Positions 1 to 64,000 of a stretch of 64,000 nucleotides of DNA are shown here, one piece after another. The translations under genes and the position numbers were made by a program. The DNA is from Plantactinospora endophytica (lineage in GTDB: Bacteria; Actinomycetota; Actinomycetes; Mycobacteriales; Micromonosporaceae), in NCBI RefSeq assembly GCF_016862915.1, contig NZ_BONW01000022.1, forward strand, positions 1 through 64,000, read 5' to 3'. The notes beneath the pieces are model-generated. The model did no database searches, had not been told where the DNA came from, and saw nothing but the letters and a program-made list of their open reading frames with translations. The number at the start of each line of letters is the position of its first letter. Within the stretch, counting starts at the first letter, position 1.

Positions 1-160
1 CCACAGGCCTTGGTACTCGGTCGTACGCGTAATGTAACGACCGGCCGCCCCCGATCATTCCCCCGGGCCGACCTGATCATGAACTCGGGTCAGACAATCC
101 ACGCAGTCGATCCGAGACAGGATTCCGTATTCTCGGGTCGTCGTGCGGAGGGGGCGAGTC

Positions 161-436
161 GTGGTTGACGGGTCGATCGGCGACAACACCGGCCTGCCCC
201 GGTCAGATCGGCGGGACCGGGCCGAACTGGTGAGACTGGTCGAACGGATCATGTCGGCCGAGGGCACCGAGGAGGAACTCGACGCCTGGTTGCGGATGCT
301 CGACCGACAGGGTCCGACACCGGACGGCCACGCCACCGGGCTGATTTACCACCCCGAGGACCATGGACTCGGGCCGGACCCCGGGCCGGCGGAGATCGTC
401 GAGCGGCTGCTGTCGTACCGCCCGATCGCGCTGTAG
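161..436 (+). CDS. Colicin/pyocin-type bacteriocin immunity-like protein
   Basis: This 91-aa protein resembles the small immunity proteins that bind and neutralise nuclease bacteriocins (colicin E/pyocin immunity family). What is seen: an acidic N-terminal helical half (residues about 20-50), then the C-terminal signature TPDGHATGLIYHPEDH followed by PAEIVERLL, which parallels the family pattern HPDGxxLIYxPxD then PExIVxxI. The GTG at 161 is chosen because GGAGGGGG lies 7-14 bases upstream; the earlier in-frame GTG at 143 has no such site. No bacteriocin gene is next to it within the window: uvrC follows on the other strand, and the upstream neighbour is cut by the window edge. In this context it could be an orphan immunity gene protecting against other strains, or half of a pair lying before base 1. 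Family assignment is by motif only. Confidence 0.72.
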   Translation: MVDGSIGDNTGLPRSDRRDRAELVRLVERIMSAEGTEEELDAWLRMLDRQGPTPDGHATGLIYHPEDHGLGPDPGPAEIVERLLSYRPIAL

Positions 437-472
437 CGACGACGAGGGCAACTCGCCCGTGCGGCTGCGGGG

Positions 473-2410
473 TCAGCGGGCCTGCGGAGCCTCGGTCGGG
501 TTCAGCGCCGCGACGATCGCCTCGGCGGTACGCCGACCCACCCCCGGCACCTCGGCGATCTCGTCGACGGTGGCCGCCGAGAGCCGTTTGACCGAGCCGA
601 AGTGCCGCAGCAGCGCCTTGCGGCGTACCTCGCCGAGGCCGGGGACCTGGTCCAGACCGGAGACGGTCATCCGCTTGGAGCGGCGCTGCCGGTGGAAGGT
701 GATGGCGAACCGGTGCGCCTCGTCCCGGACCCGTTGCAGCAGGTAGAGCCCCTCCGAGGTGCGGGGCAGGATCACCGGGAACTCGTCACCGGGCAGCCAG
801 ACCTCCTCCAGCCGCTTGGCCAGCCCGCACAGCGCGATGTCGTCGATGCCCAACTCGGCCAGCACCTCGGCAGCGGCGGCCACCTGCGGCTGCCCGCCGT
901 CCACCACCACCAACTGCGGCGGGTACGCGAACTTGCGCGGTCGCCCGGTGGTCGGGTCGATGCCCGGCCGGTCCGGGTCGGAGGCCATCTCGTCGCCGAT
1001 CTCGCCCGTCTCGCCCCGGGCCTGGAGGTAGCGGGCGAACCGTCGACGCAGCACCTCGGAGAGCGCCGACAGGTCGTCGGTGGCGCCGCGCACCATGAAC
1101 CGCCGGTATTCGCTCTTGCGGGCCAGCCCGTCCTCGAAGACGACCATGCTGGCCACCACGTCGGTGCCCTGGATCTGCGAGACGTCGTAACACTCGATCC
1201 GCAGCGGCGCCGTACGCAGCCCGAGCGCCTCGGTGATCTCGTCCAGCGCCTCGCTGCGGGTGGTCAGGTCGCCGGCCCGGCGCAGCTTGTGCCGGGTCAG
1301 CGCCTCGGCGGCGTTCCGCGCGACCGTCTCCAGCAACGACTTCTTGTCGCCGCGCTGCGGCACCCGCAGGGCCACCCGGCTGCCCCGGTGCGCCGACAGC
1401 CACTCCGCGAGCGCGTCGGAGTCCGCCGGCAGGGCGGGCACCAGCAGTTCCCGGGGCACGTCGCCCTCGCCCTCCGCCCCGCCGTAGACCTGGGAGCAGA
1501 AGTGGTGCACCAGGTCCCCGGTGGTCAGGTCCTCGACCTTCTCCACCACCCAGCCGCGCTGGCCGCGTACCCGACCGCCCCGGACGTGGAAGACCTGGAC
1601 CGCCGCCTCCAGCGGGTCCTCGGCGAACGCCACCACGTCGGCGTCGGTGCCGTCGCCGAGCACCACGGTCTGCTTCTCCATCGCCCGGCGCAACGCCACG
1701 ATGTCGTCGCGCAGCCGCGCGGCCCGCTCGAACTCCAGCGCCTCGCTGGCCTCGCCCATCTCGCGTTCCAGCCGGCGGACCATCTGGTCGGTGCGGCCGG
1801 CCATGAAGTCGCAGAACTCGTCGACGATCCGGCGGTGCTCCTCGGCCGAGGCGCGCCCGACGCACGGCGCCGAGCACTTGCCGATGTCACCGAGCAGGCA
1901 CGGCCGGCCGATCTGCGCCTGCCGCCGGAACACCCCGGCGGAGCAGGTCCGAGCCGGGAAGACCCGGAGCAGCAGGTCGAGCGTCTCGCGGATCGCCCAG
2001 GCGTGCGAGTACGGCCCGAAGTAGCGCACCCCCTTGCGCTTGGCGCCCCGCATCACCTGGAGCCGGGGAAACTCCTCGTCCAGCGTGACGGCGAGGTACG
2101 GGTACGACTTGTCGTCCCGGTAGCGCACGTTGAACCGGGGGTCGTACTGCTTGATCCACGAGTATTCGAGTTGCAGCGCCTCGACCTCGGTGCCGACGGT
2201 GACCCAGTCGACGCTGCCGGCGGTGGTGACCATCTGCTGGGTGCGCTGGTGCAGATTCCACAGGTCGCCGAAGTAGGAGTTGAGTCGGCTGCGCAGGCTC
2301 TTCGCCTTGCCGACGTAGATCACCCGGCCGCTGGGATCGCGGAATCGGTAGACCCCGGGCAGATCGGGAATCGTGCCCGGTGCCGGGCGATAGGTAGCGG
2401 GGTCGGGCAC
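473..2410 (-). CDS. uvrC: Excinuclease ABC subunit C
   Basis: UvrC makes both incisions around bulky DNA lesions in nucleotide excision repair after UvrA/UvrB loading. The 645-aa product has an N-terminal GIY-YIG nuclease domain (PGVYRF and VIYVGKA, residues about 15-95), a cysteine cluster near residues 155-190 ([19 protein letters not shown]), a UVR domain that contacts UvrB (about 215-245, [13 protein letters not shown]), the RNase-H-like 5' incision domain ([15 protein letters not shown]) and two C-terminal helix-hairpin-helix motifs ([20 protein letters not shown]). Start GTG at 2410 matches the family N-terminus; no strong ribosome site precedes it and longer in-frame versions add unrelated sequence. 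It lies downstream of the Rieske gene and uvrA on the same strand, so co-transcription with uvrA is possible. Confidence 0.97.
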
Positions 2411-2484
2411 GCCGACAAGCCTAGTCCCCGGGTGGGACACCGCCTGGCGCGGCGACGACGGTCGGCCGCGCCAGGCAACCCGGC

Positions 2485-2973
2485 TCAGGCCAGGACGATG
2501 TTGTCCCCCTCGACGGTGACCTTCTTCTCCGGCAGCGGCTTGGTGGCCGGGCCACCCTTGACCGAGCCGTCCGCCACCGAGAACTTGCTGAAGTGGCAAC
2601 TACAGTTGATCGTGCCGCCGTCAACGCCGGTCACCGGGCACTGCTGGTGGGTGCAGATCGAGCTGAAGGCCTTGAACTGGCCCTCGGTCGGCTGGGTGAC
2701 CACGATCTGCTGGTCCTGGATGATCTTGCCACCGCCGACCGGGATCTCGCTCTTCTTGGCCAGCGCGGCACCACCGCCGCCCTCGGCCGGAGCACTTGCC
2801 GAACCGCTGGGGGCCGGAGCGCCGCCGGCCGACGGGCTGCTTCCGGTGCCGTCGAGCGCGTCGTCGTCGCCGGTGCCGCACGCGGCCAGCACCACGGACG
2901 CACCGATCGCCCCCGCACCCGTCAACAACGCCCGTCGGGTCTGCGTGCCCGGCCCGGTCAGTTCGTCACTCAT
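2485..2973 (-). CDS. Tat-exported Rieske [2Fe-2S] lipoprotein
   Basis: A 162-aa exported iron-sulfur protein of the Rieske family. The N-terminus has a twin-arginine pattern ([10 protein letters not shown]) leading into a hydrophobic stretch and a lipobox LAAC-G, so it is probably folded in the cytoplasm, exported by Tat and lipid-anchored. A Ser/Ala/Gly-rich linker follows, then the Rieske domain with both cluster-ligand motifs CTH and CSCH about 18 residues apart. Such small stand-alone proteins are common in actinobacteria between uvrA and uvrC; their redox partner is not known and no oxygenase or cytochrome gene is adjacent here. Start ATG at 2973 is supported by AGGAAGG about 8 bases upstream. 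Confidence 0.9.
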
Positions 2974-3068
2974 ACCTAGCCTTCCTATTCGGCGCCGCGC
3001 TCCTGGTCGTTCCGCGGCCACGTCCGGGAACACGGATATATCCACCAACCGGTTCAACCGGACCGGCG

Positions 3069-6000
3069 TCAGGATGTCCCGGTACGCCGGCTCTTCGCCG
3101 GGCCGGTCTTCGCGGTCGCCGTCTTCGCCGCGCCGCCCGCCCGGGTGGCGCCGCCCTTCACCGTACCGGCACCGGCCCGGCCGTTCCCGGCCTTCGCGGA
3201 GCCGTCACCGGTCTTGGTGGTACCGCCGTTCGCCCTGGTCGCGCCGCCGTTGACCTTCGCCGCGCCGCCGTTGGCCCGAGCTGCCCGGGTGGTCGCCGCG
3301 CTCGCTCCCCGGGCCGGCCCGGTCAACCCCAGCACCGGCCGGAGGAACTGTCCGGTGTGGCTCTCCGGCACCTCCGCCAACTCCTCGGGGGTGCCGGCGG
3401 CCAGCACGGTGCCGCCCCGGTGCCCGCCCTCCGGGCCCATGTCGACCAGCCAGTCGGCGGTCTTGATCACGTCGAGGTTGTGCTCGATGACGATCACCGT
3501 GTTGCCCTTGTCGACCAGGCTGTCCAGCACGCCGAGCAGCTTGCGGATGTCCTCGAAGTGCAGCCCGGTGGTCGGCTCGTCGAGCACGTACACCGTGCGG
3601 CCGGTGGAGCGCTTCTGCAACTCGGAGGCGAGCTTGACCCGCTGCGCCTCGCCGCCGGAGAGGGTCGGCGCCGGCTGGCCGAGCCGGACGTACCCGAGGC
3701 CGACGTCGACCAGCGTCTTCAGGTGCCGGTGGATGGCCGGGATCGCCGAGAAGAACTCGGCCGCCTCCTCGATCGGCATCTCCAGGATGTCCGAGACCGT
3801 CCGCCCCTTGTAGTGCACCTCCAGGGTCTCCCGGTTGTACCGGGCACCCTTGCAGACCTCGCACGGCACGTAGACGTCGGGCAGGAAGTTCATCTCGATC
3901 TTGATCGTGCCGTCACCACTGCACGCCTCGCAGCGACCGCCCTTGACGTTGAACGAGAACCGGCCCGGCCCGTACCCCCGGACCTTCGCCTCGGTGGTCT
4001 CCGCGAAGAGCTTGCGGACGTGGTCCCAGACCCCGGTGTACGTCGCCGGGTTCGACCTCGGGGTGCGCCCGATCGGCGACTGGTCCACCCCGACCACCTT
4101 GTCGACGTTCTCCAGGCCGGTGATCCGGGTGTGCCGGCCGGGCACCAGCCGGGCGCCGTTGATCTGGTTGGCGAGTACGGCGTAAAGGATGTCGTTGACC
4201 AGCGTCGACTTGCCCGAACCGCTGACCCCGGTGACCGCGATGAACTGCCCGAGCGGGAACGAGACGGTGAGGTTGCGCAGGTTGTGCTCGCGGGCCCCCT
4301 GCACCACCAACTCCCGGCCCGGGGTCTGCGGCCGGCGCCCCTTCGGCGTCGGGATGACCTTCCGCCCCGACAGGTAGGCCCCGGTCACCGACTCGGTGTT
4401 GGTCAGCAGGTCCGGCACCGAACCGCTGTGCACGATCTTGCCGCCGTGCTCACCGGCGCCCGGCCCGATGTCGACGATCCAGTCCGCCGTACGGATGGTG
4501 TCCTCGTCGTGCTCGACCACGATCAGCGTGTTGCCCAGCCCCTTGAGCCGGACCAGCGTCTCGATCAGCCGATGGTTGTCCCGCTGGTGCAGGCCGATCG
4601 ACGGCTCGTCCAGCACGTAGAGCACCCCGACCAGGCCGGAGCCGATCTGGGTGGCCAGCCGGATCCGCTGCGCCTCGCCGCCGGAGAGCGTGCCGGCCGC
4701 CCGGTCCAGCGACAGGTAGTCGAGGCCGACGTCGACCAGGAAACGCAGCCGGGCGTTGATCTCCTTGAGCACCCGCTCGGCGATCATCTTCTGCCGGTCG
4801 GTCAGGGTCATCCCGCCGAGCAGCTCGGCGCACTCGCCGACCGAGAGCGCGCAGACCTCGGCGATGTTCCGCCCGCCCAGGGTGACCGCCAGCACCTCCG
4901 GCTTGAGCCGGCTGCCCCGGCAGACCGGGCAGGGCACGTCCCGCATGTAGCCCTCGTATTTGTCGCGGGACCAGTCCGACTCGGTGTCGTTGTGCCGGCG
5001 CTCGATCCACTGCACCACGCCCTCGAAGCCGGTGTAGTAGGAGCGCTCGCGGCCGTACTTGTTGCGGTAACGGACGTGCACCTGGTCGCCGGAGCCGTGC
5101 AGGATGGTCTTCTGCGCCCGGGACGGCAGCGCCCGCCAGGGCGTGTCCAGGTCGAAGTGCTCGGCCTCGCCCAGCGCCTGCAACAGGCGGAGGAAGTATT
5201 CCTGGGTCTGCCCGCCGGCCCACGGCTGGACGGCGCCCTCCCGCAGGGTCCGCTCGGTGTCCGGGATGAGCAGCTCGGCGTCGACCTCCTTCTTGGTGCC
5301 CAGCCCGGTGCACTCCGGGCAGGCGCCGTACGGGGCGTTGAAGGAGAAGACCCGGGGTTCGAGGTCCTCGATCGCCAGCGGGTGGTCGTTGGGGCAGGCC
5401 AGGTGCTCGGAGTAGCGCCGCTCCCGACCCGGGTCGTCCTCGGGCAGGTCGACGAAGTCGAGCAGCACCAGCCCGCCGGAGAGCCCGAGCGTGGCCTCGA
5501 CCGAGTCGGTGAGCCGCTGCTTGGCGCTCGCCTTGACGGTGAGCCGGTCCACCACCACCTCGATGGTGTGCTTCTCCTGCTTCTTCAGCTTCGGCGGCTC
5601 GGTCAGCGGATAGACCACCCCGTCGACCCGGGCCCGGGCGTAGCCCTTGGCCTGGAGTTCGGCGAAGAGGTCGACGTACTCCCCCTTGCGGCCACGGATC
5701 ACCGGGGCGAGCACCATGAACCGGATGCCCTCCTCCATCGCCAGCACCCGGTCGACGATCTGCTGCGGGCTCTGCCGGGAGATCTTCTCGCCGCAGACCG
5801 GGCAGTGCGGCTCGCCGACCCGGGCGAAGAGCAGCCGGAGGTAGTCGTAGACCTCGGTGATGGTGCCGACGGTGGAGCGCGGGTTGCGCGAGGTGGACTT
5901 CTGGTCGATCGAGACGGCCGGGCTCAACCCCTCGATGAAGTCGACGTCCGGCTTGTCCATCTGGCCGAGGAACTGCCGGGCGTACGACGACAGCGACTCG

Positions 6001-6164
6001 ACGTAGCGTCGTTGGCCCTCGGCGAAGATCGTGTCGAAGGCCAGGCTGGATTTACCGGAACCGGAGAGCCCGGTGAAGACGATCATGGCGTCGCGCGGCA
6101 GGTCGAGGTTGACGTCGCGCAGGTTGTGTTCACGCGCGCCACGGATGATCAGTCGGTCGGCCAC
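3069..6164 (-). CDS. uvrA: Excinuclease ABC subunit A
   Basis: UvrA is the damage-sensing ATPase of nucleotide excision repair. The 1031-aa product has two ABC ATPase halves (P-loops GLSGSGKSS near residue 32 and GVSGSGKST near 645; signatures [12 protein letters not shown] and [12 protein letters not shown]) and the zinc-binding cysteine pairs [31 protein letters not shown]. It starts at GTG 6164 with a GGGAG site about 10 bases upstream. The last roughly 80 residues are an Ala/Gly/Thr/Lys-rich low-complexity tail with repeated NGG and AKT-type units, longer than in most UvrA proteins; it is rich in lysine and may be a disordered DNA-contacting extension, but that is only inference. The Rieske gene and uvrC follow on the same strand. 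Confidence 0.98.
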
Positions 6165-6392
6165 TGTCCGCGCACTCCCGGGGAGAAAAGATATGTTCTG
6201 TCCGATTTACTGGCGCAGAGGAGCGCCTCGGCAACTCTAGCCCCGGCGTATGACAGTTTTCCGCACCGGCAGATTCCCGCAGCTCAACACCTCGATGCTC
6301 GATCGATCGACGCCACGGTCGCCGGTGTCCCGGACCCTGCGGTCGGACGGACCGCAGGTCCCGGGCGAGTGCGCTCCCGATCCCCCCACCGG

Positions 6393-7463
6393 TCAGCGCG
6401 CCGGGCCGCCCCGGCTCCGGTGCTCCTTGGTGATCCGCTTCCACCTGTGCCGCTCCTCGGCGGCCAACCGGGCGTCCCGGCGACGTGTCTCGTACGCCAC
6501 CTCGCGTTGGAGCTTCTGCCAGCTCGTCCAGCGCCGTGGGCTCAACTCGCCGGCGTCCAGCGCGACCTGGACCGCGCAGCCCGGCTCGCCCCGGTGCCCG
6601 CAGTCGGCGAACCGGCAGGCGGCGACGAGTTCCGCCACGTCCGCGAAAGCCTGGTCCAGCCCGGTTGCCGCGTCGAGCAGGCCCACCGCCCGCACCCCCG
6701 GGGTGTCCAGCACCGCTCCCCCGCCCGGAATCGGGATCAGTTGCCGGTGCGTGGTGGTGTGCCGGCCCTTGCCGTCCACCCCGCGTACCCCCTGGGTGGT
6801 CATCACCGTCGCCCCGGCCAGCGCGTTCACCAGGGTCGACTTGCCGGCCCCGGACGGCCCGAGCAGCGCCAGCGTACGGCCGGCGGCGACCCACGGGCGC
6901 AGTTCGGCCAGCCCGGTGCCGCGCTGGGCGCTCACCGGCAGCACCTCGACGCCCGGTGCCACCTGGCCGAGTTGGGCGGCCACCGCCGCCGGGTCGGCGA
7001 CCAGGTCACACTTGGTGAGCACCACCAGCGGCCGGGCGCCCGACTCCCAGGCAAGCGCGAGCAGCCGCTCGATCCGGGCCACGTCCGGCGACGGATGCAG
7101 CGGCTCGATCACCGCCGCCGCGTCGACGTTCGCCGCCAGCACCTGGCCGGACGAGTCCTTGTCGGCGGTACGCCGGACGATCGCGGTACGCCGGGGCAGC
7201 ACCGTCTCCACGGTCAGCCGCCGGTCCGGCCAACTCCGGACCAGTACCCAGTCACCGGCACACGGCAGGTTCACCGCGTCCCGGGCCGCCGCCACGAGTA
7301 CGCCGCCGCCGAGACTGGCCCGGACCGGGCCGGCCGGGCCGAGCACCGTACAGATTCCCCGGTCGGCCCGGACCACCCGGCCGGGCCGGAGATCGTCGCC
7401 ACGGTCCGGGTACGCCGCGGCCAGGGACGCGTCCCAACCGAAGGACGCGAGATCGAAGGTCAT
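6393..7463 (-). CDS. rsgA: Ribosome small subunit-dependent GTPase RsgA
   Basis: RsgA (YjeQ) is a circularly permuted GTPase that assists late maturation of the 30S ribosomal subunit. The 356-aa protein has an N-terminal OB-fold region, the G4 motif TKCD before the P-loop GPSGAGKST (the diagnostic permuted order), the G3 motif DTPG, and a C-terminal zinc site (CRFADCGHRGEPGC). The start ATG at 7463 is followed by sequence typical of actinobacterial RsgA. It sits alone, separated from uvrA by 228 bases that hold the uvrA upstream region and no further gene, and shares a 221-base divergent promoter region with the next gene on the plus strand. Confidence 0.95.
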   Translation of the reverse strand: MTFDLASFGWDASLAAAYPDRGDDLRPGRVVRADRGICTVLGPAGPVRASLGGGVLVAAARDAVNLPCAGDWVLVRSWPDRRLTVETVLPRRTAIVRRTADKDSSGQVLAANVDAAAVIEPLHPSPDVARIERLLALAWESGARPLVVLTKCDLVADPAAVAAQLGQVAPGVEVLPVSAQRGTGLAELRPWVAAGRTLALLGPSGAGKSTLVNALAGATVMTTQGVRGVDGKGRHTTTHRQLIPIPGGGAVLDTPGVRAVGLLDAATGLDQAFADVAELVAACRFADCGHRGEPGCAVQVALDAGELSPRRWTSWQKLQREVAYETRRRDARLAAEERHRWKRITKEHRSRGGPAR

Positions 7464-7684
7464 GTCAACCCTTTGTCGTCAGGAGTGGATACGAGAAGTG
7501 GAAACGGTGGCCACGCGCACTGCGACCGGCATGCATCCCACCTCCTCACGGCTCCGGGTGCGGTATCGACGGTAGGTGGTGGCCCGGCCGCACCGAAAGC
7601 CAATTCCGCGCCCGTCCCGGCTCCGGCGACATCCGGTGGAGGCGTACCGGACCATCCGGCCGACGCCCGCTATCGTCGTAAGTC

Positions 7685-8440
7685 GTGACACTCGACCCAC
7701 TGGCGCTGCTGCCGGAGGTGGACCGGGCGACGGAGCGGCTGTTGCGGACCGTCGACGGGCTCGACGACGCGGCGATCGGCGAGCCGTCGCTACTGCCCGG
7801 CTGGACCCGGGGGCACGTCCTCACCCACCTCGCCCGTAACGCCGACAGCTACGTCAACCTGTTGACCTCGGCGCGTACCGGTGCGGACATCCCGCAGTAC
7901 CCGAGCGCTGTGGCCCGGAACGCGGACATCGCGGCCGGCGCGGCCCGGCCGGCCGCCGCGCACCTCGCCGACCTGCGGGCCAGCGCGGAGCGGTTCGCCG
8001 AGGCCGCCCGGCAGATGCCCGCCGAGGCGTGGGCCGGGCAGGTCCGGTCCACCCGGGGGCTCCGGCCCGCCGCCACCCTCGCCTGGGGACGGCTGCGGGA
8101 GGTGGAGGTGCACCACGTCGACCTCGCCGCCGGCTACCGGAGCGCCGACTGGCCGGACGCGTTCGGCCAGCGGCTGCTGCACGAGGTGGCGCACGACCTG
8201 GCCGGCCGGGACGACCCGCTGGCGCTGGTACTGCGTCCGGCGGAGACCGGGCAGCCGCTGACCGTGGGTACCGGCCGGGGCCGGCCGGTCGGGATCCCGG
8301 CCCCCGACAGCGGACCGGAACTGCGCACCGTCGCCGGTCCGGCACACGAACTGGCCGGCTGGCTCACCGGCCGGAGCAGCGGTACCGGTCTGGTGGTCAC
8401 GCCCGCCGGGCCGCTACCGGCACCCCCGCCCTGGATCTGA
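7685..8440 (+). CDS. Maleylpyruvate isomerase-family mycothiol-dependent enzyme
   Basis: A 251-aa protein of the DinB-like/MDMPI superfamily, enzymes that use mycothiol, the actinobacterial thiol. What is seen: the N-terminal four-helix pattern (LLPEVDRATERLL), the signature LLPGWTRGHVLTHLARNAD with a metal-ligand histidine, a second histidine in VEVHHVDLAAGY, and the small C-terminal sterol-carrier-like segment ending in ELAGWLTGRS. These are the features of the maleylpyruvate isomerase annotation group, but the true substrate of this copy is unknown. GTG start at 7685. A metallo-beta-lactamase-fold hydrolase follows after 31 bases, so the two are probably one transcript. Confidence 0.88.
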   Translation: MTLDPLALLPEVDRATERLLRTVDGLDDAAIGEPSLLPGWTRGHVLTHLARNADSYVNLLTSARTGADIPQYPSAVARNADIAAGAARPAAAHLADLRASAERFAEAARQMPAEAWAGQVRSTRGLRPAATLAWGRLREVEVHHVDLAAGYRSADWPDAFGQRLLHEVAHDLAGRDDPLALVLRPAETGQPLTVGTGRGRPVGIPAPDSGPELRTVAGPAHELAGWLTGRSSGTGLVVTPAGPLPAPPPWI

Positions 8441-8471
8441 CCCGCCGAACCGACTCGGAGGCACCCGAAAG

Positions 8472-9125
8472 ATGAGCTACACCGGAGACGTCGTCGCCGA
8501 CGGACCGGCCGACGTACGCGAGCTGACCGGCCTCATCGTCAGCAAGCTCTCGGTCGGCCCGATGGACAACAACGCGTACCTGCTGCGCTGCACCTCGACC
8601 GGCGAACAGGTGCTGATCGACGCGGCCAACGAGGCACCCCGGCTGTTGGCGCTGGTCGGTGACGGCGGCCTGGCCGCGGTGGTCACCACACACCGGCACA
8701 TGGACCACTGGGTGGCCCTGGAGGAGGTGGTGGCCAGCACCGGGGCGCGGTCGCTGGTGCACGCCGCCGACGCCGACGGGCTGCCGATCGCCTCCGAACC
8801 GCTCGCCGACGGCGACCGGATCCGGGTCGGCAACCGCGAGCTGGAGGTGATCCACATCGTCGGGCACACCCCGGGCTCGGTCGCACTGCTCTACCGGGAC
8901 GACGTCGACGGGACGCACCTGTTCACCGGGGACTCGCTGTTTCCGGGTGGGGTCGGCAACACCGACCGCGACCCGGTGCGGTTCGGCTCGCTGATCAACG
9001 ACGTGGAGCAGAAGCTCTTCGACCGGCTGCCCGACGAGACCTGGTTCTATCCCGGGCACGGCCGGGACAGCACGCTCGGCGCCGAACGGCCCGCCCTGCC
9101 GGAGTGGCGCGCCCGGGGCTGGTGA
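8472..9125 (+). CDS. Glyoxalase II-like metallo-beta-lactamase-fold hydrolase
   Basis: A 217-aa cytoplasmic hydrolase of the MBL fold. The zinc motif is THRHMDH (HxHxDH), with further ligands at HIVGHTPGS and FTGDSLF and the last histidine in YPGHG, the set seen in glyoxalase II-type enzymes that hydrolyse thioesters of small thiols. Start ATG 8472 has GGAGG 10-14 bases upstream. It follows the mycothiol-dependent isomerase-like gene by 31 bases, so a mycothiol-thioester substrate is an attractive but unproven idea. No signal peptide or membrane segment is present. Confidence 0.9.
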   Translation: MSYTGDVVADGPADVRELTGLIVSKLSVGPMDNNAYLLRCTSTGEQVLIDAANEAPRLLALVGDGGLAAVVTTHRHMDHWVALEEVVASTGARSLVHAADADGLPIASEPLADGDRIRVGNRELEVIHIVGHTPGSVALLYRDDVDGTHLFTGDSLFPGGVGNTDRDPVRFGSLINDVEQKLFDRLPDETWFYPGHGRDSTLGAERPALPEWRARGW

Positions 9126-9178
9126 CCCATGGCCACCCGGGGCATTCCGGCCGGTAGCCGGCGGGTGTGCCCCGGTAC

Positions 9179-9207
9179 TTGGCGCACTTGGCTAATGGGT
9201 GTAGCTT
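9179..9207 (+). promoter_or_regulatory. Predicted leaderless promoter of the alpha/beta hydrolase gene
   Basis: A -35-like TTGGCG (9179-9184) and a -10-like TAGCTT (9202-9207) are separated by exactly 17 bases, and the -10 ends 7 bases before the ATG at 9215. That places transcription initiation at or next to the start codon, and there is no Shine-Dalgarno sequence, so the mRNA is probably leaderless. Confidence 0.6.
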
Positions 9208-9214
9208 TTAGGCT

Positions 9215-10018
9215 ATGACTGACACCCGCTTTCTCCGTCGCCCGGACGGGCGTCTCGCGTACGACCTCTGGGACGGCGAGGGGCCGCTGGTGATCTGCGC
9301 TCCCGGCATGGGCGAGCTGCGCCAGTCGTACCGGCTGCTGGTGCCGAAGCTGGTCGAGGCGGGCCACCGGGTCGCCGTACTCGACATCCGGGGGCACGGC
9401 GACAGCGATGCGACCTTTTCCGGGTACGACGACGTCGCCCTCGCCAGCGACCTGCTCGCGCTCGTCGACGAACTCGGCGGGCCGGCGTTCCTGGTCGGCA
9501 ACTCCATGGGTGCCGGCGCCAGCGTGATCGCCGCCGCCGACGCCCCGGAGAAGGTACGCGGCCTCGCCCTGCTCGGCCCCTTCGTCCGACAGCCCGCCGG
9601 AGCCGCGCTGCTGGGCCTGCTGTTCCGGGTGATGCTCGTCCGGCCCTGGGGCCCGGCGGCCTTCCTCGGCTACTACCCGAAATGGCTGCCCGGCACCAAG
9701 CCCGAGGGGTACCCGGAACACCTGGCCCGGGTCAGGGACAACCTGCGGCGCCCCGGGCACTGGCGGGCCTTCGTGCAGACCACCCGCACCTCGCACGAAC
9801 CGGCCCGACAACGGCTCCCCGAGGTCTCCGCCCCGGCCGTCGTCGTGATGGGCGCCGCCGACGTGGACTGGAAGGACCCGGAGGCCGAGGCGCGCTGGAT
9901 CGGCGGACAGCTCGGGGCCGAGGTGGTGATGGCCCCCGGAGTGGGCCACTTCCCGCAGGTCCAGGCCCCGGACCTGGTCGCGGCGGCAGTGGCCCGGCTG
10001 GTCGGACGCGCCACCTGA
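9215..10018 (+). CDS. Alpha/beta-fold hydrolase
   Basis: A 267-aa alpha/beta hydrolase. The nucleophile elbow is GNSMGAG (Ser near residue 96), the acid is likely in MGAADVDW, and the catalytic histidine is in GVGHFPQ, giving a full triad. A cap region around residues 125-190 is hydrophobic (LLGLLFRVMLVRPW), pointing to a lipophilic ester or similar substrate. No signal peptide is seen. The family includes esterases, lipases and haloperoxidase-like enzymes, and the sequence alone does not decide which. Translation probably begins directly at the transcript start (see the promoter at 9179). Confidence 0.9.
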   Translation: MTDTRFLRRPDGRLAYDLWDGEGPLVICAPGMGELRQSYRLLVPKLVEAGHRVAVLDIRGHGDSDATFSGYDDVALASDLLALVDELGGPAFLVGNSMGAGASVIAAADAPEKVRGLALLGPFVRQPAGAALLGLLFRVMLVRPWGPAAFLGYYPKWLPGTKPEGYPEHLARVRDNLRRPGHWRAFVQTTRTSHEPARQRLPEVSAPAVVVMGAADVDWKDPEAEARWIGGQLGAEVVMAPGVGHFPQVQAPDLVAAAVARLVGRAT

Positions 10019-10175
10019 GTCCGGAATCCACTGTCCGGGAAGGACCGTGCTGGCACCGGAGACCGCCGGTGCCGGCACCGCCGTTCCACCGCGTCCCCGG
10101 TCGGCGTGGCCGTGCCGTCGAGCAGGTATTCCGGGCCGGCAATTCGACTAGGCGCGGGAAAGGTCGAAAAAGATG

Positions 10176-10204
10176 TTGCTCCGGGCCGGGGCGGCACCTA
10201 CCGT
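10176..10204 (+). promoter_or_regulatory. Candidate promoter upstream of a short transcript before the tRNA array
   Basis: TTGCTC (10176-10181) and TACCGT (10199-10204) are spaced 17 bases apart. Downstream come a ribosome site, a 42-codon reading frame and a hairpin with a T-run, so together they outline a transcript of about 235 bases. Confidence 0.4.
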
Positions 10205-10254
10205 AGTTACCACAGCGATCAACAAAGCGACACCGAGACGACAGGGAGCATCCG

Positions 10255-10383
10255 ATGTTGTGGCAGGCCTTCTCGCGAGCGTGGCGGCAGATGCCGTACG
10301 CCTCGAAGGGTTGTGCCTCGCTCGGGCGACCCGTCCACCTAAGCAGCGGCGAATGTGCCGAGCTGGGCGGCTGGCGGACGTAA
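10255..10383 (+). CDS. Putative small protein (42 aa) just upstream of the tRNA array
   Basis: A short reading frame not recognised as any known family. It begins with ATG at 10255, preceded at an ideal 6-base distance by AGGGAG (10243-10248), and encodes a 42-aa peptide starting MLWQAFSRAWRQM, with an amphipathic basic N-terminal half, two cysteines (positions 20 and 34) and a Gly/Trp C-terminus. A candidate promoter lies 50 bases upstream. Two hairpins follow the stop codon, the second with a T-run. The complete promoter-SD-ORF-terminator layout makes a real small gene or a structured RNA plausible; without homologues it remains a candidate. Confidence 0.45.
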   Translation: MLWQAFSRAWRQMPYASKGCASLGRPVHLSSGECAELGGWRT

Positions 10384-10404
10384 CGCGACTTCACTCGCGT
10401 CCAC

Positions 10405-10441
10405 GCCGCCCACCCAGACCGGGACCGGGCGGCTTTTCTTT
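10405..10441 (+). terminator. Rho-independent terminator before the tRNA array
   Basis: GCCGCCC (10405-10411) pairs with GGGCGGC (10427-10433), followed by TTTTCTTT. A second perfect 6-bp hairpin, ACGCGA/TCGCGT, lies just upstream at 10383-10400, starting in the small ORF's stop codon. The pair isolates the small upstream transcript from the tRNA array that begins 54 bases later. Confidence 0.75.
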
Positions 10442-10494
10442 ACCCATGGGTCTGCGCTCACGCGTCCTTACCCACGGGCCATTCACCACGCCAC

Positions 10495-10567
10495 AGGGGT
10501 GTGGCGCAACTGGCAGCGCAGCGGCCTCCAAATCCGAAGGTTGCAGGTTCGAGTCCTGTCACCCCTG
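10495..10567 (+). tRNA. tRNA-Trp(CCA), first gene of the array
   Basis: Acceptor AGGGGTG pairs with CACCCCT; anticodon loop CTCCAAA gives CCA; T-loop TTCGAGT; discriminator G. 73 nt, no encoded CCA end. It opens the array and is followed by 110 bases containing a long perfect hairpin. Confidence 0.93.
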
Positions 10568-10638
10568 CTTTCTCCCCCGACCTCGGCCGGCGGGACCGGT
10601 ACCACGTTGAAAACTCCACAGTGGATGGCATTACCGAT

Positions 10639-10673
10639 GCCCGGCCGGCGGCGTACCACCGCGCCGGCCGGGC
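10639..10673 (+). repeat. 12-bp perfect hairpin between tRNA-Trp and tRNA-Pro
   Basis: GCCCGGCCGGCG (10639-10650) pairs perfectly with 10662-10673 around an 11-base loop. There is no T-run after it. It may be a processing stem or pause site that separates tRNA-Trp from the rest of the array; nothing else is seen between the two tRNAs. Confidence 0.6.
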
Positions 10674-10677
10674 GGAT

Positions 10678-10750
10678 CCGGGGCGAGGGAGACGGCTGAC
10701 CCGCCTGTTTTGGGTACAGGAGACACCGAGTTCGATTCTCGGGTCCCGGA
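10678..10750 (+). tRNA. tRNA-Pro(TGG)
   Basis: Acceptor CCGGGGC/GTCCCGG with one G-U pair; anticodon stem CCTGT/ACAGG with loop TTTGGGT gives TGG; T-loop TTCGATT; discriminator A. 73 nt, no encoded CCA. Confidence 0.9.
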
Positions 10751-10780
10751 CGGAAGGACTCGGGGCGGCCAGCCCCGCAC

Positions 10781-10853
10781 GGACCGTTGGAGTAGTGGTT
10801 ATCTCGCCAGACTCTCACTCTGGAGAAGGCCGGTTCGATCCCGGCACGGTCTA
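10781..10853 (+). tRNA. tRNA-Glu(CTC)
   Basis: Acceptor GGACCGT/ACGGTCT; anticodon stem CCAGA/TCTGG with loop CTCTCAC gives CTC; T-loop TTCGATC. 73 nt, no encoded CCA. A second Glu tRNA (TTC) lies at 13836. Confidence 0.92.
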
Positions 10854-10864
10854 CGTACGACATC

Positions 10865-10935
10865 GCGGTCATAGCTCAACGGAAGAGCGCCTGGTTTCCA
10901 CCCAGAGGACCGGAGTTCGATTCTCCGTGGCCGCT
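10865..10935 (+). tRNA. tRNA-Gly(TCC)
   Basis: Acceptor GCGGTCA/TGGCCGC; loop TTTCCAC gives TCC; the first anticodon-stem pair is a C-A mismatch (positions 27/43). T-loop TTCGATT; discriminator T. 71 nt. Confidence 0.88.
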
Positions 10936-10948
10936 CGCAGTGCCCCGC

Positions 10949-11032
10949 CGGGGAATGGTGTAACTGGCAACATGCCCGGCTTTGAACCGGGAGACGGTAA
11001 CGCTCGTGCTGGTTCGAGTCCAGCTTCCCCGG
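10949..11032 (+). tRNA. tRNA with Gln anticodon (TTG) on a long-variable-arm body
   Basis: Acceptor CGGGGAA/TTCCCCG; anticodon stem CCCGG/CCGGG with loop CTTTGAA gives TTG (reads CAA, Gln). The variable region is 16 bases (AGACGGTAACGCTCGT) and can form a short ACG/CGT stem, which is the architecture of Ser, Leu and Tyr tRNAs, not Gln. D-stem GTGT/ACAT is intact, discriminator G. 84 nt. Decoding by anticodon is Gln; the charging enzyme is uncertain. Confidence 0.8.
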
Positions 11033-11038
11033 CTACCC

Positions 11039-11112
11039 GCTCCGGTAGCCCAACGGCAGGAGGCAGCGCGCTCAAAACGCGCACAGTGTGCGTTCGAATC
11101 GCACCCGGAGCA
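11039..11112 (+). tRNA. tRNA with Leu anticodon (CAA) but short variable loop
   Basis: Acceptor GCTCCGG/CCGGAGC; anticodon stem GCGCG/CGCGC with loop CTCAAAA gives CAA (reads TTG, Leu). The variable loop is only 5 bases (ACAGT), whereas bacterial tRNA-Leu normally has a long arm. T-loop TTCGAAT; discriminator A, as LeuRS prefers. 74 nt. Confidence 0.82.
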
Positions 11113-11119
11113 TTTCCAT

Positions 11120-11192
11120 GCGGCTGTAGCGCAGTTGGTAGCGCGCCACCTTGCCATGGTGGAGGTCCCGGGTTCAAGTCCCGGTAGCCGCT
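11120..11192 (+). tRNA. tRNA-Gly(GCC)
   Basis: Acceptor GCGGCTG/TAGCCGC; D-stem GCGC/GCGC; anticodon stem CCACC/GGTGG with loop TTGCCAT gives GCC; T-loop TTCAAGT; discriminator T. 73 nt, a fully canonical cloverleaf. Confidence 0.95.
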
Positions 11193-11244
11193 CCGAACCT
11201 TATGACGGAAGTTCCCGCACAACGACGAGAGAAGGAGGTATCCG

Positions 11245-11685
11245 GTGGACGTCCTGGTCATCAACGCCGATCTCGGCCCGCTCCACCGGGTCAGTCTCCG
11301 GCACGCCGTCCGGATGCTGGTCCGGCGCGTCGCCGAGGTGCACGAGGCCGAGCCGGACCGGCTGATCGGGGTCTACCCGGTCCCGACGGTGGTCCGACTG
11401 GTCCGGTACGTCGTCACCAGGTGGCGCTTCAGCTCCGGGCCCGCGTGGTCCCGGCCGGGCGTACTCACCCGGGACGGGCGCCGGTGCGGCTACTGCGGCG
11501 GCCACGCGAGCACCGTCGACCACATCCTGCCCCGCTCCCGCGGTGGCCGGAACACCTGGACCAACACCGTCGCGTCCTGCGACGGCTGCAACCAGCGCAA
11601 GGCAGACCGCACCCCCGCCGAGGCGGGCATGGTGCTGCGGTCGGCGGCGACGGTCCCGAGCTGGGCCGCGCTGACCCGGCGCTGA
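11245..11685 (+). CDS. HNH endonuclease embedded in the tRNA array
   Basis: A 146-aa HNH-family nuclease of the actinobacterial/phage type. The N-terminal half (VLVINADLGPLHRVSLR, then RLVRYV) is typical of this family. The catalytic zinc-finger domain at residues about 78-125 contains CGYC, TVDHILPRSRGG, N (TWTNTVASC) and CDGCNQRK, so both cysteine pairs and the H-N-H residues are present. GTG at 11245 is preceded by a very strong AAGGAGGT (11231-11238). It lies between tRNA-Gly(GCC) and tRNA-Gln(CTG), same strand, 52 and 35 bases from them. Enzymes of this family nick or cut DNA; here it may have spread or maintained the array, but activity on tRNA genes is inference. Confidence 0.9.
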   Translation: MDVLVINADLGPLHRVSLRHAVRMLVRRVAEVHEAEPDRLIGVYPVPTVVRLVRYVVTRWRFSSGPAWSRPGVLTRDGRRCGYCGGHASTVDHILPRSRGGRNTWTNTVASCDGCNQRKADRTPAEAGMVLRSAATVPSWAALTRR

Positions 11686-11720
11686 GCGCGGCCGGCGGAC
11701 TCTCCCCCGCCGGCCACCAT

Positions 11721-11792
11721 TCCCGGATCGTCCAACTGGCAGGACGCCTGATTCTGGCTCAGGAAATTGAGGTTCAAATCCTTGTCCGGGAG
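11721..11792 (+). tRNA. tRNA-Gln(CTG)
   Basis: Acceptor TCCCGGA/TCCGGGA with the U1-A72 pair usual for Gln; anticodon stem CCTGA/TCAGG with loop TTCTGGC gives CTG; T-stem has two G-U pairs; discriminator G. 72 nt. In contrast to the Gln(TTG) gene at 10949 this one has a normal short variable loop. Confidence 0.9.
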
Positions 11793-11798
11793 CGCGAT

Positions 11799-11873
11799 GC
11801 CCTCGTGGCCCAATTGGTAGAGGCGCCAGGTCGAGAGCCTGGTCACGTGCGCGTTCGAGTCGCGCCGAGGGCA
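11799..11873 (+). tRNA. tRNA with Leu anticodon (GAG), short variable loop and C33
   Basis: Acceptor GCCCTCG/CGAGGGC and T-stem GCGCG/CGCGC are perfect. Anticodon stem CCAGG/CCTGG encloses TCGAGAG, placing C at the normally invariant U33 and giving GAG (Leu). The variable loop is only 6 bases. Discriminator A. 75 nt. Stable fold, unusual loop. Confidence 0.75.
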
Positions 11874-11877
11874 CTTC

Positions 11878-11946
11878 GGGGTGGGTGCTGGTGCACAGTG
11901 TTGCCTTGCAAGCTGCGCGTGCGCGGTTCGATCCCGCGTCACTCCA
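11878..11946 (+). tRNA. Divergent short tRNA, best read as Ala(TGC)
   Basis: Only 69 nt. Acceptor GGGGTGG/TCACTCC uses two G-U pairs; T-arm CGCGG/CCGCG with TTCGATC is perfect; D-loop is just 5 bases. The best anticodon stem (GTTGC/GCTGC, one T-T mismatch) encloses CTTGCAA, giving TGC (Ala); a shifted reading would give GCA (Cys), but a clear Cys(GCA) gene occurs at 14268. Possibly decaying. Confidence 0.55.
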
Positions 11947-11951
11947 CGTAT

Positions 11952-12024
11952 GCCCGGGTAGCCCAACGGTAGAGGCCGCCGGCTCAGAACCGGTGCGTTG
12001 CAGGTTCGACTCCTGCTCCGGGTA
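11952..12024 (+). tRNA. tRNA with Leu anticodon (CAG) but short variable loop
   Basis: Acceptor GCCCGGG/TCCGGGT (G-U at both ends); anticodon stem GCCGG/CCGGT with loop CTCAGAA gives CAG (Leu). Variable loop GCGTT is 5 bases, not the long arm of ordinary tRNA-Leu. T-loop TTCGACT; discriminator A. 73 nt. Third Leu-anticodon tRNA of this kind in the array. Confidence 0.85.
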
Positions 12025-12049
12025 CGTCACGCGCCGTCGGCGCGGTTTC

Positions 12050-12135
12050 GGAAGGATGGCCGAGAGGTCCATGGCACCGCCCTGCTAAGGCGGACCGGCT
12101 CGTAACCGGCGAGGGTTCGAATCCCTCTCCTTCCG
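12050..12135 (+). tRNA. tRNA-Ser(GCT)
   Basis: Acceptor GGAAGGA/TCCTTCC; anticodon stem CCGCC/GGCGG with loop CTGCTAA gives GCT; a long variable arm of 17 bases with stem GCCGGTT-like pairing (ACCGG...CCGG); T-loop TTCGAAT; discriminator G. 86 nt, canonical class II serine tRNA. Confidence 0.95.
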
Positions 12136-12141
12136 CTTCAC

Positions 12142-12214
12142 GCCCCTGTAGCTCAGTGGACAGAGTGTCTGGCTACGAACCAGAAGGTCGGAGGTTCGAC
12201 TCCTCCCAGGGGTA
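12142..12214 (+). tRNA. tRNA-Arg(ACG)
   Basis: Acceptor GCCCCTG/CAGGGGT; anticodon stem TCTGG/CCAGA with loop CTACGAA gives ACG; T-loop TTCGACT; discriminator A. 73 nt. A34 would need TadA deamination to read all CGN pyrimidine/A codons. Confidence 0.95.
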
Positions 12215-12220
12215 CGACAA

Positions 12221-12294
12221 CGGGACGTGGCGCAGCTTGGTAGCGCGCCGCACTGGGGGTGCGGAGGTCGTCGGTTCAAATCCGGCCGTCCCGA
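12221..12294 (+). tRNA. tRNA-Pro(GGG)
   Basis: Acceptor CGGGACG/CGTCCCG; anticodon stem CCGCA/TGCGG with loop CTGGGGG gives GGG; T-loop TTCAAAT; discriminator A. 74 nt. Last tRNA before the second protein gene of the array. Confidence 0.94.
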
Positions 12295-12358
12295 CTTCGA
12301 CAGGGTCGCCGTACGTGGCGACGACGACTAACGTCTGCCCGACGAGACCGAGAGGATC

Positions 12359-13105
12359 ATGGTGCCGAATCCGACCGAACTGCACAAAATCAATGCGCTC
12401 GTGCAGGGCTTCAAGCCGCAGGCCAAGCGGGAACTCACCGACGCGCACCGGCGTACCCAGAAGGCACCGCCGCTGTCCGGCATCTCCCGGACGTACCAGC
12501 CGTTCGCCGACGACATCCGCGAGCAGTTGCCGCCGGAGTCGACCCGGGTGCAGTACACCGTCCAGGAGGTGCTCGACGAGGTTGCCTCGACCATGGGTCG
12601 GCTCTTCGACCTCCAGTTCCTCCAGGACACCGGCAACGCCACCGCCAAGGCCGACGTCGTGGTCGACGGCCGGACGCTGGTCCGGGAGGCACCGGTCACC
12701 TATCTGCTCTTCCTGGAGAAGCAGCTCGTCGACCTGCGCACCTTCGTCGACGGACTGGCCACCCTGGACGCGGCGGAGCGGTGGGAGTTCGACCCCGACC
12801 GGGGCTGCCACGCGAGTACGCCGAGCCAGACGCAGAAGATGCGCAAGGTGCACCGCAACCACGTGAAGGCCGAGGCGACCGAGAAGCACCCGGCGCAGGT
12901 CGAGGTCTACACCGAGGACGTACCGGTGGGCACCTGGACCACGGTCAAGCTCTCCGGCGCGCTGCCCGCCGAGCGGGTCAAGGTGCTGCGCGGCCGGGTC
13001 GACAAGCTGCTGGAGGCGGTGAAGGTGGCCCGCGAGGAGGCGAACAGCACCACCGTCGAGGACCGTACGGTCGGCGACGAGGTTTTCGGCTACCTGTTCG
13101 GGTAG
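12359..13105 (+). CDS. Phage-type conserved protein embedded in the tRNA array (function unknown)
   Basis: A 248-aa soluble protein. I recognise the opening PNPTELHKINALVQGFKPQAK and the stretch PPLSGISRTYQP as belonging to a conserved uncharacterised family found in actinobacteria and their phages (a DUF7873-type protein, from memory). Further conserved-looking stretches are LPPESTRVQ, APVTYLLFLEKQL, HPAQVEVY and GTWTTVKLSGALPAERV; the last half is rich in charged residues. No catalytic motif, signal peptide or membrane segment is seen. ATG 12359 has AGAGG 4-8 bases upstream. It sits between tRNA-Pro(GGG) and three degenerate tRNA fragments on the same strand, as does the HNH gene in its own gap, so both proteins are passengers or partners of the array. 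Confidence 0.8.
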   Translation: MVPNPTELHKINALVQGFKPQAKRELTDAHRRTQKAPPLSGISRTYQPFADDIREQLPPESTRVQYTVQEVLDEVASTMGRLFDLQFLQDTGNATAKADVVVDGRTLVREAPVTYLLFLEKQLVDLRTFVDGLATLDAAERWEFDPDRGCHASTPSQTQKMRKVHRNHVKAEATEKHPAQVEVYTEDVPVGTWTTVKLSGALPAERVKVLRGRVDKLLEAVKVAREEANSTTVEDRTVGDEVFGYLFG

Positions 13106-13147
13106 TCTCCCAGGCACCCCCGTGGAGCGGGGGGTGGCGCGAAATGC

Positions 13148-13221
13148 GCCGAGACTGAGACTGACTCGTCAGACTCATCAAGGTGACGGTTCCAGTGGAG
13201 GTTCGAGTCCTCCCCTCGGCA
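13148..13221 (+). pseudogene. Degenerate tRNA (acceptor and T-arm only)
   Basis: The length (74 nt), acceptor GCCGAGA/CCTCGGC (one mismatch), T-arm GGAGG/CCTCC with TTCGAGT and A discriminator are tRNA-like. The D-arm can form only GAG/CTC around a 14-base loop without the usual GG, and no 7-base anticodon loop with a proper stem can be found. Treated as a decayed tRNA. Confidence 0.6.
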
Positions 13222-13227
13222 CTTCGG

Positions 13228-13369
13228 GCCGAGGTAGCCCAACCGGTAGAGGCAGGCCGGCACCGAGCAGGCTGAGACTATCGCTCCAGGCTCAGCACCC
13301 CCACCCATCGCCAGACCTACCGACCACGACAATCTCGACGAGATGCTGGTTCGAGTCCAGTCTGCCGCT
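13228..13369 (+). pseudogene. Split or decayed tRNA: 5' half and 3' half 90 bases apart
   Basis: A convincing 5' half (acceptor GCCGAGG, D-arm GCCC/GGC with AACCGGTAGA) begins at 13228, and a convincing 3' half (T-arm GCTGG/CCAGT with TTCGAGT, then CTGCCGC-T) ends at 13369, but the two acceptor strands do not pair. Between them is about 90 bases including a GCTGAG/CTCAGC hairpin. The 5' acceptor is instead a perfect complement of the 3' acceptor strand of the preceding remnant (CCTCGGC, 13214-13220). Confidence 0.5.
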
Positions 13370-13375
13370 CTTCCT

Positions 13376-13438
13376 GCGGCGGTCGCTTAATGGCAAAGCA
13401 CGTCGACCGCAGACTGATCGTGGGCCTTAAACGCCGCT
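13376..13438 (+). pseudogene. Degenerate tRNA lacking a T-arm
   Basis: Acceptor strand GCGGCG (13376) pairs with CGCCGC (13432-13437), and a D-arm GCTT/AAGC with AATGGCA is clear, but only 63 bases span the whole, the T-arm is not formable and the anticodon region (GTC-GACCGCA-GAC) lacks U33. Treated as a deletion derivative. Confidence 0.5.
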
Positions 13439-13463
13439 GGCGTGCGAACGGGTGGAATCTTGA

Positions 13464-13496
13464 GGGCCCCCGGGGCAGGGCATACCCCGGGGGTCC
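13464..13496 (+). repeat. Strong 12-bp hairpin inside the tRNA array
   Basis: GGGCCCCCGGGG (13464-13475) pairs with CCCCGGGGGTCC (13485-13496; one G-U) around a 9-base loop. No T-run follows. It separates the remnants from the second block of intact tRNAs and may stall or punctuate transcription. Confidence 0.6.
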
Positions 13497-13507
13497 GCCA
13501 AACTCTC

Positions 13508-13590
13508 GGAAGGCGCCGCCCGGTGGCGGGCGACCGGTCTTGAAAACCGGGGTGTCGGCAACGGCAGGGGTTCGACTCCTCCGCCTTCCT
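13508..13590 (+). tRNA. tRNA-Ser(TGA), slightly degenerate
   Basis: Acceptor GGAAGGC/GCCTTCC; anticodon stem CCGGT/ACCGG with loop CTTGAAA gives TGA; long variable arm (about 15 bases) as expected for serine; T-loop TTCGACT with one A-C mismatch at the outer T-stem pair. Position 73 is T, whereas serine tRNAs normally carry G73, so charging may be weak. 83 nt. Confidence 0.82.
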
Positions 13591-13606
13591 CTCTCTGCAA
13601 TGTCAT

Positions 13607-13679
13607 GCGCCGCTAGCTCAATGGTCAGAGCAACGCACTCTTAATGCGTGGGTTCAGGGTTCAAGTCCCTGGCGGCGTA
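13607..13679 (+). tRNA. tRNA-Lys(CTT)
   Basis: Acceptor GCGCCGC/GCGGCGT; D-stem GCTC/GAGC; anticodon stem ACGCA/TGCGT with loop CTCTTAA gives CTT; T-loop TTCAAGT; discriminator A. 73 nt, canonical. Confidence 0.95.
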
Positions 13680-13681
13680 CT

Positions 13682-13753
13682 CGCGGGATAGCGCAGTGGT
13701 AGCGCGGCGGTCTCATAAGCCGCAGGCCCCGGGTTCGACTCCCGGTCCCGCTC
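13682..13753 (+). tRNA. tRNA-Met(CAT)
   Basis: Acceptor pairs from position 2 (GCGGGA/TCCCGC); positions 1 and 72 are an unpaired C-T, a feature reminiscent of initiator tRNAs, but the anticodon stem (GCGGT/GCCGC) lacks the three G-C pairs of initiators. Loop CTCATAA gives CAT, so elongator Met or a lysidine-modified Ile tRNA are both possible. 72 nt. Confidence 0.85.
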
Positions 13754-13755
13754 CC

Positions 13756-13828
13756 GTTCCGGTAGCTCAGTCGGAGGAGCATCGCGTCGACACCGCGAAG
13801 GTCGCTGGTTCGAGTCCAGCCCGGAACA
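13756..13828 (+). tRNA. tRNA-Val(GAC) with C33
   Basis: Acceptor GTTCCGG/CCGGAAC; D-stem GCTC/GAGC; anticodon stem TCGCG/CGCGA encloses TCGACAC, giving GAC with C at the normally invariant U33. T-loop TTCGAGT; discriminator A. 73 nt. The same TCGA loop start occurs in the Leu(GAG) gene at 11799. Confidence 0.82.
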
Positions 13829-13835
13829 CGCACAT

Positions 13836-13909
13836 GGCGCCGTGGACGAGTGGCTAGAGTCGCCAGGCTTTCACCCTGGATTTCGCGGGTTCGAATCCCG
13901 TCGGCGCTA
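13836..13909 (+). tRNA. tRNA-Glu(TTC)
   Basis: Acceptor GGCGCCG/CGGCGCT; anticodon stem CCAGG/CCTGG with loop CTTTCAC gives TTC; T-loop TTCGAAT; discriminator A. 74 nt. Confidence 0.93.
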
Positions 13910-13959
13910 CCCGATCCAGGTTCCCCCGATCCACGCTCCCCCGGTCCGGGTGGAGCGGC

Positions 13960-14031
13960 GCCCGGATAGCTCAGCGGAGGAGCGCCTCGTTCACACCGAG
14001 GAGGTCCCTGGTTCGATCCCAGGTCCGGGTA
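13960..14031 (+). tRNA. tRNA-Val(CAC)
   Basis: Acceptor GCCCGGA/TCCGGGT; anticodon stem CCTCG/CGAGG with loop TTCACAC gives CAC; T-loop TTCGATC; discriminator A. 72 nt, canonical U33, unlike the Val(GAC) gene at 13756. Confidence 0.95.
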
Positions 14032-14074
14032 CTCGCCGAGCGGCCACGACGGTGGCCGTGGCTCGGCCGGAAAT

Positions 14075-14148
14075 GGTGACTGTGGCTCAGCAGGAAGAGC
14101 GCCGGACTGTGGATCCGGAGGTCGCGGGTTCGAGTCCCGCCAGTCACC
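14075..14148 (+). tRNA. tRNA-His(GTG)
   Basis: Acceptor GTGACTG/CAGTCAC with the extra G(-1) at 14075 opposite C73, the histidine identity pair; anticodon stem CCGGA/TCCGG with loop CTGTGGA gives GTG; T-loop TTCGAGT. 74 nt. Confidence 0.95.
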
Positions 14149-14151
14149 CAC

Positions 14152-14234
14152 GCGGGTGCGCCGACGGTGGAGAGTCGGGTCTGCCTGTAAAGCAGATGCT
14201 TTGCGCTGAGGAGGTTCGAGTCCTCCCACCCGCA
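14152..14234 (+). tRNA. tRNA-Tyr(GTA)
   Basis: Acceptor GCGGGTG/CACCCGC; anticodon stem TCTGC/GCAGA with loop CTGTAAA gives GTA; long variable arm (13 bases) as in bacterial tyrosine tRNAs; T-loop TTCGAGT; discriminator A. 83 nt; begins 4 bases after tRNA-His. Confidence 0.95.
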
Positions 14235-14267
14235 CGCACGCCTCCGGTCACCGGAGGTCGTGGCGAT

Positions 14268-14340
14268 GACCTCGTTTCGTCCCCGGTGGGGCGTCCCGCC
14301 TGCAAAGCGGGTGATTCGGGTTCGACTCCCGGCGAGGTCT
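14268..14340 (+). tRNA. tRNA-Cys(GCA)
   Basis: Acceptor GACCTCG/CGAGGTC; anticodon stem CCCGC/GCGGG with loop CTGCAAA gives GCA; T-loop TTCGACT; U73, the cysteine identity base. 73 nt. Confidence 0.93.
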
Positions 14341-14362
14341 CGATGCCATCCACTGTGGACAG

Positions 14363-14436
14363 CGTGGGCGCGGGCGTTGGCTGCTCGGCCGCCACTCATG
14401 ATGGCGGTGTGCCCGGATCGACACCGGGGCCCACGA
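14363..14436 (+). tRNA. Divergent tRNA with CAT anticodon, last of the array
   Basis: Acceptor CGTGGGC/GCCCACG, D-arm GGGC/GCTC and anticodon stem CCGCCA/TGGCGG (6 bp) are sound; loop CTCATGA gives CAT. The T-stem CCCGG/CCGGG is perfect but its loop is ATCGACA, lacking T54 of the usual TTC start. 74 nt. It may be an elongator Met or Ile2-type tRNA, or a decaying copy. Confidence 0.65.
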
Positions 14437-14493
14437 CTCGCCGGCCGGCGATGGTCACGACGGGGGTACGCCGGCCGGCGGCCCACTCCCGGT

Positions 14494-14745
14494 TCAGGAC
14501 CGTTGCCGCCGTCCCGCCAACCAGGCGCGTACGCCGAGCACGCCGACGGTGGTCCCGATCGCCAAAGACGCCCCGATCAGCAGCGCGTGCACCCACAGGA
14601 AGCTCGTCGGGCTACCCTGCCCGATCTCCCCGGTCGACCAGGCCCGGGCGTCGTTCCAGATAGCGACGGCGAACCGGGGCCAGATCACCCAGGTCCACAC
14701 GCCGACCAGGATCAGGAACGTGGCCCAGCGCCGTGACAACACCAT
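14494..14745 (-). CDS. SCO4848-type small membrane protein
   Basis: An 83-aa integral membrane protein with two transmembrane helices: residues about 7-27 (WATFLILVGVWTWVIWP) and about 52-76 (HALLIGASLAIGTTVGVLGV), separated by an acidic/polar segment. The WVIW and FxWVH patterns match the small SCO4848 family of actinobacteria, whose function is unknown. ATG 14745 is chosen because the family begins right at the first helix; there is no clear ribosome site. It converges on the tRNA array, ending 57 bases after the last tRNA. Confidence 0.78.
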   Translation of the reverse strand: MVLSRRWATFLILVGVWTWVIWPRFAVAIWNDARAWSTGEIGQGSPTSFLWVHALLIGASLAIGTTVGVLGVRAWLAGRRQRS

Positions 14746-14958
14746 GGCAGGCCAGTATGCCAGCCGGTCGGACCAGCCCGGTCGGGGCACGATCTCGTGG
14801 GGTGCCCACTCGTGGGGGTCACCGGCGGCCTGGTGGTCGACTCCCCTGCTGACGTGGGCCGCCCGGGTTCCGTGAGCCGCCCCCGGGTGACGCCGACCGG
14901 CGGCCCCCCGGCCGGCCGGCGTCACCCGATCACCCCCCGAACACCGGGCGTCGCCCGG

Positions 14959-15567
14959 TCAGCCCGGCACCGTCGAGGCGAGTCGGCGGCGCACGCCCAG
15001 CAGGACGAGCGCACCGAAGATCATCCCGAAGCCCACCGTGCCGAGCATGGCGAACGACTCGCCGGGCAGCAGCCCGCCGACCGACCGGGCCAGGATGCCG
15101 AGCAGCATGTAGAGCCCGGCCCAGAGCACCGCGCCGACCGCCGCGAAGCTCACGAACCGCCGGTACGACATCCGCAGCCCGCCCGCCGCGAGCGGCAGCA
15201 GCGCGTTCAGCACCGGCAGGAAGGGCGCCACCATCACCATCCGGCCCCCGCCACTGCCGAGCATCCGCTCGGCGGCCGACCAGCGCGCCTCCCCGATCCA
15301 CGCCCCGGTACGGCTGTTCCGCAGCCGGGTGCCGAACCGACGACCGGCGAAGAAGGTGAGCGACCAGCCGCCGAGGCAGCCGCCGATCACCGCCAGGAAC
15401 GCCCCCACGCTCGCGGGCCGACCGACCCCCACCGCCGCCAGCACCGCGACGTCGCCCGGCACCAGTACGCCGAGCAACGGAATCGCGTCCAGCATCATGA
15501 CTCCGCCGAGCACCGCCAGGAAGACCCCCGACGGCAGTTCCCCCACCTGAACCAGCCAGTCCGCCAC
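14959..15567 (-). CDS. DedA-family membrane protein
   Basis: A roughly 202-aa polytopic membrane protein of the DedA/Tvp38 superfamily, now linked to lipid-carrier (undecaprenyl-phosphate) or phospholipid scrambling. Motifs seen: the LDAIPLLGVLVPGD segment, the family F/GxxxG stretch GCLGGWSLTFFAGRRFG, MVMVAPFLPVLNALLPLAAG with the conserved proline-containing re-entrant helix, and RRFVSFAAVGAVLWAG. The GTG at 15567 is preferred: TAACGT lies 7 bases upstream, a leaderless arrangement. An in-frame ATG at 15603 would add 12 residues. A 283-base spacer with no gene separates it from the cold-shock gene. Confidence 0.88.
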   Translation of the reverse strand: MADWLVQVGELPSGVFLAVLGGVMMLDAIPLLGVLVPGDVAVLAAVGVGRPASVGAFLAVIGGCLGGWSLTFFAGRRFGTRLRNSRTGAWIGEARWSAAERMLGSGGGRMVMVAPFLPVLNALLPLAAGGLRMSYRRFVSFAAVGAVLWAGLYMLLGILARSVGGLLPGESFAMLGTVGFGMIFGALVLLGVRRRLASTVPG

Positions 15568-15850
15568 GTCAGGAACGTTACGGACCGGGAATGCCCCGGA
15601 CATCCGGGCCGAGCCCTGGTAAGCGGCGCGGGCAACCCTGACCCGATCTAGGGGTGACTCCACCGCTCGGCGTAGGCCGAGGCAGCTAGCTCCACCTACT
15701 TCCGGCCTCCCGACCGGTGGACTCCGACCGTCGAACTCCGACTCGCCCCCGCCGACTCCCGGCTTCCGGCCGCGCCGGATACCCCGGACCGCTACTGTCG
15801 GTGGCGTACGAGGCACGCCACGCACCGGGCGCGCCGCTAAGGAGACACCC

Positions 15851-16054
15851 ATGGCAAGCGGAACCGTGAAGTGGTTCAACTCGGAAAAGGGCTTCGGCTT
15901 CATCGAGCAGGACGGCGGAGGGCCGGACGTGTTCGTCCACTACTCCGCGATCTCGACGTCCGGCTACCGGGAGCTCAACGAGGGGCAGAAGGTCGAATTC
16001 GACGTCACCCAGGGCGAGAAGGGCCCGCAGGCGGCTAACGTCCAGCCGCGCTGA
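15851..16054 (+). CDS. Cold-shock domain protein
   Basis: A 67-aa single cold-shock (OB-fold) domain that binds single-stranded RNA/DNA and acts as an RNA chaperone. RNP1 is KGFGFIEQ and RNP2 is VFVHYSAI, both intact. ATG 15851 is preceded by AAGGAGA (15839-15845). The upstream spacer is 283 bases, compatible with the long 5' leader often found for such genes. Its 3' end overlaps the convergent MFS gene by 20 bases. Confidence 0.96.
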
Positions 16055-17321
16055 CCAGGTCGCGAGGCCCCGGGCAGGCCGGTGCCGGCACCTGCGTACC
16101 GGACGGTTCGGGCAGGTTCCGGTGCCGGCGCAGCGGGCCGGTCAGCAGGACCAGCCCGCTCAGCGCCAGACTGCCGGTGATCAACCACATCGCCGGCCGG
16201 AGGCCGAACGCCGTACCGAGGGCACCGCCGAGTACGGCACCGAGCGGGATGGTGCCGTAGTTGACCGCCTGCATGGTCACCACGACCCGGCCGAGCAGCC
16301 GGTGCGGCACGTATGCCTGGCGGAAGCCGCTCTTGATCACGTTGCCGGCGACAACTCCGGCGCCGATCACCACGCCGGCCACCACCACCAGCCCGAGCCG
16401 GGCACCGGGTGCGGTCATCGGGATCAGCAGCGCGAACGGTTCCGCGCCGAGGGCGCAGAGCAGCAGCGCTCGGGCACTGCCCAGCCGTCGGGACAGCCGG
16501 GTGGCGACGGCGGCGCCGATCACCCCGCCGAGGCTCATCAGGGCGACCAGGCCGCCGACCGTACCCGGACCGAGGCCGACCTCGCGGACCAGGAAGACGA
16601 CCAGGATCGCCTGGTACCCGACCAGGCCGACGTTGCTGACCGCTCCCCAGACGGTGAGCACCCGCAGGTAGGGGTCGCGGGCGGTGAACCGTACCCCTTC
16701 GGCGATCTGCCGGCCGAAGCCCGGCGCCGGACCGGTGTCGCGGCGCGGCTCCGGTCGGCGGATCGACAGCAGGCAGACGGCCGAGCCGACGAAGGTGAGC
16801 ACGTCCACCAGCAGCGCCGTCGCCGCGCCGACCAGGCTGGCCAGCAGGCCCGCCGCCCCCGGCCCGGCCACCTGGGACACCGCCTCGGTGCCCTGCAACT
16901 TCGCGTTACCCTCCGGCAGGTCGGCCCGGGCCAGCAGGGTGGGCAGGTAGACCTGGTACGCGGTCTTGAAGAAGACGCTCACCGTGCCACCGGCCAACGC
17001 CACGGCCAGCAGCTGCCCGATGGTGAGTACGCCGAGCCAGCCGGCCACCGGCACGCTGACGAAGAGCAGCGCGGCGACCAGGTCGCAGGTCACCATCACC
17101 GGCCGGCAGGGCAGCCGGTCCACCCAGGCACCGGCCGGCAGCCCGACCAGTAGCCAGGGCAGCCAGGTCGCGGCGGTCAGCAGCGCAACCTGGAAGGTGT
17201 TGGCGCCGAGGGTGGCGACGGCGACCAGCGGCAGCGCCACACTGGTGACGCTGGCGCCGAAGCTGCTGCCGGCCTGACCGATCCAGAACAGCCGGAAGTC
17301 TCGGTGTCGGAGCAGGCTCAT
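16035..17321 (-). CDS. MFS transporter (EntS-like exporter family)
   Basis: A 428-aa major facilitator with about 12 predicted transmembrane helices. The opening [19 protein letters not shown] and the segment [13 protein letters not shown] (the loop 2-3 motif A region) fit the MFS_3 group that includes enterobactin-type and drug exporters. GAGGAG lies 5-10 bases before ATG 17321. The ArsR-type regulator 123 bases upstream on the same strand probably controls it. The substrate cannot be told from the sequence. The gene end overlaps the cold-shock gene tail-to-tail by 20 bases. Confidence 0.9.
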
Positions 17322-17360
17322 CTCGTCTCCTCACTCCCGCTGACCTCGTTCTCTGGTCGG

Positions 17361-17398
17361 GGGCTCGTGTCGAGGGCTCGTGTCGAGGGCTCGTGCCT
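17361..17398 (+). repeat. Three 13-bp direct repeats
   Basis: The unit GGGCTCGTGTCGA occurs at 17361 and 17374 and again, with changes at its end, at 17387. It lies between the ArsR-type gene and the MFS gene. No function is evident. Confidence 0.7.
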
Positions 17399-17444
17399 AC
17401 CGGCGGTGTGCCCACCGGGCCGGCGGTTTGCCCACCGGGTCAGG

Positions 17445-18017
17445 TCAGGGCTGTGCCGGGATGCCGTGGGCGAAGAAGAACACCGGGTCGCGGCGCTGCC
17501 CGTCGTCCGGCAGCTCGCGGTCGCCCCAGCGGGACAGCAGGGACAGCAGTTCGGCCTCGAACTCGGCCAGTTCGGCCGGGGTGAGCCGCAGCCAGCGGTC
17601 GGTCGAGAAGGGCGCCTCGTCCCAGGCGGCGCGCTCGTCGTCGGCGACGGCGTGCCAGTCCCGGACCAGGCCGATCTGGCGGTCGAGGTTGAGCGAGACG
17701 GCCGCCTGCTGCACCGCCTGCGCGGACGGGTCGTCGGCGAAGTCGGCGCCGGACCAGCGCAGGCCGGCCGAGACCAGCCGCCACCAGCGTTCCCGGCGGT
17801 CCCGGGCCAGTTCCGGCGCCTCCTCGACCAGGTCGGCGGCGGCCAGCACCTTCAGGTGGTGGCTGACGTTCGCGACCGCCTGCCCGGTGCGCTCGGCGAG
17901 CGTGCTGACGGTGGCCGGACCGTAGACCTTCAGCACGTCCATCAGCCGGCGGCGGAGCGGGTGGGACATGGCGGCCAGCACCCGGGAGTCGGTGATCTTG
18001 CGGATCTCTCTCGTCAC
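17445..18017 (-). CDS. ArsR-type winged-helix regulator
   Basis: A 190-aa regulator. Residues about 10-90 form the winged helix (VLAAMSHPLRRRLMDVL, then TVSTLAERTGQAVANVSHHLKVL as the recognition region), typical of ArsR-type proteins lacking obvious metal-binding cysteines. The C-terminal 100 residues form an acidic, Trp-rich domain seen in actinobacterial DUF-type ArsR regulators of transporters. GTG 18017 is chosen over upstream starts because homologous sequence begins at TREIRKITD. A pair of TTGyGCAA palindromes lies 30-50 bases upstream. The MFS gene follows by 123 bases. Confidence 0.87.
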   Translation of the reverse strand: MTREIRKITDSRVLAAMSHPLRRRLMDVLKVYGPATVSTLAERTGQAVANVSHHLKVLAAADLVEEAPELARDRRERWWRLVSAGLRWSGADFADDPSAQAVQQAAVSLNLDRQIGLVRDWHAVADDERAAWDEAPFSTDRWLRLTPAELAEFEAELLSLLSRWGDRELPDDGQRRDPVFFFAHGIPAQP

Positions 18018-18046
18018 GCCACCCAGGCTGGCATACGCAAGAGCAG

Positions 18047-18068
18047 TTGTGCAAGAACTATTGCGCAA
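18047..18068. promoter_or_regulatory. Candidate ArsR operator: two TTGyGCAA palindromes
   Basis: TTGTGCAA (18047-18054) and the perfect palindrome TTGCGCAA (18061-18068) are 6 bases apart, directly before the ArsR-type gene and against the iolD stop codon. The arrangement fits an autoregulatory operator. Confidence 0.45.
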
Positions 18069-19952
18069 CTATGGTTGCAGGTAGTGGCGCTGCTCGCGCC
18101 TGCCCCGCTCGTACGCCGCCCGCGCCGCGTCCGCGCCGTCCAGCGTCGACATCTCCGCCACCGGCACGTCCCACCACGCCCCACCGGGCGGCCCCGGCAG
18201 CAGCGGATCGGTCTCCACGTGCACGACGGTCGTACGCCGGCACTCCCGGGCCCGGCCCAGCGCCACCCGCAGCTCGTCGACGCCCCGCACCCGGAACACC
18301 TCGGCGCCCAGACTCGCCGCGTTGGCGGCCAGGTCCACCGGCAGCACCGGCCCGTCCAGTCGCCCGGACTCCCCGTCCCGGAAGCGGTAGCGGGTGCCGA
18401 ACCGCTGCCCGCCGACCGACTCCGACAGCGCGCCGATCGAGGCGTACCCGTGGTTCTGCACCAGGACGACGATCAGCTTGATCCCCTCGGCGACCGCGGT
18501 CACCAGCTCCTGGGCCATCATCAGATATGAGCCGTCGCCGACCAGGACGAAGACCTCCCGGTCCGGTGCGGCGAGCTTCACCCCGAGCCCGCCGGCGATC
18601 TCGTAGCCCATGCAGGAGTAGCCGTACTCGACGTGGTAGCCGAGCGGGTCGCGTACCCGCCAGAGCCGGTGCAGCTCGCCGGGAAGCGAGCCGGCCGCGC
18701 AGACCAGCACGTCCCGTGCCCCGACCACCTCGTCGAGTACGCCCAGCACCTCGGCCTGGGCCGGCAGCGGCTCGTGCCGGCGCGCGTACGTCGCCCGGAC
18801 CGTCGCGTCCCAGTCGGCGGCGAGCCGCCGCGCCCGTTCCCGGTGCCCGGCCGGCGCCGACCAGCCGGCCAGCGCCTCGGTCAGCGCGGTCAGCCCGGCC
18901 CGGGCGTCGGCCCGCACCGGCACCGCCGAGAGTTTCACCGCGTCGAAGGCGGCCACGTTCAGGTTGACGAACCGCACCCCGGGATCGGCGAAGACGGTCC
19001 GGGAGGCGGTGGTGAAATCGGTGTACCGGGTGCCGACCCCCAGCACCACGTCGGCGTCGGCGGCCAGCTCGTTGGCGGCGTCGGCACCGGTCGCCCCGAC
19101 CGCGCCGACGGCCAGCGGATGGTCGGACGGCAGCGCACCCTTGCCGGCCTGGGTCACCGCCACCGGAATGCCGCTCGCCTCGGCGAAGTCGCGCAGCGCC
19201 TCGGTCGCCTCGGAATGCAGCACGCCGCCGCCGGCCACCAGCAGCGGACGCCGCGCGGCCCGCAACACCGCGACCGCCCGGGCCAGCGCCGCCGGCTCCG
19301 GCACCGGCCGGGGTACGTGCCAGGTCCGCTCGGCGAACAGCTCCACCGGCCAGTCGTACGCCTCGGCCTGCACGTCCTGCGGCAGCGCCAGGGTCACCGC
19401 CCCGGTCTCGGCCGGGTCGGTCAGCACCCGCACCGCACCCAGCAGCGCGCTCGGCAACTGCTCCGGCCGGTACACCCGGTCGAAGAACCGGGAGACCGGC
19501 CGGAAGCAGTCGTTGACCGAGACGTCGTACCCGCGCGGATCCTCCAGCTCCTGGAGCACCGGACCGGCCACCCGGGTCGCGAAGACGTCGCCGGGCAGCA
19601 GCAATACCGGCAGCCGGTTGATCGTGGCCAGGGCCGCCCCGGTGACCATGTTGGTGGCGCCGGGGCCGATCGAACTGGTGCAGGCCCAGGTGCTCAGCCG
19701 GTGGCGGGTACGGGCGTAGCCGACGGCGGCGTGCACCATCGCCTGCTCGTTGCGGGCCGGCAGGTAGCGCAGACCCGGGGCACCGGCGATCTCGTGTTCG
19801 GCGAGCGCCAGGCCGAGCCCGGCGACGTTGCCGTGCCCGAAGATGCCGAAGCAGCCCGCGAAGAGCCGGTGCCGTACGCCGTCCCGTTCGGTCCGCTGGG
19901 CGGCGAGGAACCGGACCAGCGCCTGCCCGACGGTGAGTCTGGTGGTCGTCAT
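18069..19952 (-). CDS. iolD: 3D-trihydroxycyclohexane-1,2-dione acylhydrolase
   Basis: IolD is the thiamine-diphosphate enzyme that opens the inositol-derived ring to 5-deoxy-glucuronate. The 627-aa protein has the three-domain pyruvate-oxidase architecture: N-terminal Pyr domain (GCFGIFGHGNVAGLG, ARNEQAM with the catalytic Glu), a central domain (PLLVAGGGVLHSEA), and the C-terminal TPP domain with GDGSYLMM...QNHGYASIG as the Mg/TPP motif. ATG 19952 has GGAGG 9-13 bases upstream. iolB is upstream on the same strand after a 210-base spacer filled with short tandem repeats, which may weaken coupling between the two. Confidence 0.95.
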   Translation of the reverse strand: MTTTRLTVGQALVRFLAAQRTERDGVRHRLFAGCFGIFGHGNVAGLGLALAEHEIAGAPGLRYLPARNEQAMVHAAVGYARTRHRLSTWACTSSIGPGATNMVTGAALATINRLPVLLLPGDVFATRVAGPVLQELEDPRGYDVSVNDCFRPVSRFFDRVYRPEQLPSALLGAVRVLTDPAETGAVTLALPQDVQAEAYDWPVELFAERTWHVPRPVPEPAALARAVAVLRAARRPLLVAGGGVLHSEATEALRDFAEASGIPVAVTQAGKGALPSDHPLAVGAVGATGADAANELAADADVVLGVGTRYTDFTTASRTVFADPGVRFVNLNVAAFDAVKLSAVPVRADARAGLTALTEALAGWSAPAGHRERARRLAADWDATVRATYARRHEPLPAQAEVLGVLDEVVGARDVLVCAAGSLPGELHRLWRVRDPLGYHVEYGYSCMGYEIAGGLGVKLAAPDREVFVLVGDGSYLMMAQELVTAVAEGIKLIVVLVQNHGYASIGALSESVGGQRFGTRYRFRDGESGRLDGPVLPVDLAANAASLGAEVFRVRGVDELRVALGRARECRRTTVVHVETDPLLPGPPGGAWWDVPVAEMSTLDGADAARAAYERGRREQRHYLQP

Positions 19953-20127
19953 CGGGGCCTCCGGTCGGGACGGGCCGTGAGCCGGCAATCGTCGGGCATC
20001 GGGCGTCAGGCGTCGGCGTCGGGCTTCGGGCGGGACGTCGGGCGTTGCCGGAGTCCGAGGTCGGGGTGAACCCGGCCGAGCCTGCAAGATCGGCATCAGG
20101 GCGAGATCGGCATCAGTGAGGTGCGAG

Positions 20128-20195
20128 GTCAGCGGGAGTGCTGGGTCAGCGGAAGTGCTGGGTCAGCGGGAGTGCGAGGTGAGCGGGAGTCTCGG
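20128..20195 (+). repeat. Four 17-bp tandem repeats at the iolB 3' end
   Basis: Near-identical units of GTCAGCGGGAGTGCTGG start at 20128, 20145, 20162 and 20179, running across the iolB stop codon. A looser set of GGGCGTC-type repeats occupies 19,995-20,045. Together they fill the spacer between iolB and iolD. Confidence 0.8.
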
Positions 20196-21164
20196 GTCGA
20201 CGGGCCGACCCGCCCAGGAGGCGCGTACCCAGGCATGCGCCGGATCGTCGGAGATCAGCCAGGACCGTTCCTCGGCCGGCCCGGCCATCGCGTTCAGGTA
20301 GTAGAGCGGATGTCCGGGTGCGGCGATCGACGGGCCGTGCCAGCCGTACGGGACCAGCACCGTGTCGCCGGAGCGCACCTCGGCCAGTACGTCGATCGGG
20401 CGTCGTACCGTGCCGTAGATGCGGTGGTAGCCGTACCCGGGGGTACCGGTCGGGCCGATGCCGACCTCGAAGTAGTAGATCTCCTCCAGCACCACCTCCT
20501 GCCCGGCCCGCGGCTCGTCGTGCTTGTGCGGCGGGTACGACGACCAGTTGCCGTCCGGGGTGAGCACCTCGCAGGCGATCAACCGATCGGTCTCGAACGT
20601 CTCCGGGGTGGCGAAGTTGTTGACCTGACGGCTGCACGTGCCGGCGCCGCGCAGCTCGACCCGTACCCCGTCGGCCGGGCCGTACCGGGCCGGGAAGCGG
20701 CGCCGGGCCCGGGCCGCCGGCAGCGCGAACCGGCCGCCGTCGGCGCTGGACAGCTCGGCCCGGGTGCCCGGCGGCAGGTAGCCGAAGTCGCTGATCCCGG
20801 CGAAGACCCCGGAGCGACCGGCCAGCTCCATCGTCCAGCCACCACCCGCCCCACCTGCGGGCGCCCGGTCCGTGTCCGGGCCGCAGGCGGAATCGGAATC
20901 GGAGTCGGTGCAGTGCAGCACCGCCGAGCCGGCCAGCGGCAGCACGATCACCTCGTCCGGCCCGGTGTCGAAGCCGACGCGGGCGCCGGGTGGCAACTCC
21001 ACCACCCGCAGCCCGGTGTACGTCCAGCCGCACCGCTGCGGGTCCAGCGCCACCGACCACCGGCCGACGGCGGCGCTGCCGGCCGGCCAGTAACAACGGC
21101 CCGTGCCACCACCGGTCGGGGAGCCGTCGGCGCCTGCCGGCCCGGTCTCGGCGTCGCCGGTCAC
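20163..21164 (-). CDS. iolB: 5-deoxy-glucuronate isomerase
   Basis: IolB converts 5-deoxy-glucuronate to 2-deoxy-5-keto-gluconate in myo-inositol breakdown. The 333-aa cupin protein has the metal motif YPPHKHDEP followed by EEIYYFEV and the later GYGYHRIYG and YGWHGPS segments. It carries a Gly/Asp-rich insertion around residues 88-108 (TDSDSDSACGPDTD) not found in compact family members. GTG 21164 overlaps the stop codon of the upstream gene by four bases (GTGA), so translation is coupled. Its last codons lie in a 17-bp repeat tract. Confidence 0.94.
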   Translation of the reverse strand: MTGDAETGPAGADGSPTGGGTGRCYWPAGSAAVGRWSVALDPQRCGWTYTGLRVVELPPGARVGFDTGPDEVIVLPLAGSAVLHCTDSDSDSACGPDTDRAPAGGAGGGWTMELAGRSGVFAGISDFGYLPPGTRAELSSADGGRFALPAARARRRFPARYGPADGVRVELRGAGTCSRQVNNFATPETFETDRLIACEVLTPDGNWSSYPPHKHDEPRAGQEVVLEEIYYFEVGIGPTGTPGYGYHRIYGTVRRPIDVLAEVRSGDTVLVPYGWHGPSIAAPGHPLYYLNAMAGPAEERSWLISDDPAHAWVRASWAGRPVDPRLPLTSHSR

Positions 21165-22048
21165 CGGGGCGCCGTCCCGTGCACCAGTGCGGCTGCCCGG
21201 TCGACCGCACCGGCCACGTCGTCGTCGGGCGGGAAGAGCAGGCTCCGACCGACCACCAGCCCGCGTACGCCGGGCAGGGCCAGTGCCTCGGCCCAGGCCG
21301 CGAAGGTCCGCGCCGGATCGCCGGACGGGTCGCCGCCGAGCAGCAGCGTGGGCAGGGTCGTCGCGGTCATCACCCGGGCCATCCCCGGCACCACCGGCAA
21401 CTTCAACCAGGTGTACGCGGACGTCGGCGCGAGCCCGGAGGCGATCGCCACCGACCGGACCACCGCCTCCACGTCGAGGTCGTTGCGCAGCCGCCCGCCG
21501 GTCCGGCGGGACAGGAACGGCTCGACCAGCGCCATCAGCCGGTACCGGGCCAACTCCCCCACCGCCCGGCCGCAGGCCGCCAGGGTACGGACGGTGGCCG
21601 GATCGGCCAGGTCCACCCGGCAGAGCATCTTGCCGCCCTCGAAGCCCATCTCGGCGATCGTCGGTGCGTCGTAGGCGGTGAACCGGTCGTCCGCCTCGAA
21701 AACCGAGCCGTGCAGCCCGCCCCGGTTCATCGAGCCGATCACCACCCTGTCGTCCAGGCAGTCGAGCAGCAGCAGGTCCTCCAGGATGTCCGGGGTCCCG
21801 AGCACCCCGTCGACGCCGGGCCGGTCGAGGGCGATGCGGAGCCGGTCGAGCAGCCGGTAGCGGTCGGCCATCGCCGAGGCGGAGTCCCGGACCCCGAGCA
21901 CTCCCCGGGCGGGATGGTCGGCGGCGATCAGCAGCAGCCGGCCGGTGTCGCCCAGCAGTGGACGACGTCGCCGCCGGGCGGCCGTCGCCAGGATCGCCTC
22001 CGGGTGGCGGGCGCGTACCTCCCGGAGCTGATCATACCGGTCGGACAT
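21161..22048 (-). CDS. Cgl0159-family (beta/alpha)8 protein of the inositol operon
   Basis: A 295-aa protein of the Cgl0159 family, TIM-barrel proteins that occur in actinobacterial iol clusters and resemble class I aldolases. Features: LLIAADHPARGVLG near the N-terminus, EMGFEGGKMLCRVD with a possible Schiff-base lysine, YTWLKLP with a second lysine, and the terminal LLLGGDPSGDP and GLVVGRSLLFP phosphate-site-like strands. The likely role is aldol cleavage in inositol or related sugar breakdown, which is inference. ATG 22048 is the first gene of the Cgl0159-iolB-iolD operon, opposite the GntR gene and its operator. IolC, IolE, IolG and IolA are not in the window. Confidence 0.85.
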   Translation of the reverse strand: MSDRYDQLREVRARHPEAILATAARRRRRPLLGDTGRLLLIAADHPARGVLGVRDSASAMADRYRLLDRLRIALDRPGVDGVLGTPDILEDLLLLDCLDDRVVIGSMNRGGLHGSVFEADDRFTAYDAPTIAEMGFEGGKMLCRVDLADPATVRTLAACGRAVGELARYRLMALVEPFLSRRTGGRLRNDLDVEAVVRSVAIASGLAPTSAYTWLKLPVVPGMARVMTATTLPTLLLGGDPSGDPARTFAAWAEALALPGVRGLVVGRSLLFPPDDDVAGAVDRAAALVHGTAPR

Positions 22049-22077
22049 CACCCAACGATCCCCGTCGAACTCAACTT

Positions 22078-22097
22078 TTGTCAATACATAGTGACAA
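22078..22097. promoter_or_regulatory. Palindromic operator between the iol operon and its GntR gene
   Basis: A perfect inverted repeat TTGTCA-N8-TGACAA sits in the 74-base gap between the divergent genes. On the minus strand its right half reads TTGACA, a consensus -35 for the iol operon. This is the expected place and symmetry for a GntR-family repressor to shut both promoters. Confidence 0.7.
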
Positions 22098-22122
22098 CCT
22101 CACCTCAGCACGATGCCGTACG

Positions 22123-22899
22123 ATGACCGTCGTGGTCCTCGCGGGTGAGCGCGGCGAAAAGGTCTCGTTGGACGGTGTCGTCATCGACCGGGACAGTCCG
22201 ATGCCGCTCTATTTCCAGATCGCCCAGCAACTGGAGCAGGCGATCGTCGCCGGCACGCTGCCACCCGGCGGTCGGCTGGACAACGAGATCGAGCTCGCCG
22301 ACCAACTCGCGGTCAGCCGGCCCACGATGCGCAAGGCGATCGAGACGTTGGTCCGGCAGGGGCTGCTGGTCCGCCGACGCGGCCTCGGCACGGTGGTGAT
22401 GGCCCGGCCCGTCCGCCGTCCGCTCGCGCTGACCAGCCTCTTCGACGACCTCACCAGCGCCGGGCGCCGGCCGTCGACCGAGGTGCTCACCCTCGAACGG
22501 GCCCCGGCCGGTCCCGAGGAGGCGGCGGCACTCGGCGTACCCGAGGGCACCGAACTGATCGCCGTCGAACGCCTCCGGTCCGCCGACGGCCAGCCGCTGG
22601 CACTCATGCGCAACTACCTGCCGCCGGCACTGGTCAGCGTCGACCGGGCCGCGCTCGGCCAGCACGGGCTCTACCAGTTGCTGCGCCGGCAGGGCGTGAC
22701 GCTGCAACTGGCCAACCAGGAGGTCTCCGCCCGGCCGGCACTCGCCCGGGAGGCCCGGCTGCTCGGGGTGGCCCGGGGCAGCACCCTGCTCACCATCCGG
22801 CGTACCACCTACGACTCGGCCGGCCGCGCCGTCGAGTACGGCGCGCACGCCTACCTGGCAGCCCGCTACTCGGTCGAGATGACCCTGGTACCCCGCTGA
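22123..22899 (+). CDS. GntR-family regulator, probable iol repressor
   Basis: A 258-aa regulator with an N-terminal GntR winged helix (residues about 25-95; PLYFQIAQQLEQAIVAG, LADQLAVSRPTMRKAIETLV, RRRGLGTVV) and a C-terminal UTRA ligand domain (about 110-255; LTSLFDDLTSAGRRP, LLTIRRTTYD, EYGAHAYLAARYS). Divergently placed from the Cgl0159-iolB-iolD operon with a palindrome between them, it is probably the inositol-responsive repressor, as for the GntR-type IolR of corynebacteria. ATG 22123 is followed by a short tail before the conserved region; another start a few codons on cannot be excluded. Confidence 0.88.
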   Translation: MTVVVLAGERGEKVSLDGVVIDRDSPMPLYFQIAQQLEQAIVAGTLPPGGRLDNEIELADQLAVSRPTMRKAIETLVRQGLLVRRRGLGTVVMARPVRRPLALTSLFDDLTSAGRRPSTEVLTLERAPAGPEEAAALGVPEGTELIAVERLRSADGQPLALMRNYLPPALVSVDRAALGQHGLYQLLRRQGVTLQLANQEVSARPALAREARLLGVARGSTLLTIRRTTYDSAGRAVEYGAHAYLAARYSVEMTLVPR

Positions 22900-23032
22900 C
22901 CCAACCTCTGGCAGCCCCGGCACCGGTCGCGGTACGGGATCGCTCCCGGCGCGGCAGGCATCGACCGGCGGAGGTTTCGGCTGATAGCTGAAGCGCTCGC
23001 CGGGCTCGTCACGGTGGCTCTAGCGTGACGGC

Positions 23033-24088
23033 ATGGAGAAGCTCGCCCTGGTCGTCGGTGCCACCGGCCAGATCGGCCGGGCTGCGGTCCGCGCCCTGGT
23101 CGCCGACGGTTGGCAGGTCCGGGCCGCCGCCCGTGGCCTGCGGGCCGGCGCCCCGTGGCCACCGGACTGGAACGTCGAGCTGGTGCCGCTGGACCGTGCG
23201 GACGACGCCGGGCTCGCCGTCGCGGTCGGCGACGGCTGCGACGTGGTGGTCGACACCGTCGCGTACGACGCCCGGCACGCCCGCCAGCTCCTCCGGCTCG
23301 CCGACCGGATCGGCTCGGCAGTGGTCGTCTCCAGCGCCGCGGTCTACCTGGACGACCAGGGCCGGGGATTCGGCGCCGACGGGGTGCGGTTTCCGGTGCC
23401 GATCGCCGAGACCCAGCGGACCGTCGCACCGCTCGACCCCGACGCCGAGCCGGACGGGGACGGCTACGCCGCCGGCAAGGCGGCCCTGGAGCGCGAACTG
23501 CTGGCCGCCGGGGCGATCCTGCCGACCACGCTGCTGCGGGCCGGCGCGATCCACGGGCCGCACACCGTGCACCCGCGCGAGTGGCACTTCGTCAAACGCG
23601 CCCTCGACAACCGGCCGGTACGCGTGCTTGCGTACCGTGGCGAGAGCCGGTTCCACCCGGTCTGCACGGCCAATCTCGCCGAGCTGATCCGACTCTCCGC
23701 CGCCGAACCCGGTGCCCGGGTGCTCAACGCGGGCGACCCGGAGCCGCCGACCGTACGCGAGATCGGCGCCGCCGTGCACGCGGTGCTCGACCACGACGCG
23801 GAGGACGTGCTGATCGACGGTCCCTCCCCGGCACCGCCGGTCGGCCAGACGCCGTGGTCCACCCCACATCCGGTGGTGCTCGACATGAGCCTGGCGGAAC
23901 GTCAGCTCGGCTACCGCCCGGTGACCAGCTATCTCGACTCGCTGCCGGCGACCGTACGGTGGCTGGTGGACGCCGCGCACGGCCGGGACTGGCGGACCGT
24001 CTTCCCCGATCTCGCGCAGAACTACCGCACCGACTACTTCGACTACCTCGCCGAGGACGCCTGGCTGCGCCGCCGCACGCCCGGCTGA
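23033..24088 (+). CDS. NAD-dependent epimerase/dehydratase family protein
   Basis: A 351-aa extended short-chain dehydrogenase-type protein. The Rossmann motif is VVGATGQIGRAA (GxxGxxG), with DVVVDTVAYD after beta4, VVVSSAAVY carrying the active-site serine region and GYAAGKAALE as the YxxxK pair. The C-terminal half binds the sugar or other substrate (LNAGDPEPPTVREIG, LGYRPVTSY). No partner genes identify the substrate. TAGCGT lies 6 bases before ATG 23033 with no ribosome site, suggesting a leaderless mRNA. It is monocistronic and runs into a repeat tract shared with the convergent amidase gene. Confidence 0.88.
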   Translation: MEKLALVVGATGQIGRAAVRALVADGWQVRAAARGLRAGAPWPPDWNVELVPLDRADDAGLAVAVGDGCDVVVDTVAYDARHARQLLRLADRIGSAVVVSSAAVYLDDQGRGFGADGVRFPVPIAETQRTVAPLDPDAEPDGDGYAAGKAALERELLAAGAILPTTLLRAGAIHGPHTVHPREWHFVKRALDNRPVRVLAYRGESRFHPVCTANLAELIRLSAAEPGARVLNAGDPEPPTVREIGAAVHAVLDHDAEDVLIDGPSPAPPVGQTPWSTPHPVVLDMSLAERQLGYRPVTSYLDSLPATVRWLVDAAHGRDWRTVFPDLAQNYRTDYFDYLAEDAWLRRRTPG

Positions 24089-24114
24089 CGCCCCCGGCCG
24101 GCGCCAGCCCCGAG

Positions 24115-24236
24115 CGGCGGCGGGTCCCGCCGCCGGCTGAACGAACCGGCCCAGGCGCGGCGGGTCGCGCCGCCGGTTGAGGGAACCGGCTCAGGCCGCG
24201 GTGGTTCCTGCCGCCGGTTGACCGAGCCGGCTCAGG
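24115..24236 (+). repeat. Three ~40-bp tandem repeats with internal dyads between convergent genes
   Basis: Units at 24115-24155, 24156-24195 and 24196-24236 share the plan gcGGCGGG-tcc-cGCCGCCGG-t-TGA-n-GAACCGGCtCAGG, so each can fold into a hairpin. The last unit enters the stop region of the amidase gene. They may act as a bidirectional transcription end. Confidence 0.8.
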
Positions 24237-25107
24237 CTGCGGTGAGTTTCGCGGCCAGCTCGCCGATCCGGTCGCCGAACGCCGCCCGGAGCGCCGTCGC
24301 CGCGTCGTCGAGGTCCTTCGAGCCCAGCCCGTTGAGTACGCCGTCGATGATCTCCTGCTCGTTGACCCAGTCCTTGCCGAGCATGGCCATCTGGTTGGCC
24401 TTGACCTCGGTCAGCATCCCCTCGATGTTGTAGAAGTGCTGCCGGATGTCGGTACGGCCGGTGCCGTCCGGCTTCTGCGCGCCGTGCCAGAGCAGGTAGT
24501 TGTTGTCCTTGGCGAACTTGAGTAGCTGCTCCTGCTCCTGATCGGACAGTGCCGGCATGATGTTCTCCTCGTCGGACGGTGGTGGCGCGGCGACGTCGCG
24601 CCGGAACTGGTTCATGTTGAAACTCGGGTCCGTCTTGACGCTCGCGTGCCCGTAGCCGGCCGGCTGGTGTTCCTTGTGCCCGCCGATTCCCCAGCCGGTA
24701 CGTTTGCGCAGCGCGCGGACGCCTCGGACGTACGAGTCGTACTGCTGGTCGGTCCAGGGCTCGCCGAGGGCGTGCTGCGCCTCGATGCCGAGCAGGCCGG
24801 AGTTGCCGACGCCCTTGAACGGCCCGGCCCAGCCGACCCGTACGTGGTTGCACCGGCCGGAGGCGATCACGTGCCAGTCCCCGCTCCGGGACAGGTAGAG
24901 CTGGGCGATCGGCGGTGGTGCCGTCGCGGACCCGTTGAGCAGGACGTATATCTCGCCGGCGTCGGTGGAACGCAGCGAGCCGCGGGTCTCGTGACACATG
25001 ATCCCGTGTGGATCGAATGACGTCGAGCCGCGACTCCGCCAACCGCCGACCTCGTGCACGGTGAGCCCGGCGGACCGGAGCACATCGGCGAGCCAGAGCA
25101 GTCGCAT
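24232..25107 (-). CDS. Phage-endolysin-like N-acetylmuramoyl-L-alanine amidase
   Basis: A 291-aa protein with an N-terminal amidase_2/PGRP-like domain (about residues 1-165): zinc-ligand histidines appear in GIMCHETRG and CNHVRVG, with the conserved YGHASVKTDPS containing H and K/D near the end of the domain. Phage endolysins of actinobacteria share the motifs LYLSRSGDWHVIASGRCNHVG. The C-terminal half (about 180-291) is acidic and helical and contains a DQEQEQLLKFAKDNNYLLW segment, not a recognised wall-binding domain. No signal peptide is seen. ATG 25107 has AGGAGGG 8-14 bases upstream. No other phage gene surrounds it. Confidence 0.82.
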   Translation of the reverse strand: MRLLWLADVLRSAGLTVHEVGGWRSRGSTSFDPHGIMCHETRGSLRSTDAGEIYVLLNGSATAPPPIAQLYLSRSGDWHVIASGRCNHVRVGWAGPFKGVGNSGLLGIEAQHALGEPWTDQQYDSYVRGVRALRKRTGWGIGGHKEHQPAGYGHASVKTDPSFNMNQFRRDVAAPPPSDEENIMPALSDQEQEQLLKFAKDNNYLLWHGAQKPDGTGRTDIRQHFYNIEGMLTEVKANQMAMLGKDWVNEQEIIDGVLNGLGSKDLDDAATALRAAFGDRIGELAAKLTAA

Positions 25108-25194
25108 CGATCAGCCCTCCTGACTCGGAGGCAGGTATTCACTACTGACCGTATCCGTGCTGTCGGACAGAGTCCAGTCGTCCAAGCTGCCAAT

Positions 25195-25215
25195 TTGACC
25201 AAAAGCAATGGTCAA
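25195..25215. promoter_or_regulatory. Inverted repeat TTGACC-N9-GGTCAA upstream of the amidase gene
   Basis: A perfect 6-bp inverted repeat with a 9-base spacer lies 88 bases before the amidase start and 43 bases after the stop of the lytic transglycosylase gene on the same strand. It is a candidate regulator-binding site for the amidase promoter. Confidence 0.35.
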
Positions 25216-25257
25216 CCCACTCGATGTCGGGTGGGGACGGTCAACCGGCCATCGGCC

Positions 25258-26121
25258 TCAGAAGGCCAGGCACTCACACTCCGTCATCAGTGCTCGGACG
25301 TTTCGCACGTACTGCGGGTTGGGGATCTTCAAGCCGTCCTCGGTCACCACCGCACCCGGCCCGAAGTTGTACGCCGAGATCACCGCGTTCAGCAGACACG
25401 AGTTGAGTTCGCTCGTGCAGGCGTCGGCGGAGACCCCGTAGTCGCTCTCGAAGAAGGCGTCGCCGATGTACTTGATCAGCCAGGCCAGGTAGTTCGCGCC
25501 GAGCGTGGCGTTGTCCCGGTAGGCGTCGATGTCGTACGACTGGTCGAAGCGCTGGTTGACGAAGGCCGCCGTGTCCGGCATGACCTGCATCAGCCCGACC
25601 CCGCCGTCGCAGGCGATGATGTTGGACTGCCAGCCGCTCTCCTGCCAGGCGGTCGCCTTGACCAGGTCGACCGGCACCCGGATGCTCGGCGCCGAACTGG
25701 GCCAGTACGTCCGGCCGGCCGCCTCGGTCAACGCCTGCTTGACCTGCGCCCGGCTGGCCTGGGTGCCCTCGTAGCGCGGCTTGGTGCAGCCGGTCTCGGG
25801 CTTTGGCGGTGGCGGGGGCAGCTTCGTCTCGGTCGGCGGCTTCGGCACCTTGCGCGGCCCCGGCTTCTTGCTCGGGGTCCGTTTCGGCGTCGCCGACGGG
25901 GTCGGCCTGGCCCCGAGCCCCGCCACGGCCGGCGGCTCCGGCTCGGTCGTCGGCTCGTCCGCCGGGCTCTGTTCCGCCTCGGCGGACGGATCGGCGGCGG
26001 CCTCGACGCCGGTCCCGGTGCCGTCCCCGCCCGGCTCGCCGTTGGCGCAGGCGACCACGGTGGCCAGCGCCAGCGCCACCGCCCCCAACACCAGCGCGGT
26101 CCTGCGCAGCCGCTCAGTCAT
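25258..26121 (-). CDS. Lytic transglycosylase lipoprotein
   Basis: A 287-aa exported murein lytic transglycosylase. Residues 1-27 form a lipoprotein signal with lipobox TVVAC (Cys near residue 25). A long disordered linker rich in Pro, Thr, Glu and Lys (about residues 30-115) spans the wall. The SLT domain (about 120-287) has the catalytic glutamate in WQESGWQSN, the GLMQVMP signature, and DNATLGANYLAWLI and VISAYNFGPGAV, all diagnostic of family 1 transglycosylases. ATG 26121 has GGGGGA upstream. It cleaves glycan strands outside the membrane. Confidence 0.93.
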   Translation of the reverse strand: MTERLRRTALVLGAVALALATVVACANGEPGGDGTGTGVEAAADPSAEAEQSPADEPTTEPEPPAVAGLGARPTPSATPKRTPSKKPGPRKVPKPPTETKLPPPPPKPETGCTKPRYEGTQASRAQVKQALTEAAGRTYWPSSAPSIRVPVDLVKATAWQESGWQSNIIACDGGVGLMQVMPDTAAFVNQRFDQSYDIDAYRDNATLGANYLAWLIKYIGDAFFESDYGVSADACTSELNSCLLNAVISAYNFGPGAVVTEDGLKIPNPQYVRNVRALMTECECLAF

Positions 26122-26169
26122 CGAGTCCCCCCAGATCTCCCGGCGCACCATAACAGGCAGACCGACAGC

Positions 26170-27756
26170 TCAGGGGGCATCGACCGCCCGGCTGGCCGGA
26201 GCCGCCCGCTCGGTGCCCGGAGCCCCGGCCGACCCCGACGACCCGTCAACCGGCTCCGGCGACGCTTCCGCCGGTACCGCCGACACCGGGCCAGCCGCCG
26301 TTCCCGCCGGGTCGGCCGGCACCGGGCCGGCCTGGGATCCGGCCGGCTCTGCCGATACTCCGGCCGGGACCGCCGAGACCGGGCCAGCCGACACCGGGCC
26401 GGCCGACGGGCCGGCGCGGCGGACGGCGCGGTCGCGGGTCGCCCAGGCGACCATGAAGACCGCGGTCCAGAGCACGCCGAGCAGCATCGAGGTGACCGTC
26501 TCGCTCGCCGAACTCCAGCCGACGTAGAGCCGGGCCGCGCCGACGGTCACCACCCCGACCGCCGCCACCGTCCAGGCCGCCACCGCCGTCGGCCAGCGGC
26601 TCTGCCGGGCCAGCAGCCAGGCCAGCGTGCAGAGGCTGGCCGCGACCACCGCGTTCTGGGCCGGCAGCAGCCGTACCGGGGCGCCGCTGGTCGGGCCGGT
26701 GACGTCACTGACCAGCAGCAGCACCAGCAGCGGTACGAAGGCGCCGACCGTGCCGAGCACGCTGAGCAGGTCGACCCGCCACGGCCGGGTACGCCAGCCG
26801 ACCACCGCGGCGACCAGCGCCACCACCAGGATCAGCACCCACCCGCGCAGTGCACCGATCGCACCGTGCGCCAACTCGGCGACCCCGTCGGTACGCCGGA
26901 CCGCGAACCACTCCGCGATCGCGCTGTCGACCACCGACAGCCCGCTGTGCGTGACCACCAGGTCGAGCAGCCAGGCCAGGGTGAGCCCGGTCACGAAGAG
27001 CAGCGCCAACCCGGCCACCAGGTTGGCCAGCAGCGTCCAGCCCGGCCCGATGTGCAGCGACAGCACGAAGAAGAGCACCCCGTACCGCCGGGCCAGCCAG
27101 CGCAGCGGCGGGCGGGCGACGGCCCGGGTCAGCAGCGACCGCACCGGATCCGGGTTGCGGCCGAGCCAGCGGCCGACCAGCACGATCGCCACGATGAAGA
27201 CGATCAGCAGCAGTACCGCCCCGGTCGCCTTGCCGAGGTAGTGGGAGACGGTCTCGTAGGACTCCCCGGCCAGGTAGCCGGCCAGCACCGAGCCGCCGAC
27301 CCAGGTCACCACCCCGGCCAGGTTCCACGGCGCGAACCGCCGGTACGGCATCCCGGCGCTGCCGGCCAGCCGGGGCACCAGGGTACGGGCGAAGGCCACC
27401 CAGCGGGCCGCGAACACCCCACGCCCACCCAGTCGGGCCAGCATCGCGTCGGCCCTGGCCCAGCGCGCCGCACCGACCCGGCTTCCCCACCGGCCGCCCC
27501 GGAGCCGGGGACCGTGCCGCCGGCCGCTGCGGAACGCCAGGGCGTCGCCGAGCACCGCTGCGAGAATCATCACCACCAGCGCCGGTCCCAGCCGCAGCAT
27601 CCCGGTGTAGGCGAGGAAGCCGACCAGCAGCAGGGTCGCCTCCGCCGGCATCACCAGACCGACGATCAGTGCCGTCTCGGTGGCCACCAGCAGCGCGGCG
27701 GCCAGGTAGACCAGCACCGGTGGCAACTCCCGCACCACCGTCAACACATCCTGCAC
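26170..27756 (-). CDS. DedA-PAP2-like fused membrane protein with degraded PAP2 active site
   Basis: A 528-aa membrane protein. Residues 1-205 are a DedA domain ([60 protein letters not shown]). Residues about 225-455 align in layout with PAP2 phosphatases, but the active-site motifs are changed: the usual PSGH position reads LLPAQNAV and the usual SRxxxxxHxxxD reads [13 protein letters not shown], so catalytic His residues are missing. The C-terminal 65 residues are a Pro/Ala/Gly/Val repeat (AGPVSA-type units). GTG 27756 follows a G-rich ribosome site. The DedA half may be a lipid transporter; the PAP2-like half is probably non-catalytic. Confidence 0.85.
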
Positions 27757-27890
27757 GGCGACCCCCCGAACACCCCGGCCAGCATGCCAGCCCGGCGCGG
27801 TGCCGGCACAGCGATTCCCGACGAGAGCCGGGTTACCTCAGGGGGAACCCGGACGCCGGCCCGGATCGCCGGGACGAGAGGATGGAGGGC

Positions 27891-29759
<1,869 letters not shown>

Positions 29760-29780
29760 CTCCGGTCGTACGCCGCGCAG

Positions 29781-30641
29781 ATGCCCTGGGACGCGCTCGA
29801 CGCCGAGCTGGCCGCCGTGGCCGGCACCGTCTCGGTCTACGCGGGTCGGCTCGGCCGCCGGCCCGCCTACACCCGGCTGGCGGACACCCCGCACTACGCG
29901 GCCAGCACCATGAAGGTGGCGGTGCTGGCCGCACTGCACCGGACCGCCGAGGCCGGGCAGGTGGCGCTGGACGCGCCGGTGCCGGTGGTCAACGAGTTCG
30001 ACTCGGCCCGCCCGGGCGCGGCCCGGTTCTCCTGCGCGGCCGACTACGACAACGACGAGGCGGTCTGGGCCCGGCTGGGCGGCACCGCGCCGCTGCGCTG
30101 GCTCGCCGAGCGGATGATCGTCCGGTCCAGCAACCTCGCCACCAACCTGGTGCTCGGGCGGGTCGGGCTGCCCGCCGTGGCGCAGGTCTGGGCGGACAGC
30201 GGCGCCCGGCACAGCCGTACCGGGCGGGGCATCGAGGACTTCGCCGCCCGGGACGCCGGGCTGGACAACCAGGTCACCGCCGCCGACCTGGCCGGGCTGC
30301 TCGGCGGGATCGCCCGGTCCCGGATCGCCTCCCCGGCCGCCTGCGCCGCCATGCTCGACGTGCTGCTCGCCCAGGAACGCCGGGAGGACCTGGCGGCCGG
30401 GCTGCCGCCGGGCACCCGGATCGCGCACAAGAACGGCTGGGTACGCGGGGTCCGGCACGGTGCCGGCGTGGTCTTCCCGGACGACGCGCCCCCGTACGCG
30501 CTGGTGGTCTGCACCAGCGTGTCGCCGGACCGGGAGGGCGGGCGGATCGGCGACGAGCGGGACGAGCTGGCCCGTCGGCTCATCGCCCGGATCTCGGCCC
30601 TGGTCTGGGCCGCCCGGCACCGGCTGGGAACCGTCGACTGA
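29781..30641 (+). CDS. Beta-lactamase-related serine hydrolase
   Basis: A 286-aa penicillin-binding/class A beta-lactamase-fold hydrolase. The three active-site elements are present: SxxK in AASTMKVAV (Ser near residue 42), an SxN-type motif in RSSNLATN and the KTG-like triad in AHKNGW. There is no signal peptide, so unlike secreted beta-lactamases it appears cytoplasmic. It lies 21 bases after typA and 24 bases before a dipeptide epimerase, with a C40 peptidase next. In that setting a muropeptide- or dipeptide-directed peptidase role is more likely than drug resistance; this is inference. Confidence 0.85.
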   Translation: MPWDALDAELAAVAGTVSVYAGRLGRRPAYTRLADTPHYAASTMKVAVLAALHRTAEAGQVALDAPVPVVNEFDSARPGAARFSCAADYDNDEAVWARLGGTAPLRWLAERMIVRSSNLATNLVLGRVGLPAVAQVWADSGARHSRTGRGIEDFAARDAGLDNQVTAADLAGLLGGIARSRIASPAACAAMLDVLLAQERREDLAAGLPPGTRIAHKNGWVRGVRHGAGVVFPDDAPPYALVVCTSVSPDREGGRIGDERDELARRLIARISALVWAARHRLGTVD

Positions 30642-30665
30642 GCCGACGGTCGATATGGTGCCAAC

Positions 30666-31760
30666 ATGTCGATCGCCTCGGTACGCACCCACCGGATCTC
30701 CGCTCCGCTGCACACCCCGTTCGTGACCGCGCTGCGCCGTACCTCCACAGTAGAGACCCTTGTCGTGGAGGTGGTCGACACCGACGGCCGGTCCGGGTTC
30801 GGCGAGGCACCGCAGGTGTGGCAGGTGACCGGTTCGTCGATCGGCGGGGCGCGGGCCTGTGTCGAGGAGGTGTTCGCCCCGCTGCTGACCGGGCGGAACC
30901 CGGACGACCTGGTGGCCCGGTGTGCGGAGTTGCGCCGGGCGGTGGCCGGCAACGAGGCGGCGAAGGCGGCGGTGGACGTGGCGTTGCACGACCTGGCCGC
31001 GCGGCGGCTCGGCGTGCCGCTGGTCCGGCTGCTCGGTGGTACGTCCCGCCGGGTCGCCACCGACGTGACCCTGTCGGCCGGGGACGCGGTCGAGTTGGGC
31101 GGGGCGGCGAAGCAGCGGGTGGCGGACGGTTTCGACGTACTCAAGGTGAAGGTCGGCACGGACGCGGCGGGTGACCTGGCCCGGGTCCGGGCGGTGCGGG
31201 CCGCCGCCGGCCCGCAGGTGCGGATCCGGCTCGACGCCAACCAGGGCTGGACGCCCCGGGAGGCGGTCCGGGTGATCCGCAGCGTCGAGGACGCCGGGCT
31301 GGACGTGGAGCTGGTCGAGCAGCCGGTGCACGCCCGGGACCTCGCCGGGCTGGCCTGGGTGGCCGACCGGGTGGACGTGCCGATCCTGGCCGACGAGACG
31401 GTCTACGGGGTGCGTGACCTGGTCGAGGTGATCCAGCGACGGGCCGCCGACATGGTCAACGTCAAGCTGGCCAAGTGCGGTGGGCTGGGTCCGGCCCGGA
31501 CCCTGTTGGAGTTGGCCGCCGAGCACGGCCTGGGCACGCTGGTCGGTTCGATGATGGAGACCCAGATCGGGCTCGGCGCCGCCGCCAGCCTGGTCGCCGC
31601 CTGTGGCACCAGCGCCGTTTCGGACCTGGACGCCGCCTGGTGGCTGGCCTGGTCGCCGGTGCAGGGCGGCATCCGGTACGAGAACGCCGGCGTGCTGCTG
31701 CCCGACGCACCCGGCCTCGGCATCGCCGGACTGCACCACAGCCCGCCGCCGACGCCGTGA
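30666..31760 (+). CDS. Dipeptide (L-Ala-D/L-Glu) epimerase of the enolase superfamily
   Basis: A 364-aa muconate-lactonising-type enolase-superfamily enzyme. Catalytic and metal residues are visible: VLKVKVG (KxK base), RLDANQGW (first Asp), ELVEQPV (Glu), LADETVYG (Asp-Glu), NVKLAKCGG (second Lys) and SMMETQIG. This pattern matches the dipeptide epimerase subgroup that interconverts L-Ala-D-Glu and L-Ala-L-Glu from murein so the peptide can be reused. TATGGT lies 6 bases before ATG 30666, so it may have its own leaderless promoter as well as read-through from upstream. A gamma-D-Glu peptidase gene follows 129 bases later. Confidence 0.88.
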   Translation: MSIASVRTHRISAPLHTPFVTALRRTSTVETLVVEVVDTDGRSGFGEAPQVWQVTGSSIGGARACVEEVFAPLLTGRNPDDLVARCAELRRAVAGNEAAKAAVDVALHDLAARRLGVPLVRLLGGTSRRVATDVTLSAGDAVELGGAAKQRVADGFDVLKVKVGTDAAGDLARVRAVRAAAGPQVRIRLDANQGWTPREAVRVIRSVEDAGLDVELVEQPVHARDLAGLAWVADRVDVPILADETVYGVRDLVEVIQRRAADMVNVKLAKCGGLGPARTLLELAAEHGLGTLVGSMMETQIGLGAAASLVAACGTSAVSDLDAAWWLAWSPVQGGIRYENAGVLLPDAPGLGIAGLHHSPPPTP

Positions 31761-31889
31761 CGCCACCCACCCGGCACTCGCCGCCCACCTGTCCGCAACG
31801 TGAAGGCAACATTCAAGTGACTGTTGCAGTTCGGCGCTAATTTTCATATCGTTCGGGCGGGGAGCGGGCGAGGAACGGGTGGGACTGAC

Positions 31890-32816
31890 ATGGTGCTGCG
31901 CTCGGGTCAGGAAGCCGTCGTCCGGGTCGCCGTCGCCACCCTGTGGGCCCGTCCCGAGGCCGTCCGCCCGATCGACGCACCGGCGCTGTCCCGCCGCACC
32001 GACATCGCGAGCTGGATCTCCGGGATGACCGCCGACCAGCGCGTCGGCGAGTGCGTACTCAGTCAGCTACTGCTCGGCGAACGGGTACTGGTCGAGGAGG
32101 TCCGCCCGGACGGCTGGGTACGCCTCGTCGCGGTGGAACAGCCGGCGGCCAAGCTCGACCCCCGGGGCTATCCGGGCTGGCTGCCACTCGACCAGCTCGC
32201 CGCCCCGGCCGAGCCGCTCCCCGGGCCGCCGGACCTGGTGGTGGCGGCCACGGTGACCCGGCTGCACGCCGCCCCGGCCGGGCCGGTGGTGCTGCCCGGC
32301 GTCATCCTGGGCACCCGGCTGACCAGCGCGGGGCCGGTCAGCGGCGGCTGGCGACCGGTGCGGGTGCCCGATCAGGAGCAGCCGCTCTGGGCTCCCGACA
32401 CCCATCTCGCGCCGGCACCGCGCCGACCGCCCAGCGCGACCGAGGTGCTCACCGTGGCCAGCCGGCTGCGGAACGTGGTCTACGTCTGGGGCGGCGTCTC
32501 GGCGTACGGGATCGACTGTTCCGGGCTGGTGCACCTGGCCTGGCGGCGCTTCGGGGTACGGCTGCCCCGGGACGCCGACGACCAGGCCGCCGCCACCGTC
32601 CCGGTACCGCTCGGTGCGGAACGCCCCGGCGACCTCTACTTCTTCGCCCGGCCCGGCCGGCCCGTCCACCACATCGGCATCGTCACCGCCCGCCCCGGGC
32701 CGCAGGGCGACCGGCGGATGCTGCACGCCTGCTACACGAAGCGGCGGGTCCTGGAGGAACCGATGCCCGCCGACCGGACCGCAACCCTGGTCGGCGCGCA
32801 CCGGGTCACTCCCTGA
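31890..32816 (+). CDS. C40 (NlpC/P60) peptidase with SH3-like domains
   Basis: A 308-aa protein with two N-terminal bacterial SH3-like segments (residues about 5-170; WARPEAVRPID, VLVEEVRPDGWVRL, YPGWLPLDQL) and a C-terminal NlpC/P60 peptidase (about 190-308) with catalytic Cys in GIDCSGLVH and histidines in VHHIGIV and LHACYTK. The layout matches cytoplasmic gamma-D-glutamyl-diamino-acid endopeptidases that release L-Ala-gamma-D-Glu from stem peptides. No signal peptide is present. Its neighbour makes L-Ala-L-Glu from exactly that product, so together they form a recycling route. ATG 31890 is the best start (GGTGGGA upstream). Confidence 0.9.
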   Translation: MVLRSGQEAVVRVAVATLWARPEAVRPIDAPALSRRTDIASWISGMTADQRVGECVLSQLLLGERVLVEEVRPDGWVRLVAVEQPAAKLDPRGYPGWLPLDQLAAPAEPLPGPPDLVVAATVTRLHAAPAGPVVLPGVILGTRLTSAGPVSGGWRPVRVPDQEQPLWAPDTHLAPAPRRPPSATEVLTVASRLRNVVYVWGGVSAYGIDCSGLVHLAWRRFGVRLPRDADDQAAATVPVPLGAERPGDLYFFARPGRPVHHIGIVTARPGPQGDRRMLHACYTKRRVLEEPMPADRTATLVGAHRVTP

Positions 32817-32837
32817 CCCGCCGCTACTGCGTCCGGC

Positions 32838-33836
32838 TCAGCCGACCGGCACCTTTTCGGCTGACCGTCGGTCCCGGCTGGACTTGATCAGGCTGGCCAC
32901 GGTCGCGATCGCCAGCGTGCCGAGGATGACCGTGAGGGAGAGCCAGATCGGGATGTGCGGGGCCCAGCCGATCGGCTCGCCGCCGTTGAGGAACGGCAGG
33001 TTGTTGCCGGCCAGCGCCTCCAGTACCAGCTTGACGCCGATGAAACCGAGCACGACGGCGAGGCCGATGTTGAGGTAGACCAGCCGGTCGAGCAGGCCGC
33101 CGAGCAGGAAGTAGAGCTGCCGGAGACCCATCAGCGCGAAGACGTTGGCGGTGAAGACCAGGTACGGCTCCTGGGTGATCCCGAAGATCGCCGGGATGGA
33201 GTCGAGCGCGAAGACCAGGTCGGTGGTGCCGATCGCGATCAGCACGATCAGCATCGGGGTGAACAACCGGCGGCCGTTCTCCTGCACCGTCAGGCGCGAG
33301 CCGGAGAAGTCCCGGGAGACCGGCAGGGCCCGCCGGCTCCACCGGATCAGCACGTTCTCCTTGAAGTCCTCCTCGTTCGGCTCACCCTGGCGGAAGAAGT
33401 TGATCGCCGTGTAGACCAGGAAGGCGCCGAAGATGTAGAAGACCCAGGAGAACTGGTTGATCAGGGCCGCGCCGGCCGCGATGAAGCCACCGCGCATCAC
33501 CAGCGCCAGCACGATGCCGATCAGCAGCACCTTCTGCTGGTACTGCCGGGGTACGCCGAACCGGGACATGATGATCACGAAGACGAAGAGGTTGTCCACC
33601 GAGAGGCTGTACTCGGTGAGCCAACCGGTGTAGAACTCCCCGGCCACGGTGAAGTTCGTGGTCAGGGCGAGGCCGACCCCGAAGACGATGGCGAGGCCGA
33701 CGTAGAAGGCGACCCAGAGGCCGGACTCCTTGATGCTCGGCTCGTGTGGTCGACGGCCGATGATCAAGAGATCGAGTAGCAGGATCGCCGTCAGTACGAC
33801 GAGCGACACTGCCCAAACCCAGGCGGACACGTTCAA
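32838..33836 (-). CDS. TerC-family integral membrane protein (Mn2+ riboswitch-linked)
   Basis: A 332-aa protein with about 8-9 membrane helices and both TerC signatures, EYSLSVDNLFVFVII and GTTDLVFALDSIPA, whose acidic residues lie within the membrane and are thought to handle metal ions. The family (including Alx and YkoY) is linked to manganese efflux or metalation of exported proteins. The TTG at 33836 is chosen: GGAGGG ends 4-5 bases before it; an in-frame GTG two codons later is the alternative. A yybP-ykoY riboswitch covers the leader, so expression should rise with Mn2+. Confidence 0.93.
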   Translation of the reverse strand: MNVSAWVWAVSLVVLTAILLLDLLIIGRRPHEPSIKESGLWVAFYVGLAIVFGVGLALTTNFTVAGEFYTGWLTEYSLSVDNLFVFVIIMSRFGVPRQYQQKVLLIGIVLALVMRGGFIAAGAALINQFSWVFYIFGAFLVYTAINFFRQGEPNEEDFKENVLIRWSRRALPVSRDFSGSRLTVQENGRRLFTPMLIVLIAIGTTDLVFALDSIPAIFGITQEPYLVFTANVFALMGLRQLYFLLGGLLDRLVYLNIGLAVVLGFIGVKLVLEALAGNNLPFLNGGEPIGWAPHIPIWLSLTVILGTLAIATVASLIKSSRDRRSAEKVPVG

Positions 33837-33911
33837 GTTTCCCTCCGGCAGGCACGCGGCGCCGCCGTCGGCACAGAAGTGACGCGCGTCGGGCGGCGTA
33901 GACGATGGTGA

Positions 33912-34047
33912 CTGTCGGAGGTCTCTTCCGCCATCGCCGTGCGAAAACCGCCACGGCGACAACCTACGGTGCCGGGTCCTCGTGCCGGTCTGCCGGCCGA
34001 CGACCGTGTTGACGACACCGTCGCGAAGGAATACTCCCCTCCTACAG
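33912..34047 (-). promoter_or_regulatory. yybP-ykoY (manganese) riboswitch upstream of terC
   Basis: On the minus strand the leader carries the conserved 5' element GGGGAGTATTCC (around 34030-34042), CGTCAACAC in the middle, and the conserved 3' element GCGGAAGAGACCTCCGAC (33914-33931). These two loops form the Mn2+ pocket in yybP-ykoY RNAs. It lies about 80 bases before the terC start codon, the usual position, and 90 bases after the nadR-type gene. Confidence 0.85.
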
Positions 34048-34133
34048 CGCCATTGTTCACCATTCCCCGTCGGTTGCGCATCTCCCCCTGCTCCGGGTGC
34101 TCGGAGCCACCCCCTGTACAGCTTCCTAGGAAC

Positions 34134-35465
34134 CTAGGTGCGACGCCGGGGCAGCAGCGGGTCGGCGAGGGACCAACCGGCCGCAAGGACCCGATCACAG
34201 GCACGGATCGCGGTAGCCAACCGGTCCGCGAGCGGTCCGGTGAGTTCGATCACTGGTACGCCGGAACCGGCCAACACCGCCCGGAACCGCCCGGTCATCC
34301 AGCCCCGCAGATGGGCACCGTCCCGCAGTCCGTCGTCGTGGAACGGCACCCCGTGATGGTCGGTCAGCAGGTAGAGGTCGGGTCGGCGGGCAGCCGCAGC
34401 CGCCTCGACCCGGGGCGAGGTCGAGCCGAGATACCGCTCCTCCCAGACCGCGGTGGCCCGGGCGTCGGTGTCGCAGAACAGCAGCGGCCCGCTGTGCCGG
34501 GCGGCGGCGTCCTCGGCGATCTGCTGCTCCCGGAGCACCGTCTCGAAGTCGGACCGGTCCCAGCGCACGTCGAAGATCGTCGCGTCGGGATCGGTCCGCC
34601 GCAGCCGGGCCAGCTTGGCGGCGGTCAGTTCCCGCCCGTACTCCGGCACCCAGCGGGTCCGGTAGTGCGCCGCCAGCGCCTCGGCCACCGTGGTCGTACC
34701 GGTCGACTCGGCGCCGACCACCACGATCCGGCGGGCGAACCAGGCCCGGACCGGCGGGCTGAGCATCGCCCAGTGCGCCACCGGATCGGCCCGGACCGCC
34801 GTACCCGAGACCGGGACGGCGCCCCGGGCCGGGTCGACGGGTACGTCCACCGCGTCGAACCGGCGAGCCAGTTCCGCCCCGTACGCCTCGGAGGAGAAGA
34901 CCGCGTCCACCCGGGCCGGGCCGACGGCCGCCCGGAACACCGCGCAGTGCGCCTCCCAGACGGCCGGGTCGGCGTAGTCGACCGGATGGTCGTCGTACCG
35001 GCCGACGAACCGGACGTGCCGGTCGGCGGCATGCACCTCGCGCAGCCAGTCCAGCCGCAGGTCCAGCGGAATCGACTCCCGGCGGGACGGTGCGACCACC
35101 ACGGTGACGGCGGCACACCGGCGGGCCGCCGCCCGGATCAGCGCGTGGTGCCCGGCGTGCGGCGGATAGAACTTCCCCACCACCAGCCCGTGCCCGAACT
35201 CCGGCGGCTCCGGCCCGGCCGCCGGCCGCTCCCCCGTCGCCGCCGCGCCCATGCCCGCCGGCCCCGCCCGATCCGCAGGCCGCATTTGGTTCCCCGTCCC
35301 CGACGGAGTCGCCCCGCCCGACTGATTCGGAGCACCCGACGGAGTCGCTCCGCCCGACTGATTCGGAGCGCCCGACTGATTCGGAGCGCCCGACTGATTC
35401 GGAGCGCCCGTCGGGCGATGGGGCCGGCGGGTGGCGGGTGAGGTGTTGCCGTTCCGCCCGGTCAC
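34134..35465 (-). CDS. NadR-type NMN adenylyltransferase/ribosylnicotinamide kinase with repeat-rich N-terminus
   Basis: A 443-aa bifunctional NAD-salvage enzyme. The nucleotidyltransferase domain (about residues 75-240) has LVVGKFYPPHAGHHALI (the GxFxPxHxGH motif) and SGTAVRADPVAHW (the SGTxxR motif); the kinase domain (about 245-430) has the P-loop region VVVGAESTGTTT and a lid region with RWDRSDFETVLREQQ. It has no N-terminal DNA-binding domain. GTG 35465 overlaps the pnuC stop by four bases (GTGA). This start includes about 60 residues of GAPNQSG/GATPSG repeats; an internal ATG near 35281 would remove them. With PnuC it converts imported nicotinamide riboside to NAD. Confidence 0.87.
   Translation of the reverse strand: MTGRNGNTSPATRRPHRPTGAPNQSGAPNQSGAPNQSGGATPSGAPNQSGGATPSGTGNQMRPADRAGPAGMGAAATGERPAAGPEPPEFGHGLVVGKFYPPHAGHHALIRAAARRCAAVTVVVAPSRRESIPLDLRLDWLREVHAADRHVRFVGRYDDHPVDYADPAVWEAHCAVFRAAVGPARVDAVFSSEAYGAELARRFDAVDVPVDPARGAVPVSGTAVRADPVAHWAMLSPPVRAWFARRIVVVGAESTGTTTVAEALAAHYRTRWVPEYGRELTAAKLARLRRTDPDATIFDVRWDRSDFETVLREQQIAEDAAARHSGPLLFCDTDARATAVWEERYLGSTSPRVEAAAAARRPDLYLLTDHHGVPFHDDGLRDGAHLRGWMTGRFRAVLAGSGVPVIELTGPLADRLATAIRACDRVLAAGWSLADPLLPRRRT
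35319..35412 (+). repeat. Tandem 21-bp repeats encoding GAPNQSG units
   Basis: Copies of GACTGATTCGGAGCGCC recur at 21-base spacing, with intervening CGGAGTCG-type variants. They are in frame with the nadR-type gene and encode repeated Gly-Ala-Pro-Asn-Gln-Ser-Gly on the minus strand. Confidence 0.85.
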
Positions 35466-36115
35466 GGGGTGGCGGGCGCCGGGCCGGGCGCCACCGGTCG
35501 GGCGGCGGAGAGCCGGTGCAGGTCGGCCCGCCAGTTCCGCAGCCCGAGCACGCAGAGCCCGAGGAAGACGACGTACAGCCCGGCGGTGAGGTAGAGGCCC
35601 TTGTAGGCGTAGAGCGGAATGTAGATCAGGTCGGCGGTGATCCAGATCCACCAGCTCTCCACCCGCTTGCGACACTGGCCGTACGTCGCCATCAGGGAGA
35701 GCGCGGTGGTCAACGCGTCCGGCAGCGGTACGGTCGAGTCGGTCGCCCGGTCCAGCAGCAGCCAGAGCAGCAGGGTCAGCAGCCCGCCCGCGCCCACCAG
35801 CACCGTCCACTCCCGACGGTCGGTACGCGCGACCACCAGCCGGCTGCGCTGCGCGCCGCCGAACAGCCATGCCCACCAGCCGTAGAGGCCGAGCCCGACG
35901 TAGACGATCTGGAGTCCGGCGTCGGCGTACAGGCCGGCGGTCCAGAAGAGCACCATCAGCAGCAGCACGTTGGCGATGCCGATCGGCCAGTTCCACATCT
36001 TCTGCCGGGCCAGCAGCCAGACGTTGAGCACCCCGGTCGCGAAGCCGAGCAGTTCGGCCCGGCTCGTCGGCGTGTCCGCCACGGTGAACGCCGTACCTGT
36101 CAGCCAGTCGAGCAT
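35462..36115 (-). CDS. pnuC: PnuC-family nicotinamide riboside transporter
   Basis: A 217-aa membrane protein with about seven helices. The diagnostic patterns MWNWPIGIANVLLLMVLFW (NWxxG/P and N) and the tail WWIWITADLIYIPLYAYKGLYLT (WxxxDxxxxxxY...KGL) are those of PnuC facilitators, which import unphosphorylated nicotinamide riboside that is then trapped by phosphorylation. ATG 36115 has GGGAGGTG about 6 bases upstream. It is translationally coupled to the downstream NadR-type gene, which supports nicotinamide riboside and not thiamine as substrate. A palindrome lies 28 bases before the start. Confidence 0.93.
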   Translation of the reverse strand: MLDWLTGTAFTVADTPTSRAELLGFATGVLNVWLLARQKMWNWPIGIANVLLLMVLFWTAGLYADAGLQIVYVGLGLYGWWAWLFGGAQRSRLVVARTDRREWTVLVGAGGLLTLLLWLLLDRATDSTVPLPDALTTALSLMATYGQCRKRVESWWIWITADLIYIPLYAYKGLYLTAGLYVVFLGLCVLGLRNWRADLHRLSAARPVAPGPAPATP

Positions 36116-36142
36116 GGCGCACCTCCCGCAAGATCCTCCGGA

Positions 36143-36159
36143 GTTCCTACCGTAGGTAC
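36143..36159. promoter_or_regulatory. Candidate operator of the pnuC-nadR operon
   Basis: GTTCCTAC-C-GTAGGTAC is a near-perfect palindrome (one mismatch in the arms) between pnuC and the divergent monooxygenase-like gene. Its position suits a repressor of NAD salvage genes such as NrtR or NiaR; which one is not known. Confidence 0.45.
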
Positions 36160-36223
36160 CGCCGGACGGAACGGGTAGACCCCGATCGACCAGCCCGGAC
36201 CGGCCCGTGCCATGCTCCCGGGC

Positions 36224-36523
36224 ATGGTGCTGGAGGTTGCGCTGATCGACGTGGTGGCCGGTCAGGAGGAGGCGTTCGCCGAGGCGTACGCCAAGGCCCA
36301 CCCGACGCTGGCCGGGACCCCGGGCTGCCGGTCAGTCCGGATGACCCGGGGAATCGAGTCGCCGTCCCGGTTCGTGCTGCTGGTGGAGTGGGACTCGGTC
36401 GAGGCGCACGTGGAGAACTTCCGGGAAACCGACAGGTTCACCACCTGGCGCTCGCTGATCGGCCCGTACTTCGCCGCGCCGCCGGTGGTCGAGCACTTCA
36501 CCGACGTACCGCCGCCGGCCTGA
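36224..36523 (+). CDS. Antibiotic biosynthesis monooxygenase (ABM) domain protein
   Basis: A 99-aa ferredoxin-fold ABM-type protein: alternating strands with VLEVALIDVVAG, PGCRSVRMTRGIESPSRFVLLVEWDS and a C-terminal helix/strand ending FAAPPVVEHF. Proteins of this fold act as cofactor-free monooxygenases or small-molecule binders; the active residues are not conserved enough to decide. ATG 36224 or ATG 36212 (four residues longer) could be the start; neither has a clear ribosome site. Confidence 0.8.
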   Translation: MVLEVALIDVVAGQEEAFAEAYAKAHPTLAGTPGCRSVRMTRGIESPSRFVLLVEWDSVEAHVENFRETDRFTTWRSLIGPYFAAPPVVEHFTDVPPPA

Positions 36524-36840
36524 CCGACGGCACGGCGAAAACTGTCGTACGCCGTCGGTAGCGTCCCGGAAAGAGGACGTACCTGGGAGGCGGCGGATGC
36601 ATCGACAGGGCGGTGCGCTGGTCGTTGCCGTCGGCCGTCCGGCAGCCGTCCTGGCTGTCCTCGTCGCGCGGAAGCGCGCTGGCCGCTGCCTTGTTGACCG
36701 GGACGGTCCCGTCGACCGGCCCGAATCCCGGCTCCGCCGGCCCCGGCGGGTTCGGGGCCGCCGGGTCCGGCGGTCCAGCAGCAGCGGCCTGTCGGTCCGG
36801 TCGACCAACTTTTCGTCGCGATGCGGCTCCTGTGGAGCCG
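36524..36840. other. Spacer with a truncated secreted-protein-like frame
   Basis: This 317-base stretch has no intact gene. A GGGAGGCGG site precedes ATG 36597, after which a hydrophobic frame (ALVVAVGRPAAVLAVLVA) and, in the next frame, a Gly/Pro/Ala-rich stretch (GFGAAGSGG) suggest an exported protein that has lost its frame. It ends where a duplicated 167-bp block begins at 36808. Confidence 0.35.
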
Positions 36841-36974
36841 TCAGCCGTGCTGCTTCGCCAGACTGACGAACGCCTGCCACGCGGCCGGGCCGAAGGCCAG
36901 CGTTCCACCGTCACGGTCCTTGGTGTCCCGGACGAGCACCCGGCCGGGAAGATTGGCGGCGACCTCGACGCAGT
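36808..36974 (+). repeat. 167-bp exact direct repeat, copy 1
   Basis: Identical to 37629-37795. It contains the 3' two thirds of a DUF397 gene and the hairpin CGGCTCC-tgt-GGAGCCG after its stop codon. A related segment (GGTCCAGCAGCAGyGGCC and onward) flanks it on the left here and lies about 110 bases left of copy 2, so copy 1 looks like the larger duplication minus an internal piece. Confidence 0.95.
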
Positions 36975-37035
36975 CTCCGCCGTTCGGTCCGCTACGGGTC
37001 GACTTGTGCCAGGCCGGTTCGATCTTCGTATTCAT
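36841..37035 (-). CDS. DUF397 domain protein, copy 1
   Basis: A 64-aa DUF397 protein: WHKSTRSGPNGGDCVEVA (the WxKSSxSxxxxxCVEVA signature), then VLVRDTKDRDGGTLAFGPAAWQAFV. Such small proteins pair with Scr1/DUF5753 regulators in actinobacteria and are thought to act as a toxin-like or effector partner; some control sporulation or antibiotic production. Residues from about 22 on are identical to copy 2 at the DNA level. Its start overlaps the DUF5753 pseudogene by 44 bases instead of the usual four. Confidence 0.85.
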   Translation of the reverse strand: MNTKIEPAWHKSTRSGPNGGDCVEVAANLPGRVLVRDTKDRDGGTLAFGPAAWQAFVSLAKQHG

Positions 37036-37507
37036 CGACCGCTCTCAAGATCAGGTCTCGCGTCTGGGGCCAGGGCAGCGCCCTGGCACCGATAGACTCC
37101 CACGCTCCGTCGAGGTGCGCCAAGTCCGATATCGAGGCGACCACCTTCCCTTCGAGCGGATCGTCGGTGTAAGCCACCCTCGACTCGTTGGGGAGCGTTG
37201 CCAGGGCGAACGGCCCGCCGTGTCCCAAGTGCAGGTCGCCACCGAACGGGACCACGCGAATGTGCACGTTTGGCCGATGACCAACGTCGATTAGGTGCCC
37301 CAACCGTTCCTTCATCAGTCCGGCACCCCGTCGCGAAGTGCGGCCTCTCCGATGATTGCAGACAGGATCACGGGCTCTGCCCGCGCCAAGGTGGCAACTT
37401 GCCGCGCCATCCGCTCACGGGTGCGCTCCTCGGTCTGCACCTCGGAATGCGCTCCAGCACGGATGATCTGGCGTGCATACTCCTCGGTGTGGTCCAGCAG
37501 CAGTGGC
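36992..37507 (-). pseudogene. DUF5753 (Scr1-type) regulator, headless and frameshifted
   Basis: Reading the minus strand from about 37507 gives LLLDHTEEYARQIIRAGAHS and on to IIGEAALRDGVPD, then a TGA; the frame beginning ATG 37315 continues MKERLGHLIDVGHRPNVHIRVVP to GLAQVDP. Together these are one DUF5753 ligand domain. Adding a single base after the GAC at 37318-37320 would rejoin them as GVPD-LMKERL. The N-terminal HTH domain is missing; the break lies in the segment repeated at 36772. A decayed regulator of the adjacent DUF397 gene. Confidence 0.75.
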
Positions 37508-37603
37508 CTGTCGGTCCGGCTCGATCAACCCGCCGCCGGAGAACTCCGCCCGCTCGGTCGGTTCCTCGTTCCTTCGGGCGTCCTCTGCAAGAGGACGACA
37601 AGC

Positions 37604-37634
37604 CCCGGACCCTGCTGCGAGGGCCGGGACTTTT
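37604..37634 (+). terminator. Hairpin with T-run next to repeat copy 2
   Basis: CCCGGACCC (37604-37612) pairs with GGGCCGGG (37621-37628) with one bulged A, followed by ACTTTT on the plus strand. It looks like a terminator of a plus-strand transcript whose gene is no longer present. Confidence 0.5.
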
Positions 37635-37795
37635 CGTCGCGATGCGGCTCCTGTGGAGCCGTCAGCCGTGCTGCTTCGCCAGACTGACGAACGCCTGCCA
37701 CGCGGCCGGGCCGAAGGCCAGCGTTCCACCGTCACGGTCCTTGGTGTCCCGGACGAGCACCCGGCCGGGAAGATTGGCGGCGACCTCGACGCAGT
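37629..37795 (+). repeat. 167-bp exact direct repeat, copy 2
   Basis: Second copy of the block at 36808-36974, offset 821 bases, covering the 3' part of the second DUF397 gene and its downstream hairpin. Identity at every base implies a recent duplication or gene conversion. Confidence 0.95.
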
Positions 37796-37844
37796 TGCCG
37801 CCGTTCGTGTTGCTGCGGGTCGACTTCCGCCACATGGGGGTCAT
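37662..37844 (-). CDS. DUF397 domain protein, copy 2
   Basis: A 60-aa DUF397 protein beginning MWRKSTRSNTNGGNCVEVA after a short lead; from residue 19 on it equals copy 1. The N-terminus differs, showing that only the 3' part was homogenised. ATG 37844 overlaps the stop of the upstream DUF5753 fragment by four bases (ATGA), the normal coupling for Scr1-DUF397 pairs. Confidence 0.85.
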   Translation of the reverse strand: MTPMWRKSTRSNTNGGNCVEVAANLPGRVLVRDTKDRDGGTLAFGPAAWQAFVSLAKQHG

Positions 37845-38110
37845 AGCTCGTTCGCCATCCTCGCGATCAAGTCCCGGGACATGTCCCGGGGTGGTGCTAC
37901 AGAGCGTATCGCGTCCCAGGCGCGGACCAATGCCGCAACCCGGTCCGGATCGGTGATCACGCGGCCTTCCGCCTGGTCCTCAAGGTATGCCACGTCGCTG
38001 CCGCCGGGCAGCGACGCCAGGACCAGCGGCCAAGTCTGCCCGACGTATGAATCGGCCGACCGGGGTATTCGGTCGGCCGCTTCGACAACGCGTAGAAGCT
38101 TGTCCTGCAT
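37841..38110 (-). pseudogene. DUF5753 regulator C-terminal fragment
   Basis: The frame from ATG 38110 (MQDKLLRVVEAADRIP) through GQTWPLVLASLPGGSDVAYLED, AEGRVITDPDRVAALVRAWD to IARMANEL matches the last part of a DUF5753 ligand domain, with an internal stretch missing after DRIP. Upstream in-frame sequence to 38263 is not regulator-like and contains a perfect inverted repeat. The HTH domain is absent. It is coupled to DUF397 copy 2. Confidence 0.65.
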
Positions 38111-38208
38111 GCCCAATGCTTGCCGACCCGCACCGTCATACCGCCGCACAGCATGTCCGACTGAAAGACCCCCCGCCGAGCAATGACTGAGTGATGCGCC
38201 GGAACCGC

Positions 38209-38248
38209 CTGGAACATCAGGTACGCCTTGTCGTACCTGATGTTCCAG
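38209..38248. repeat. Perfect 17-bp inverted repeat with 6-base loop
   Basis: CTGGAACATCAGGTACG (38209-38225) is followed by CCTTGT and its exact reverse complement (38232-38248). There is no T-run on either side. It sits at the broken 5' end of the second DUF5753 fragment, upstream of the divergent XRE gene. Confidence 0.85.
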
Positions 38249-38314
38249 GCCAGCACGCCTCACCTTGTCCGTTGGGTTCGGGGGTAACGCAGTCGGTCAG
38301 GTGTACCGTCCGGA

Positions 38315-38347
38315 GTGGCGACCCGGGGTTACGGCCCGGGTCGCCAC
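38315..38347 (+). repeat. 13-bp perfect hairpin in the leader of the XRE gene
   Basis: GTGGCGACCCGGG (38315-38327) pairs perfectly with 38335-38347 around a 7-base loop. It ends about 20 bases before the GGGAG ribosome site of the XRE gene, so it could be an operator or an RNA structure controlling that gene. No T-run follows. Confidence 0.7.
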
Positions 38348-38378
38348 CACCCCAAGCCGTAACCTTGGGAGTCACGCC

Positions 38379-39380
38379 ATGCCGTACCCGCCCATCGTCG
38401 ACCCCCGATTCCCGGCGCGACTGCGCGAGCTGCGTACCGCCCGTGGCTGGTCTCTGCGGGAACTCGCCCGCCGCGCTTACTACGGCAAGAGCCAGCTTCA
38501 CGACCTAGAGGCGTCTCGGGCACGTCCAACCGTCGAGGCGGCCCGACGCCTAGACGACGTCCTTGAAGCGGGCGGGACGCTCGCCGCCCTGGTCGTCGAA
38601 GCGCCGACGGTGACCACCCCCGACGACGACCAGCGGATCGCGTACGTGATCGCCGCACCCTCCCGACTAGACGCTGCCACCGTGCGGACGCTGGCCGAGA
38701 CGCTGGCCGCACAGCGTCGGCTCGACGACGTGCTGCCGGCCCCGGTGATGCTGCCGTGGTCCGTGCCGCAGTGGCATACGGTGCAGACCCTCGCCGAGCA
38801 GGCCGGCGGCCCGCACGCCGCCGAGCTACACGAGGTCGTCGCCGAGTGGACCCAGTTCATCGGGTGGATGTACGCCGAGGGCCGCCAGGGGGACGCGGCG
38901 ACGCGGGTCCTGATTGAGGCCGCCCGGCAGGCCGATGCAGTCGACAGCGGCACGCTCGCGGCGCAGGTCGAGAACTTCCGGGGCTACCTGGAACGGCAGC
39001 GCGGCAACCCGCGCGGCATCGTCCGGCACTTCCTGGCCGCGTACCAGACTCCCGGCGCGACCGCGCTGCAACGGGTCGGCGACGCGGTACAAGCGGCACA
39101 CGGGTACGCACTCCTCGGCGACCCGGGCTCGGCCCGACGTCTGCTCGGCGAAGCGAGCGACCTGACCGAGGCGGCCGAGGCCGAGACGGCACCGGCCGCC
39201 GCCTACTGGCTGACGCCGACGTTCAGCAGGATGGGTATCGGGCTGACGTACCTGGCGCTCGGCGACCGGGCCGCCGCCGAGGACAACCTCCGGGCCGGAC
39301 TGGACAGCCTGCCGCCGCATCAGCGAGAAGCCGAGTGGACGTTGGAGTACCGGGAGGCGCTGTCCGGCGACGATCGCTAA
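38379..39380 (+). CDS. XRE-family regulator with TPR-like C-terminal domain
   Basis: A 333-aa regulator. The N-terminal helix-turn-helix (residues about 10-65: FPARLRELRTARGWSLRELARRAYYGKSQLHDLE) is followed by a short linker and a long helical region of TPR-like repeats (about 120-330; ENFRGYLERQRGN, LQRVGDAVQAAHGYALLGD, IGLTYLALGDRAAAEDNLRAG). This domain pairing is common in actinobacterial regulators that sense peptides or small molecules. ATG 38379 has GGGAG 9-13 bases upstream. Three small genes follow on the same strand and may belong to its regulon or operon. Confidence 0.88.
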   Translation: MPYPPIVDPRFPARLRELRTARGWSLRELARRAYYGKSQLHDLEASRARPTVEAARRLDDVLEAGGTLAALVVEAPTVTTPDDDQRIAYVIAAPSRLDAATVRTLAETLAAQRRLDDVLPAPVMLPWSVPQWHTVQTLAEQAGGPHAAELHEVVAEWTQFIGWMYAEGRQGDAATRVLIEAARQADAVDSGTLAAQVENFRGYLERQRGNPRGIVRHFLAAYQTPGATALQRVGDAVQAAHGYALLGDPGSARRLLGEASDLTEAAEAETAPAAAYWLTPTFSRMGIGLTYLALGDRAAAEDNLRAGLDSLPPHQREAEWTLEYREALSGDDR

Positions 39381-39632
39381 CGCTGCCTGTCCGGATCATC
39401 GGACACCGCACCGGACACCTGCCGGACACCCGCACGCTGGATCTCACCGTACCGAAGGGGCGACGCTGCGTGTAGGGACGCCGTACGGGTGTACGCAGCT
39501 GGTCCGGCATCCCGGCCGGTCGGGCCGGTTCTCCCCGTGACTGAGGCCCGGCCGGCACCCAGCCATCCGCCCAATGTGAGCGGCGCTCCGAGGTTGTGCT
39601 CCGGAGCGCCGTGGCGTATCCGGGAGGTCGAC

Positions 39633-39803
39633 GTGCGGCAGCAATGGTTAGCGGATCTCCAGCTCGTACGCCAGCACCGCAACGGCGGCCGGTGCACCGA
39701 GTGCGCCCCCCGGGGTGGCTGCCTGGCGCTGCTTGCCGCCGTACGCCGCCGGACCGACGTCGCCCCCGGGCGGATCCGGCACGGCGTCGGGCGGCTCGTG
39801 TGA
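39633..39803 (+). CDS. Small cysteine-containing protein (56 aa)
   Basis: A 56-aa basic protein of no known function with the pattern HRNGGRCTECAPRGGC (CxxC plus a third Cys), which recalls small actinobacterial proteins with a C-x2-C...C knuckle. GTG 39633 has GGGAGG 6-11 bases upstream. It is the first of three small genes after the XRE regulator. Confidence 0.6.
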   Translation: MRQQWLADLQLVRQHRNGGRCTECAPRGGCLALLAAVRRRTDVAPGRIRHGVGRLV

Positions 39804-39940
39804 ACGGCCACGAGAGCGCCCCGGACTGCGGCCGGATGCAGTTGGCCAGCACGTGTTCGTTCGGGGGCAGGAATCAGCTCGGGGCATACCGGACCGGTCC
39901 CTGCCCTTCCGTTTTACCGCGAGTCTGGGAGGTGGCCCGA

Positions 39941-40285
39941 ATGGGAATCCGGCGGAGGCAGCAACACCGACGAGATTGGCGGCGGCTCTGGTTGCGCTGC
40001 CGGTGTGGGCACCGCTGGCGCTGCCCCGCCTTGTCCTTTGTGGCGCCGGCAGCACCGGATTACGCCGCGTTCCGGGCGGCGGTGCGGCGTGTCCAGGCCG
40101 AAACCGCTATCGCTCGCGAGGCCGCGACGATGCGGAGCGCCCGGCCCGTCCCAGAACGGCAGCGGACCACCCGCTATGCGGGCTGGAACAGCCCGACCCG
40201 CGCGTATCCCAGGCTCACCAACGGGCGGGCCGGGAACCTCACCCCTGCCCAGGAGAGCCGTGCCCGGCACGGCGAACGGATCTGA
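39941..40285 (+). CDS. Small Arg-rich hypothetical protein with CxCGxxWxC motif
   Basis: A 114-aa protein, unrecognised, highly basic at the N-terminus (IRRRQQHRRDWRRLW) with a CRCGHRWRC knuckle at residues about 21-29 and a helical, Arg-rich C-terminal two thirds. GGGAGG lies 7-12 bases before ATG 39941. It is followed after three bases by the next small gene. Confidence 0.6.
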   Translation: MGIRRRQQHRRDWRRLWLRCRCGHRWRCPALSFVAPAAPDYAAFRAAVRRVQAETAIAREAATMRSARPVPERQRTTRYAGWNSPTRAYPRLTNGRAGNLTPAQESRARHGERI

Positions 40286-40288
40286 CCG

Positions 40289-40630
40289 GTGATCGGGCCG
40301 TGGGCGCGCTGGGATCGACACCTGACTCGACGACGCCGACTCCAACGCGAGATCGGCCAGCATCTACCCGGACCCGCGTACGGCTGTCTGGCGTGTGAGC
40401 ACGACTGGCCCTGTCCGCACGCCCGGCTGTCGCTGCTGATCGGCTTCGACGGTAATCGGGTGGGACTGATGATGTACCTTGCCGCGCATCTTGCCCGCGC
40501 CCTGGAAGCACTGCCCGATCGGCATCCCGCACAGATCGTCGGCCAGATCATCTATTGGGTTCCGCGCCGACGAGATCAACCGGCCGAATCACCCGACCCC
40601 CACCCCGGGCCGCCATTCCTTCCCCCGTAA
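40289..40630 (+). CDS. Small hypothetical protein with CxxCxxxWPCxxA motif
   Basis: A 113-aa protein beginning at GTG 40289, three bases after the stop of the preceding gene. The motif YGCLACEHDWPCPHARLSLLIGFDGNRVGLMMYLAAHLARAL recalls a family of small proteins that is common beside XRE regulators in Micromonosporaceae; it is sometimes labelled flavin-reductase-like without basis. Three cysteines could bind metal. Function unknown. Confidence 0.62.
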   Translation: MIGPWARWDRHLTRRRRLQREIGQHLPGPAYGCLACEHDWPCPHARLSLLIGFDGNRVGLMMYLAAHLARALEALPDRHPAQIVGQIIYWVPRRRDQPAESPDPHPGPPFLPP

Positions 40631-40713
40631 CGGTGGTAGCCCGGGGTGGGCTCCCTCGCATCCCCGGGCCGTTCCGAACGAAGAAGAAAACGCGTAGATC
40701 GGATGGGCCGCCG

Positions 40714-41679
40714 TCATTCCCCGCCGGGTGGCCGGCCCAGCGCGACGGGCGGTACGCCCCAGCGGGCCGGGATCCGTTCCAGCACGCCCCCGGCGAAAAC
40801 CTCGTACAGCGGAAGGGTCTTCAGGTGGACGTACCCGATGTGGCAGTCGCAGGCGGCGTTCGGGCACGGCCGGGGTCGCAGCGCGGCGCGGTACGAACCG
40901 TCGTAGAGGTTGCCCAGCGGGGTCTCCACGAAGTGGCAGCGCCGGACGCTGCCGTCCCCACGCACCGAGATCACCGTCTCGCCGGCCCGGCAGGGTGCAC
41001 CGGCCGACGGATGCGGCCGGACGCTGTAGCCGAACAGCGGGTCGAGCGCCGTCCAGGCCACCTCCTCGGCGGCGGTGTAGACGTGCCCCTCGGCCGCGTT
41101 CACCCAGAGGTAGACGTCGGCGGGCAGGGCCGCCCGGACCGCCTCCGCCTCGGCCAGGTGCTCCGGCAGCCCGACGACGCCGACCGAGTACCGTACGCCC
41201 AGCTCGGCCAGCCGGGCGCAGCGGGCCAGGAAGGTCTCCCGGCGTACCTGTCCGGGGTGGTAGGTGGCCCAGAGCGCGACCGTGCGCCGGTCGGCGGCGG
41301 CCAGCCAGTCCAGCCGGCAGGCCAGGTTGGTCTGGATCGCCACCCGGTCCAGGTGCGGCAGCCGGGAGAGCGTCACCAGCGCGTCGCGGTACCAGGACCG
41401 GGACAGTCCCTCGCCCCACGGCGTGAAGAGCACCGACAGCCGGTCGCCGTCCGGGTTGCGGGTCGCCCAGTCGACGAACCGGTCCAGCGCGGCCCGGTCG
41501 GCGGCGAGTTCCGCCGCGCTGTCCCGGCGCTTGGCGAACGGGCAGTATGGGCAGTCGTAGTTGCAGCTCGCCAGCGGGCCACGGTAGAGCACGGAGAGCG
41601 TCGCCGGTACGGGTGCTCCGCCGTTGCCCGACGGGTCGGGACGGCCGGCCACCGCGCGCACATCCAGCCCAGGGTTCAT
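40714..41679 (-). CDS. STM4011-family radical SAM protein
   Basis: A 321-aa radical S-adenosylmethionine enzyme. The cluster motif is CNYDCPYC (Cys39, 43, 46), followed by FTPWGEGLSR and AIQTNLACR barrel segments. A C-terminal SPASM-like region has further cysteines (CRAGETVISVRGDGSVRRCHF and CPNAACDC), suggesting auxiliary Fe-S clusters as in peptide-modifying radical SAM enzymes. ATG 41679 overlaps the preceding gene's stop (ATGA). It is the last gene of the STM4015-to-STM4011 operon; the reaction catalysed is not known. Confidence 0.88.
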   Translation of the reverse strand: MNPGLDVRAVAGRPDPSGNGGAPVPATLSVLYRGPLASCNYDCPYCPFAKRRDSAAELAADRAALDRFVDWATRNPDGDRLSVLFTPWGEGLSRSWYRDALVTLSRLPHLDRVAIQTNLACRLDWLAAADRRTVALWATYHPGQVRRETFLARCARLAELGVRYSVGVVGLPEHLAEAEAVRAALPADVYLWVNAAEGHVYTAAEEVAWTALDPLFGYSVRPHPSAGAPCRAGETVISVRGDGSVRRCHFVETPLGNLYDGSYRAALRPRPCPNAACDCHIGYVHLKTLPLYEVFAGGVLERIPARWGVPPVALGRPPGGE

Positions 41680-43142
41680 CGGAGCGCGTAGTCCGCCATC
41701 GCCCGGCGGACCGGCCCGGAGACCAGCCACGGCCCGATCGTGTCGGACCGCTCCAACCCGGTCTCGGTCAGCGCGGTACGGCCGCCCGCCGAGGTCAGCC
41801 AGCCCCGCTCGGCGAGCCGGTCGAGCTGCGGAAAGTCGTCGTCGACCCGGCTGCCGAACCGGGCGGCGTAGTCGGCCGGGTCGAACCCGTCCGCCCGGAG
41901 CAGGGACTTGACCAGCCAGCGGCGCCGCTGCTCCACCGCGTCGAGCCGGAAGCCGACCTCGGCGACGTCGAAGTCGGTGGCCGGCCGGCGCAGGTAGTCC
42001 TCGACGATGGTCCGGACGTGCCGGACCCCGACCGCGTAGTCGAACGAGTAGTGCAGGTCGGCGGTGTACGACCGGGCCCCGCAGCCCAGCCCCACCATGC
42101 CGTCGTCCTGGCAGCAGTAGTCCGGCCCGCCCTGCCCGGAGGTGTCGACGGTCGGTCGCGGACCATCGCCGGTCGGCGCGGTGCGGCGAGGGCTTTCCAT
42201 GGTGGGTCGGAGGTCGTCGCCGGTCAGTTCGGTGCGGTCAGGGTTGTCGATGGTCGGTCGGGAAGCGCCGTGGGTCAGGCCGGTGCGGCGGAAGTGCCGC
42301 AGTGACAGTTGCCGGTAGCCGGCGGCCCGCAGCAGGTCCCGGCCCTGCCGGTACAGCGCCAGCCGCTGCGCGTCCCAGGCCGGGTCGGCGGTCTCCACTG
42401 TGGAAGAACGTCGGCCCAGGCCGGTGAGCGGGCGGACGTAGAGCGGATAGAGGAACAGCTCCTCCGGTCGCCAGCGCAGCGCGGAGGAGATCGACTCGGC
42501 CCAGGTCGTCGCGGTCTGGCCGGGAATCCCGTAGATCAGGTCGAGGTTCAGTTCCGGGATGTCGTACGCCCGAATGGTGTCCAGGGCCCGCTCCACCTCG
42601 GTGCGGTGCTGCGGTCGCCCGGCGGCCCGCGCCTCGGTGTCGAGGAAGCTCTGCACCCCGATGCTGACCCGGGTGGTCCCGCGCTCGGCCAGCACCCCGA
42701 TCCGGTCCGGGGTGGCGGTGGCCGGCGAGGTCTCCACCGCCATCGGTACCGCCCCGAGCCGGGCGCCGAAACCGGCCAACACGTCGAACATCGCGGACAA
42801 CTCGGCCGGGTCCAGATAGGTCGGGGTGCCGCCGCCGACCGCCACCCGGGCGTACCCGACGTCGTCGCCGAGCGCTGCCCGAACCCGGTCGGCCTGCCGG
42901 GCCAACTGGCCGAGATAGCCGCTCACCTGCTCGGCCGGCGGATTCGAGCGGGTGAACAGGTTGCAGAACCCGCAGCGCATCTCGCAGAACGGGACGTGCA
43001 GGTAGAGGAAGAGGGCGTCCCGCCGCTCCTCCGCCCAGACCTCGCGCAGCGCCGGGCGCGGACGAAGCGGCCGGTACGCCGTCTTGTGCGGATACGCGTA
43101 CAGGTAGCCCTGGTACGGCGACCCGTCGAGCGAGCCGGTCAC
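41676..43142 (-). CDS. STM4012-family radical SAM protein with repeat insertion
   Basis: A 488-aa radical SAM protein related to coproporphyrinogen III dehydrogenase (HemN). The N-terminal barrel has HVPFCEMRCGFCNLF (CxxxCxxC) and GGGTPTYL; YGIPGQTATTWAESI is a further HemN-type landmark. Between HFRRTGLTHGAS and CCQDDGMVGLGCGARSY the protein carries about 45 inserted residues made of three degenerate repeats (PTIDNPDRTELTGD-like), absent from the usual family length. Whether this blocks activity is unknown. Start overlaps the STM4013 stop by four bases. Confidence 0.9.
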   Translation of the reverse strand: MTGSLDGSPYQGYLYAYPHKTAYRPLRPRPALREVWAEERRDALFLYLHVPFCEMRCGFCNLFTRSNPPAEQVSGYLGQLARQADRVRAALGDDVGYARVAVGGGTPTYLDPAELSAMFDVLAGFGARLGAVPMAVETSPATATPDRIGVLAERGTTRVSIGVQSFLDTEARAAGRPQHRTEVERALDTIRAYDIPELNLDLIYGIPGQTATTWAESISSALRWRPEELFLYPLYVRPLTGLGRRSSTVETADPAWDAQRLALYRQGRDLLRAAGYRQLSLRHFRRTGLTHGASRPTIDNPDRTELTGDDLRPTMESPRRTAPTGDGPRPTVDTSGQGGPDYCCQDDGMVGLGCGARSYTADLHYSFDYAVGVRHVRTIVEDYLRRPATDFDVAEVGFRLDAVEQRRRWLVKSLLRADGFDPADYAARFGSRVDDDFPQLDRLAERGWLTSAGGRTALTETGLERSDTIGPWLVSGPVRRAMADYALR

Positions 43143-43981
43143 CCCGACTGTTCCGACGGGGGCCAGTCGCCGGGCTTGCCCCAGTCACCCGGTTCGAGCA
43201 CGAACTGTCCGTACGGGACAGTCCACACGACCTCGTGGCCGAGCCGGTGGCCGCTGTGCCCCTCCTCCCCGTACGCCGTGCCGTGGTCGGAGCAGAGCAG
43301 CACCAGGCAGGGCCGGTCCCGGGAGGTGGCGAGCGCGAAGAGCCGCCCGATGTGCCGGTCGACGTACTCCAGCGCGGCGGCGTGGCTCTCTCGGGTGTCC
43401 CGGTCGGCGCCGGGCAGGTAGTGCCGGTTCGGCTGGTGGATCGCGGCGACGTTGACGAAGAGGAACAGCGGCCGGTCCTCCGGCACCGTCGGCAGCACGG
43501 TGGCGATCCGGTCGAGTTGCGCCTCGAAGCAGCGCGGGGCGGAGACGCCGAACTCGGGCTCCCAGTGTGCCTCGGTGAACAGCGCCGGCAGCACGCCGCC
43601 GAGCGGGGACTTGCCGTTGAAGAAGCCGACCCCGCCCACGCAGAGGGTGTGGTAGCCGGCGTCGGCCAGTGCGTGTACCACGTCCGGGGCGTCGAAGGTC
43701 CAGGTCTGCTCGCCGGTGCTCTCGCTGCCCGGAAAGGCCGCCGCGAAGAGTCGGGTGTGCGGGCCGGGGGTGGTGGGGGTGGGCAGGAAACCGGCGAAGA
43801 ACGCCTGGTGTGCCGCGTACGTGAAGCTGGCCGGACTGTGCCGACGCTCCCAGACACCACCCGGCAGCGCACGCACCAGATTCGGCGTACGCCCGGCGGC
43901 GGCCAGTTCGGCGGCCACGTCGTGGCGGAGTGTGTCCAGGGTGACGAACAACAGGTCGTGGCTGCCGATCAGTTCCCTCAT
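43139..43981 (-). CDS. STM4013-family alkaline-phosphatase-fold hydrolase
   Basis: A 280-aa protein of the alkaline phosphatase/sulfatase superfamily, typed here as STM4013 by context. Metal-binding elements: LLFVTLDTLRHDVA at the N-terminus (first Asp), then IHQPNRHY, LVLLCSDHGTAYGEEGH (Asp-His and His). The GVGFFNGKSPLGGVLP segment is family-specific. No signal peptide, so unlike secreted sulfatases it acts in the cytoplasm. It overlaps both neighbours by four bases. Confidence 0.87.
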   Translation of the reverse strand: MRELIGSHDLLFVTLDTLRHDVAAELAAAGRTPNLVRALPGGVWERRHSPASFTYAAHQAFFAGFLPTPTTPGPHTRLFAAAFPGSESTGEQTWTFDAPDVVHALADAGYHTLCVGGVGFFNGKSPLGGVLPALFTEAHWEPEFGVSAPRCFEAQLDRIATVLPTVPEDRPLFLFVNVAAIHQPNRHYLPGADRDTRESHAAALEYVDRHIGRLFALATSRDRPCLVLLCSDHGTAYGEEGHSGHRLGHEVVWTVPYGQFVLEPGDWGKPGDWPPSEQSG

Positions 43982-45447
43982 GCCGCCCTCCCCACCTTCA
44001 TGCCAGCCTCCTGGATCTCATGCTGCCCGCTACCACCCTCGCCCGCTCGCCGGGCCTGCTGGTTACCCGGCTCGGCTGTCGCCGCGAGCCCCACTCTCCC
44101 GTTCGGTACCACTGTCGCCACCAGGCCCGCTGCCGACAGCAGCCCCGCTCTCGCGGCCAGCCCCCCTGTCGCCGCCGGCACCGCTGTCGCGGCCGGCACC
44201 GGCTCCGCTGCTGGCTCGGGCTCCGGTGTCGGTGGCGGCACCGCTGTCGCGGCCGGTACCGGCTCCGCTGTCGGGTCGGGCTCCGGTGTCGGTGGCGGTG
44301 TCGGTGGCGGCTCGGCGGTCGACGCCAGTCCGGCCCGCCATCGGTCGAAGCGGCCGGTCCGCAGCGCGTGCAGTTCGGCCGCGTAACTGCTCCGGCCGGC
44401 CGGATCGGACAGCCCCGGCAGCAGGTCACCGAAGGCGTTCACCTCGGCCACCACGTGCCGTCGCCAGTCGGTACCGACCAGCAGGTCGACCCCGACGTGC
44501 AGGCTGCCCGGAAAGCAAGCGGCGGCCCGGACGCAACTGTGCAGCGCGGCGGCGTACGCCGGCTCGCCCATCGCCGCCCGGACCGCGGCCAGGTCGCCGC
44601 GCGCGTTGCCGAGGTGCAGGTTCGTCAGCGGCCCGGGACTGGCCCGGACCACGACGTGCTCCGGCCGGCCGGCGATGACCAGCACCCGCAGGTCGATCGT
44701 CCGGCCGTCCAGACCGGCCTTGGGAAACCACCGCTCGACGTGCAGCCCGTCCGGGGCGAGCCGGTCCACGATGGCCGCGACCTGCCGCTCGTCGGTGTAG
44801 TCGCGGACCCGCAACGAGTTGTAGAGCCGGCCGTCGCCAGCCACCTCGACCGAGGTGGTGGCCCGGATCCGGCCCGGCGCCACCTGGAGGGCGAGCACTC
44901 CGGACGCGGAGGAGCCGTGCGCCGGCTTGACGAAGACCCGGGACCAGCGCGCGGCCCGCATCGCCGCTCGCAGCTCGGCGTAACCACCGGACGGCCGGAC
45001 CCGACCGGCCGACGTCGTCGACAGGGCGGCCAGGGCTGGCGGCACCGGCACCCCGGCAGCGGTCAACCGGGCGTGGCAGACCCGCTTGTCGAACATCGCG
45101 AGCACGTCGTCGGGGTCGTTCAGCAGGGTCGCCCCGGCGCTCCGGACAGCCTCGCCGAGCCGGCCCAGAGCATCCCGCAGCCCGGAATACCAGGCGGCCA
45201 GCCCGACGATCTCGCCGTGTTCGGCGGGCCGGTCGGCACCGCGCAGCAGCCGGTCGACCTCGGCGTCCTCGCCCGGCGAGTCGATCCGGACCACGGCCGC
45301 GTCGGGCAGCCGCACCGGGCCGGTCGCCGGCCGCCGCCAGGGCAGCACCTCCACGGGTACGCCAGCCTCGGCGGCGGCGGCCCGGAACAGCGTCACCCGA
45401 CGGTTTTCCGGGTTTCCGACGACCACCAGCGGGGCCCTGCCAGTCAT
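43978..45447 (-). CDS. STM4014-family ATP-grasp-like protein with long low-complexity tail
   Basis: A 489-aa protein. Residues 1-370 show an ATP-grasp-type ligase fold: VVVGNPENRRV at the N-terminus, a nucleotide-binding strand RVFVKPAHGSSASGV, TIDLRVLVIAG, and HVGVDLLVG with VAEVNAFGDLLPG (metal-binding Glu and Asn). Residues about 375-489 are a Pro/Thr/Glu/Ala repeat (two copies of a TAEPVPAATAVP-type unit and decayed ones), which makes it clearly longer than compact family members. ATG 45447 lies 7 bases after the small gene's stop. ATP-grasp enzymes typically form amide or ester bonds; the substrate here is unknown. Confidence 0.86.
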   Translation of the reverse strand: MTGRAPLVVVGNPENRRVTLFRAAAAEAGVPVEVLPWRRPATGPVRLPDAAVVRIDSPGEDAEVDRLLRGADRPAEHGEIVGLAAWYSGLRDALGRLGEAVRSAGATLLNDPDDVLAMFDKRVCHARLTAAGVPVPPALAALSTTSAGRVRPSGGYAELRAAMRAARWSRVFVKPAHGSSASGVLALQVAPGRIRATTSVEVAGDGRLYNSLRVRDYTDERQVAAIVDRLAPDGLHVERWFPKAGLDGRTIDLRVLVIAGRPEHVVVRASPGPLTNLHLGNARGDLAAVRAAMGEPAYAAALHSCVRAAACFPGSLHVGVDLLVGTDWRRHVVAEVNAFGDLLPGLSDPAGRSSYAAELHALRTGRFDRWRAGLASTAEPPPTPPPTPEPDPTAEPVPAATAVPPPTPEPEPAAEPVPAATAVPAATGGLAARAGLLSAAGLVATVVPNGRVGLAATAEPGNQQARRAGEGGSGQHEIQEAGMKVGRAA

Positions 45448-45454
45448 CCGTCGA

Positions 45455-45634
45455 TCATGCCAGTGACCCGTCGACGGCCACGTACCGGTCGCCGTACTTG
45501 TCGGGCCGCCCGGCATCGATGCGCGACTCTCCGGCGGCGGGCAGCTCCGCGACCAGCCGACGGACGGTCCCCGGCGAGTGGAGCATCGCCCACCCGCCGA
45601 ACGCCGTGCCGTGCCCGCTGCGGCGGATGCTCAC
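45455..45634 (-). CDS. 59-aa protein sharing the C-terminal tail of the STM4015 LRR protein
   Basis: A short gene between the LRR and ATP-grasp genes. GTG 45634 overlaps the LRR stop codon (GTGA) and the stop at 45455-45457 lies 7 bases before the next start, so it is placed exactly as a coupled operon gene. The product begins MSIRRSGHGTAFGGW. Its end, RLVAELPAAG then GRPDKYGDRYVAV, parallels the LRR protein's end RLLAELPG then RRPDRDGDRYIAV. It is either a truncated duplicate of the LRR gene's 3' end or a free-standing peptide carrying the same tail. No further family is recognised. Confidence 0.65.
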   Translation of the reverse strand: MSIRRSGHGTAFGGWAMLHSPGTVRRLVAELPAAGESRIDAGRPDKYGDRYVAVDGSLA

Positions 45635-46560
45635 TCGGACACCGCGATGTACCGGTCACCGTCCCGGTCGGGACGGCGCACGTCGGAGATGTCGACCTCG
45701 ACGCCGGGCAGCTCGGCCAGCAGCCGGCCGGCCAGCTCGCCGCCGAGGTAGTGGTGGTGCAGGTCCAGTTTGCGCAGATGGGTCAGCGGCTGCCCGGCCA
45801 GCAGCGCCGCCGCCCCGGTGTCGGAGAGGATCCCCAGCGACAGATCCAGCTCCCGCAGCCGGGCCACCACCGGGGCACCTGCCACGGCTGCCGCCACCTG
45901 GTCGGCGATCTCCGCGTTGCGCAACCCGAGGTAGCGCAGCACCGGCAGTCGCGCCCCGCCCAGGATCGGCGCCAGATCGTCCACTGTGGCGTCGCCGCCG
46001 TACTGGTCGGTGCCGAGCCACAGCTCCAGGTGCTCCAGCGCCGGCAGGTCACACTCGGCGATCGCCCGGACCACGTGCCCGGGCAGGCCACCGGCCTCGA
46101 TCGCCAGCTCGCGCAGGGCGGTGTGCCGGGTCGGGGTCAGGGTCAGCCCCTCGGTCGCGCCACGGATCCGCAGGACCTCCAGCCCCGGGTACGCCGCCAG
46201 CAGCGGTGCCGGATCCGCCTGGGTGATCCAGGAGATCTCGGACTGCTCCATCACCATCTCGCCCATGAAGACCGCCCGCAGTGCGGTCAGTCGTGGCGCC
46301 AACTCGACCAGCAGCTCGACCGGGGCGGCGTTGTCGTACGACTCGCCCCAGTCGCCGACGATCAGCGCGGCGACCCCGGCGGGATCGACAGCGGCCAGGA
46401 ACTGCTCGGTCAGCTCGGCAAACTCGCCCTCGTCCTTCGGAAAGTCGGTGAGACTCAGCCGCCAGGCAGCCGCACCGGGTGCCACGGTCGGCGGCTCGGC
46501 GGGATCGAAGTCGACCACCGGCAGGCCGGCGAACTCGGTTATGTGGGAATTGATCGTCAT
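45631..46560 (-). CDS. STM4015-family leucine-rich-repeat protein
   Basis: A 309-aa LRR protein. After an N-terminal region (FAGLPVVDFDP, AWRLSLTDFPKDEGEF, ALIVGDWGESYD) come five or so LRR-like units (LEVLRIRGATEGL, LRELAIEAGGLP, LEHLELWLGTD, LRYLGLRNAEI, LRELDLSLGILSDTG, LRKLDLHHHYLGG). The last 15 residues, RRPDRDGDRYIAVSE, are a distinct acidic-basic tail. First gene of the operon; ATG 46560 with CGGAGCC about 8-14 bases upstream. It may serve as scaffold or substrate for the downstream enzymes. Confidence 0.86.
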   Translation of the reverse strand: MTINSHITEFAGLPVVDFDPAEPPTVAPGAAAWRLSLTDFPKDEGEFAELTEQFLAAVDPAGVAALIVGDWGESYDNAAPVELLVELAPRLTALRAVFMGEMVMEQSEISWITQADPAPLLAAYPGLEVLRIRGATEGLTLTPTRHTALRELAIEAGGLPGHVVRAIAECDLPALEHLELWLGTDQYGGDATVDDLAPILGGARLPVLRYLGLRNAEIADQVAAAVAGAPVVARLRELDLSLGILSDTGAAALLAGQPLTHLRKLDLHHHYLGGELAGRLLAELPGVEVDISDVRRPDRDGDRYIAVSE

Positions 46561-46733
46561 TGTGAGGGCTCCGATAACGGTCGGGGGCGGCAGAACCCTA
46601 ACAAGACGCCCCGACATCCGACTGCCCGACGCGAAGCCTCCTGTCGTACCCGCTGTGCGCCGTCGCCGCCACCGTTCGAGCCCGCCGGTATTCGTGCTGG
46701 CCGGGACCGGACGGATCGGGTTGACTCTGCGGC

Positions 46734-47513
46734 ATGGACGAACGGGTCGCGTTGATAACCGGAGTCAGCCGTCGGGTCGGGATCGCCGCCGCGATTGCCC
46801 GGCGGTTCGCCGCCGCCGGCTACCGCCTACAGCTCACCGGACTGCCGGGCTACGACGACGCGCAGCCGTACGGCGGCGACCCCGACGGCATCCTCGGGCT
46901 GCTCGCCGAACTGGAGCAGGTGACCGGCGATCCCGACGTGGTCCGCTACCGGGCCGCCGACCTGACCTCGCCCACCGCTCCCGCCGAACTGGTCGAGACG
47001 GCGGTACGCACCCACGGTCGGCTGGACGTGCTGGTCGCGGTGCACGCCCACTCGACGCACACCCCGCTGGGCAAGCTCGACGCCGCCGAGATCGACCGGC
47101 ACCTGGTCGTCAACGTCCGGGCGACCCTGCTGCTGGCCGAGGCGTTCGCGGCGGCGTTCGAGGCCGACTCCGGCGGACGGTTGGTGCTCTTCTCCAGCGG
47201 CCAGCGGCTCGGCCCGATGCCGACCGAGCTGGCGTACGCGGCCAGCAAGGCCGGCGTGGAGAACCTGACCCGGCAGTTGAGCCCGCTGCTGATGCCGAGC
47301 GGCATCACGGTGAACTGCGTCAACCCGGGGCCGACCGACACCGGCTACGCCTCGACGGCGGACCTGGCGACGGTCGGGCAACTGTTCCCCGGCGGCGAGT
47401 GGGGCCGACCCGACGACGCCGCCCGGCTGGTCGAGTGGCTCTGCTCGCCGGACGGCCGCTGGATCACCGGTCAGGTGATCGACTCCGAGGGCGGCTTCGA
47501 CCGGTACGCCTGA
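46734..47513 (+). CDS. Short-chain dehydrogenase/reductase
   Basis: A 259-aa classical SDR. The cofactor motif is TGVSRRVGIAAAIA (TGxxxxxGI), the NAG-like position reads VAVHAHSTH, the catalytic Ser is in LFSSGQRLG, and the Tyr/Lys pair is AYAASKAG. The end PGPTDTGYAS and GQVIDSEGGFDR is as expected for FabG-like members, though the substrate is not predictable. It stands alone between the STM-type operon and uvrB, converging on uvrB. Confidence 0.92.
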   Translation: MDERVALITGVSRRVGIAAAIARRFAAAGYRLQLTGLPGYDDAQPYGGDPDGILGLLAELEQVTGDPDVVRYRAADLTSPTAPAELVETAVRTHGRLDVLVAVHAHSTHTPLGKLDAAEIDRHLVVNVRATLLLAEAFAAAFEADSGGRLVLFSSGQRLGPMPTELAYAASKAGVENLTRQLSPLLMPSGITVNCVNPGPTDTGYASTADLATVGQLFPGGEWGRPDDAARLVEWLCSPDGRWITGQVIDSEGGFDRYA

Positions 47514-47551
47514 AGCACGCCGACCGCCCCCGGACCGCACGAGGCCGGCGG

Positions 47552-49663
47552 TCAGTTCACCCCGGCCGCGTCCATGCCGCGCAGTTCCTTCTTCAGCTCG
47601 GCCACCTCGTCCCGGATCCGGGCGGCGAGTTCGAACTGCAACTCCCGGGCGGCGGCGAGCATCTGGTCGTTGAGTTCCTGGATGAGCTGGGCCAACTCGG
47701 CCCGGGCCATCCCCTCCCGGGCCGGTGCGGTGCCGACCCGGCCCCGGCTGCGGGTCTCCGGCGTCGGCGCCTTGCCCCGGGACATCTGCCGGACCGCGCC
47801 GCCGACCCGGGTGGTCGCACCCTCGGTGTCCTCGGCCTCCCGGTAGATGTCGTCCAGAATGTCGTGGATCTTCTTGCGCAGCGGCTCCGGGCTGATCCCG
47901 TTCGCCTCGTTGTGCGCCACCTGCTTGGCCCGGCGCCGGTTGGTCTCCTCGATCGCCTCGGCCATCGACGGGGTCATCTTGTCGGCATACATGTGCACCT
48001 GGCCGGAGACGTTCCGGGCGGCCCGGCCGATGGTCTGGATCAGCGACCGGCCGCTGCGCAGGAAGCCCTCCTTGTCGGCGTCGAGGATCGCCACCAGCGA
48101 CACCTCGGGCAGGTCCAGCCCCTCCCGGAGCAGGTTGATCCCGACGAGTACGTCGTAGTCGCCCTTGCGCAGCTCGCGCAGCAGCTCCACCCGGCGCAGC
48201 GTGTCGACCTCGGAGTGCAGGTAGCGGACCCGGATGCCGTGCTCCAACAGATAGTCGGAGAGGTCCTCGGCCATCTTCTTGGTCAGCGTGGTGACCAGCA
48301 CCCGCTCGTCCCGCTCGGTACGCAGCTTGATCTCGTGCATCAGGTCGTCGATCTGCCCCTTGGTGGGCTTCACCACCACCTCGGGATCGACCAGGCCGGT
48401 CGGCCGGATCACCTGCTCGACCACCTCGCCCTGGGCCCGCTCCAGCTCCCACGGGCCCGGGGTGGCGGAGAGGAAGACCATCTGGCCGACCCGGTCCAGG
48501 AACTCGTCGAACCGCAGCGGCCGGTTGTCGGCCGCGCTGGGCAGCCGGAAGCCGTGGTCGATCAGCATCCGCTTCCGGGAGGCGTCGCCCTCGTACATGC
48601 CGCCGATCTGCGGGATGGTGACGTGCGACTCGTCGACCACCGTCATGAAGTCGTCGGGGAAGTAGTCCAGCAGGCAGTGCGGTGCGCTGCCCGGCGAACG
48701 GCCGTCGATGTGCATCGAGTAGTTCTCGATGCCGGAGCAGAAGCCGACCTGCCGCATCATCTCCACGTCGTAGCTGGTCCGCATCCGCAGCCGCTGTGCC
48801 TCCAGCAGCTTGCCCTGCCGCTCCAGCTCGGCCAGCCGCTCGGCCAGCTCGGCCTCGATGCCGGCCAGCGCCCGCTCCATCCGCTCGGGACCGGCGGTGT
48901 AGTGGGTGGCTGGGAAGATCAGCAGGTTGTCCACCTCACGGACCACCTCGCCGGTCAGCGGGTGCAGGTAGTAGAGCTTCTCCACCTCGTCGCCGAAGAA
49001 CTCGATCCGGAGCGCCAGCTCCTCGTACGCCGGGATGATCTCCAGCGTGTCGCCCCGGACCCGGAAGGTGCCCCGGTTGAACGCCATGTCGTTGCGGGTG
49101 TACTGCACGTCGACCAGCCGGCGGAGCAGCTTGTCCCGCTCGACCTCCTGGCCGGCCCGGATCCGCACCGACCGTTCCAGGTATTCCTGCGGGGTGCCCA
49201 GGCCGTAGATCGCCGAGACGGTGGCGACGACCACCACGTCCCGGCGGGTCAGCAGGGACATCGTGGTGGCGTGCCGCAGCCGCTCGACCTCCTCGTTGAT
49301 CGAGGAGTCCTTCTCGATGTAGGTGTCGGTCTGCGGAATGTACGCCTCGGGCTGGTAGTAGTCGTAGTAGGAGACGAAGTACTCGACGGCGTTGTTCGGC
49401 AGCAGCTCGCTGAACTCCTTGGCGAGCTGGGCGCAGAGGGTCTTGTTCGGCGCCAGCACCAGGGTGGGGCGCTGCAACCGCTCGATCAGCCAGGCGGCCG
49501 TCGCGCTCTTGCCGGTGCCGGTGGCGCCGAGCAGCACGCTGTGCCGGTCGCCCCGACGCACCCGCCGCTCGAGGTCGTCGATGGCGGTCGGCTGATCACC
49601 CGAGGGCACGAACTCGGAGATCACCTGGAAACGGCCGTCCAGCCGCGGAATGTCGAGCGCCAT
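47552..49663 (-). CDS. uvrB: Excinuclease ABC subunit B
   Basis: UvrB is the helicase-like damage-verification subunit of nucleotide excision repair. The 703-aa protein has Walker A GATGTGKS, the beta-hairpin region [21 protein letters not shown], motif II DESHV, motifs V/VI ([22 protein letters not shown]) and the C-terminal UVR domain ([31 protein letters not shown]) that binds UvrC. ATG 49663 has GAGGT 3-7 bases upstream. Its partners uvrA and uvrC lie 41-47 kb away. Confidence 0.98.
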
Positions 49664-50054
49664 GACCTCAACCGTACGCCGCCGGTGTGACAAGCCGCCG
49701 GGCCACGGTGGGTACACGATCGGCTTCGATATCGTCATTGTGTGTGAAAGTTCACCGCGCTACCGTTCTAGGGTAGGCCGCTCGCGGCGGCCGACCGGGT
49801 CTGCGACGCGAGCCGCCACACCGGCTGCGTCGCATCCGGCGCAAGGTTGCAGCCCCGGCTCAGGCCGGCGAGCGCACCGATGTGGTCGCGCGCGAGCGCA
49901 GACCGGCCGCCGCGAGCGCCCTTTACGTACCTACCCACCTCCCCCGCCCCGCCAGCGACTGCCGCGTGCTCGGGGCGCCTCCTCGGCGGGCTGCCACGCC
50001 CGATCCCGGGGCCGACCCTTTTCGGATGGCTGCTGGGCCTCGTCCGGAAGGCGG
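49664..50054. other. 391-base spacer upstream of uvrB
   Basis: No convincing gene. The part next to uvrB is less GC-rich (TGTGTGAAAGTTCACCG, GTTCTAGGGTAG) and probably holds the uvrB promoter; the remainder is GC-rich sequence running to the coaE stop codon, with no repeat or RNA structure that I could assign. Confidence 0.4.
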
Positions 50055-51257
50055 CTACGCCCCTTCCTCGGGCGGTGCTGGCTGCCAGCCGACGGCCGCC
50101 GCCCACTCCTCGGCGTACCGGTGCTCCAGGTCGAACCACGGCTCCTTGGCCTCGGCATAGGCGTCCAGGTCCGGGCCGGCCGCCGCCAGCCGGCGCTTCA
50201 CCGCCAGGTAGTCGGCCCGGCGTTCCGGGTCGGCCCGGAGATGATCACGCATCAGCAGGGCGTACCGCCAGCCGGGCGAGCCGATCTCCCGGACGTGCAG
50301 GTTGACCGGGCGTCCCGGGTCCGCGCTGCCGTGCAACCGCTTCTCCCACCGGGTGACAGCGGCCGGCTGGCGGGCGTTGTCCCACCACTCGCCCGGACAG
50401 CGCGGGAAGCCGGCGTCGGCGAGCCGGTCGGCCAGCGCGTCCGCGTCGGCGAGCGAGGCGACGCCGAGTTGCAGGTCGACGACGTCCTTCGCGGCCAGGC
50501 CGGGCACGGAGGTGGACCCGATGTGGTCGACGCGTACCCCGGCCGGGGCGACGGCGTGCCGGATCCGGGCGGCCAGTCGACGGTACTGGGCCGGCCAGTC
50601 CGGATCCGGCTCGACCAGCCGCGCCTCGGTCGCCCGTACCGCCCGGCGCTCCCGGACGTTCCGCTCGTACGGCGTCAACCGCTCCCGCCACAGCGCGTCC
50701 ACCGCGGCGTGCAGTTCGGCGAGGTCGCCGTCGTTGTCCAGCAGTACGTCCGCGGCGGCTGCCCGCCGCTCGTCGCCGGCCTGTGCCCCGATCCGCTGGG
50801 CCGCCTGCTCGGCGGTCATCCCGCGATCCCGGACCAGCCGCTCGACCCGGGTCGCCTCGGCCGCCCGCACCACCAGCACCAGGTGGTACGTCGGGGCGAG
50901 CCCCACCTCCACCAGCAGCGGTACGTCGTTGACCACCACCGCCTCCGGAGCCGCCCCGTGGATCAGCTCGGCGCTGCGTCGGCGTACCCGGGGGTGGATG
51001 ATCGCCTCCAGTCGGGTCCGCGCGGTCGGGTCGGCGAAGACGATCTCCCCGAGCGCGGCCCTGTCCAGGCTGCCGTCGTCCGCGCACACCCGGGGGCCGA
51101 ACGCGGCCACCACCTCCCGCAGCCCGTCCGTGCCGGGCTCGACCACCTCCCGGGCGATCCGGTCGGAGTCGACCACCACCGCCCCGAGGCTGGCCAGCCG
51201 GGCCGCGACGACGCTCTTTCCCGAACCGATCCCACCGGTGAGTCCGACCTTCAGCAC
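50055..51257 (-). CDS. coaE: Dephospho-CoA kinase fused to a GrpB-like domain
   Basis: A 400-aa two-domain protein. Residues 1-205 are dephospho-CoA kinase, the last step of CoA synthesis: P-loop LTGGIGSGKS, VVDSDRIAREV, VNDVPLLVEVGL and the lid RDRGMTAEQAAQRIGAQ. Residues about 215-400 are a GrpB/UPF0157 nucleotidyltransferase-like domain (VRVDHIGSTSVPGLAAKDVVDLQ with GSTSV and DxD-type acids). This fusion is usual in actinobacteria. GTG 51257 begins directly before the P-loop region. It lies downstream of rpsA on the same strand, after a terminator and repeats. Confidence 0.95.
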   Translation of the reverse strand: MLKVGLTGGIGSGKSVVAARLASLGAVVVDSDRIAREVVEPGTDGLREVVAAFGPRVCADDGSLDRAALGEIVFADPTARTRLEAIIHPRVRRRSAELIHGAAPEAVVVNDVPLLVEVGLAPTYHLVLVVRAAEATRVERLVRDRGMTAEQAAQRIGAQAGDERRAAAADVLLDNDGDLAELHAAVDALWRERLTPYERNVRERRAVRATEARLVEPDPDWPAQYRRLAARIRHAVAPAGVRVDHIGSTSVPGLAAKDVVDLQLGVASLADADALADRLADAGFPRCPGEWWDNARQPAAVTRWEKRLHGSADPGRPVNLHVREIGSPGWRYALLMRDHLRADPERRADYLAVKRRLAAAGPDLDAYAEAKEPWFDLEHRYAEEWAAAVGWQPAPPEEGA

Positions 51258-51376
51258 CGGTCCAGTCAACCCGATGGGCGCCCGCCCGCCAAGATCTCCG
51301 CCCACCGCGACCCGTTCGGGCGCCGACCGACCGGGGGCGGGGCTGGCGATCCCAGGCACCATCCGCCCGGACGCGG

Positions 51377-51526
51377 GGAAGGCCCGCCCTGGGAGAGGGG
51401 AAGGCCCGCCCTGGGTAAAGCGAACGGCCCGCCCTCGAAAAGGCGGAAGGCCGGCCTCGAAAAGGCGGACTGCCCGCCTTCGAAAGGTGGAAGGCCCGCT
51501 CTGGAAAGGCGGAAGGCCCGCTTCCC
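51377..51526 (+). repeat. Seven 22-bp tandem repeats between rpsA and coaE
   Basis: Units of the form GGAAGGCCCGCcyTsGraAAGGC start at 51377, 51399, 51421, 51445, 51467, 51489 and 51511. The last unit is the left arm of the rpsA terminator, so the array appears to have grown out of that stem. Confidence 0.85.
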
Positions 51527-51558
51527 GGACCGGTCGAGCCGGATCTGGGAAGCGGGCC
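51515..51558 (-). terminator. rpsA transcription terminator (12-bp stem)
   Basis: GGCCCGCTTCCC (51515-51526) pairs perfectly with 51547-51558; the 20-base interior can add a CCGG/CCGG pairing. It starts 23 bases after the rpsA stop codon. On the minus strand a pyrimidine-rich run (CTTCCGCCTTTCC) follows. Confidence 0.75.
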
Positions 51559-51581
51559 TCCGCCGCTGTACTACGTGTCGG

Positions 51582-53093
51582 CTACTTACCGCCGGCGAGC
51601 TTCTCCCGCAGAGCGGCGAGCGCCTCGTCGGTGGCCAGCGTGCCGGCCGGCTCCTCGGCCTGGCGGGCCGGAGCGGTGCTGCTGGAAGTGGCACCGCCAC
51701 CGCCGCCACCGCCGCCAGCGCCACCGGTCGGACCGGCGGGGTTGGCAGCGGCCTCGGCGTCGGCCGCCCGGGAGTTCTGCACCTGCTTGGTGTGCGCCTC
51801 CCAGCGGGTACGCGCCTCGGCGTACTGCGTCTCCCAGGTCTCCCGCTGCTTGTCGAAGCCCTCGAGCCACTCCCCGGTCTCCGGATCGAAGCCCTCGGGG
51901 TAGATGTAGTTGCCCTCGTTGTCGTACGTCGCGGTCATGCCGTAGAGGGTCGGGTCGAAGTGCTCCTCGCCCTCGACGAAGCCCTCGTTGGCCTGCTTGA
52001 GCGAGAGCGAGATCCGCCGCCGCTCCAGGTCGATGTCGATGACCTTGACCATGACGTCCGAGCCGACCTGGACGACCTGCTCCGGGATCTCCACGTGGCG
52101 CTCGGCCAGCTCGGAGATGTGCACCAGGCCCTCGATGCCGTCGTCGACCCGCACGAACGCACCGAACGGCACCAGCTTGGTGACCTTACCCGGCACGATC
52201 TGCTGGATCGCGTGGGTACGGGCGAACTGGCGCCACGGGTCCTCCTGGGTCGCCTTCAACGACAGCGAGACCCGCTCGCGGTCGAGGTCGACGTCCAGCA
52301 CCTCGACCTCGACCTCCTGGCCGACCTCGACGACCTCGGACGGGTGGTCGATGTGCTTCCAGGAGAGCTCGGAGACGTGCACGAGACCGTCCACGCCGCC
52401 AAGGTCGACGAAGGCGCCGAAGTTGACGATCGAGGAGACGACGCCCTTGCGGACCTGGCCCTTCTGCAGCTTGTTGAGGAACTCGGTACGCACCTCGGAC
52501 TGGGTCTGCTCAAGCCAGGCACGGCGGGACAGCACCACGTTGTTGCGGTTCTTGTCCAGCTCGATGATCTTGGCTTCGAGCTCCCGCCCGACGTACGGCT
52601 GGAGGTCCCGCACCCGGCGCATCTCGACCAGGGACGCGGGCAGGAAGCCACGCAGCCCGATGTCCAGGATGAGGCCGCCCTTGACCACCTCGATGACGGA
52701 GCCGCGGACGACGCCGTCCTCGTCCTTGATCTTCTCGATCGTGCCCCAGGCGCGCTCGTACTGGGCCCGCTTCTTCGAGAGGATCAGGCGCCCCTCCTTG
52801 TCCTCCTTCTGGAGGACGAGGGCCTCGATGTGGTCACCGACCGACACCACCTCGGCGGGGTCGACGTCGTGCTTGATCGACAACTCGCGCGAGGGGATGA
52901 CACCCTCGGTCTTGTAGCCGATGTCGAGCAGGACCTCGTCCCGATCGACCTTGACGACGGTGCCTTCGACAATGTCGCCGTCGTTGAAGTACTTGATGGT
53001 CTCGTCGATCGCGGCGAGGAAAGCTTCCTCGGAACCGAGGTCGTCGACGGTGACCTTGGTGGCGCTCGAGGGGGCCTCGATGCTGCTCGTCAT
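51582..53093 (-). CDS. rpsA: 30S ribosomal protein S1
   Basis: S1 binds mRNA leaders and helps initiation. The 503-aa protein has four S1 OB-fold repeats: residues about 35-105 (GDIVEGTVVKVDRDEVLLDIG), 125-190 (GSVIEVVKGGLILDIG), 210-280 (KGVVSSIVNFGAFVDLGG) and 295-365 (PGKVTKLVPFGAFVRVDDG), plus a C-terminal tail with a Gly run and Ala/Ser/Pro-rich sequence, as in other actinobacterial S1 proteins that have fewer domains than the six of E. coli. The start is ATG 53093. The terminator at 51515 ends the transcript. Confidence 0.97.
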   Translation of the reverse strand: MTSSIEAPSSATKVTVDDLGSEEAFLAAIDETIKYFNDGDIVEGTVVKVDRDEVLLDIGYKTEGVIPSRELSIKHDVDPAEVVSVGDHIEALVLQKEDKEGRLILSKKRAQYERAWGTIEKIKDEDGVVRGSVIEVVKGGLILDIGLRGFLPASLVEMRRVRDLQPYVGRELEAKIIELDKNRNNVVLSRRAWLEQTQSEVRTEFLNKLQKGQVRKGVVSSIVNFGAFVDLGGVDGLVHVSELSWKHIDHPSEVVEVGQEVEVEVLDVDLDRERVSLSLKATQEDPWRQFARTHAIQQIVPGKVTKLVPFGAFVRVDDGIEGLVHISELAERHVEIPEQVVQVGSDVMVKVIDIDLERRRISLSLKQANEGFVEGEEHFDPTLYGMTATYDNEGNYIYPEGFDPETGEWLEGFDKQRETWETQYAEARTRWEAHTKQVQNSRAADAEAAANPAGPTGGAGGGGGGGGATSSSTAPARQAEEPAGTLATDEALAALREKLAGGK

Positions 53094-53270
53094 GTGGGCG
53101 GTTGCTCCGGTCGGATGGATGTCACAGCAGGTTTGTGTCGCGGTGACCCGTTTACGCCTGCGGATCCGTCGCCGGGCCCCCGGGCGATCGCTGCTCCCGA
53201 CCGCTGGTTGGTATCCGACGACCGCGGACCTGCTCCCTGCCGAGGCACACGATCCGCGAGCGCATCGAAC

Positions 53271-53301
53271 AGCTTACCGTGTGCATTACCACAGCGTGCA
53301 A
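53271..53301 (-). promoter_or_regulatory. Candidate rpsA promoter
   Basis: On the minus strand TTGCAC (53296-53301) is followed 19 bases later by TAAGCT (53271-53276). The resulting leader of about 170 bases before the rpsA ATG would allow post-transcriptional control. The 409-base gap from 53094 to 53502 holds no other evident feature. Confidence 0.4.
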
Positions 53302-53502
53302 GCCCTCCCCGCACGTGATGAGATCCGCTGTCCACTGCTCGGGAAGAGTTCGCGTAGCGCCGGATTCCGGCACTCTCGACATGACCTTACCCGGCACCGG
53401 CGGCGGTTAACGGCCGGCGACCCGCGCCGGGCCGGCCGGCGACGTCGGCGTGGCCGGGGCCCGACCCGGACCGGCGTCCGTCCCGGGCACTAGCGTGGCG
53501 GG

Positions 53503-54348
53503 GTGCACGAGAACACGCTGGCGGAGTTGCCCGAGGACGACGCGTCCGGAGTACTCCGGCGTCCGGTCACCGACGCCGAGAGCCGGCGGGCCAACCGCCG
53601 CTGGTGGGACACGGACGCCGACGACTACCAGGCCGAACACGGCGCCTTCCTGGGCGAGGCGGACTTCGTCTGGTGCCCGGAGCGGCTGCGCGAGGCCGAC
53701 GCCCGGCTGCTCGGCGAGCTGACCGGCCGGCGGGTGCTCGAACTCGGCTGCGGTGCGGCCTCGGCGGCCCGCTGGCTCGCCGCCGAGGGTGCCCGGCCGG
53801 TCGGGCTGGACCTGTCCGCCGGCATGTTGCGGCACGCCGCGCTCGGCGCCGCCACCTCCGGGGTACGCGTGCCGCTGGTCCAGGCCGACGCCCTGGCCCT
53901 GCCGTTCCGGGCCGCGAGTTTCGACATCGTCTGTACGGCCTTCGGCGCGATCCCGTTCGTGGCCGACTCGGCGGCGGCGCTGCGCGAGGTGCACCGGGTG
54001 CTCCGCCCCGGCGGCCGGTGGGTGTTCTCGGTCACCCACCCGATGCGGTGGATCTTCCTGGACGACCCGGGCGAGGGCGGACTGATTGCCACCCATTCCT
54101 ACTTCGACCGCCGCCCGTACGTCGAGCAGGACGCTACCGGCACGCCGACCTACGTCGAGCAGCACCGCACCCTCGGCGACCGGGTACGCGAGATCGTCGG
54201 CGCCGGTTTCGTGCTGCGGGACGTGGTGGAGCCGGAGTGGCCGGCCGGACACGAGCAGATCTGGGGGCAGTGGAGCCCGCTGCGCGGCCGACTCTTCCCC
54301 GGCACCGCCATCTTCGTCTGCGAAAAACCGGACGGCACGTCCGGCTAA
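53503..54348 (+). CDS. Class I SAM-dependent methyltransferase
   Basis: A 281-aa methyltransferase with the SAM motifs RRVLELGCGAASAARWLAAEG (motif I), VGLDLSAGML (motif II acid), ADALALPFRAASFDIVCTAF (post-II) and LREVHRVLRPGGRWVFSV (motif III). The N-terminal WWDTDADDYQAEHG and C-terminal GHEQIWGQWSPLRGRL segments define a well-conserved actinobacterial subgroup of unknown substrate. GTG 53503 has TAGCGT six bases upstream and no ribosome site, so it is probably leaderless. Confidence 0.9.
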   Translation: MHENTLAELPEDDASGVLRRPVTDAESRRANRRWWDTDADDYQAEHGAFLGEADFVWCPERLREADARLLGELTGRRVLELGCGAASAARWLAAEGARPVGLDLSAGMLRHAALGAATSGVRVPLVQADALALPFRAASFDIVCTAFGAIPFVADSAAALREVHRVLRPGGRWVFSVTHPMRWIFLDDPGEGGLIATHSYFDRRPYVEQDATGTPTYVEQHRTLGDRVREIVGAGFVLRDVVEPEWPAGHEQIWGQWSPLRGRLFPGTAIFVCEKPDGTSG

Positions 54349-54376
54349 CACCGATCCCGCTCACTACGTTGGGCGG

Positions 54377-54979
54377 GTGACCAGCGAACCGGCCGCCCGG
54401 CTGCCCGGACCGTGGCGACCAGACCCGGTCCGGCAGCGTCAGGCGGGCTACCGACTGGAAGACCTCCTACGCCTCCCGTCGGACGCCCCGCGCGTCGAGC
54501 TCCTCGACGGAGTCCTGCGCGCGCTCCCCGCCCCCGACCTGGGCCATCAGCACATCTCTGGTCTGCTCCGCCGTCTGCTGGGAGACCAAGCACCCGGGCA
54601 CCTCGGGGTGACCCAGGCGGTCGGGGTGGCGCTGGACACCGACCACATCCGCAGACCGGACGTCCTGGTCTACCGGGCGGAGGTCCCGGCGGAGCGGCAC
54701 TTCCTGCTGCCGCACGAGGTGGTGCTCGCGGTCGAGGTCGTCTCGCCCGGGACCCGGCGTACGGACAGGTTCAGCAAGCCCGCCGAGTACGCGGCGGCCG
54801 GCATCGCCTGCTACTGGCGAGTGGAGCAGAACCCGGTACGGGTGCACGCGTACCGGCTGGCCGACCGGCCCGGGCGCAGCGGCAACCGGGAGTACGAACT
54901 GCTCGCCAAGGCCGACGAGCTGCTGGAACTGGTCGATCCGTTCCCGATCAAGCTGGCGATCGGCGAAATCGCCCCGTAA
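54377..54979 (+). CDS. Uma2-family restriction-endonuclease-fold protein
   Basis: A 200-aa Uma2 protein (PD-(D/E)xK nuclease fold). Seen: YRLEDLLRLP and RVELLDGVLRALP at the start, RRPDVLVYRAEVP (Asp), LAVEVVSPGTRRTDRFSKPAEYAAAGIACYW (the ExV...K catalytic block and family tail). These proteins are abundant in actinobacteria and cyanobacteria, and their targets are unknown. GTG 54377 has TACGTT six bases upstream and no Shine-Dalgarno, again suggesting a leaderless mRNA. It follows the methyltransferase by 28 bases. Confidence 0.9.
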   Translation: MTSEPAARLPGPWRPDPVRQRQAGYRLEDLLRLPSDAPRVELLDGVLRALPAPDLGHQHISGLLRRLLGDQAPGHLGVTQAVGVALDTDHIRRPDVLVYRAEVPAERHFLLPHEVVLAVEVVSPGTRRTDRFSKPAEYAAAGIACYWRVEQNPVRVHAYRLADRPGRSGNREYELLAKADELLELVDPFPIKLAIGEIAP

Positions 54980-55042
54980 CTCCGTTTCCGGTTCCGGTCG
55001 GGCGCACCGGTTACCGCCCCGGGCAGCCGGGTAGACCGCTGC

Positions 55043-55255
55043 ATGCCAGAGCGGAGAAAACTGCGTAAGGGCGACCGGGTGAGCTGGCGAAGCCACGGTT
55101 CCAGCGCGCACGGCACCGTCCAGGAGGAGATCACCGAACGGACGTACGCCGGGAAGCGTACGGTCGCCGCGTCGAAGGAGGATCCGCAGTACCGGGTCCG
55201 TACCGACGAGGGGCGGGACGCGGTACACAAGCCGGAGGCGTTGTTCGATGAGTAG
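55043..55255 (+). CDS. DUF2945 (HVA1/TUDOR-like) protein
   Basis: A 70-aa basic protein with the DUF2945 pattern: LRKGDRVSWRSHGSSAHGTV near the N-terminus, EEITERTYAGKRTVAASKEDPQYRV and the tail AVHKPEALFDE. The fold is a small barrel related to TUDOR-type domains. Function unknown. Its stop overlaps the next start by 8 bases, so the two are an operon. Confidence 0.88.
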   Translation: MPERRKLRKGDRVSWRSHGSSAHGTVQEEITERTYAGKRTVAASKEDPQYRVRTDEGRDAVHKPEALFDE

Positions 55256-55688
55256 TCGCGCCGACGACGGCCGGGACACCGTGCGGGAGTTCCGGGACGC
55301 GGTGAACATGAATCCCGGCGAGCTGGGCAAGTGGCTGGACACCGACGACTCGAAGACGGTGGGCTGGCGCAAGGGCGGCAAGGGCGGCGGCGAGTCGGTC
55401 GGACACGAGTCCGGACGGAAGATCATCGACCTGCTGCGCAAGCGCGCCAACCAGTTCACCGACCGGGACTTCGCGCACATGCGGAAGGTCGTCGGGTACG
55501 TCCGGCGGCACATGGCGCAACGACCGTCCGGCGACGTACGCAACACCAGGTGGCGTTACTCCCTGATGAACTGGGGACACGACCCGCTCAAGGCACCCCT
55601 GCCAGCGGTCGGCGGCCCGTCCCGCAAGGCCCAGCAGCGGCACCGGGAGGCCGAACGCTCCTCGGGCCGGAACCAGCGCACCCGGTGA
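55248..55688 (+). CDS. DUF3140 protein
   Basis: A 146-aa protein of the DUF3140 family (EFRDAVNMNPGELGKWLDTDDSKTVGW, then SVGHESGRKIIDLLRKR and HMRKVVGYVRRHMAQRP). The DUF2945-DUF3140 pairing is common in actinobacteria and suggests a shared, probably DNA- or stress-related role, but there is no experimental basis known to me. It starts inside the end of the DUF2945 gene. Confidence 0.88.
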   Translation: MSSRADDGRDTVREFRDAVNMNPGELGKWLDTDDSKTVGWRKGGKGGGESVGHESGRKIIDLLRKRANQFTDRDFAHMRKVVGYVRRHMAQRPSGDVRNTRWRYSLMNWGHDPLKAPLPAVGGPSRKAQQRHREAERSSGRNQRTR

Positions 55689-55744
55689 GTCCGCTCCCGG
55701 TGAGCCTGCGCTCGGTGCCGAGCCCGCAGCGGGCCTGACCTGGC

Positions 55745-56494
55745 GTGGCGCTCCGGCCGAACTGGTCGCGGCCGGGCTGGTGGCGGCCCAGGTGGTCGCT
55801 GTCATCGGGGCGTGCCTCGACGGGAGAGACCGGGGAGACCGGGCGGGTCGGAGGTGGCTTCGGCGCGGCCCGGGACACCACCAGGCTGGTCGCGTTCAGC
55901 GACGCGGTCTTCGCCATCGCGGTCACCCTGCTGGTACTGGAGATCCATCCGCCGAACGACTTCCGCGCGCTGTTCTCCTCGCTGGGGGCGCTCTGGCCGT
56001 CGTACATGGCCTACGTGATCACGTTCCTGCAGATCGGGCAGATCTGGGTCAACCACCATGTCATGTTCGACCACATCGTCTCGGTGGACCGGTTCGTGCT
56101 CTTCACGAACACGGTCCTGCTGATGGATGTCGCCTTCCTGCCGTTCGCCGCGTCGGTGCTGTCCGAATCCTTCCGGGTCGGTCAGGGGCAGCGCGGAGCC
56201 GTACTGTTCTACGGCCTCACCCTGGGCCTCGCCGCGATCCTGTTCAACATCACCTGGGAGTACGCCCGCCACCGCCGCCACCTGTTCCGGGACGACGTCG
56301 ACGACGCCGGAGCCCGGTCCGTCGGCCGCCGATTTCGGCTGGCGCTGTTCTGGATCGGTGCCGGCGCCGCCATCGGCGGCTTCGTGCCCGTGGCGGGTGT
56401 GGTGGTGATCGCCGCGTTCATCCCGTTCTACTGGCTGCCGATCCGGGGCGAGACGCCCGGACCACGCCGGAACGGCGACGCTCCGACCGGCTGA
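55745..56494 (+). CDS. TMEM175-family potassium channel-like protein
   Basis: A membrane protein of up to 249 aa with about six helices. The RLVAFSDAVFAIAVTLLVL segment contains the FSD motif that lines the pore helix of TMEM175 channels; NHHVMFDHI and NTVLLMDVAFLPF follow as in bacterial members. The GTG at 55745 gives 45 residues of basic Trp/Arg/Gly-rich sequence before the first helix; it has no clear ribosome site, and no better internal start is visible. Role: K+ leak channel by family. Confidence 0.85.
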   Translation: MALRPNWSRPGWWRPRWSLSSGRASTGETGETGRVGGGFGAARDTTRLVAFSDAVFAIAVTLLVLEIHPPNDFRALFSSLGALWPSYMAYVITFLQIGQIWVNHHVMFDHIVSVDRFVLFTNTVLLMDVAFLPFAASVLSESFRVGQGQRGAVLFYGLTLGLAAILFNITWEYARHRRHLFRDDVDDAGARSVGRRFRLALFWIGAGAAIGGFVPVAGVVVIAAFIPFYWLPIRGETPGPRRNGDAPTG

Positions 56495-56534
56495 CGTCGA
56501 GGCGGGCGCCGGGACGGACCGACGTGTCGCGCGG

Positions 56535-59222
56535 TCAGTGGTCGGCGCTGTTCCAGTCCGTACCGACGCCGACCGAGACCTCCAGCGGCACCGCCAGCGG
56601 ATAGGCCGCACCCATCTCGCGCCGGACCAGCGCCTCGAGGTCGGCCCGCTCGCCGGGTGCCACCTCGAAGACCAGTTCGTCGTGCACCTGGAGCAGCATC
56701 CGGGACCGCAGGTCGGCGGCGCGCAGCGCGGTGTCGACGTGCAGCATCGCCACCTTGATGATGTCGGCGGCCGAACCCTGGATCGGGGCGTTCAGCGCCA
56801 TCCGCTCGGCCATCTCCCGGCGCTGCCGGTTGTCGCTGACCAGGTCGGGCAGGTAGCGCCGACGGCCGAGGATGGTCTCGGTGTAGCCGTCCTTGACCGC
56901 CTTCTTCACCACCGACTGGAGGTAGTCCCGGACCCCGCCGAAGCGGCTGAAGTATTCCTCCATCAGGGCCCGTGCCTCGTCGGCGGCGATGCCGAGCTGC
57001 TGGCCGAGGCCGAACGCGCTCAGCCCGTACGCCAGGCCGTAGTTCATTGCCTTGATCTTGCGCCGCTGGTCCGGGGTGACCTCGCCCACCGCGACCCCGA
57101 AGACCGAGGAGGCGGTCGCGGCGTGGAAGTCGGCCCCGGAGTTGAACGCCTCGATCAGGGCGGTGTCGCCGGAGAGGTGCGCCATGATCCGCATCTCGAT
57201 CTGGCTGTAGTCGGCGGTGAGCAGGCAGTCGTAGCCCGGCCCGACCACGAAGGCCCGGCGGATCCGCCGACCCTCCTCGGTGCGGATCGGGATGTTCTGC
57301 AGGTTGGGGTCGGTCGAGGAGAGCCGACCGGTAGCCGCCACCGTCTGGTGGAAGGTGGTGTGGATCCGGCCGTCGTCGGAGACCGACTTCAGCAGGCCGT
57401 CGACCGTGGACTTGAGCCGGGCCACGTCGCGGTGCCGGAGCAGGTGCTCCAGCAGTGGATGCGGCTGCTGCGCGTAGAGCCACTGCAGGGCGTCGGCGTC
57501 GGTGGTGTAACCCGTCTTGATCTTCTTGGTCTTGGGCAGGCCCAGCTCGGTGAAGAGGATCTCCTGCAACTGCTTGGGCGAGCCGAGGTTGAACTCCCGC
57601 CCGATCACCTCGTACGCCGCCTGGGCGACCGCCTTCACCTCCCCGGCGAAGTGCGCCTCCAGCTCCGACAGGTAGTCGGTGTCGGCGGCGATGCCGATCC
57701 GCTCCATCGCGCCGAGCACGTCGACCAGCGGCTGCTCCACCTCGGCGAGCAGCCTGGCCGACTGCTCGCCGTCCCGGGACAGCTCGGCGGCGATGGCGTC
57801 GGCCAGGTCCAGGGTGGCCCGGGCCCGGAGCATCAGGTTCTGCTCGACCTCGCCCTCGTTGCCGAGGCCGTCGAAGGTGAGCTGGCCGGTCTCCGGCGCG
57901 TCGACCTTCAGCTCCCGGTGCAGGTAGCGCAGGGCCAGGTCGGTCAGGTCGTAGGAGCGCTGGTCGGGGCGGGCCAGGTAGGCGGCGAGCGCAGTGTCCC
58001 GCTGCACGCCGCGCAGCGTCCAGCCGTGCGCGGCGAAGGCCAGCAGCGCCGGCTTGCTGTCGTGCAGCACCTTCGGGCGCTCCGGATCGGCCAGCCAGCC
58101 GGCCACCGCGGTCTCGTCCTCGGCGGTCAGGCCGGCCGGGTCGAACCAGCCCGCCACTCCGGTCGCGGTGGCCAGGGCGACACCGGTCAGCGCACCGGTG
58201 CCCCGGCCGAACGAGCCGGCGACGGCGATCCCGACCGGGGTCGTCGGCGGCACGTGCTCGGCCAGCCAGCCGGCCACCTCGCCGGTGGAGAGCACCTTGC
58301 CGGCCAGGTCGAAGCCGGCCTCGGCCTCCGGCTCGACCGCGTCCAGGTACTGGTAGAGCCGGTCCCGCAGGATGCGGAACTCGAGGGTGTCGAAGACCTG
58401 GTGCACGGCCTCCCGGTCCCAGCCCTGCCAGCGGGTCTCCTCGGCCCGCAACGGCAGCTCCAGGTCCGAGACCAGGCAGTTGATGTCGTAGTTGCGGATC
58501 ACGTCGGAAAGCCGCTCGCGCAGGCTGTCGCCGGCCTTTCCCTTGATCTCGTCGGCCCGGGCGATCACCCCCTCGACGCCGCCGTACTGGAGGATCCACT
58601 TCGCGGCCGTCTTCGGGCCCACCCCCGGCACGCCGGGAAGGTTGTCGCTGGTCTCGCCGACAAGTGCCGCCAGGTCGCGGTACTGCTCGGGGCCGACGCC
58701 GTAGCGCTCGGTGACCGCCGCCCGGTCCATCCGGGCCAGGTCGGAGACGCCCTTGCGCGGATAGAGCACCGTGACCTGGTCGCCGACGAGTTGGAAGGCG
58801 TCCCGGTCACCGGTGCAGATCAGCACCTCCATGCCGGCGTCCCGACCCTGGAAGGCGAGCGTGGCGAGCACGTCGTCGGCCTCGTAGCCCGGCATCTCCA
58901 CCGTCGGCACCCGGAGCGCGGCGAGCACCTCCTTGACCAGGCTGACCTGGCCGGCGAACTCGCCCGGCGTCTCGGAACGGCCGGCCTTGTATTCGGCGTA
59001 GCGCTCGGTGCGGAAGGACCGTCGGGAGACGTCGAAGGCCACCACGATGTGCGTGGGGCGCTCGTCGCGGAGCACGTTGATCAGCATCGAGGTGAAGCCG
59101 TAGACCGCGTTGGTCGGCTGCCCGGTCGTGGTGGAGAAGTTTTCCACCGGCAGGGCGAAGAACGCCCGGTATGCGAGCGAATGACCGTCGAGCAGCAGCA
59201 GGCGCGGCGTAGAGGCTGTCAC
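56535..59222 (-). CDS. polA: DNA polymerase I
   Basis: An 895-aa family A polymerase for Okazaki-fragment maturation and repair synthesis. The N-terminal 5'-3' exonuclease (residues 1-300) shows LLLDGHSLAYRAFFALP, GYEADDVLATLA and TGDRDAFQLV; the central 3'-5' exonuclease region (about 315-480) lacks the DxE proofreading residues, as usual in actinobacteria; the polymerase domain has motif A DYSQIEMR, motif B RRKIKAMNYGLAYGLS and motif C LLQVHDELVFE. GTG 59222 is the start. The liv operon ends upstream with its own terminator. Confidence 0.98.
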   Translation of the reverse strand: MTASTPRLLLLDGHSLAYRAFFALPVENFSTTTGQPTNAVYGFTSMLINVLRDERPTHIVVAFDVSRRSFRTERYAEYKAGRSETPGEFAGQVSLVKEVLAALRVPTVEMPGYEADDVLATLAFQGRDAGMEVLICTGDRDAFQLVGDQVTVLYPRKGVSDLARMDRAAVTERYGVGPEQYRDLAALVGETSDNLPGVPGVGPKTAAKWILQYGGVEGVIARADEIKGKAGDSLRERLSDVIRNYDINCLVSDLELPLRAEETRWQGWDREAVHQVFDTLEFRILRDRLYQYLDAVEPEAEAGFDLAGKVLSTGEVAGWLAEHVPPTTPVGIAVAGSFGRGTGALTGVALATATGVAGWFDPAGLTAEDETAVAGWLADPERPKVLHDSKPALLAFAAHGWTLRGVQRDTALAAYLARPDQRSYDLTDLALRYLHRELKVDAPETGQLTFDGLGNEGEVEQNLMLRARATLDLADAIAAELSRDGEQSARLLAEVEQPLVDVLGAMERIGIAADTDYLSELEAHFAGEVKAVAQAAYEVIGREFNLGSPKQLQEILFTELGLPKTKKIKTGYTTDADALQWLYAQQPHPLLEHLLRHRDVARLKSTVDGLLKSVSDDGRIHTTFHQTVAATGRLSSTDPNLQNIPIRTEEGRRIRRAFVVGPGYDCLLTADYSQIEMRIMAHLSGDTALIEAFNSGADFHAATASSVFGVAVGEVTPDQRRKIKAMNYGLAYGLSAFGLGQQLGIAADEARALMEEYFSRFGGVRDYLQSVVKKAVKDGYTETILGRRRYLPDLVSDNRQRREMAERMALNAPIQGSAADIIKVAMLHVDTALRAADLRSRMLLQVHDELVFEVAPGERADLEALVRREMGAAYPLAVPLEVSVGVGTDWNSADH

Positions 59223-59298
59223 GATAGGCGACTCTAGTCCGAACCCCCGACACCGTACCCACCGCCGGGCCGCCGGCCGGTCGACTCCCCGGGGACGC

Positions 59299-59334
59299 GG
59301 AAGCCCCGGGCCGCGCGGGCGGACCGGGGCTTCC
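59299..59334 (-). terminator. Terminator of the liv operon
   Basis: A perfect 11-bp stem (59299-59309 with 59324-59334; GGAAGCCCCGG arm) around a 14-base loop lies 12 bases after the livF stop on the minus strand and 77 bases before polA. There is no long T-run, which is common for actinobacterial terminators. Confidence 0.7.
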
Positions 59335-59345
59335 GGGCGTCGGGA

Positions 59346-60056
59346 TCAGGCGACCCCGAGATAGGCCTCCTTGACCGCGGGGTCGTGCAGCAGTTCCTGA
59401 CCGGTACCCTCCTTGACGATCCGGCCGGTCTCCAGCACGTAACCCCGGTGTGCCCGGGAGAGCGCCTGCTGGGCGTTCTGCTCCACCAGCAGGACCGTGG
59501 TGCCCTGCTGGTTGATCTCCGTCACGATGTCGAAGATCTGCTTGATCACCAGCGGGGCCAGCCCCATCGACGGCTCGTCCAGCAGCAGCAGCTTCGGCCG
59601 GCTCATCAGGGCCCGCCCCACCGCCAGCATCTGCTGCTCACCGCCGGAGAGCGTGCCGCCGGCCTGCTTGCGCCGCTCGGCCAGCCGGGGGAACAACCCG
59701 AACACCCGCTCCAGGTCGGCGGCGATACCGGCCGCGTCCCGCCGGGTGTACGCCCCCATGTCCAGGTTCTCCAGCACCGTCATGCCGGGGAAGATCTGCC
59801 GCCCCTCCGGGGACTGGCAGAGCCCCCGGCCCACCCGCAGGTCGGCCCGGAGCCGGCTGATGTCCTCACCGTTGAACCGGATCGATCCGCCGGCCAGCGC
59901 CCGGATGCCGGAGATGGCCCGCATCGTGGTGGTCTTGCCGGCGCCGTTGGCCCCGATCAGGGCCACGATCTCGCCCTCGTCGACGTGCAGGCTGATCCCG
60001 TGCAGCGCTTCGATCCGGCCGTACGCCACCGTGACGTTGTCGAGTTCAAGCAGCAT
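59346..60056 (-). CDS. livF: Branched-chain amino acid ABC transporter ATPase LivF
   Basis: A 236-aa cytoplasmic ATPase of the HAAT-type amino-acid importer. Walker A GANGAGKTT, signature LSGGEQQML, Walker B LLLLDEPSMGLAP and the H-loop region LLVEQNA identify it; the short form without insertion and the MGLAP sequence are typical of LivF. It overlaps livG by 11 bases and is the last gene of the livK-H-M-G-F operon. Confidence 0.95.
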   Translation of the reverse strand: MLLELDNVTVAYGRIEALHGISLHVDEGEIVALIGANGAGKTTTMRAISGIRALAGGSIRFNGEDISRLRADLRVGRGLCQSPEGRQIFPGMTVLENLDMGAYTRRDAAGIAADLERVFGLFPRLAERRKQAGGTLSGGEQQMLAVGRALMSRPKLLLLDEPSMGLAPLVIKQIFDIVTEINQQGTTVLLVEQNAQQALSRAHRGYVLETGRIVKEGTGQELLHDPAVKEAYLGVA

Positions 60057-60987
60057 CGACGGACTCCCCCAGGTACGCGGCGATCACCCGCGGGTCTCGG
60101 CTGACCTCGTCCGGCGACCCGTCGGCGATCTTGGTGCCGAACTCCAGCACCACGACCCGGTCGGTGACGCCCATGACCAGCCGCATGTCGTGCTCGATCA
60201 GCAGCACGGTGTGCCCCCGGTCGCGGATCTGCCGGATGAGCGTGAGCAGTTGCTCCTTCTCCGCCGGGTTGAACCCGGCGGCCGGCTCGTCCAGACAGAG
60301 CAGCTTCGGCTCGGTGGCCAGCGCCCGGGCGATCTCGAGCCGGCGCTGGTCGCCGTACGGGAGGTTCCGGGCCACCTCGTTCGCCCGGCCCTCGATGCCG
60401 ACGAACTGGAGCAGTTCCAGCGACTTCTTCTCCGCCGCCCGCTCCTCCAGGATGTGCCGGGAGAGCCCGAAGATCTGGGCACAGGTCCGGCGTACCTGCT
60501 GCCAAATGCGCAGCAGCGGAACGTCGGAGGTGACCTGTGGCAACTCCTCCGGCTTGGGCCTGACCCGGTAGAGCCGGAAGAGCGCCCCGGGCACGCTCGT
60601 CTTGTGCCGGGAGTCCGTCCCGACCATGACGTTTTCCAGCGCGGTCATCTCCGGGAAGAGCCGGATGTTCTGGAAGGTACGCGAGATGCCCATCCGGCTG
60701 ATCTCCGGCGGCTTCCGCCCGCTGACCCGGGCCCCGTCGAACCGCACCTGGCCCGACGTCGGCTTGAACACCCCGGTCATGACGTTGAAGGTGGTCGTCT
60801 TGCCCGCGCCGTTCGGCCCGATCAGCCCGAGGATCTCGCCCTCGTGGATCTGGAAGCTGACGTCGTTGAGCGCGACCACGCCGCCGAAGCGGAGCACGAC
60901 CTGATCGACCTCGAGCAGCGTCCGGCGTGCCCCGGGCTGACGGGGAATCGACGGCTCCCGAGCCTCGGTTGAACTCGTCTCAGACAC
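60046..60987 (-). CDS. livG: Branched-chain amino acid ABC transporter ATPase LivG
   Basis: A 313-aa ATPase partner of LivF. Walker A is GPNGAGKTT, the Q-loop lies in GISRTFQNIRLFPEMTALENV (a LivG hallmark), the signature is NLPYGDQRRLEIARAL and Walker B LLCLDEPAAGFNP. It carries an insertion of about 40 residues (HKTSVPGALFRLYRVRPK and following) between the Q-loop and signature, as is common in actinobacterial LivG. Overlaps livM by 8 bases. Confidence 0.95.
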   Translation of the reverse strand: MSETSSTEAREPSIPRQPGARRTLLEVDQVVLRFGGVVALNDVSFQIHEGEILGLIGPNGAGKTTTFNVMTGVFKPTSGQVRFDGARVSGRKPPEISRMGISRTFQNIRLFPEMTALENVMVGTDSRHKTSVPGALFRLYRVRPKPEELPQVTSDVPLLRIWQQVRRTCAQIFGLSRHILEERAAEKKSLELLQFVGIEGRANEVARNLPYGDQRRLEIARALATEPKLLCLDEPAAGFNPAEKEQLLTLIRQIRDRGHTVLLIEHDMRLVMGVTDRVVVLEFGTKIADGSPDEVSRDPRVIAAYLGESVDAA

Positions 60988-62128
60988 TGACCTTCGCCTC
61001 CTTCGCCCGGTCCTGTAGTTCGCGGGCGCGCCGCCGGCTCGGGATCAGGCCCTGCGGACGCAGCACCATCACCACCACCATCGCGAAGCCGAACGCCACC
61101 CACCGGTAGTCGCTGACGAACCGGAACCGCTCCGGCAGGTACGCGAGCAGCACCGCGCCGAACGCGACCCCGACCATGTTGCCCGAACCGCCGACCACCA
61201 CCATCGCGACGAAGAGGATCGAAAGGGTGGCGTTGAACTGGCTCGGGTCGATGAAGGCGTTCCGGCTGGCGAAGAGGAAGCCGGAGAGGCCGCCGAGCGC
61301 CGCGCCGATGGCGAAGGCCCAGAGCTTGAACTTGAAGCCGTTCACGCCCATCACCGCAGCGGCGTCCTCGTCCTCCCGGATCGCCAGCCAGGAACGGCCG
61401 ACCCGGCTGTTCTCCAGCCGGCGGACGGCGAAGACCATCAGCAGTACGACGGTGATCGCCAGCCAGTACCAGGGCTTGAGGTCCTGGAGGCCGAAGATCT
61501 TGTTGTCCGCCGACGGCGCCCCCTCCGGCCCGGGGATCGCGGAGATCCCGGCGGCGCCGTTGGTGACCCCGGTGAGGTTACGGGCGACGATCCGGATGAT
61601 CTCACCGAAGCCGAGCGTGACGATGGCCAGGTAGTCGCCGCGCAGCCGCAGCGTCGGCCAGCCGAGGATCACCCCGGAGGTGAGGCTGAGCGCGATCGCC
61701 AGCGGAATGCAGATCGCCCATGCCACGGCCCAGGTGGGCTCCAGGTCGAAGGTCCGCTGCATCCACTTGACCACCGGCGAGTTCGTCGAGCCGAACAGCG
61801 CCACGCTGTAGGCGCCGATCGCGAAGAAGCCGATGTAGCCCAGGTCGAGCAGGCCGGCCAGCCCGACCACCACGTTCAGGCCGATCGCGACCAGTACGTA
61901 GATGGCGCAGGTGAAGAGCACACCGGCCCAGCTGTTGCCACCATCGATCGAGTCGGTGCGCAGCCAGGTCAGACCGGGGATGCCCAGCAGGGGAAGGTAG
62001 TAGAGGAACGCGATGAACGCGGCCACACCGATCAGCCGCTGCCAGGGCGGCAGTGCGGCCCAGCGGTCGGCGATCCCGTTCAGCGCGGCACGGCGACGGG
62101 CCTCGGTGGCCCGGACCTTGTCCATCAT
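60980..62128 (-). CDS. livM: Branched-chain amino acid ABC transporter permease LivM
   Basis: A 382-aa permease with about ten helices. After a basic N-terminus come the LivM landmarks GLNVVVGLAGLLDLGYIGFFAIGAYSVALFG, LRLRGDYLAIVTLGFGEIIR and the cytoplasmic EAA-like loop GRSWLAIREDEDAAAVMGVN that contacts the ATPases. The position between livH and livG with four- to eight-base overlaps confirms the assignment. Substrates are branched-chain amino acids or related compounds by family. Confidence 0.95.
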   Translation of the reverse strand: MMDKVRATEARRRAALNGIADRWAALPPWQRLIGVAAFIAFLYYLPLLGIPGLTWLRTDSIDGGNSWAGVLFTCAIYVLVAIGLNVVVGLAGLLDLGYIGFFAIGAYSVALFGSTNSPVVKWMQRTFDLEPTWAVAWAICIPLAIALSLTSGVILGWPTLRLRGDYLAIVTLGFGEIIRIVARNLTGVTNGAAGISAIPGPEGAPSADNKIFGLQDLKPWYWLAITVVLLMVFAVRRLENSRVGRSWLAIREDEDAAAVMGVNGFKFKLWAFAIGAALGGLSGFLFASRNAFIDPSQFNATLSILFVAMVVVGGSGNMVGVAFGAVLLAYLPERFRFVSDYRWVAFGFAMVVVMVLRPQGLIPSRRRARELQDRAKEAKVSV

Positions 62129-63108
62129 GCGCGGGCCCTCCCCAGCGACTCGCCGAGCAGACCGGTCGGCCGGAACATCAGCACGACGATGAGCACCACG
62201 AACGCCACCACGTCCTCCCAGGCCGAGGTGTAGAGCGTGGCGGCGTAGACCTCGACCAGGCCGAGGAAGAGGCCGCCGAGCAGGGCGCCCCGGAGGTTGC
62301 CGATGCCACCCAGCACCGCGGCGGTGAACGCCTTGAGGCCGAGGACGAAGCCGAGACTGCTCTGGGTGAAGCCGAAGCGGACGCTCCAGAGCAGCGCCGC
62401 GGCGCCGGCCATCACCCCGCCAAGCACGAAGATGAGCATGATGACCCGGTCCTGGTTCACCCCCATCAGGGCGGCCGTCTCCGGGTTCTGGGCCACCGCG
62501 CGGACACCGCGGCCGTACCGGGTGCGGTTGATGAACCAGTCCAGCGCGGCCATCATCAGCAGGGCGGAGACGAAGACGATCGCCTGTACGTTGGTGATCG
62601 CCGTGTCGCCGATGGTGATCAGCGCCTTCTGCTCGATCAGCGTCGGCATGCCGACGATCTGGCGCTCCCGCCCGAACAGCGTCGGGAAGACACCGCCGAC
62701 GAGGCGCGGCAGCAGCAGACCGAGGATCTCCACCAGCACCAGCGACAGCCCGATCGCCGTGATCAGGAAGACCAGTGGCGGCGCGTTGCGCTTACGCAGC
62801 GGTTTGTACGCGATGCGTTCGAGTGCCAGCGCGGTGCCGCCGGAGGCGACCGCAGCGGCGACCAGGCCGATGAGCAGGAAGAGGATCGCCTGCCCGGCGC
62901 CGGGGTTGTCCTGCAACCCGAACGCGGTCCACGCGCCGAGGACCGCGAAGGTGCCCACCACGAAGACCTCGGAGTGGGCGAAGTTGATCAGCCGGAGTAC
63001 GCCGTAGACCAGGGTGTAACCGAGGGCGATCAACGCGTAGATCGCGCCCTTGGAGAGACCGTCGACGGTGTGCTGGCCGAAGTGGCCGAATAGTTCGTCG
63101 AAGTTCAC
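62125..63108 (-). CDS. livH: Branched-chain amino acid ABC transporter permease LivH
   Basis: A 327-aa permease with about eight helices; QHTVDGLSKGAIYALIALGYTLVYGVLRLINFAHSEVF is the LivH signature start, and GRGVRAVAQNPETAALMGVNQDRVI is the EAA-like loop. GTG 63108 is preferred over ATG 63123 because AAGGAG (63114-63119) lies five bases before it and would be inside the coding region otherwise. Ends in a four-base overlap with livM. Confidence 0.95.
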   Translation of the reverse strand: MNFDELFGHFGQHTVDGLSKGAIYALIALGYTLVYGVLRLINFAHSEVFVVGTFAVLGAWTAFGLQDNPGAGQAILFLLIGLVAAAVASGGTALALERIAYKPLRKRNAPPLVFLITAIGLSLVLVEILGLLLPRLVGGVFPTLFGRERQIVGMPTLIEQKALITIGDTAITNVQAIVFVSALLMMAALDWFINRTRYGRGVRAVAQNPETAALMGVNQDRVIMLIFVLGGVMAGAAALLWSVRFGFTQSSLGFVLGLKAFTAAVLGGIGNLRGALLGGLFLGLVEVYAATLYTSAWEDVVAFVVLIVVLMFRPTGLLGESLGRARA

Positions 63109-63128
63109 AAAAGCTCCTTGCATCGAGC

Positions 63129-63155
63129 GCGGCCGGGGGGATCACCCCCGGCCGC
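63129..63155 (-). terminator. Hairpin between livK and livH
   Basis: A perfect 11-bp stem (GCGGCCGGGGG, 63129-63139, with 63145-63155) and a 5-base loop sit between the livK stop and the livH start, with no T-run. Such a hairpin may attenuate read-through or stabilise the upstream message so that the binding protein is made in excess over the permeases. Confidence 0.6.
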
Positions 63156-63170
63156 CCTCAAAGAACCAGG

Positions 63171-64000
63171 TCAGCTGACTTTGAGCTCCTGCAACGCGGT
63201 GATCTGCTTGTTCTTCACCTCGTACGCCCAGATCACGACCTTGGTCGGGTCGACGTCACCCTTGGCGTCGAACTTGATGTACTTCGACACGCCCTGCTTG
63301 TCGTAGGACTTCACGAACGCCAGGATGTCGGCCCGGGTCTGCTTGCCGGCGTCGAACGCGTCCAGGTAGACCTTGGCACCGTCGTAGCCCTCCGCGCCGT
63401 ACGAACCCGGCGCGATGTTGTATTCCTTCTGGTAGTCCGCCGCGAAGGTGCCGCCGGCCTTGTCGGCCGGAAGGCACGGGCAGGTGATGATGGCGCCCTC
63501 GGCACCGCCCGCCGCACCCTCGGGGAAGGCCGGGTCGTAGAGACCGTCCGGGCCGATGAACTTGGCGGTCACGCCTGCGGCGCGCATCTGCCGGACCAGC
63601 GGAGCGGCCTCACGGGTGTAGCCGCCGTAGAACAGGTAGTCGGCGCTGCTGCTCTTGATCTTGGAGACGGTGGCGTCGAACTGCGACTGCCGCTCCTGGA
63701 TCTTGTCGGTAGCCACCACCAGCGGGCCGAGCGCCTTGCCCAGCTCGGCGGTGATGCCCGCGCCGTACGCGCTGCCGTCGTCGACGACGAAGACCTTCTG
63801 CGCGCTCTGGGCCTTGAGGTAGGTCGCCACCGCGGCGGCCTGGGTGCCGTCGTGACCGACGACCCGGAAGAAGGACGTGTTGCCCTTCTGGGTCAGGTCG
63901 ATCCGGGTGGCCGAGGGGCTCACCATCGCCAGGCCGGCGGCCTGGTAGACCGGCATCGTCGCGTCGCTCTCACCGGAGAAGTGCCCGCCGATCACGCCGA
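63171..64000 (-). CDS. livK: Branched-chain amino acid ABC transporter substrate-binding protein (3' part)
   Basis: The C-terminal 275 or so residues of a periplasmic-type (here membrane-anchored lipoprotein in related species) LivK/HAAT receptor; the N-terminus lies beyond base 64000. Visible landmarks: GVIGGHFSGES and YQAAGLAMVSPSAT of lobe 1, FFRVVGHDGTQAAA at the hinge, then KIKSSSADYLFYGGYTREAAPL and GYDGAKVYLDAFDAG. As the first visible gene of livKHMGF it delivers the amino acid to the permease. Confidence 0.94.
   Translation of the reverse strand, partial: GVIGGHFSGESDATMPVYQAAGLAMVSPSATRIDLTQKGNTSFFRVVGHDGTQAAAVATYLKAQSAQKVFVVDDGSAYGAGITAELGKALGPLVVATDKIQERQSQFDATVSKIKSSSADYLFYGGYTREAAPLVRQMRAAGVTAKFIGPDGLYDPAFPEGAAGGAEGAIITCPCLPADKAGGTFAADYQKEYNIAPGSYGAEGYDGAKVYLDAFDAGKQTRADILAFVKSYDKQGVSKYIKFDAKGDVDPTKVVIWAYEVKNKQITALQELKVS

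Follow-up and report, generated by a model that had tools for sequence, protein, structure and literature searches.

What is the short frame that lies between the gene for an LRR protein of the STM4015 family and the gene for an ATP-grasp protein of the STM4014 family in Plantactinospora endophytica: a small gene in its own right, or what is left of a larger one? We addressed this question in the window, by which we mean the whole stretch of 64,000 nucleotides that was analysed (contig NZ_BONW01000022.1, positions 1 to 64,000). An earlier note had called the frame a GTGA-coupled gene of 59 codons, and its coordinates, strand, length and 4-nt overlap with the LRR gene were all reproduced. The likeness of its end to that of the LRR protein was likewise recovered (blastp-short E 2e-7; blastn 64/89 columns, E 3e-6), the similar tails being RLVAELPAAGESRIDAGRPDKYGDRYVAV in the small frame and RLLAELPGVEVDISDVRRPDRDGDRYIAV in the neighbouring STM4015. 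The features used below are as follows.

45455..45634, minus strand: 59-codon frame, very probably the remnant of a second STM4015 gene (GTG start; homology at two ends to copy 2 of genome G058)
45593..45634, minus strand: 5' remnant, very probably the start of the lost copy (GTGA overlap with the STM4015 stop)
45466..45559, minus strand: 3' remnant, very probably the last ~31 codons of the lost copy (small indels, in frame on balance)
45464..45466, minus strand: probable ancestral stop, lost and now TCA (the terminal Glu codon before it is now GGG)
45631..46617, minus strand: STM4015-family LRR gene, first copy, intact (NF038076, 358 bits; cut-off 275)
45634..45663, minus strand: conserved C-terminal tail DGDRYIAVSE of this STM4015, with its near-invariant terminal Glu
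43978..45447, minus strand: STM4014-family ATP-grasp gene (NF038074, 427 bits; cut-off 175)
43139..43981, minus strand: STM4013/SEN3800-family hydrolase gene (NCBIfam; in 7/7 genus genomes)
41676..43142, minus strand: STM4012-family radical SAM gene (NCBIfam)
40714..41730, minus strand: STM4011-family radical SAM gene (NCBIfam)

All five cassette genes, in the order STM4015-4014-4013-4012-4011, scored above their NCBIfam cut-offs. The STM4015 protein has 328 aa and a single Cys, and its translation may start at the ATG at 46560, as judged from the alignment. The part of STM4014 at 43978-44340 encodes a Pro/Ala/Glu-rich, low-complexity C-terminal extension with imperfect repeats that reaches beyond the family model. 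The probable ATG of STM4014 is at 45447, and the stop of the small frame lies 7 nt before it. That the small frame is open is no evidence of a gene, since 57% and 59% of random 59-codon reads in the window were open on the two strands. No NF038076 match to the small frame was listed at E 10 (family cut-off 275 bits), and no acceptable match was found in NCBIfam or Pfam.

The genus comparison comprised seven genomes, one per species and with the window genome (G000) included, and one of these, G058, holds a complete second STM4015 exactly between copy 1 and STM4014; this gene, too, begins in a GTGA overlap. Both ends of this copy 2 are recognisable in the window. At its start the small frame is identical to the start of copy 2 at 28/42 positions, a level reached by 2 of 100,000 random windows, and the 3' remnant gave a local alignment score of 91 to G058 copy 2, 45 to G058 copy 1 and 39 to its own STM4015. 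The frame has the copy-2-type VD end, close to which 27 nt agree fully with copy 2, and the sequence between the tail and the STM4014 start is also copy-2-like: from the copy 2 stop to the STM4014 ATG there are 16 nt in G058, and the window sequence there is the same except for the changed stop. The search for a source of codons 15-25 turned up nothing convincing. Because a complete homologue occupies the same place in a relative and both of its ends are matched here, we consider it very likely that the small frame is the deletion remnant of another STM4015 gene, once in tandem with the first, that lost its middle. Copy 2 of G058 measures 1002 bp, and in the window 171 bp remain as far as the ancestral stop; assuming a lost gene of the G058 length, the internal deletion would have removed ~830 bp. 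The earlier note had offered a degraded tandem duplicate as its alternative, and this holds in the sense of an old second STM4015 that is complete in G058, but not in the sense of a fresh copy of the neighbour's end (score 91 vs 39). As a gene, the small frame is thus ordinary, one further deletion remnant.

Tandem STM4015 genes are common at such loci, with at least two ORFs in 40/101 (among the best matches listed, a partly redundant set chosen by similarity). This locus set consisted of the window and 100 others, with some places present twice. In G058 the two copies (L048 3288-5269) are 88-100% identical over ~360 columns of their 3' halves and 45-82% identical upstream, a contrast in sequence identity that suggests gene conversion between them.

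The present end of the small frame differs from the ancestral one. The tail and stop codons read GAGTGA in G058, G078 and G104, GGGTGA in G032 and GGGTCA in the window. With the stop changed to TCA, translation extends three codons to a new stop, and the C-terminus is DGSLA, with the terminal Glu gone. The earlier note had taken the coupled stop as a sign that the frame is kept; that argument falls, as the stop now in use is secondary to a lost one. Its proposed dN/dS check did not bear out retention either. In the tail, 12 of the 30 codons are not those of G058 copy 2 and 11 of the changes are nonsynonymous, with local indels that cancel; the resulting dN/dS of 1.26 (30 codons from one genome pair, with the local indels inflating the nonsynonymous count) leaves no constraint visible, in line with a remnant although the power over so few codons is low. 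For the same genome pair, copy 1 gave 0.36 as a whole and 0.56 for its tail. The last 12 codons of the small frame have 0 synonymous changes at only ~9 synonymous sites, a possible hint that the nucleotides beside the start of STM4014 are constrained.

The remaining genomes of the genus place this remnant within a wider decay. The position of the locus is the same in 7/7 genomes, with an SDR gene on one side and STM4013 present, and the small frame, which the earlier note would have had intact in sister species, is found in 0/6 of the others. G058 retains both STM4015 copies, STM4014, STM4013, STM4012 (a partial stretch) and STM4011. G078 has a single STM4015 that lacks its first ~80 codons and carries a copy-2-type end, an STM4014 stub (927-bp in-frame deletion) and an STM4012 fragment, with STM4011 absent. 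The STM4014 deletion junction in G078 (L049) lies within a short repeat, GCCGAGG, common to both sides, which suggests a microhomology deletion. In G104 we found only the last STM4015 codons (RCVAVDE*) and a 65-aa STM4014 stub made of start and end; in G032 the copy 1 start is out of frame with the tail and few STM4014 start codons are left; G092 has no STM4015 and keeps a short junction piece before STM4014; and in G113 there was no STM4015 and nothing recognisable of the STM4015/STM4014 junction at the locus. STM4011 was detected in 2/7 genus genomes at E 1e-6. A tree of STM4013 and the SDR gene, both from the locus itself, grouped (G058,G104),G092, the pair having a support of 82, separately from G078,(G032,G113), so that on these sequences the cassette was probably lost more than once. 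The piecemeal loss, within one genus, of STM4011-4015, a widespread and little-studied cassette, has thereby become visible. In the open-licence literature searched, one paper was listed that contains STM4015 and one that contains any of STM4011-4014 or SEN3800.

STM4013 follows another course. The STM4013/SEN3800 hydrolase gene (43139-43981; L048, L049, L148, L154, L155, L156) persists where STM4015, STM4014 and STM4011 are gone. It is present in 7/7 genus genomes, with a dN/dS of 0.09-0.19 in all 21 pairs, and was found in 65/150 genomes of the family at E 1e-60, only four of them without STM4015 and all four in the source genus. As it is retained under strong constraint without its partners, STM4013 probably has a role of its own.

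If short frames with an STM4015 tail were kept as genes, they should recur elsewhere, and the earlier note had asked for such free-standing versions. From the STM4015 stop to the approximate STM4014 start the median distance was -7 nt (97/101 loci, those with both genes placed), and six of these 97 loci had gaps >60 nt, in two of which (L128, L067) no clear homology to STM4015 could be seen by eye. When the 101 loci were searched by profile for STM4015 pieces standing alone, five weak matches were listed: three fell within long, unrelated frames, one was a 5' piece in L092 (E 1.9) and one was the small frame of the window itself (E 0.8). The search missed a frame in Streptosporangium subroseum that was found by reading the gaps >60 nt, and short stubs are therefore undercounted. 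This frame (G524 = L143:4915-5040, also L184) encodes 41 aa, MSHHENGLSRFATLPGVRLIIGPPATPYGPDLDERHVVVSE, consisting of a start and an intact tail with a VVVSE end, and it overlaps the STM4014 start. Among 16 Streptosporangium genomes, STM4015 and STM4014 overlapped directly in 9; start-plus-tail frames were present in 3 (G524, G534 = L169 and G541 = L171), a start and tail out of frame in 1 (G535), full tandem copies in 1 (G532) and gaps without clear homology in 2. The G534 frame has 25 aa and ends in AVSG (RRHAAVSG), that of G541 ends in AVAG (RRVAVAG), tails that were recognised by eye only, and two of the three frames thus end in Gly, not Glu. Free-standing short versions of the tail do exist, then, in 3/16 Streptosporangium genomes, but they differ among genomes. 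Since they differ between relatives, on sequence they look like decay products rather than a conserved peptide.

Frankia nepalensis (L092:4900-5080) has a short frame after STM4015 with a start like that of a second STM4015, VTIGDHPAEFGGRSVIELDG, and a stop within a TGATG overlap with STM4014. In the family survey, a gap in G111 and an insertion in G081 contained low-complexity sequence and no STM4015 pieces.

A different origin or standing for the small frame would have to account for these same observations. It might be a kept mini-protein in which the STM4015 tail is the site that the cassette enzymes recognise or modify, as the earlier note proposed. The strong conservation of the tail in the STM4015 family, a frame that is open and coupled at both ends, and the free-standing 41-aa frame of G524 with its intact tail would all suit a mini-protein, which we nonetheless consider very improbable: here the terminal Glu and the ancestral stop are lost, dN/dS is 1.26 (30 codons, one pair), and the frame as such is absent from the six other genomes of the genus. 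In the 150 family genomes, the matches at E ≤0.01 were the STM4015 ends of G000, G058 and G078, plus five weak places in other genomes (E 7e-4 to 0.0075), none of them at an STM4015 locus by coordinates. G534, whose STM4015 is most like that of G524, has the 25-aa frame ending in AVSG.

A partial duplication in tandem, recent and confined to the 3' end of the resident STM4015, would explain the 64/89 columns shared with the neighbour's end, yet the 3' remnant scores 91 with G058 copy 2 against 39 with that neighbour, the 5' end matches the copy 2 start, and both the VD end and the sequence before STM4014 are of copy 2 type, which makes such a duplication hardly credible. A collapse of two tandem copies during assembly, with an intact second gene missing from the draft, is conceivable because the G058 copies are 88-100% identical over ~360 columns of their 3' halves, and the source genome is in 90 contigs. 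Collapse would not yield a copy-2 start, a diverged middle, a lost stop and indels, and we regard it as very improbable. The reading that we carry forward is that of an old second STM4015 with its middle deleted.

Might such a remnant still serve its neighbours, not through its peptide but through the act of being translated? When stubs of STM4015 or STM4014 with both ends recognisable were counted across both genera, L092 and L104, which have start-like frames, being excluded, 6/8 were in frame (binomial P 0.020 at 1/3; a post hoc count of stubs that are not all independent, in which a frame that can be read from a start is more readily noticed). With the stubs of STM4014 itself set aside, 4/6 were in frame, and the stubs of G524 and G534 may share one event. 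In one gene pair tested, 15 nt from the end of the upstream gene were enough for termination-reinitiation, and in six pairs it was nearly lost with gaps of ~20 nt (PMC10666635). The start of a second copy would overlap the stop of the first, and its end would lie immediately ahead of STM4014; the deletions least harmful to the downstream genes would then be those that preserve both ends and the reading frame, and they could recur because the copies are, as we infer, coupled to the genes beside them. As coupling requires short distances, an in-frame stub could preserve it. The small frame may accordingly be a translational bridge from STM4015 to STM4014 whose peptide has no role itself, a possibility that we rate as less likely than not. 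Against such a bridge, 2/8 stubs are out of frame, and the 16-nt gap of G058 is near the limit for coupling given in that work.

While the tail of the small frame has decayed, that of intact STM4015 proteins is well kept, as the earlier note had expected for the family. Among the best matches listed, 148/151 distinct STM4015 ORFs end in Glu and 136/151 have [RYFW]xxVxE at the C-terminal end. In the 148 Glu-ended ORFs, position -6 is aromatic in 98%, position -3 is Val in 138, and acidic residues are frequent at -17 to -9. The three other ends listed were GR, SA and HR, the last in a short overlapping frame (L146) that is maybe an artefact. Because the contig profile search used the best 80 loci of those matching, Actinomycetota near the query are over-represented in these tail counts. 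The terminal Glu was also present in 7/7 proteins from 6 of 14 matching plasmid records in five further phyla (Deinococcus with three, and Methylobacterium, Calothrix, Paenibacillus and Bacteroides), which brings the Glu-ended tail to six phyla in total; a phylum-wide STM4015 search matched 6/376 genomes. The structure model of STM4015 has a mean pLDDT of 90; it ends in coil, where the mean pLDDT is ~76, compared with 97-98 for much of the body. The Calothrix plasmid protein (L188:2014-3288; 424 aa) scored 259 bits with NF038076 (cut-off 275) and carries a Glu-ended tail, EDRYCSVAE.

These observations split the proposal of the earlier note that the tail is a recognition or modification site: it may well hold for STM4015, and hardly for the small frame, in which the Glu is lost. 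The small frame is a poor candidate substrate because, of all the tail residues, it lacks the one best conserved in the family. In STM4015 itself, the C-terminal Glu is a precise candidate attachment site for STM4014 as a predicted ligase.

What STM4014 might do with such a tail is suggested by its predicted structure (pLDDT 88). The closest Foldseek matches to the model were ArgX with LysW, LysX, PsnB and RimK (best 3vpb, E 9.8e-13). When the matches were ordered by Z, the first 8 of the 50 rows listed were ArgX, LysX or RimK (20.3-21.6), although the margin is small and the ninth row, with a Z of 19.6, counts as tied with the eighth (tie rule 1); PsnB was not among these 50 rows despite its high Foldseek rank. 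By sequence, STM4014 stayed under the cut-offs of the ligase family models, with 18.7 bits for LysX_arch (275.6) and 17.2 for rimK_fam (143.4), and a search of solved structures gave weak matches only (cyanophycin synthase, E 0.0017). The kinship of STM4014 with LysX and RimK is therefore one of modelled structure, and a fold alone shows no function.

We tentatively suggest, as a model that is rather less likely than not to be right, that STM4015 would be an LRR carrier, that the LysX/RimK-like STM4014 would charge its Glu-ended tail, and that the radical SAM pair would rework the attached group. If true, this would be an unrecognised carrier-protein pathway that works like LysW/LysX with a scaffold unrelated to it. 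The model would account for the near-invariant Glu and the co-occurrence of STM4015 and STM4014, which are found together in 60/62 family genomes having either (the exceptions being the decaying loci of G078 and G104), as well as why a Glu-less stub is free to decay. The link between tail and ligase is weakened by Calothrix, whose STM4015-like protein is Glu-ended and in which STM4014 was not found in the 5.8 kb around the gene.

Among known proteins, STM4015 resembles the solved LRR structure PDB 2RA8 (Q64V53_BACFR; E 5e-62, TM 0.72), which comes from Bacteroides and is uncharacterised. Its aligned end reads YPMITE, with 8 further chain residues beyond the alignment, and the structure could be a starting point for modelling the tail. 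The enzyme RimK appends Glu to the C-terminal end of ribosomal protein S6. The graspetide ligase PsnB is like STM4014 in that its ATP-grasp fold was among the best Foldseek matches; the difference from PsnB and its partner PsnA2 is that no conserved short precursor was found beside STM4014 in the loci examined, and that the conserved tail here belongs to STM4015. With both LysW/LysX-ArgX and RpsF/RimK, the cassette shares a near-invariant C-terminal Glu, in STM4015, on a coil-like and often acidic tail, and LysX-ArgX and RimK are the nearest structures to the STM4014 model. It differs from LysW/LysX and RimK in having a pair of radical SAM enzymes as well as a hydrolase of the sulfatase fold. 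PMC4431377 gave no hit for LRR, radical SAM or related subjects. According to PMC10433800, LysW ends in EDWGE and has three or four zinc-binding Cys residues, and it is on the gamma-carboxyl of this protein's C-terminal Glu that LysX places an amino acid. STM4015 is an LRR protein of ~300 residues and no small zinc protein; the one in the window has a single Cys and ends in RYIAVSE, without an EDWGE end. By its 328 aa, its single Cys and its RYIAVSE end, STM4015 is not a LysW, though perhaps it works like one.
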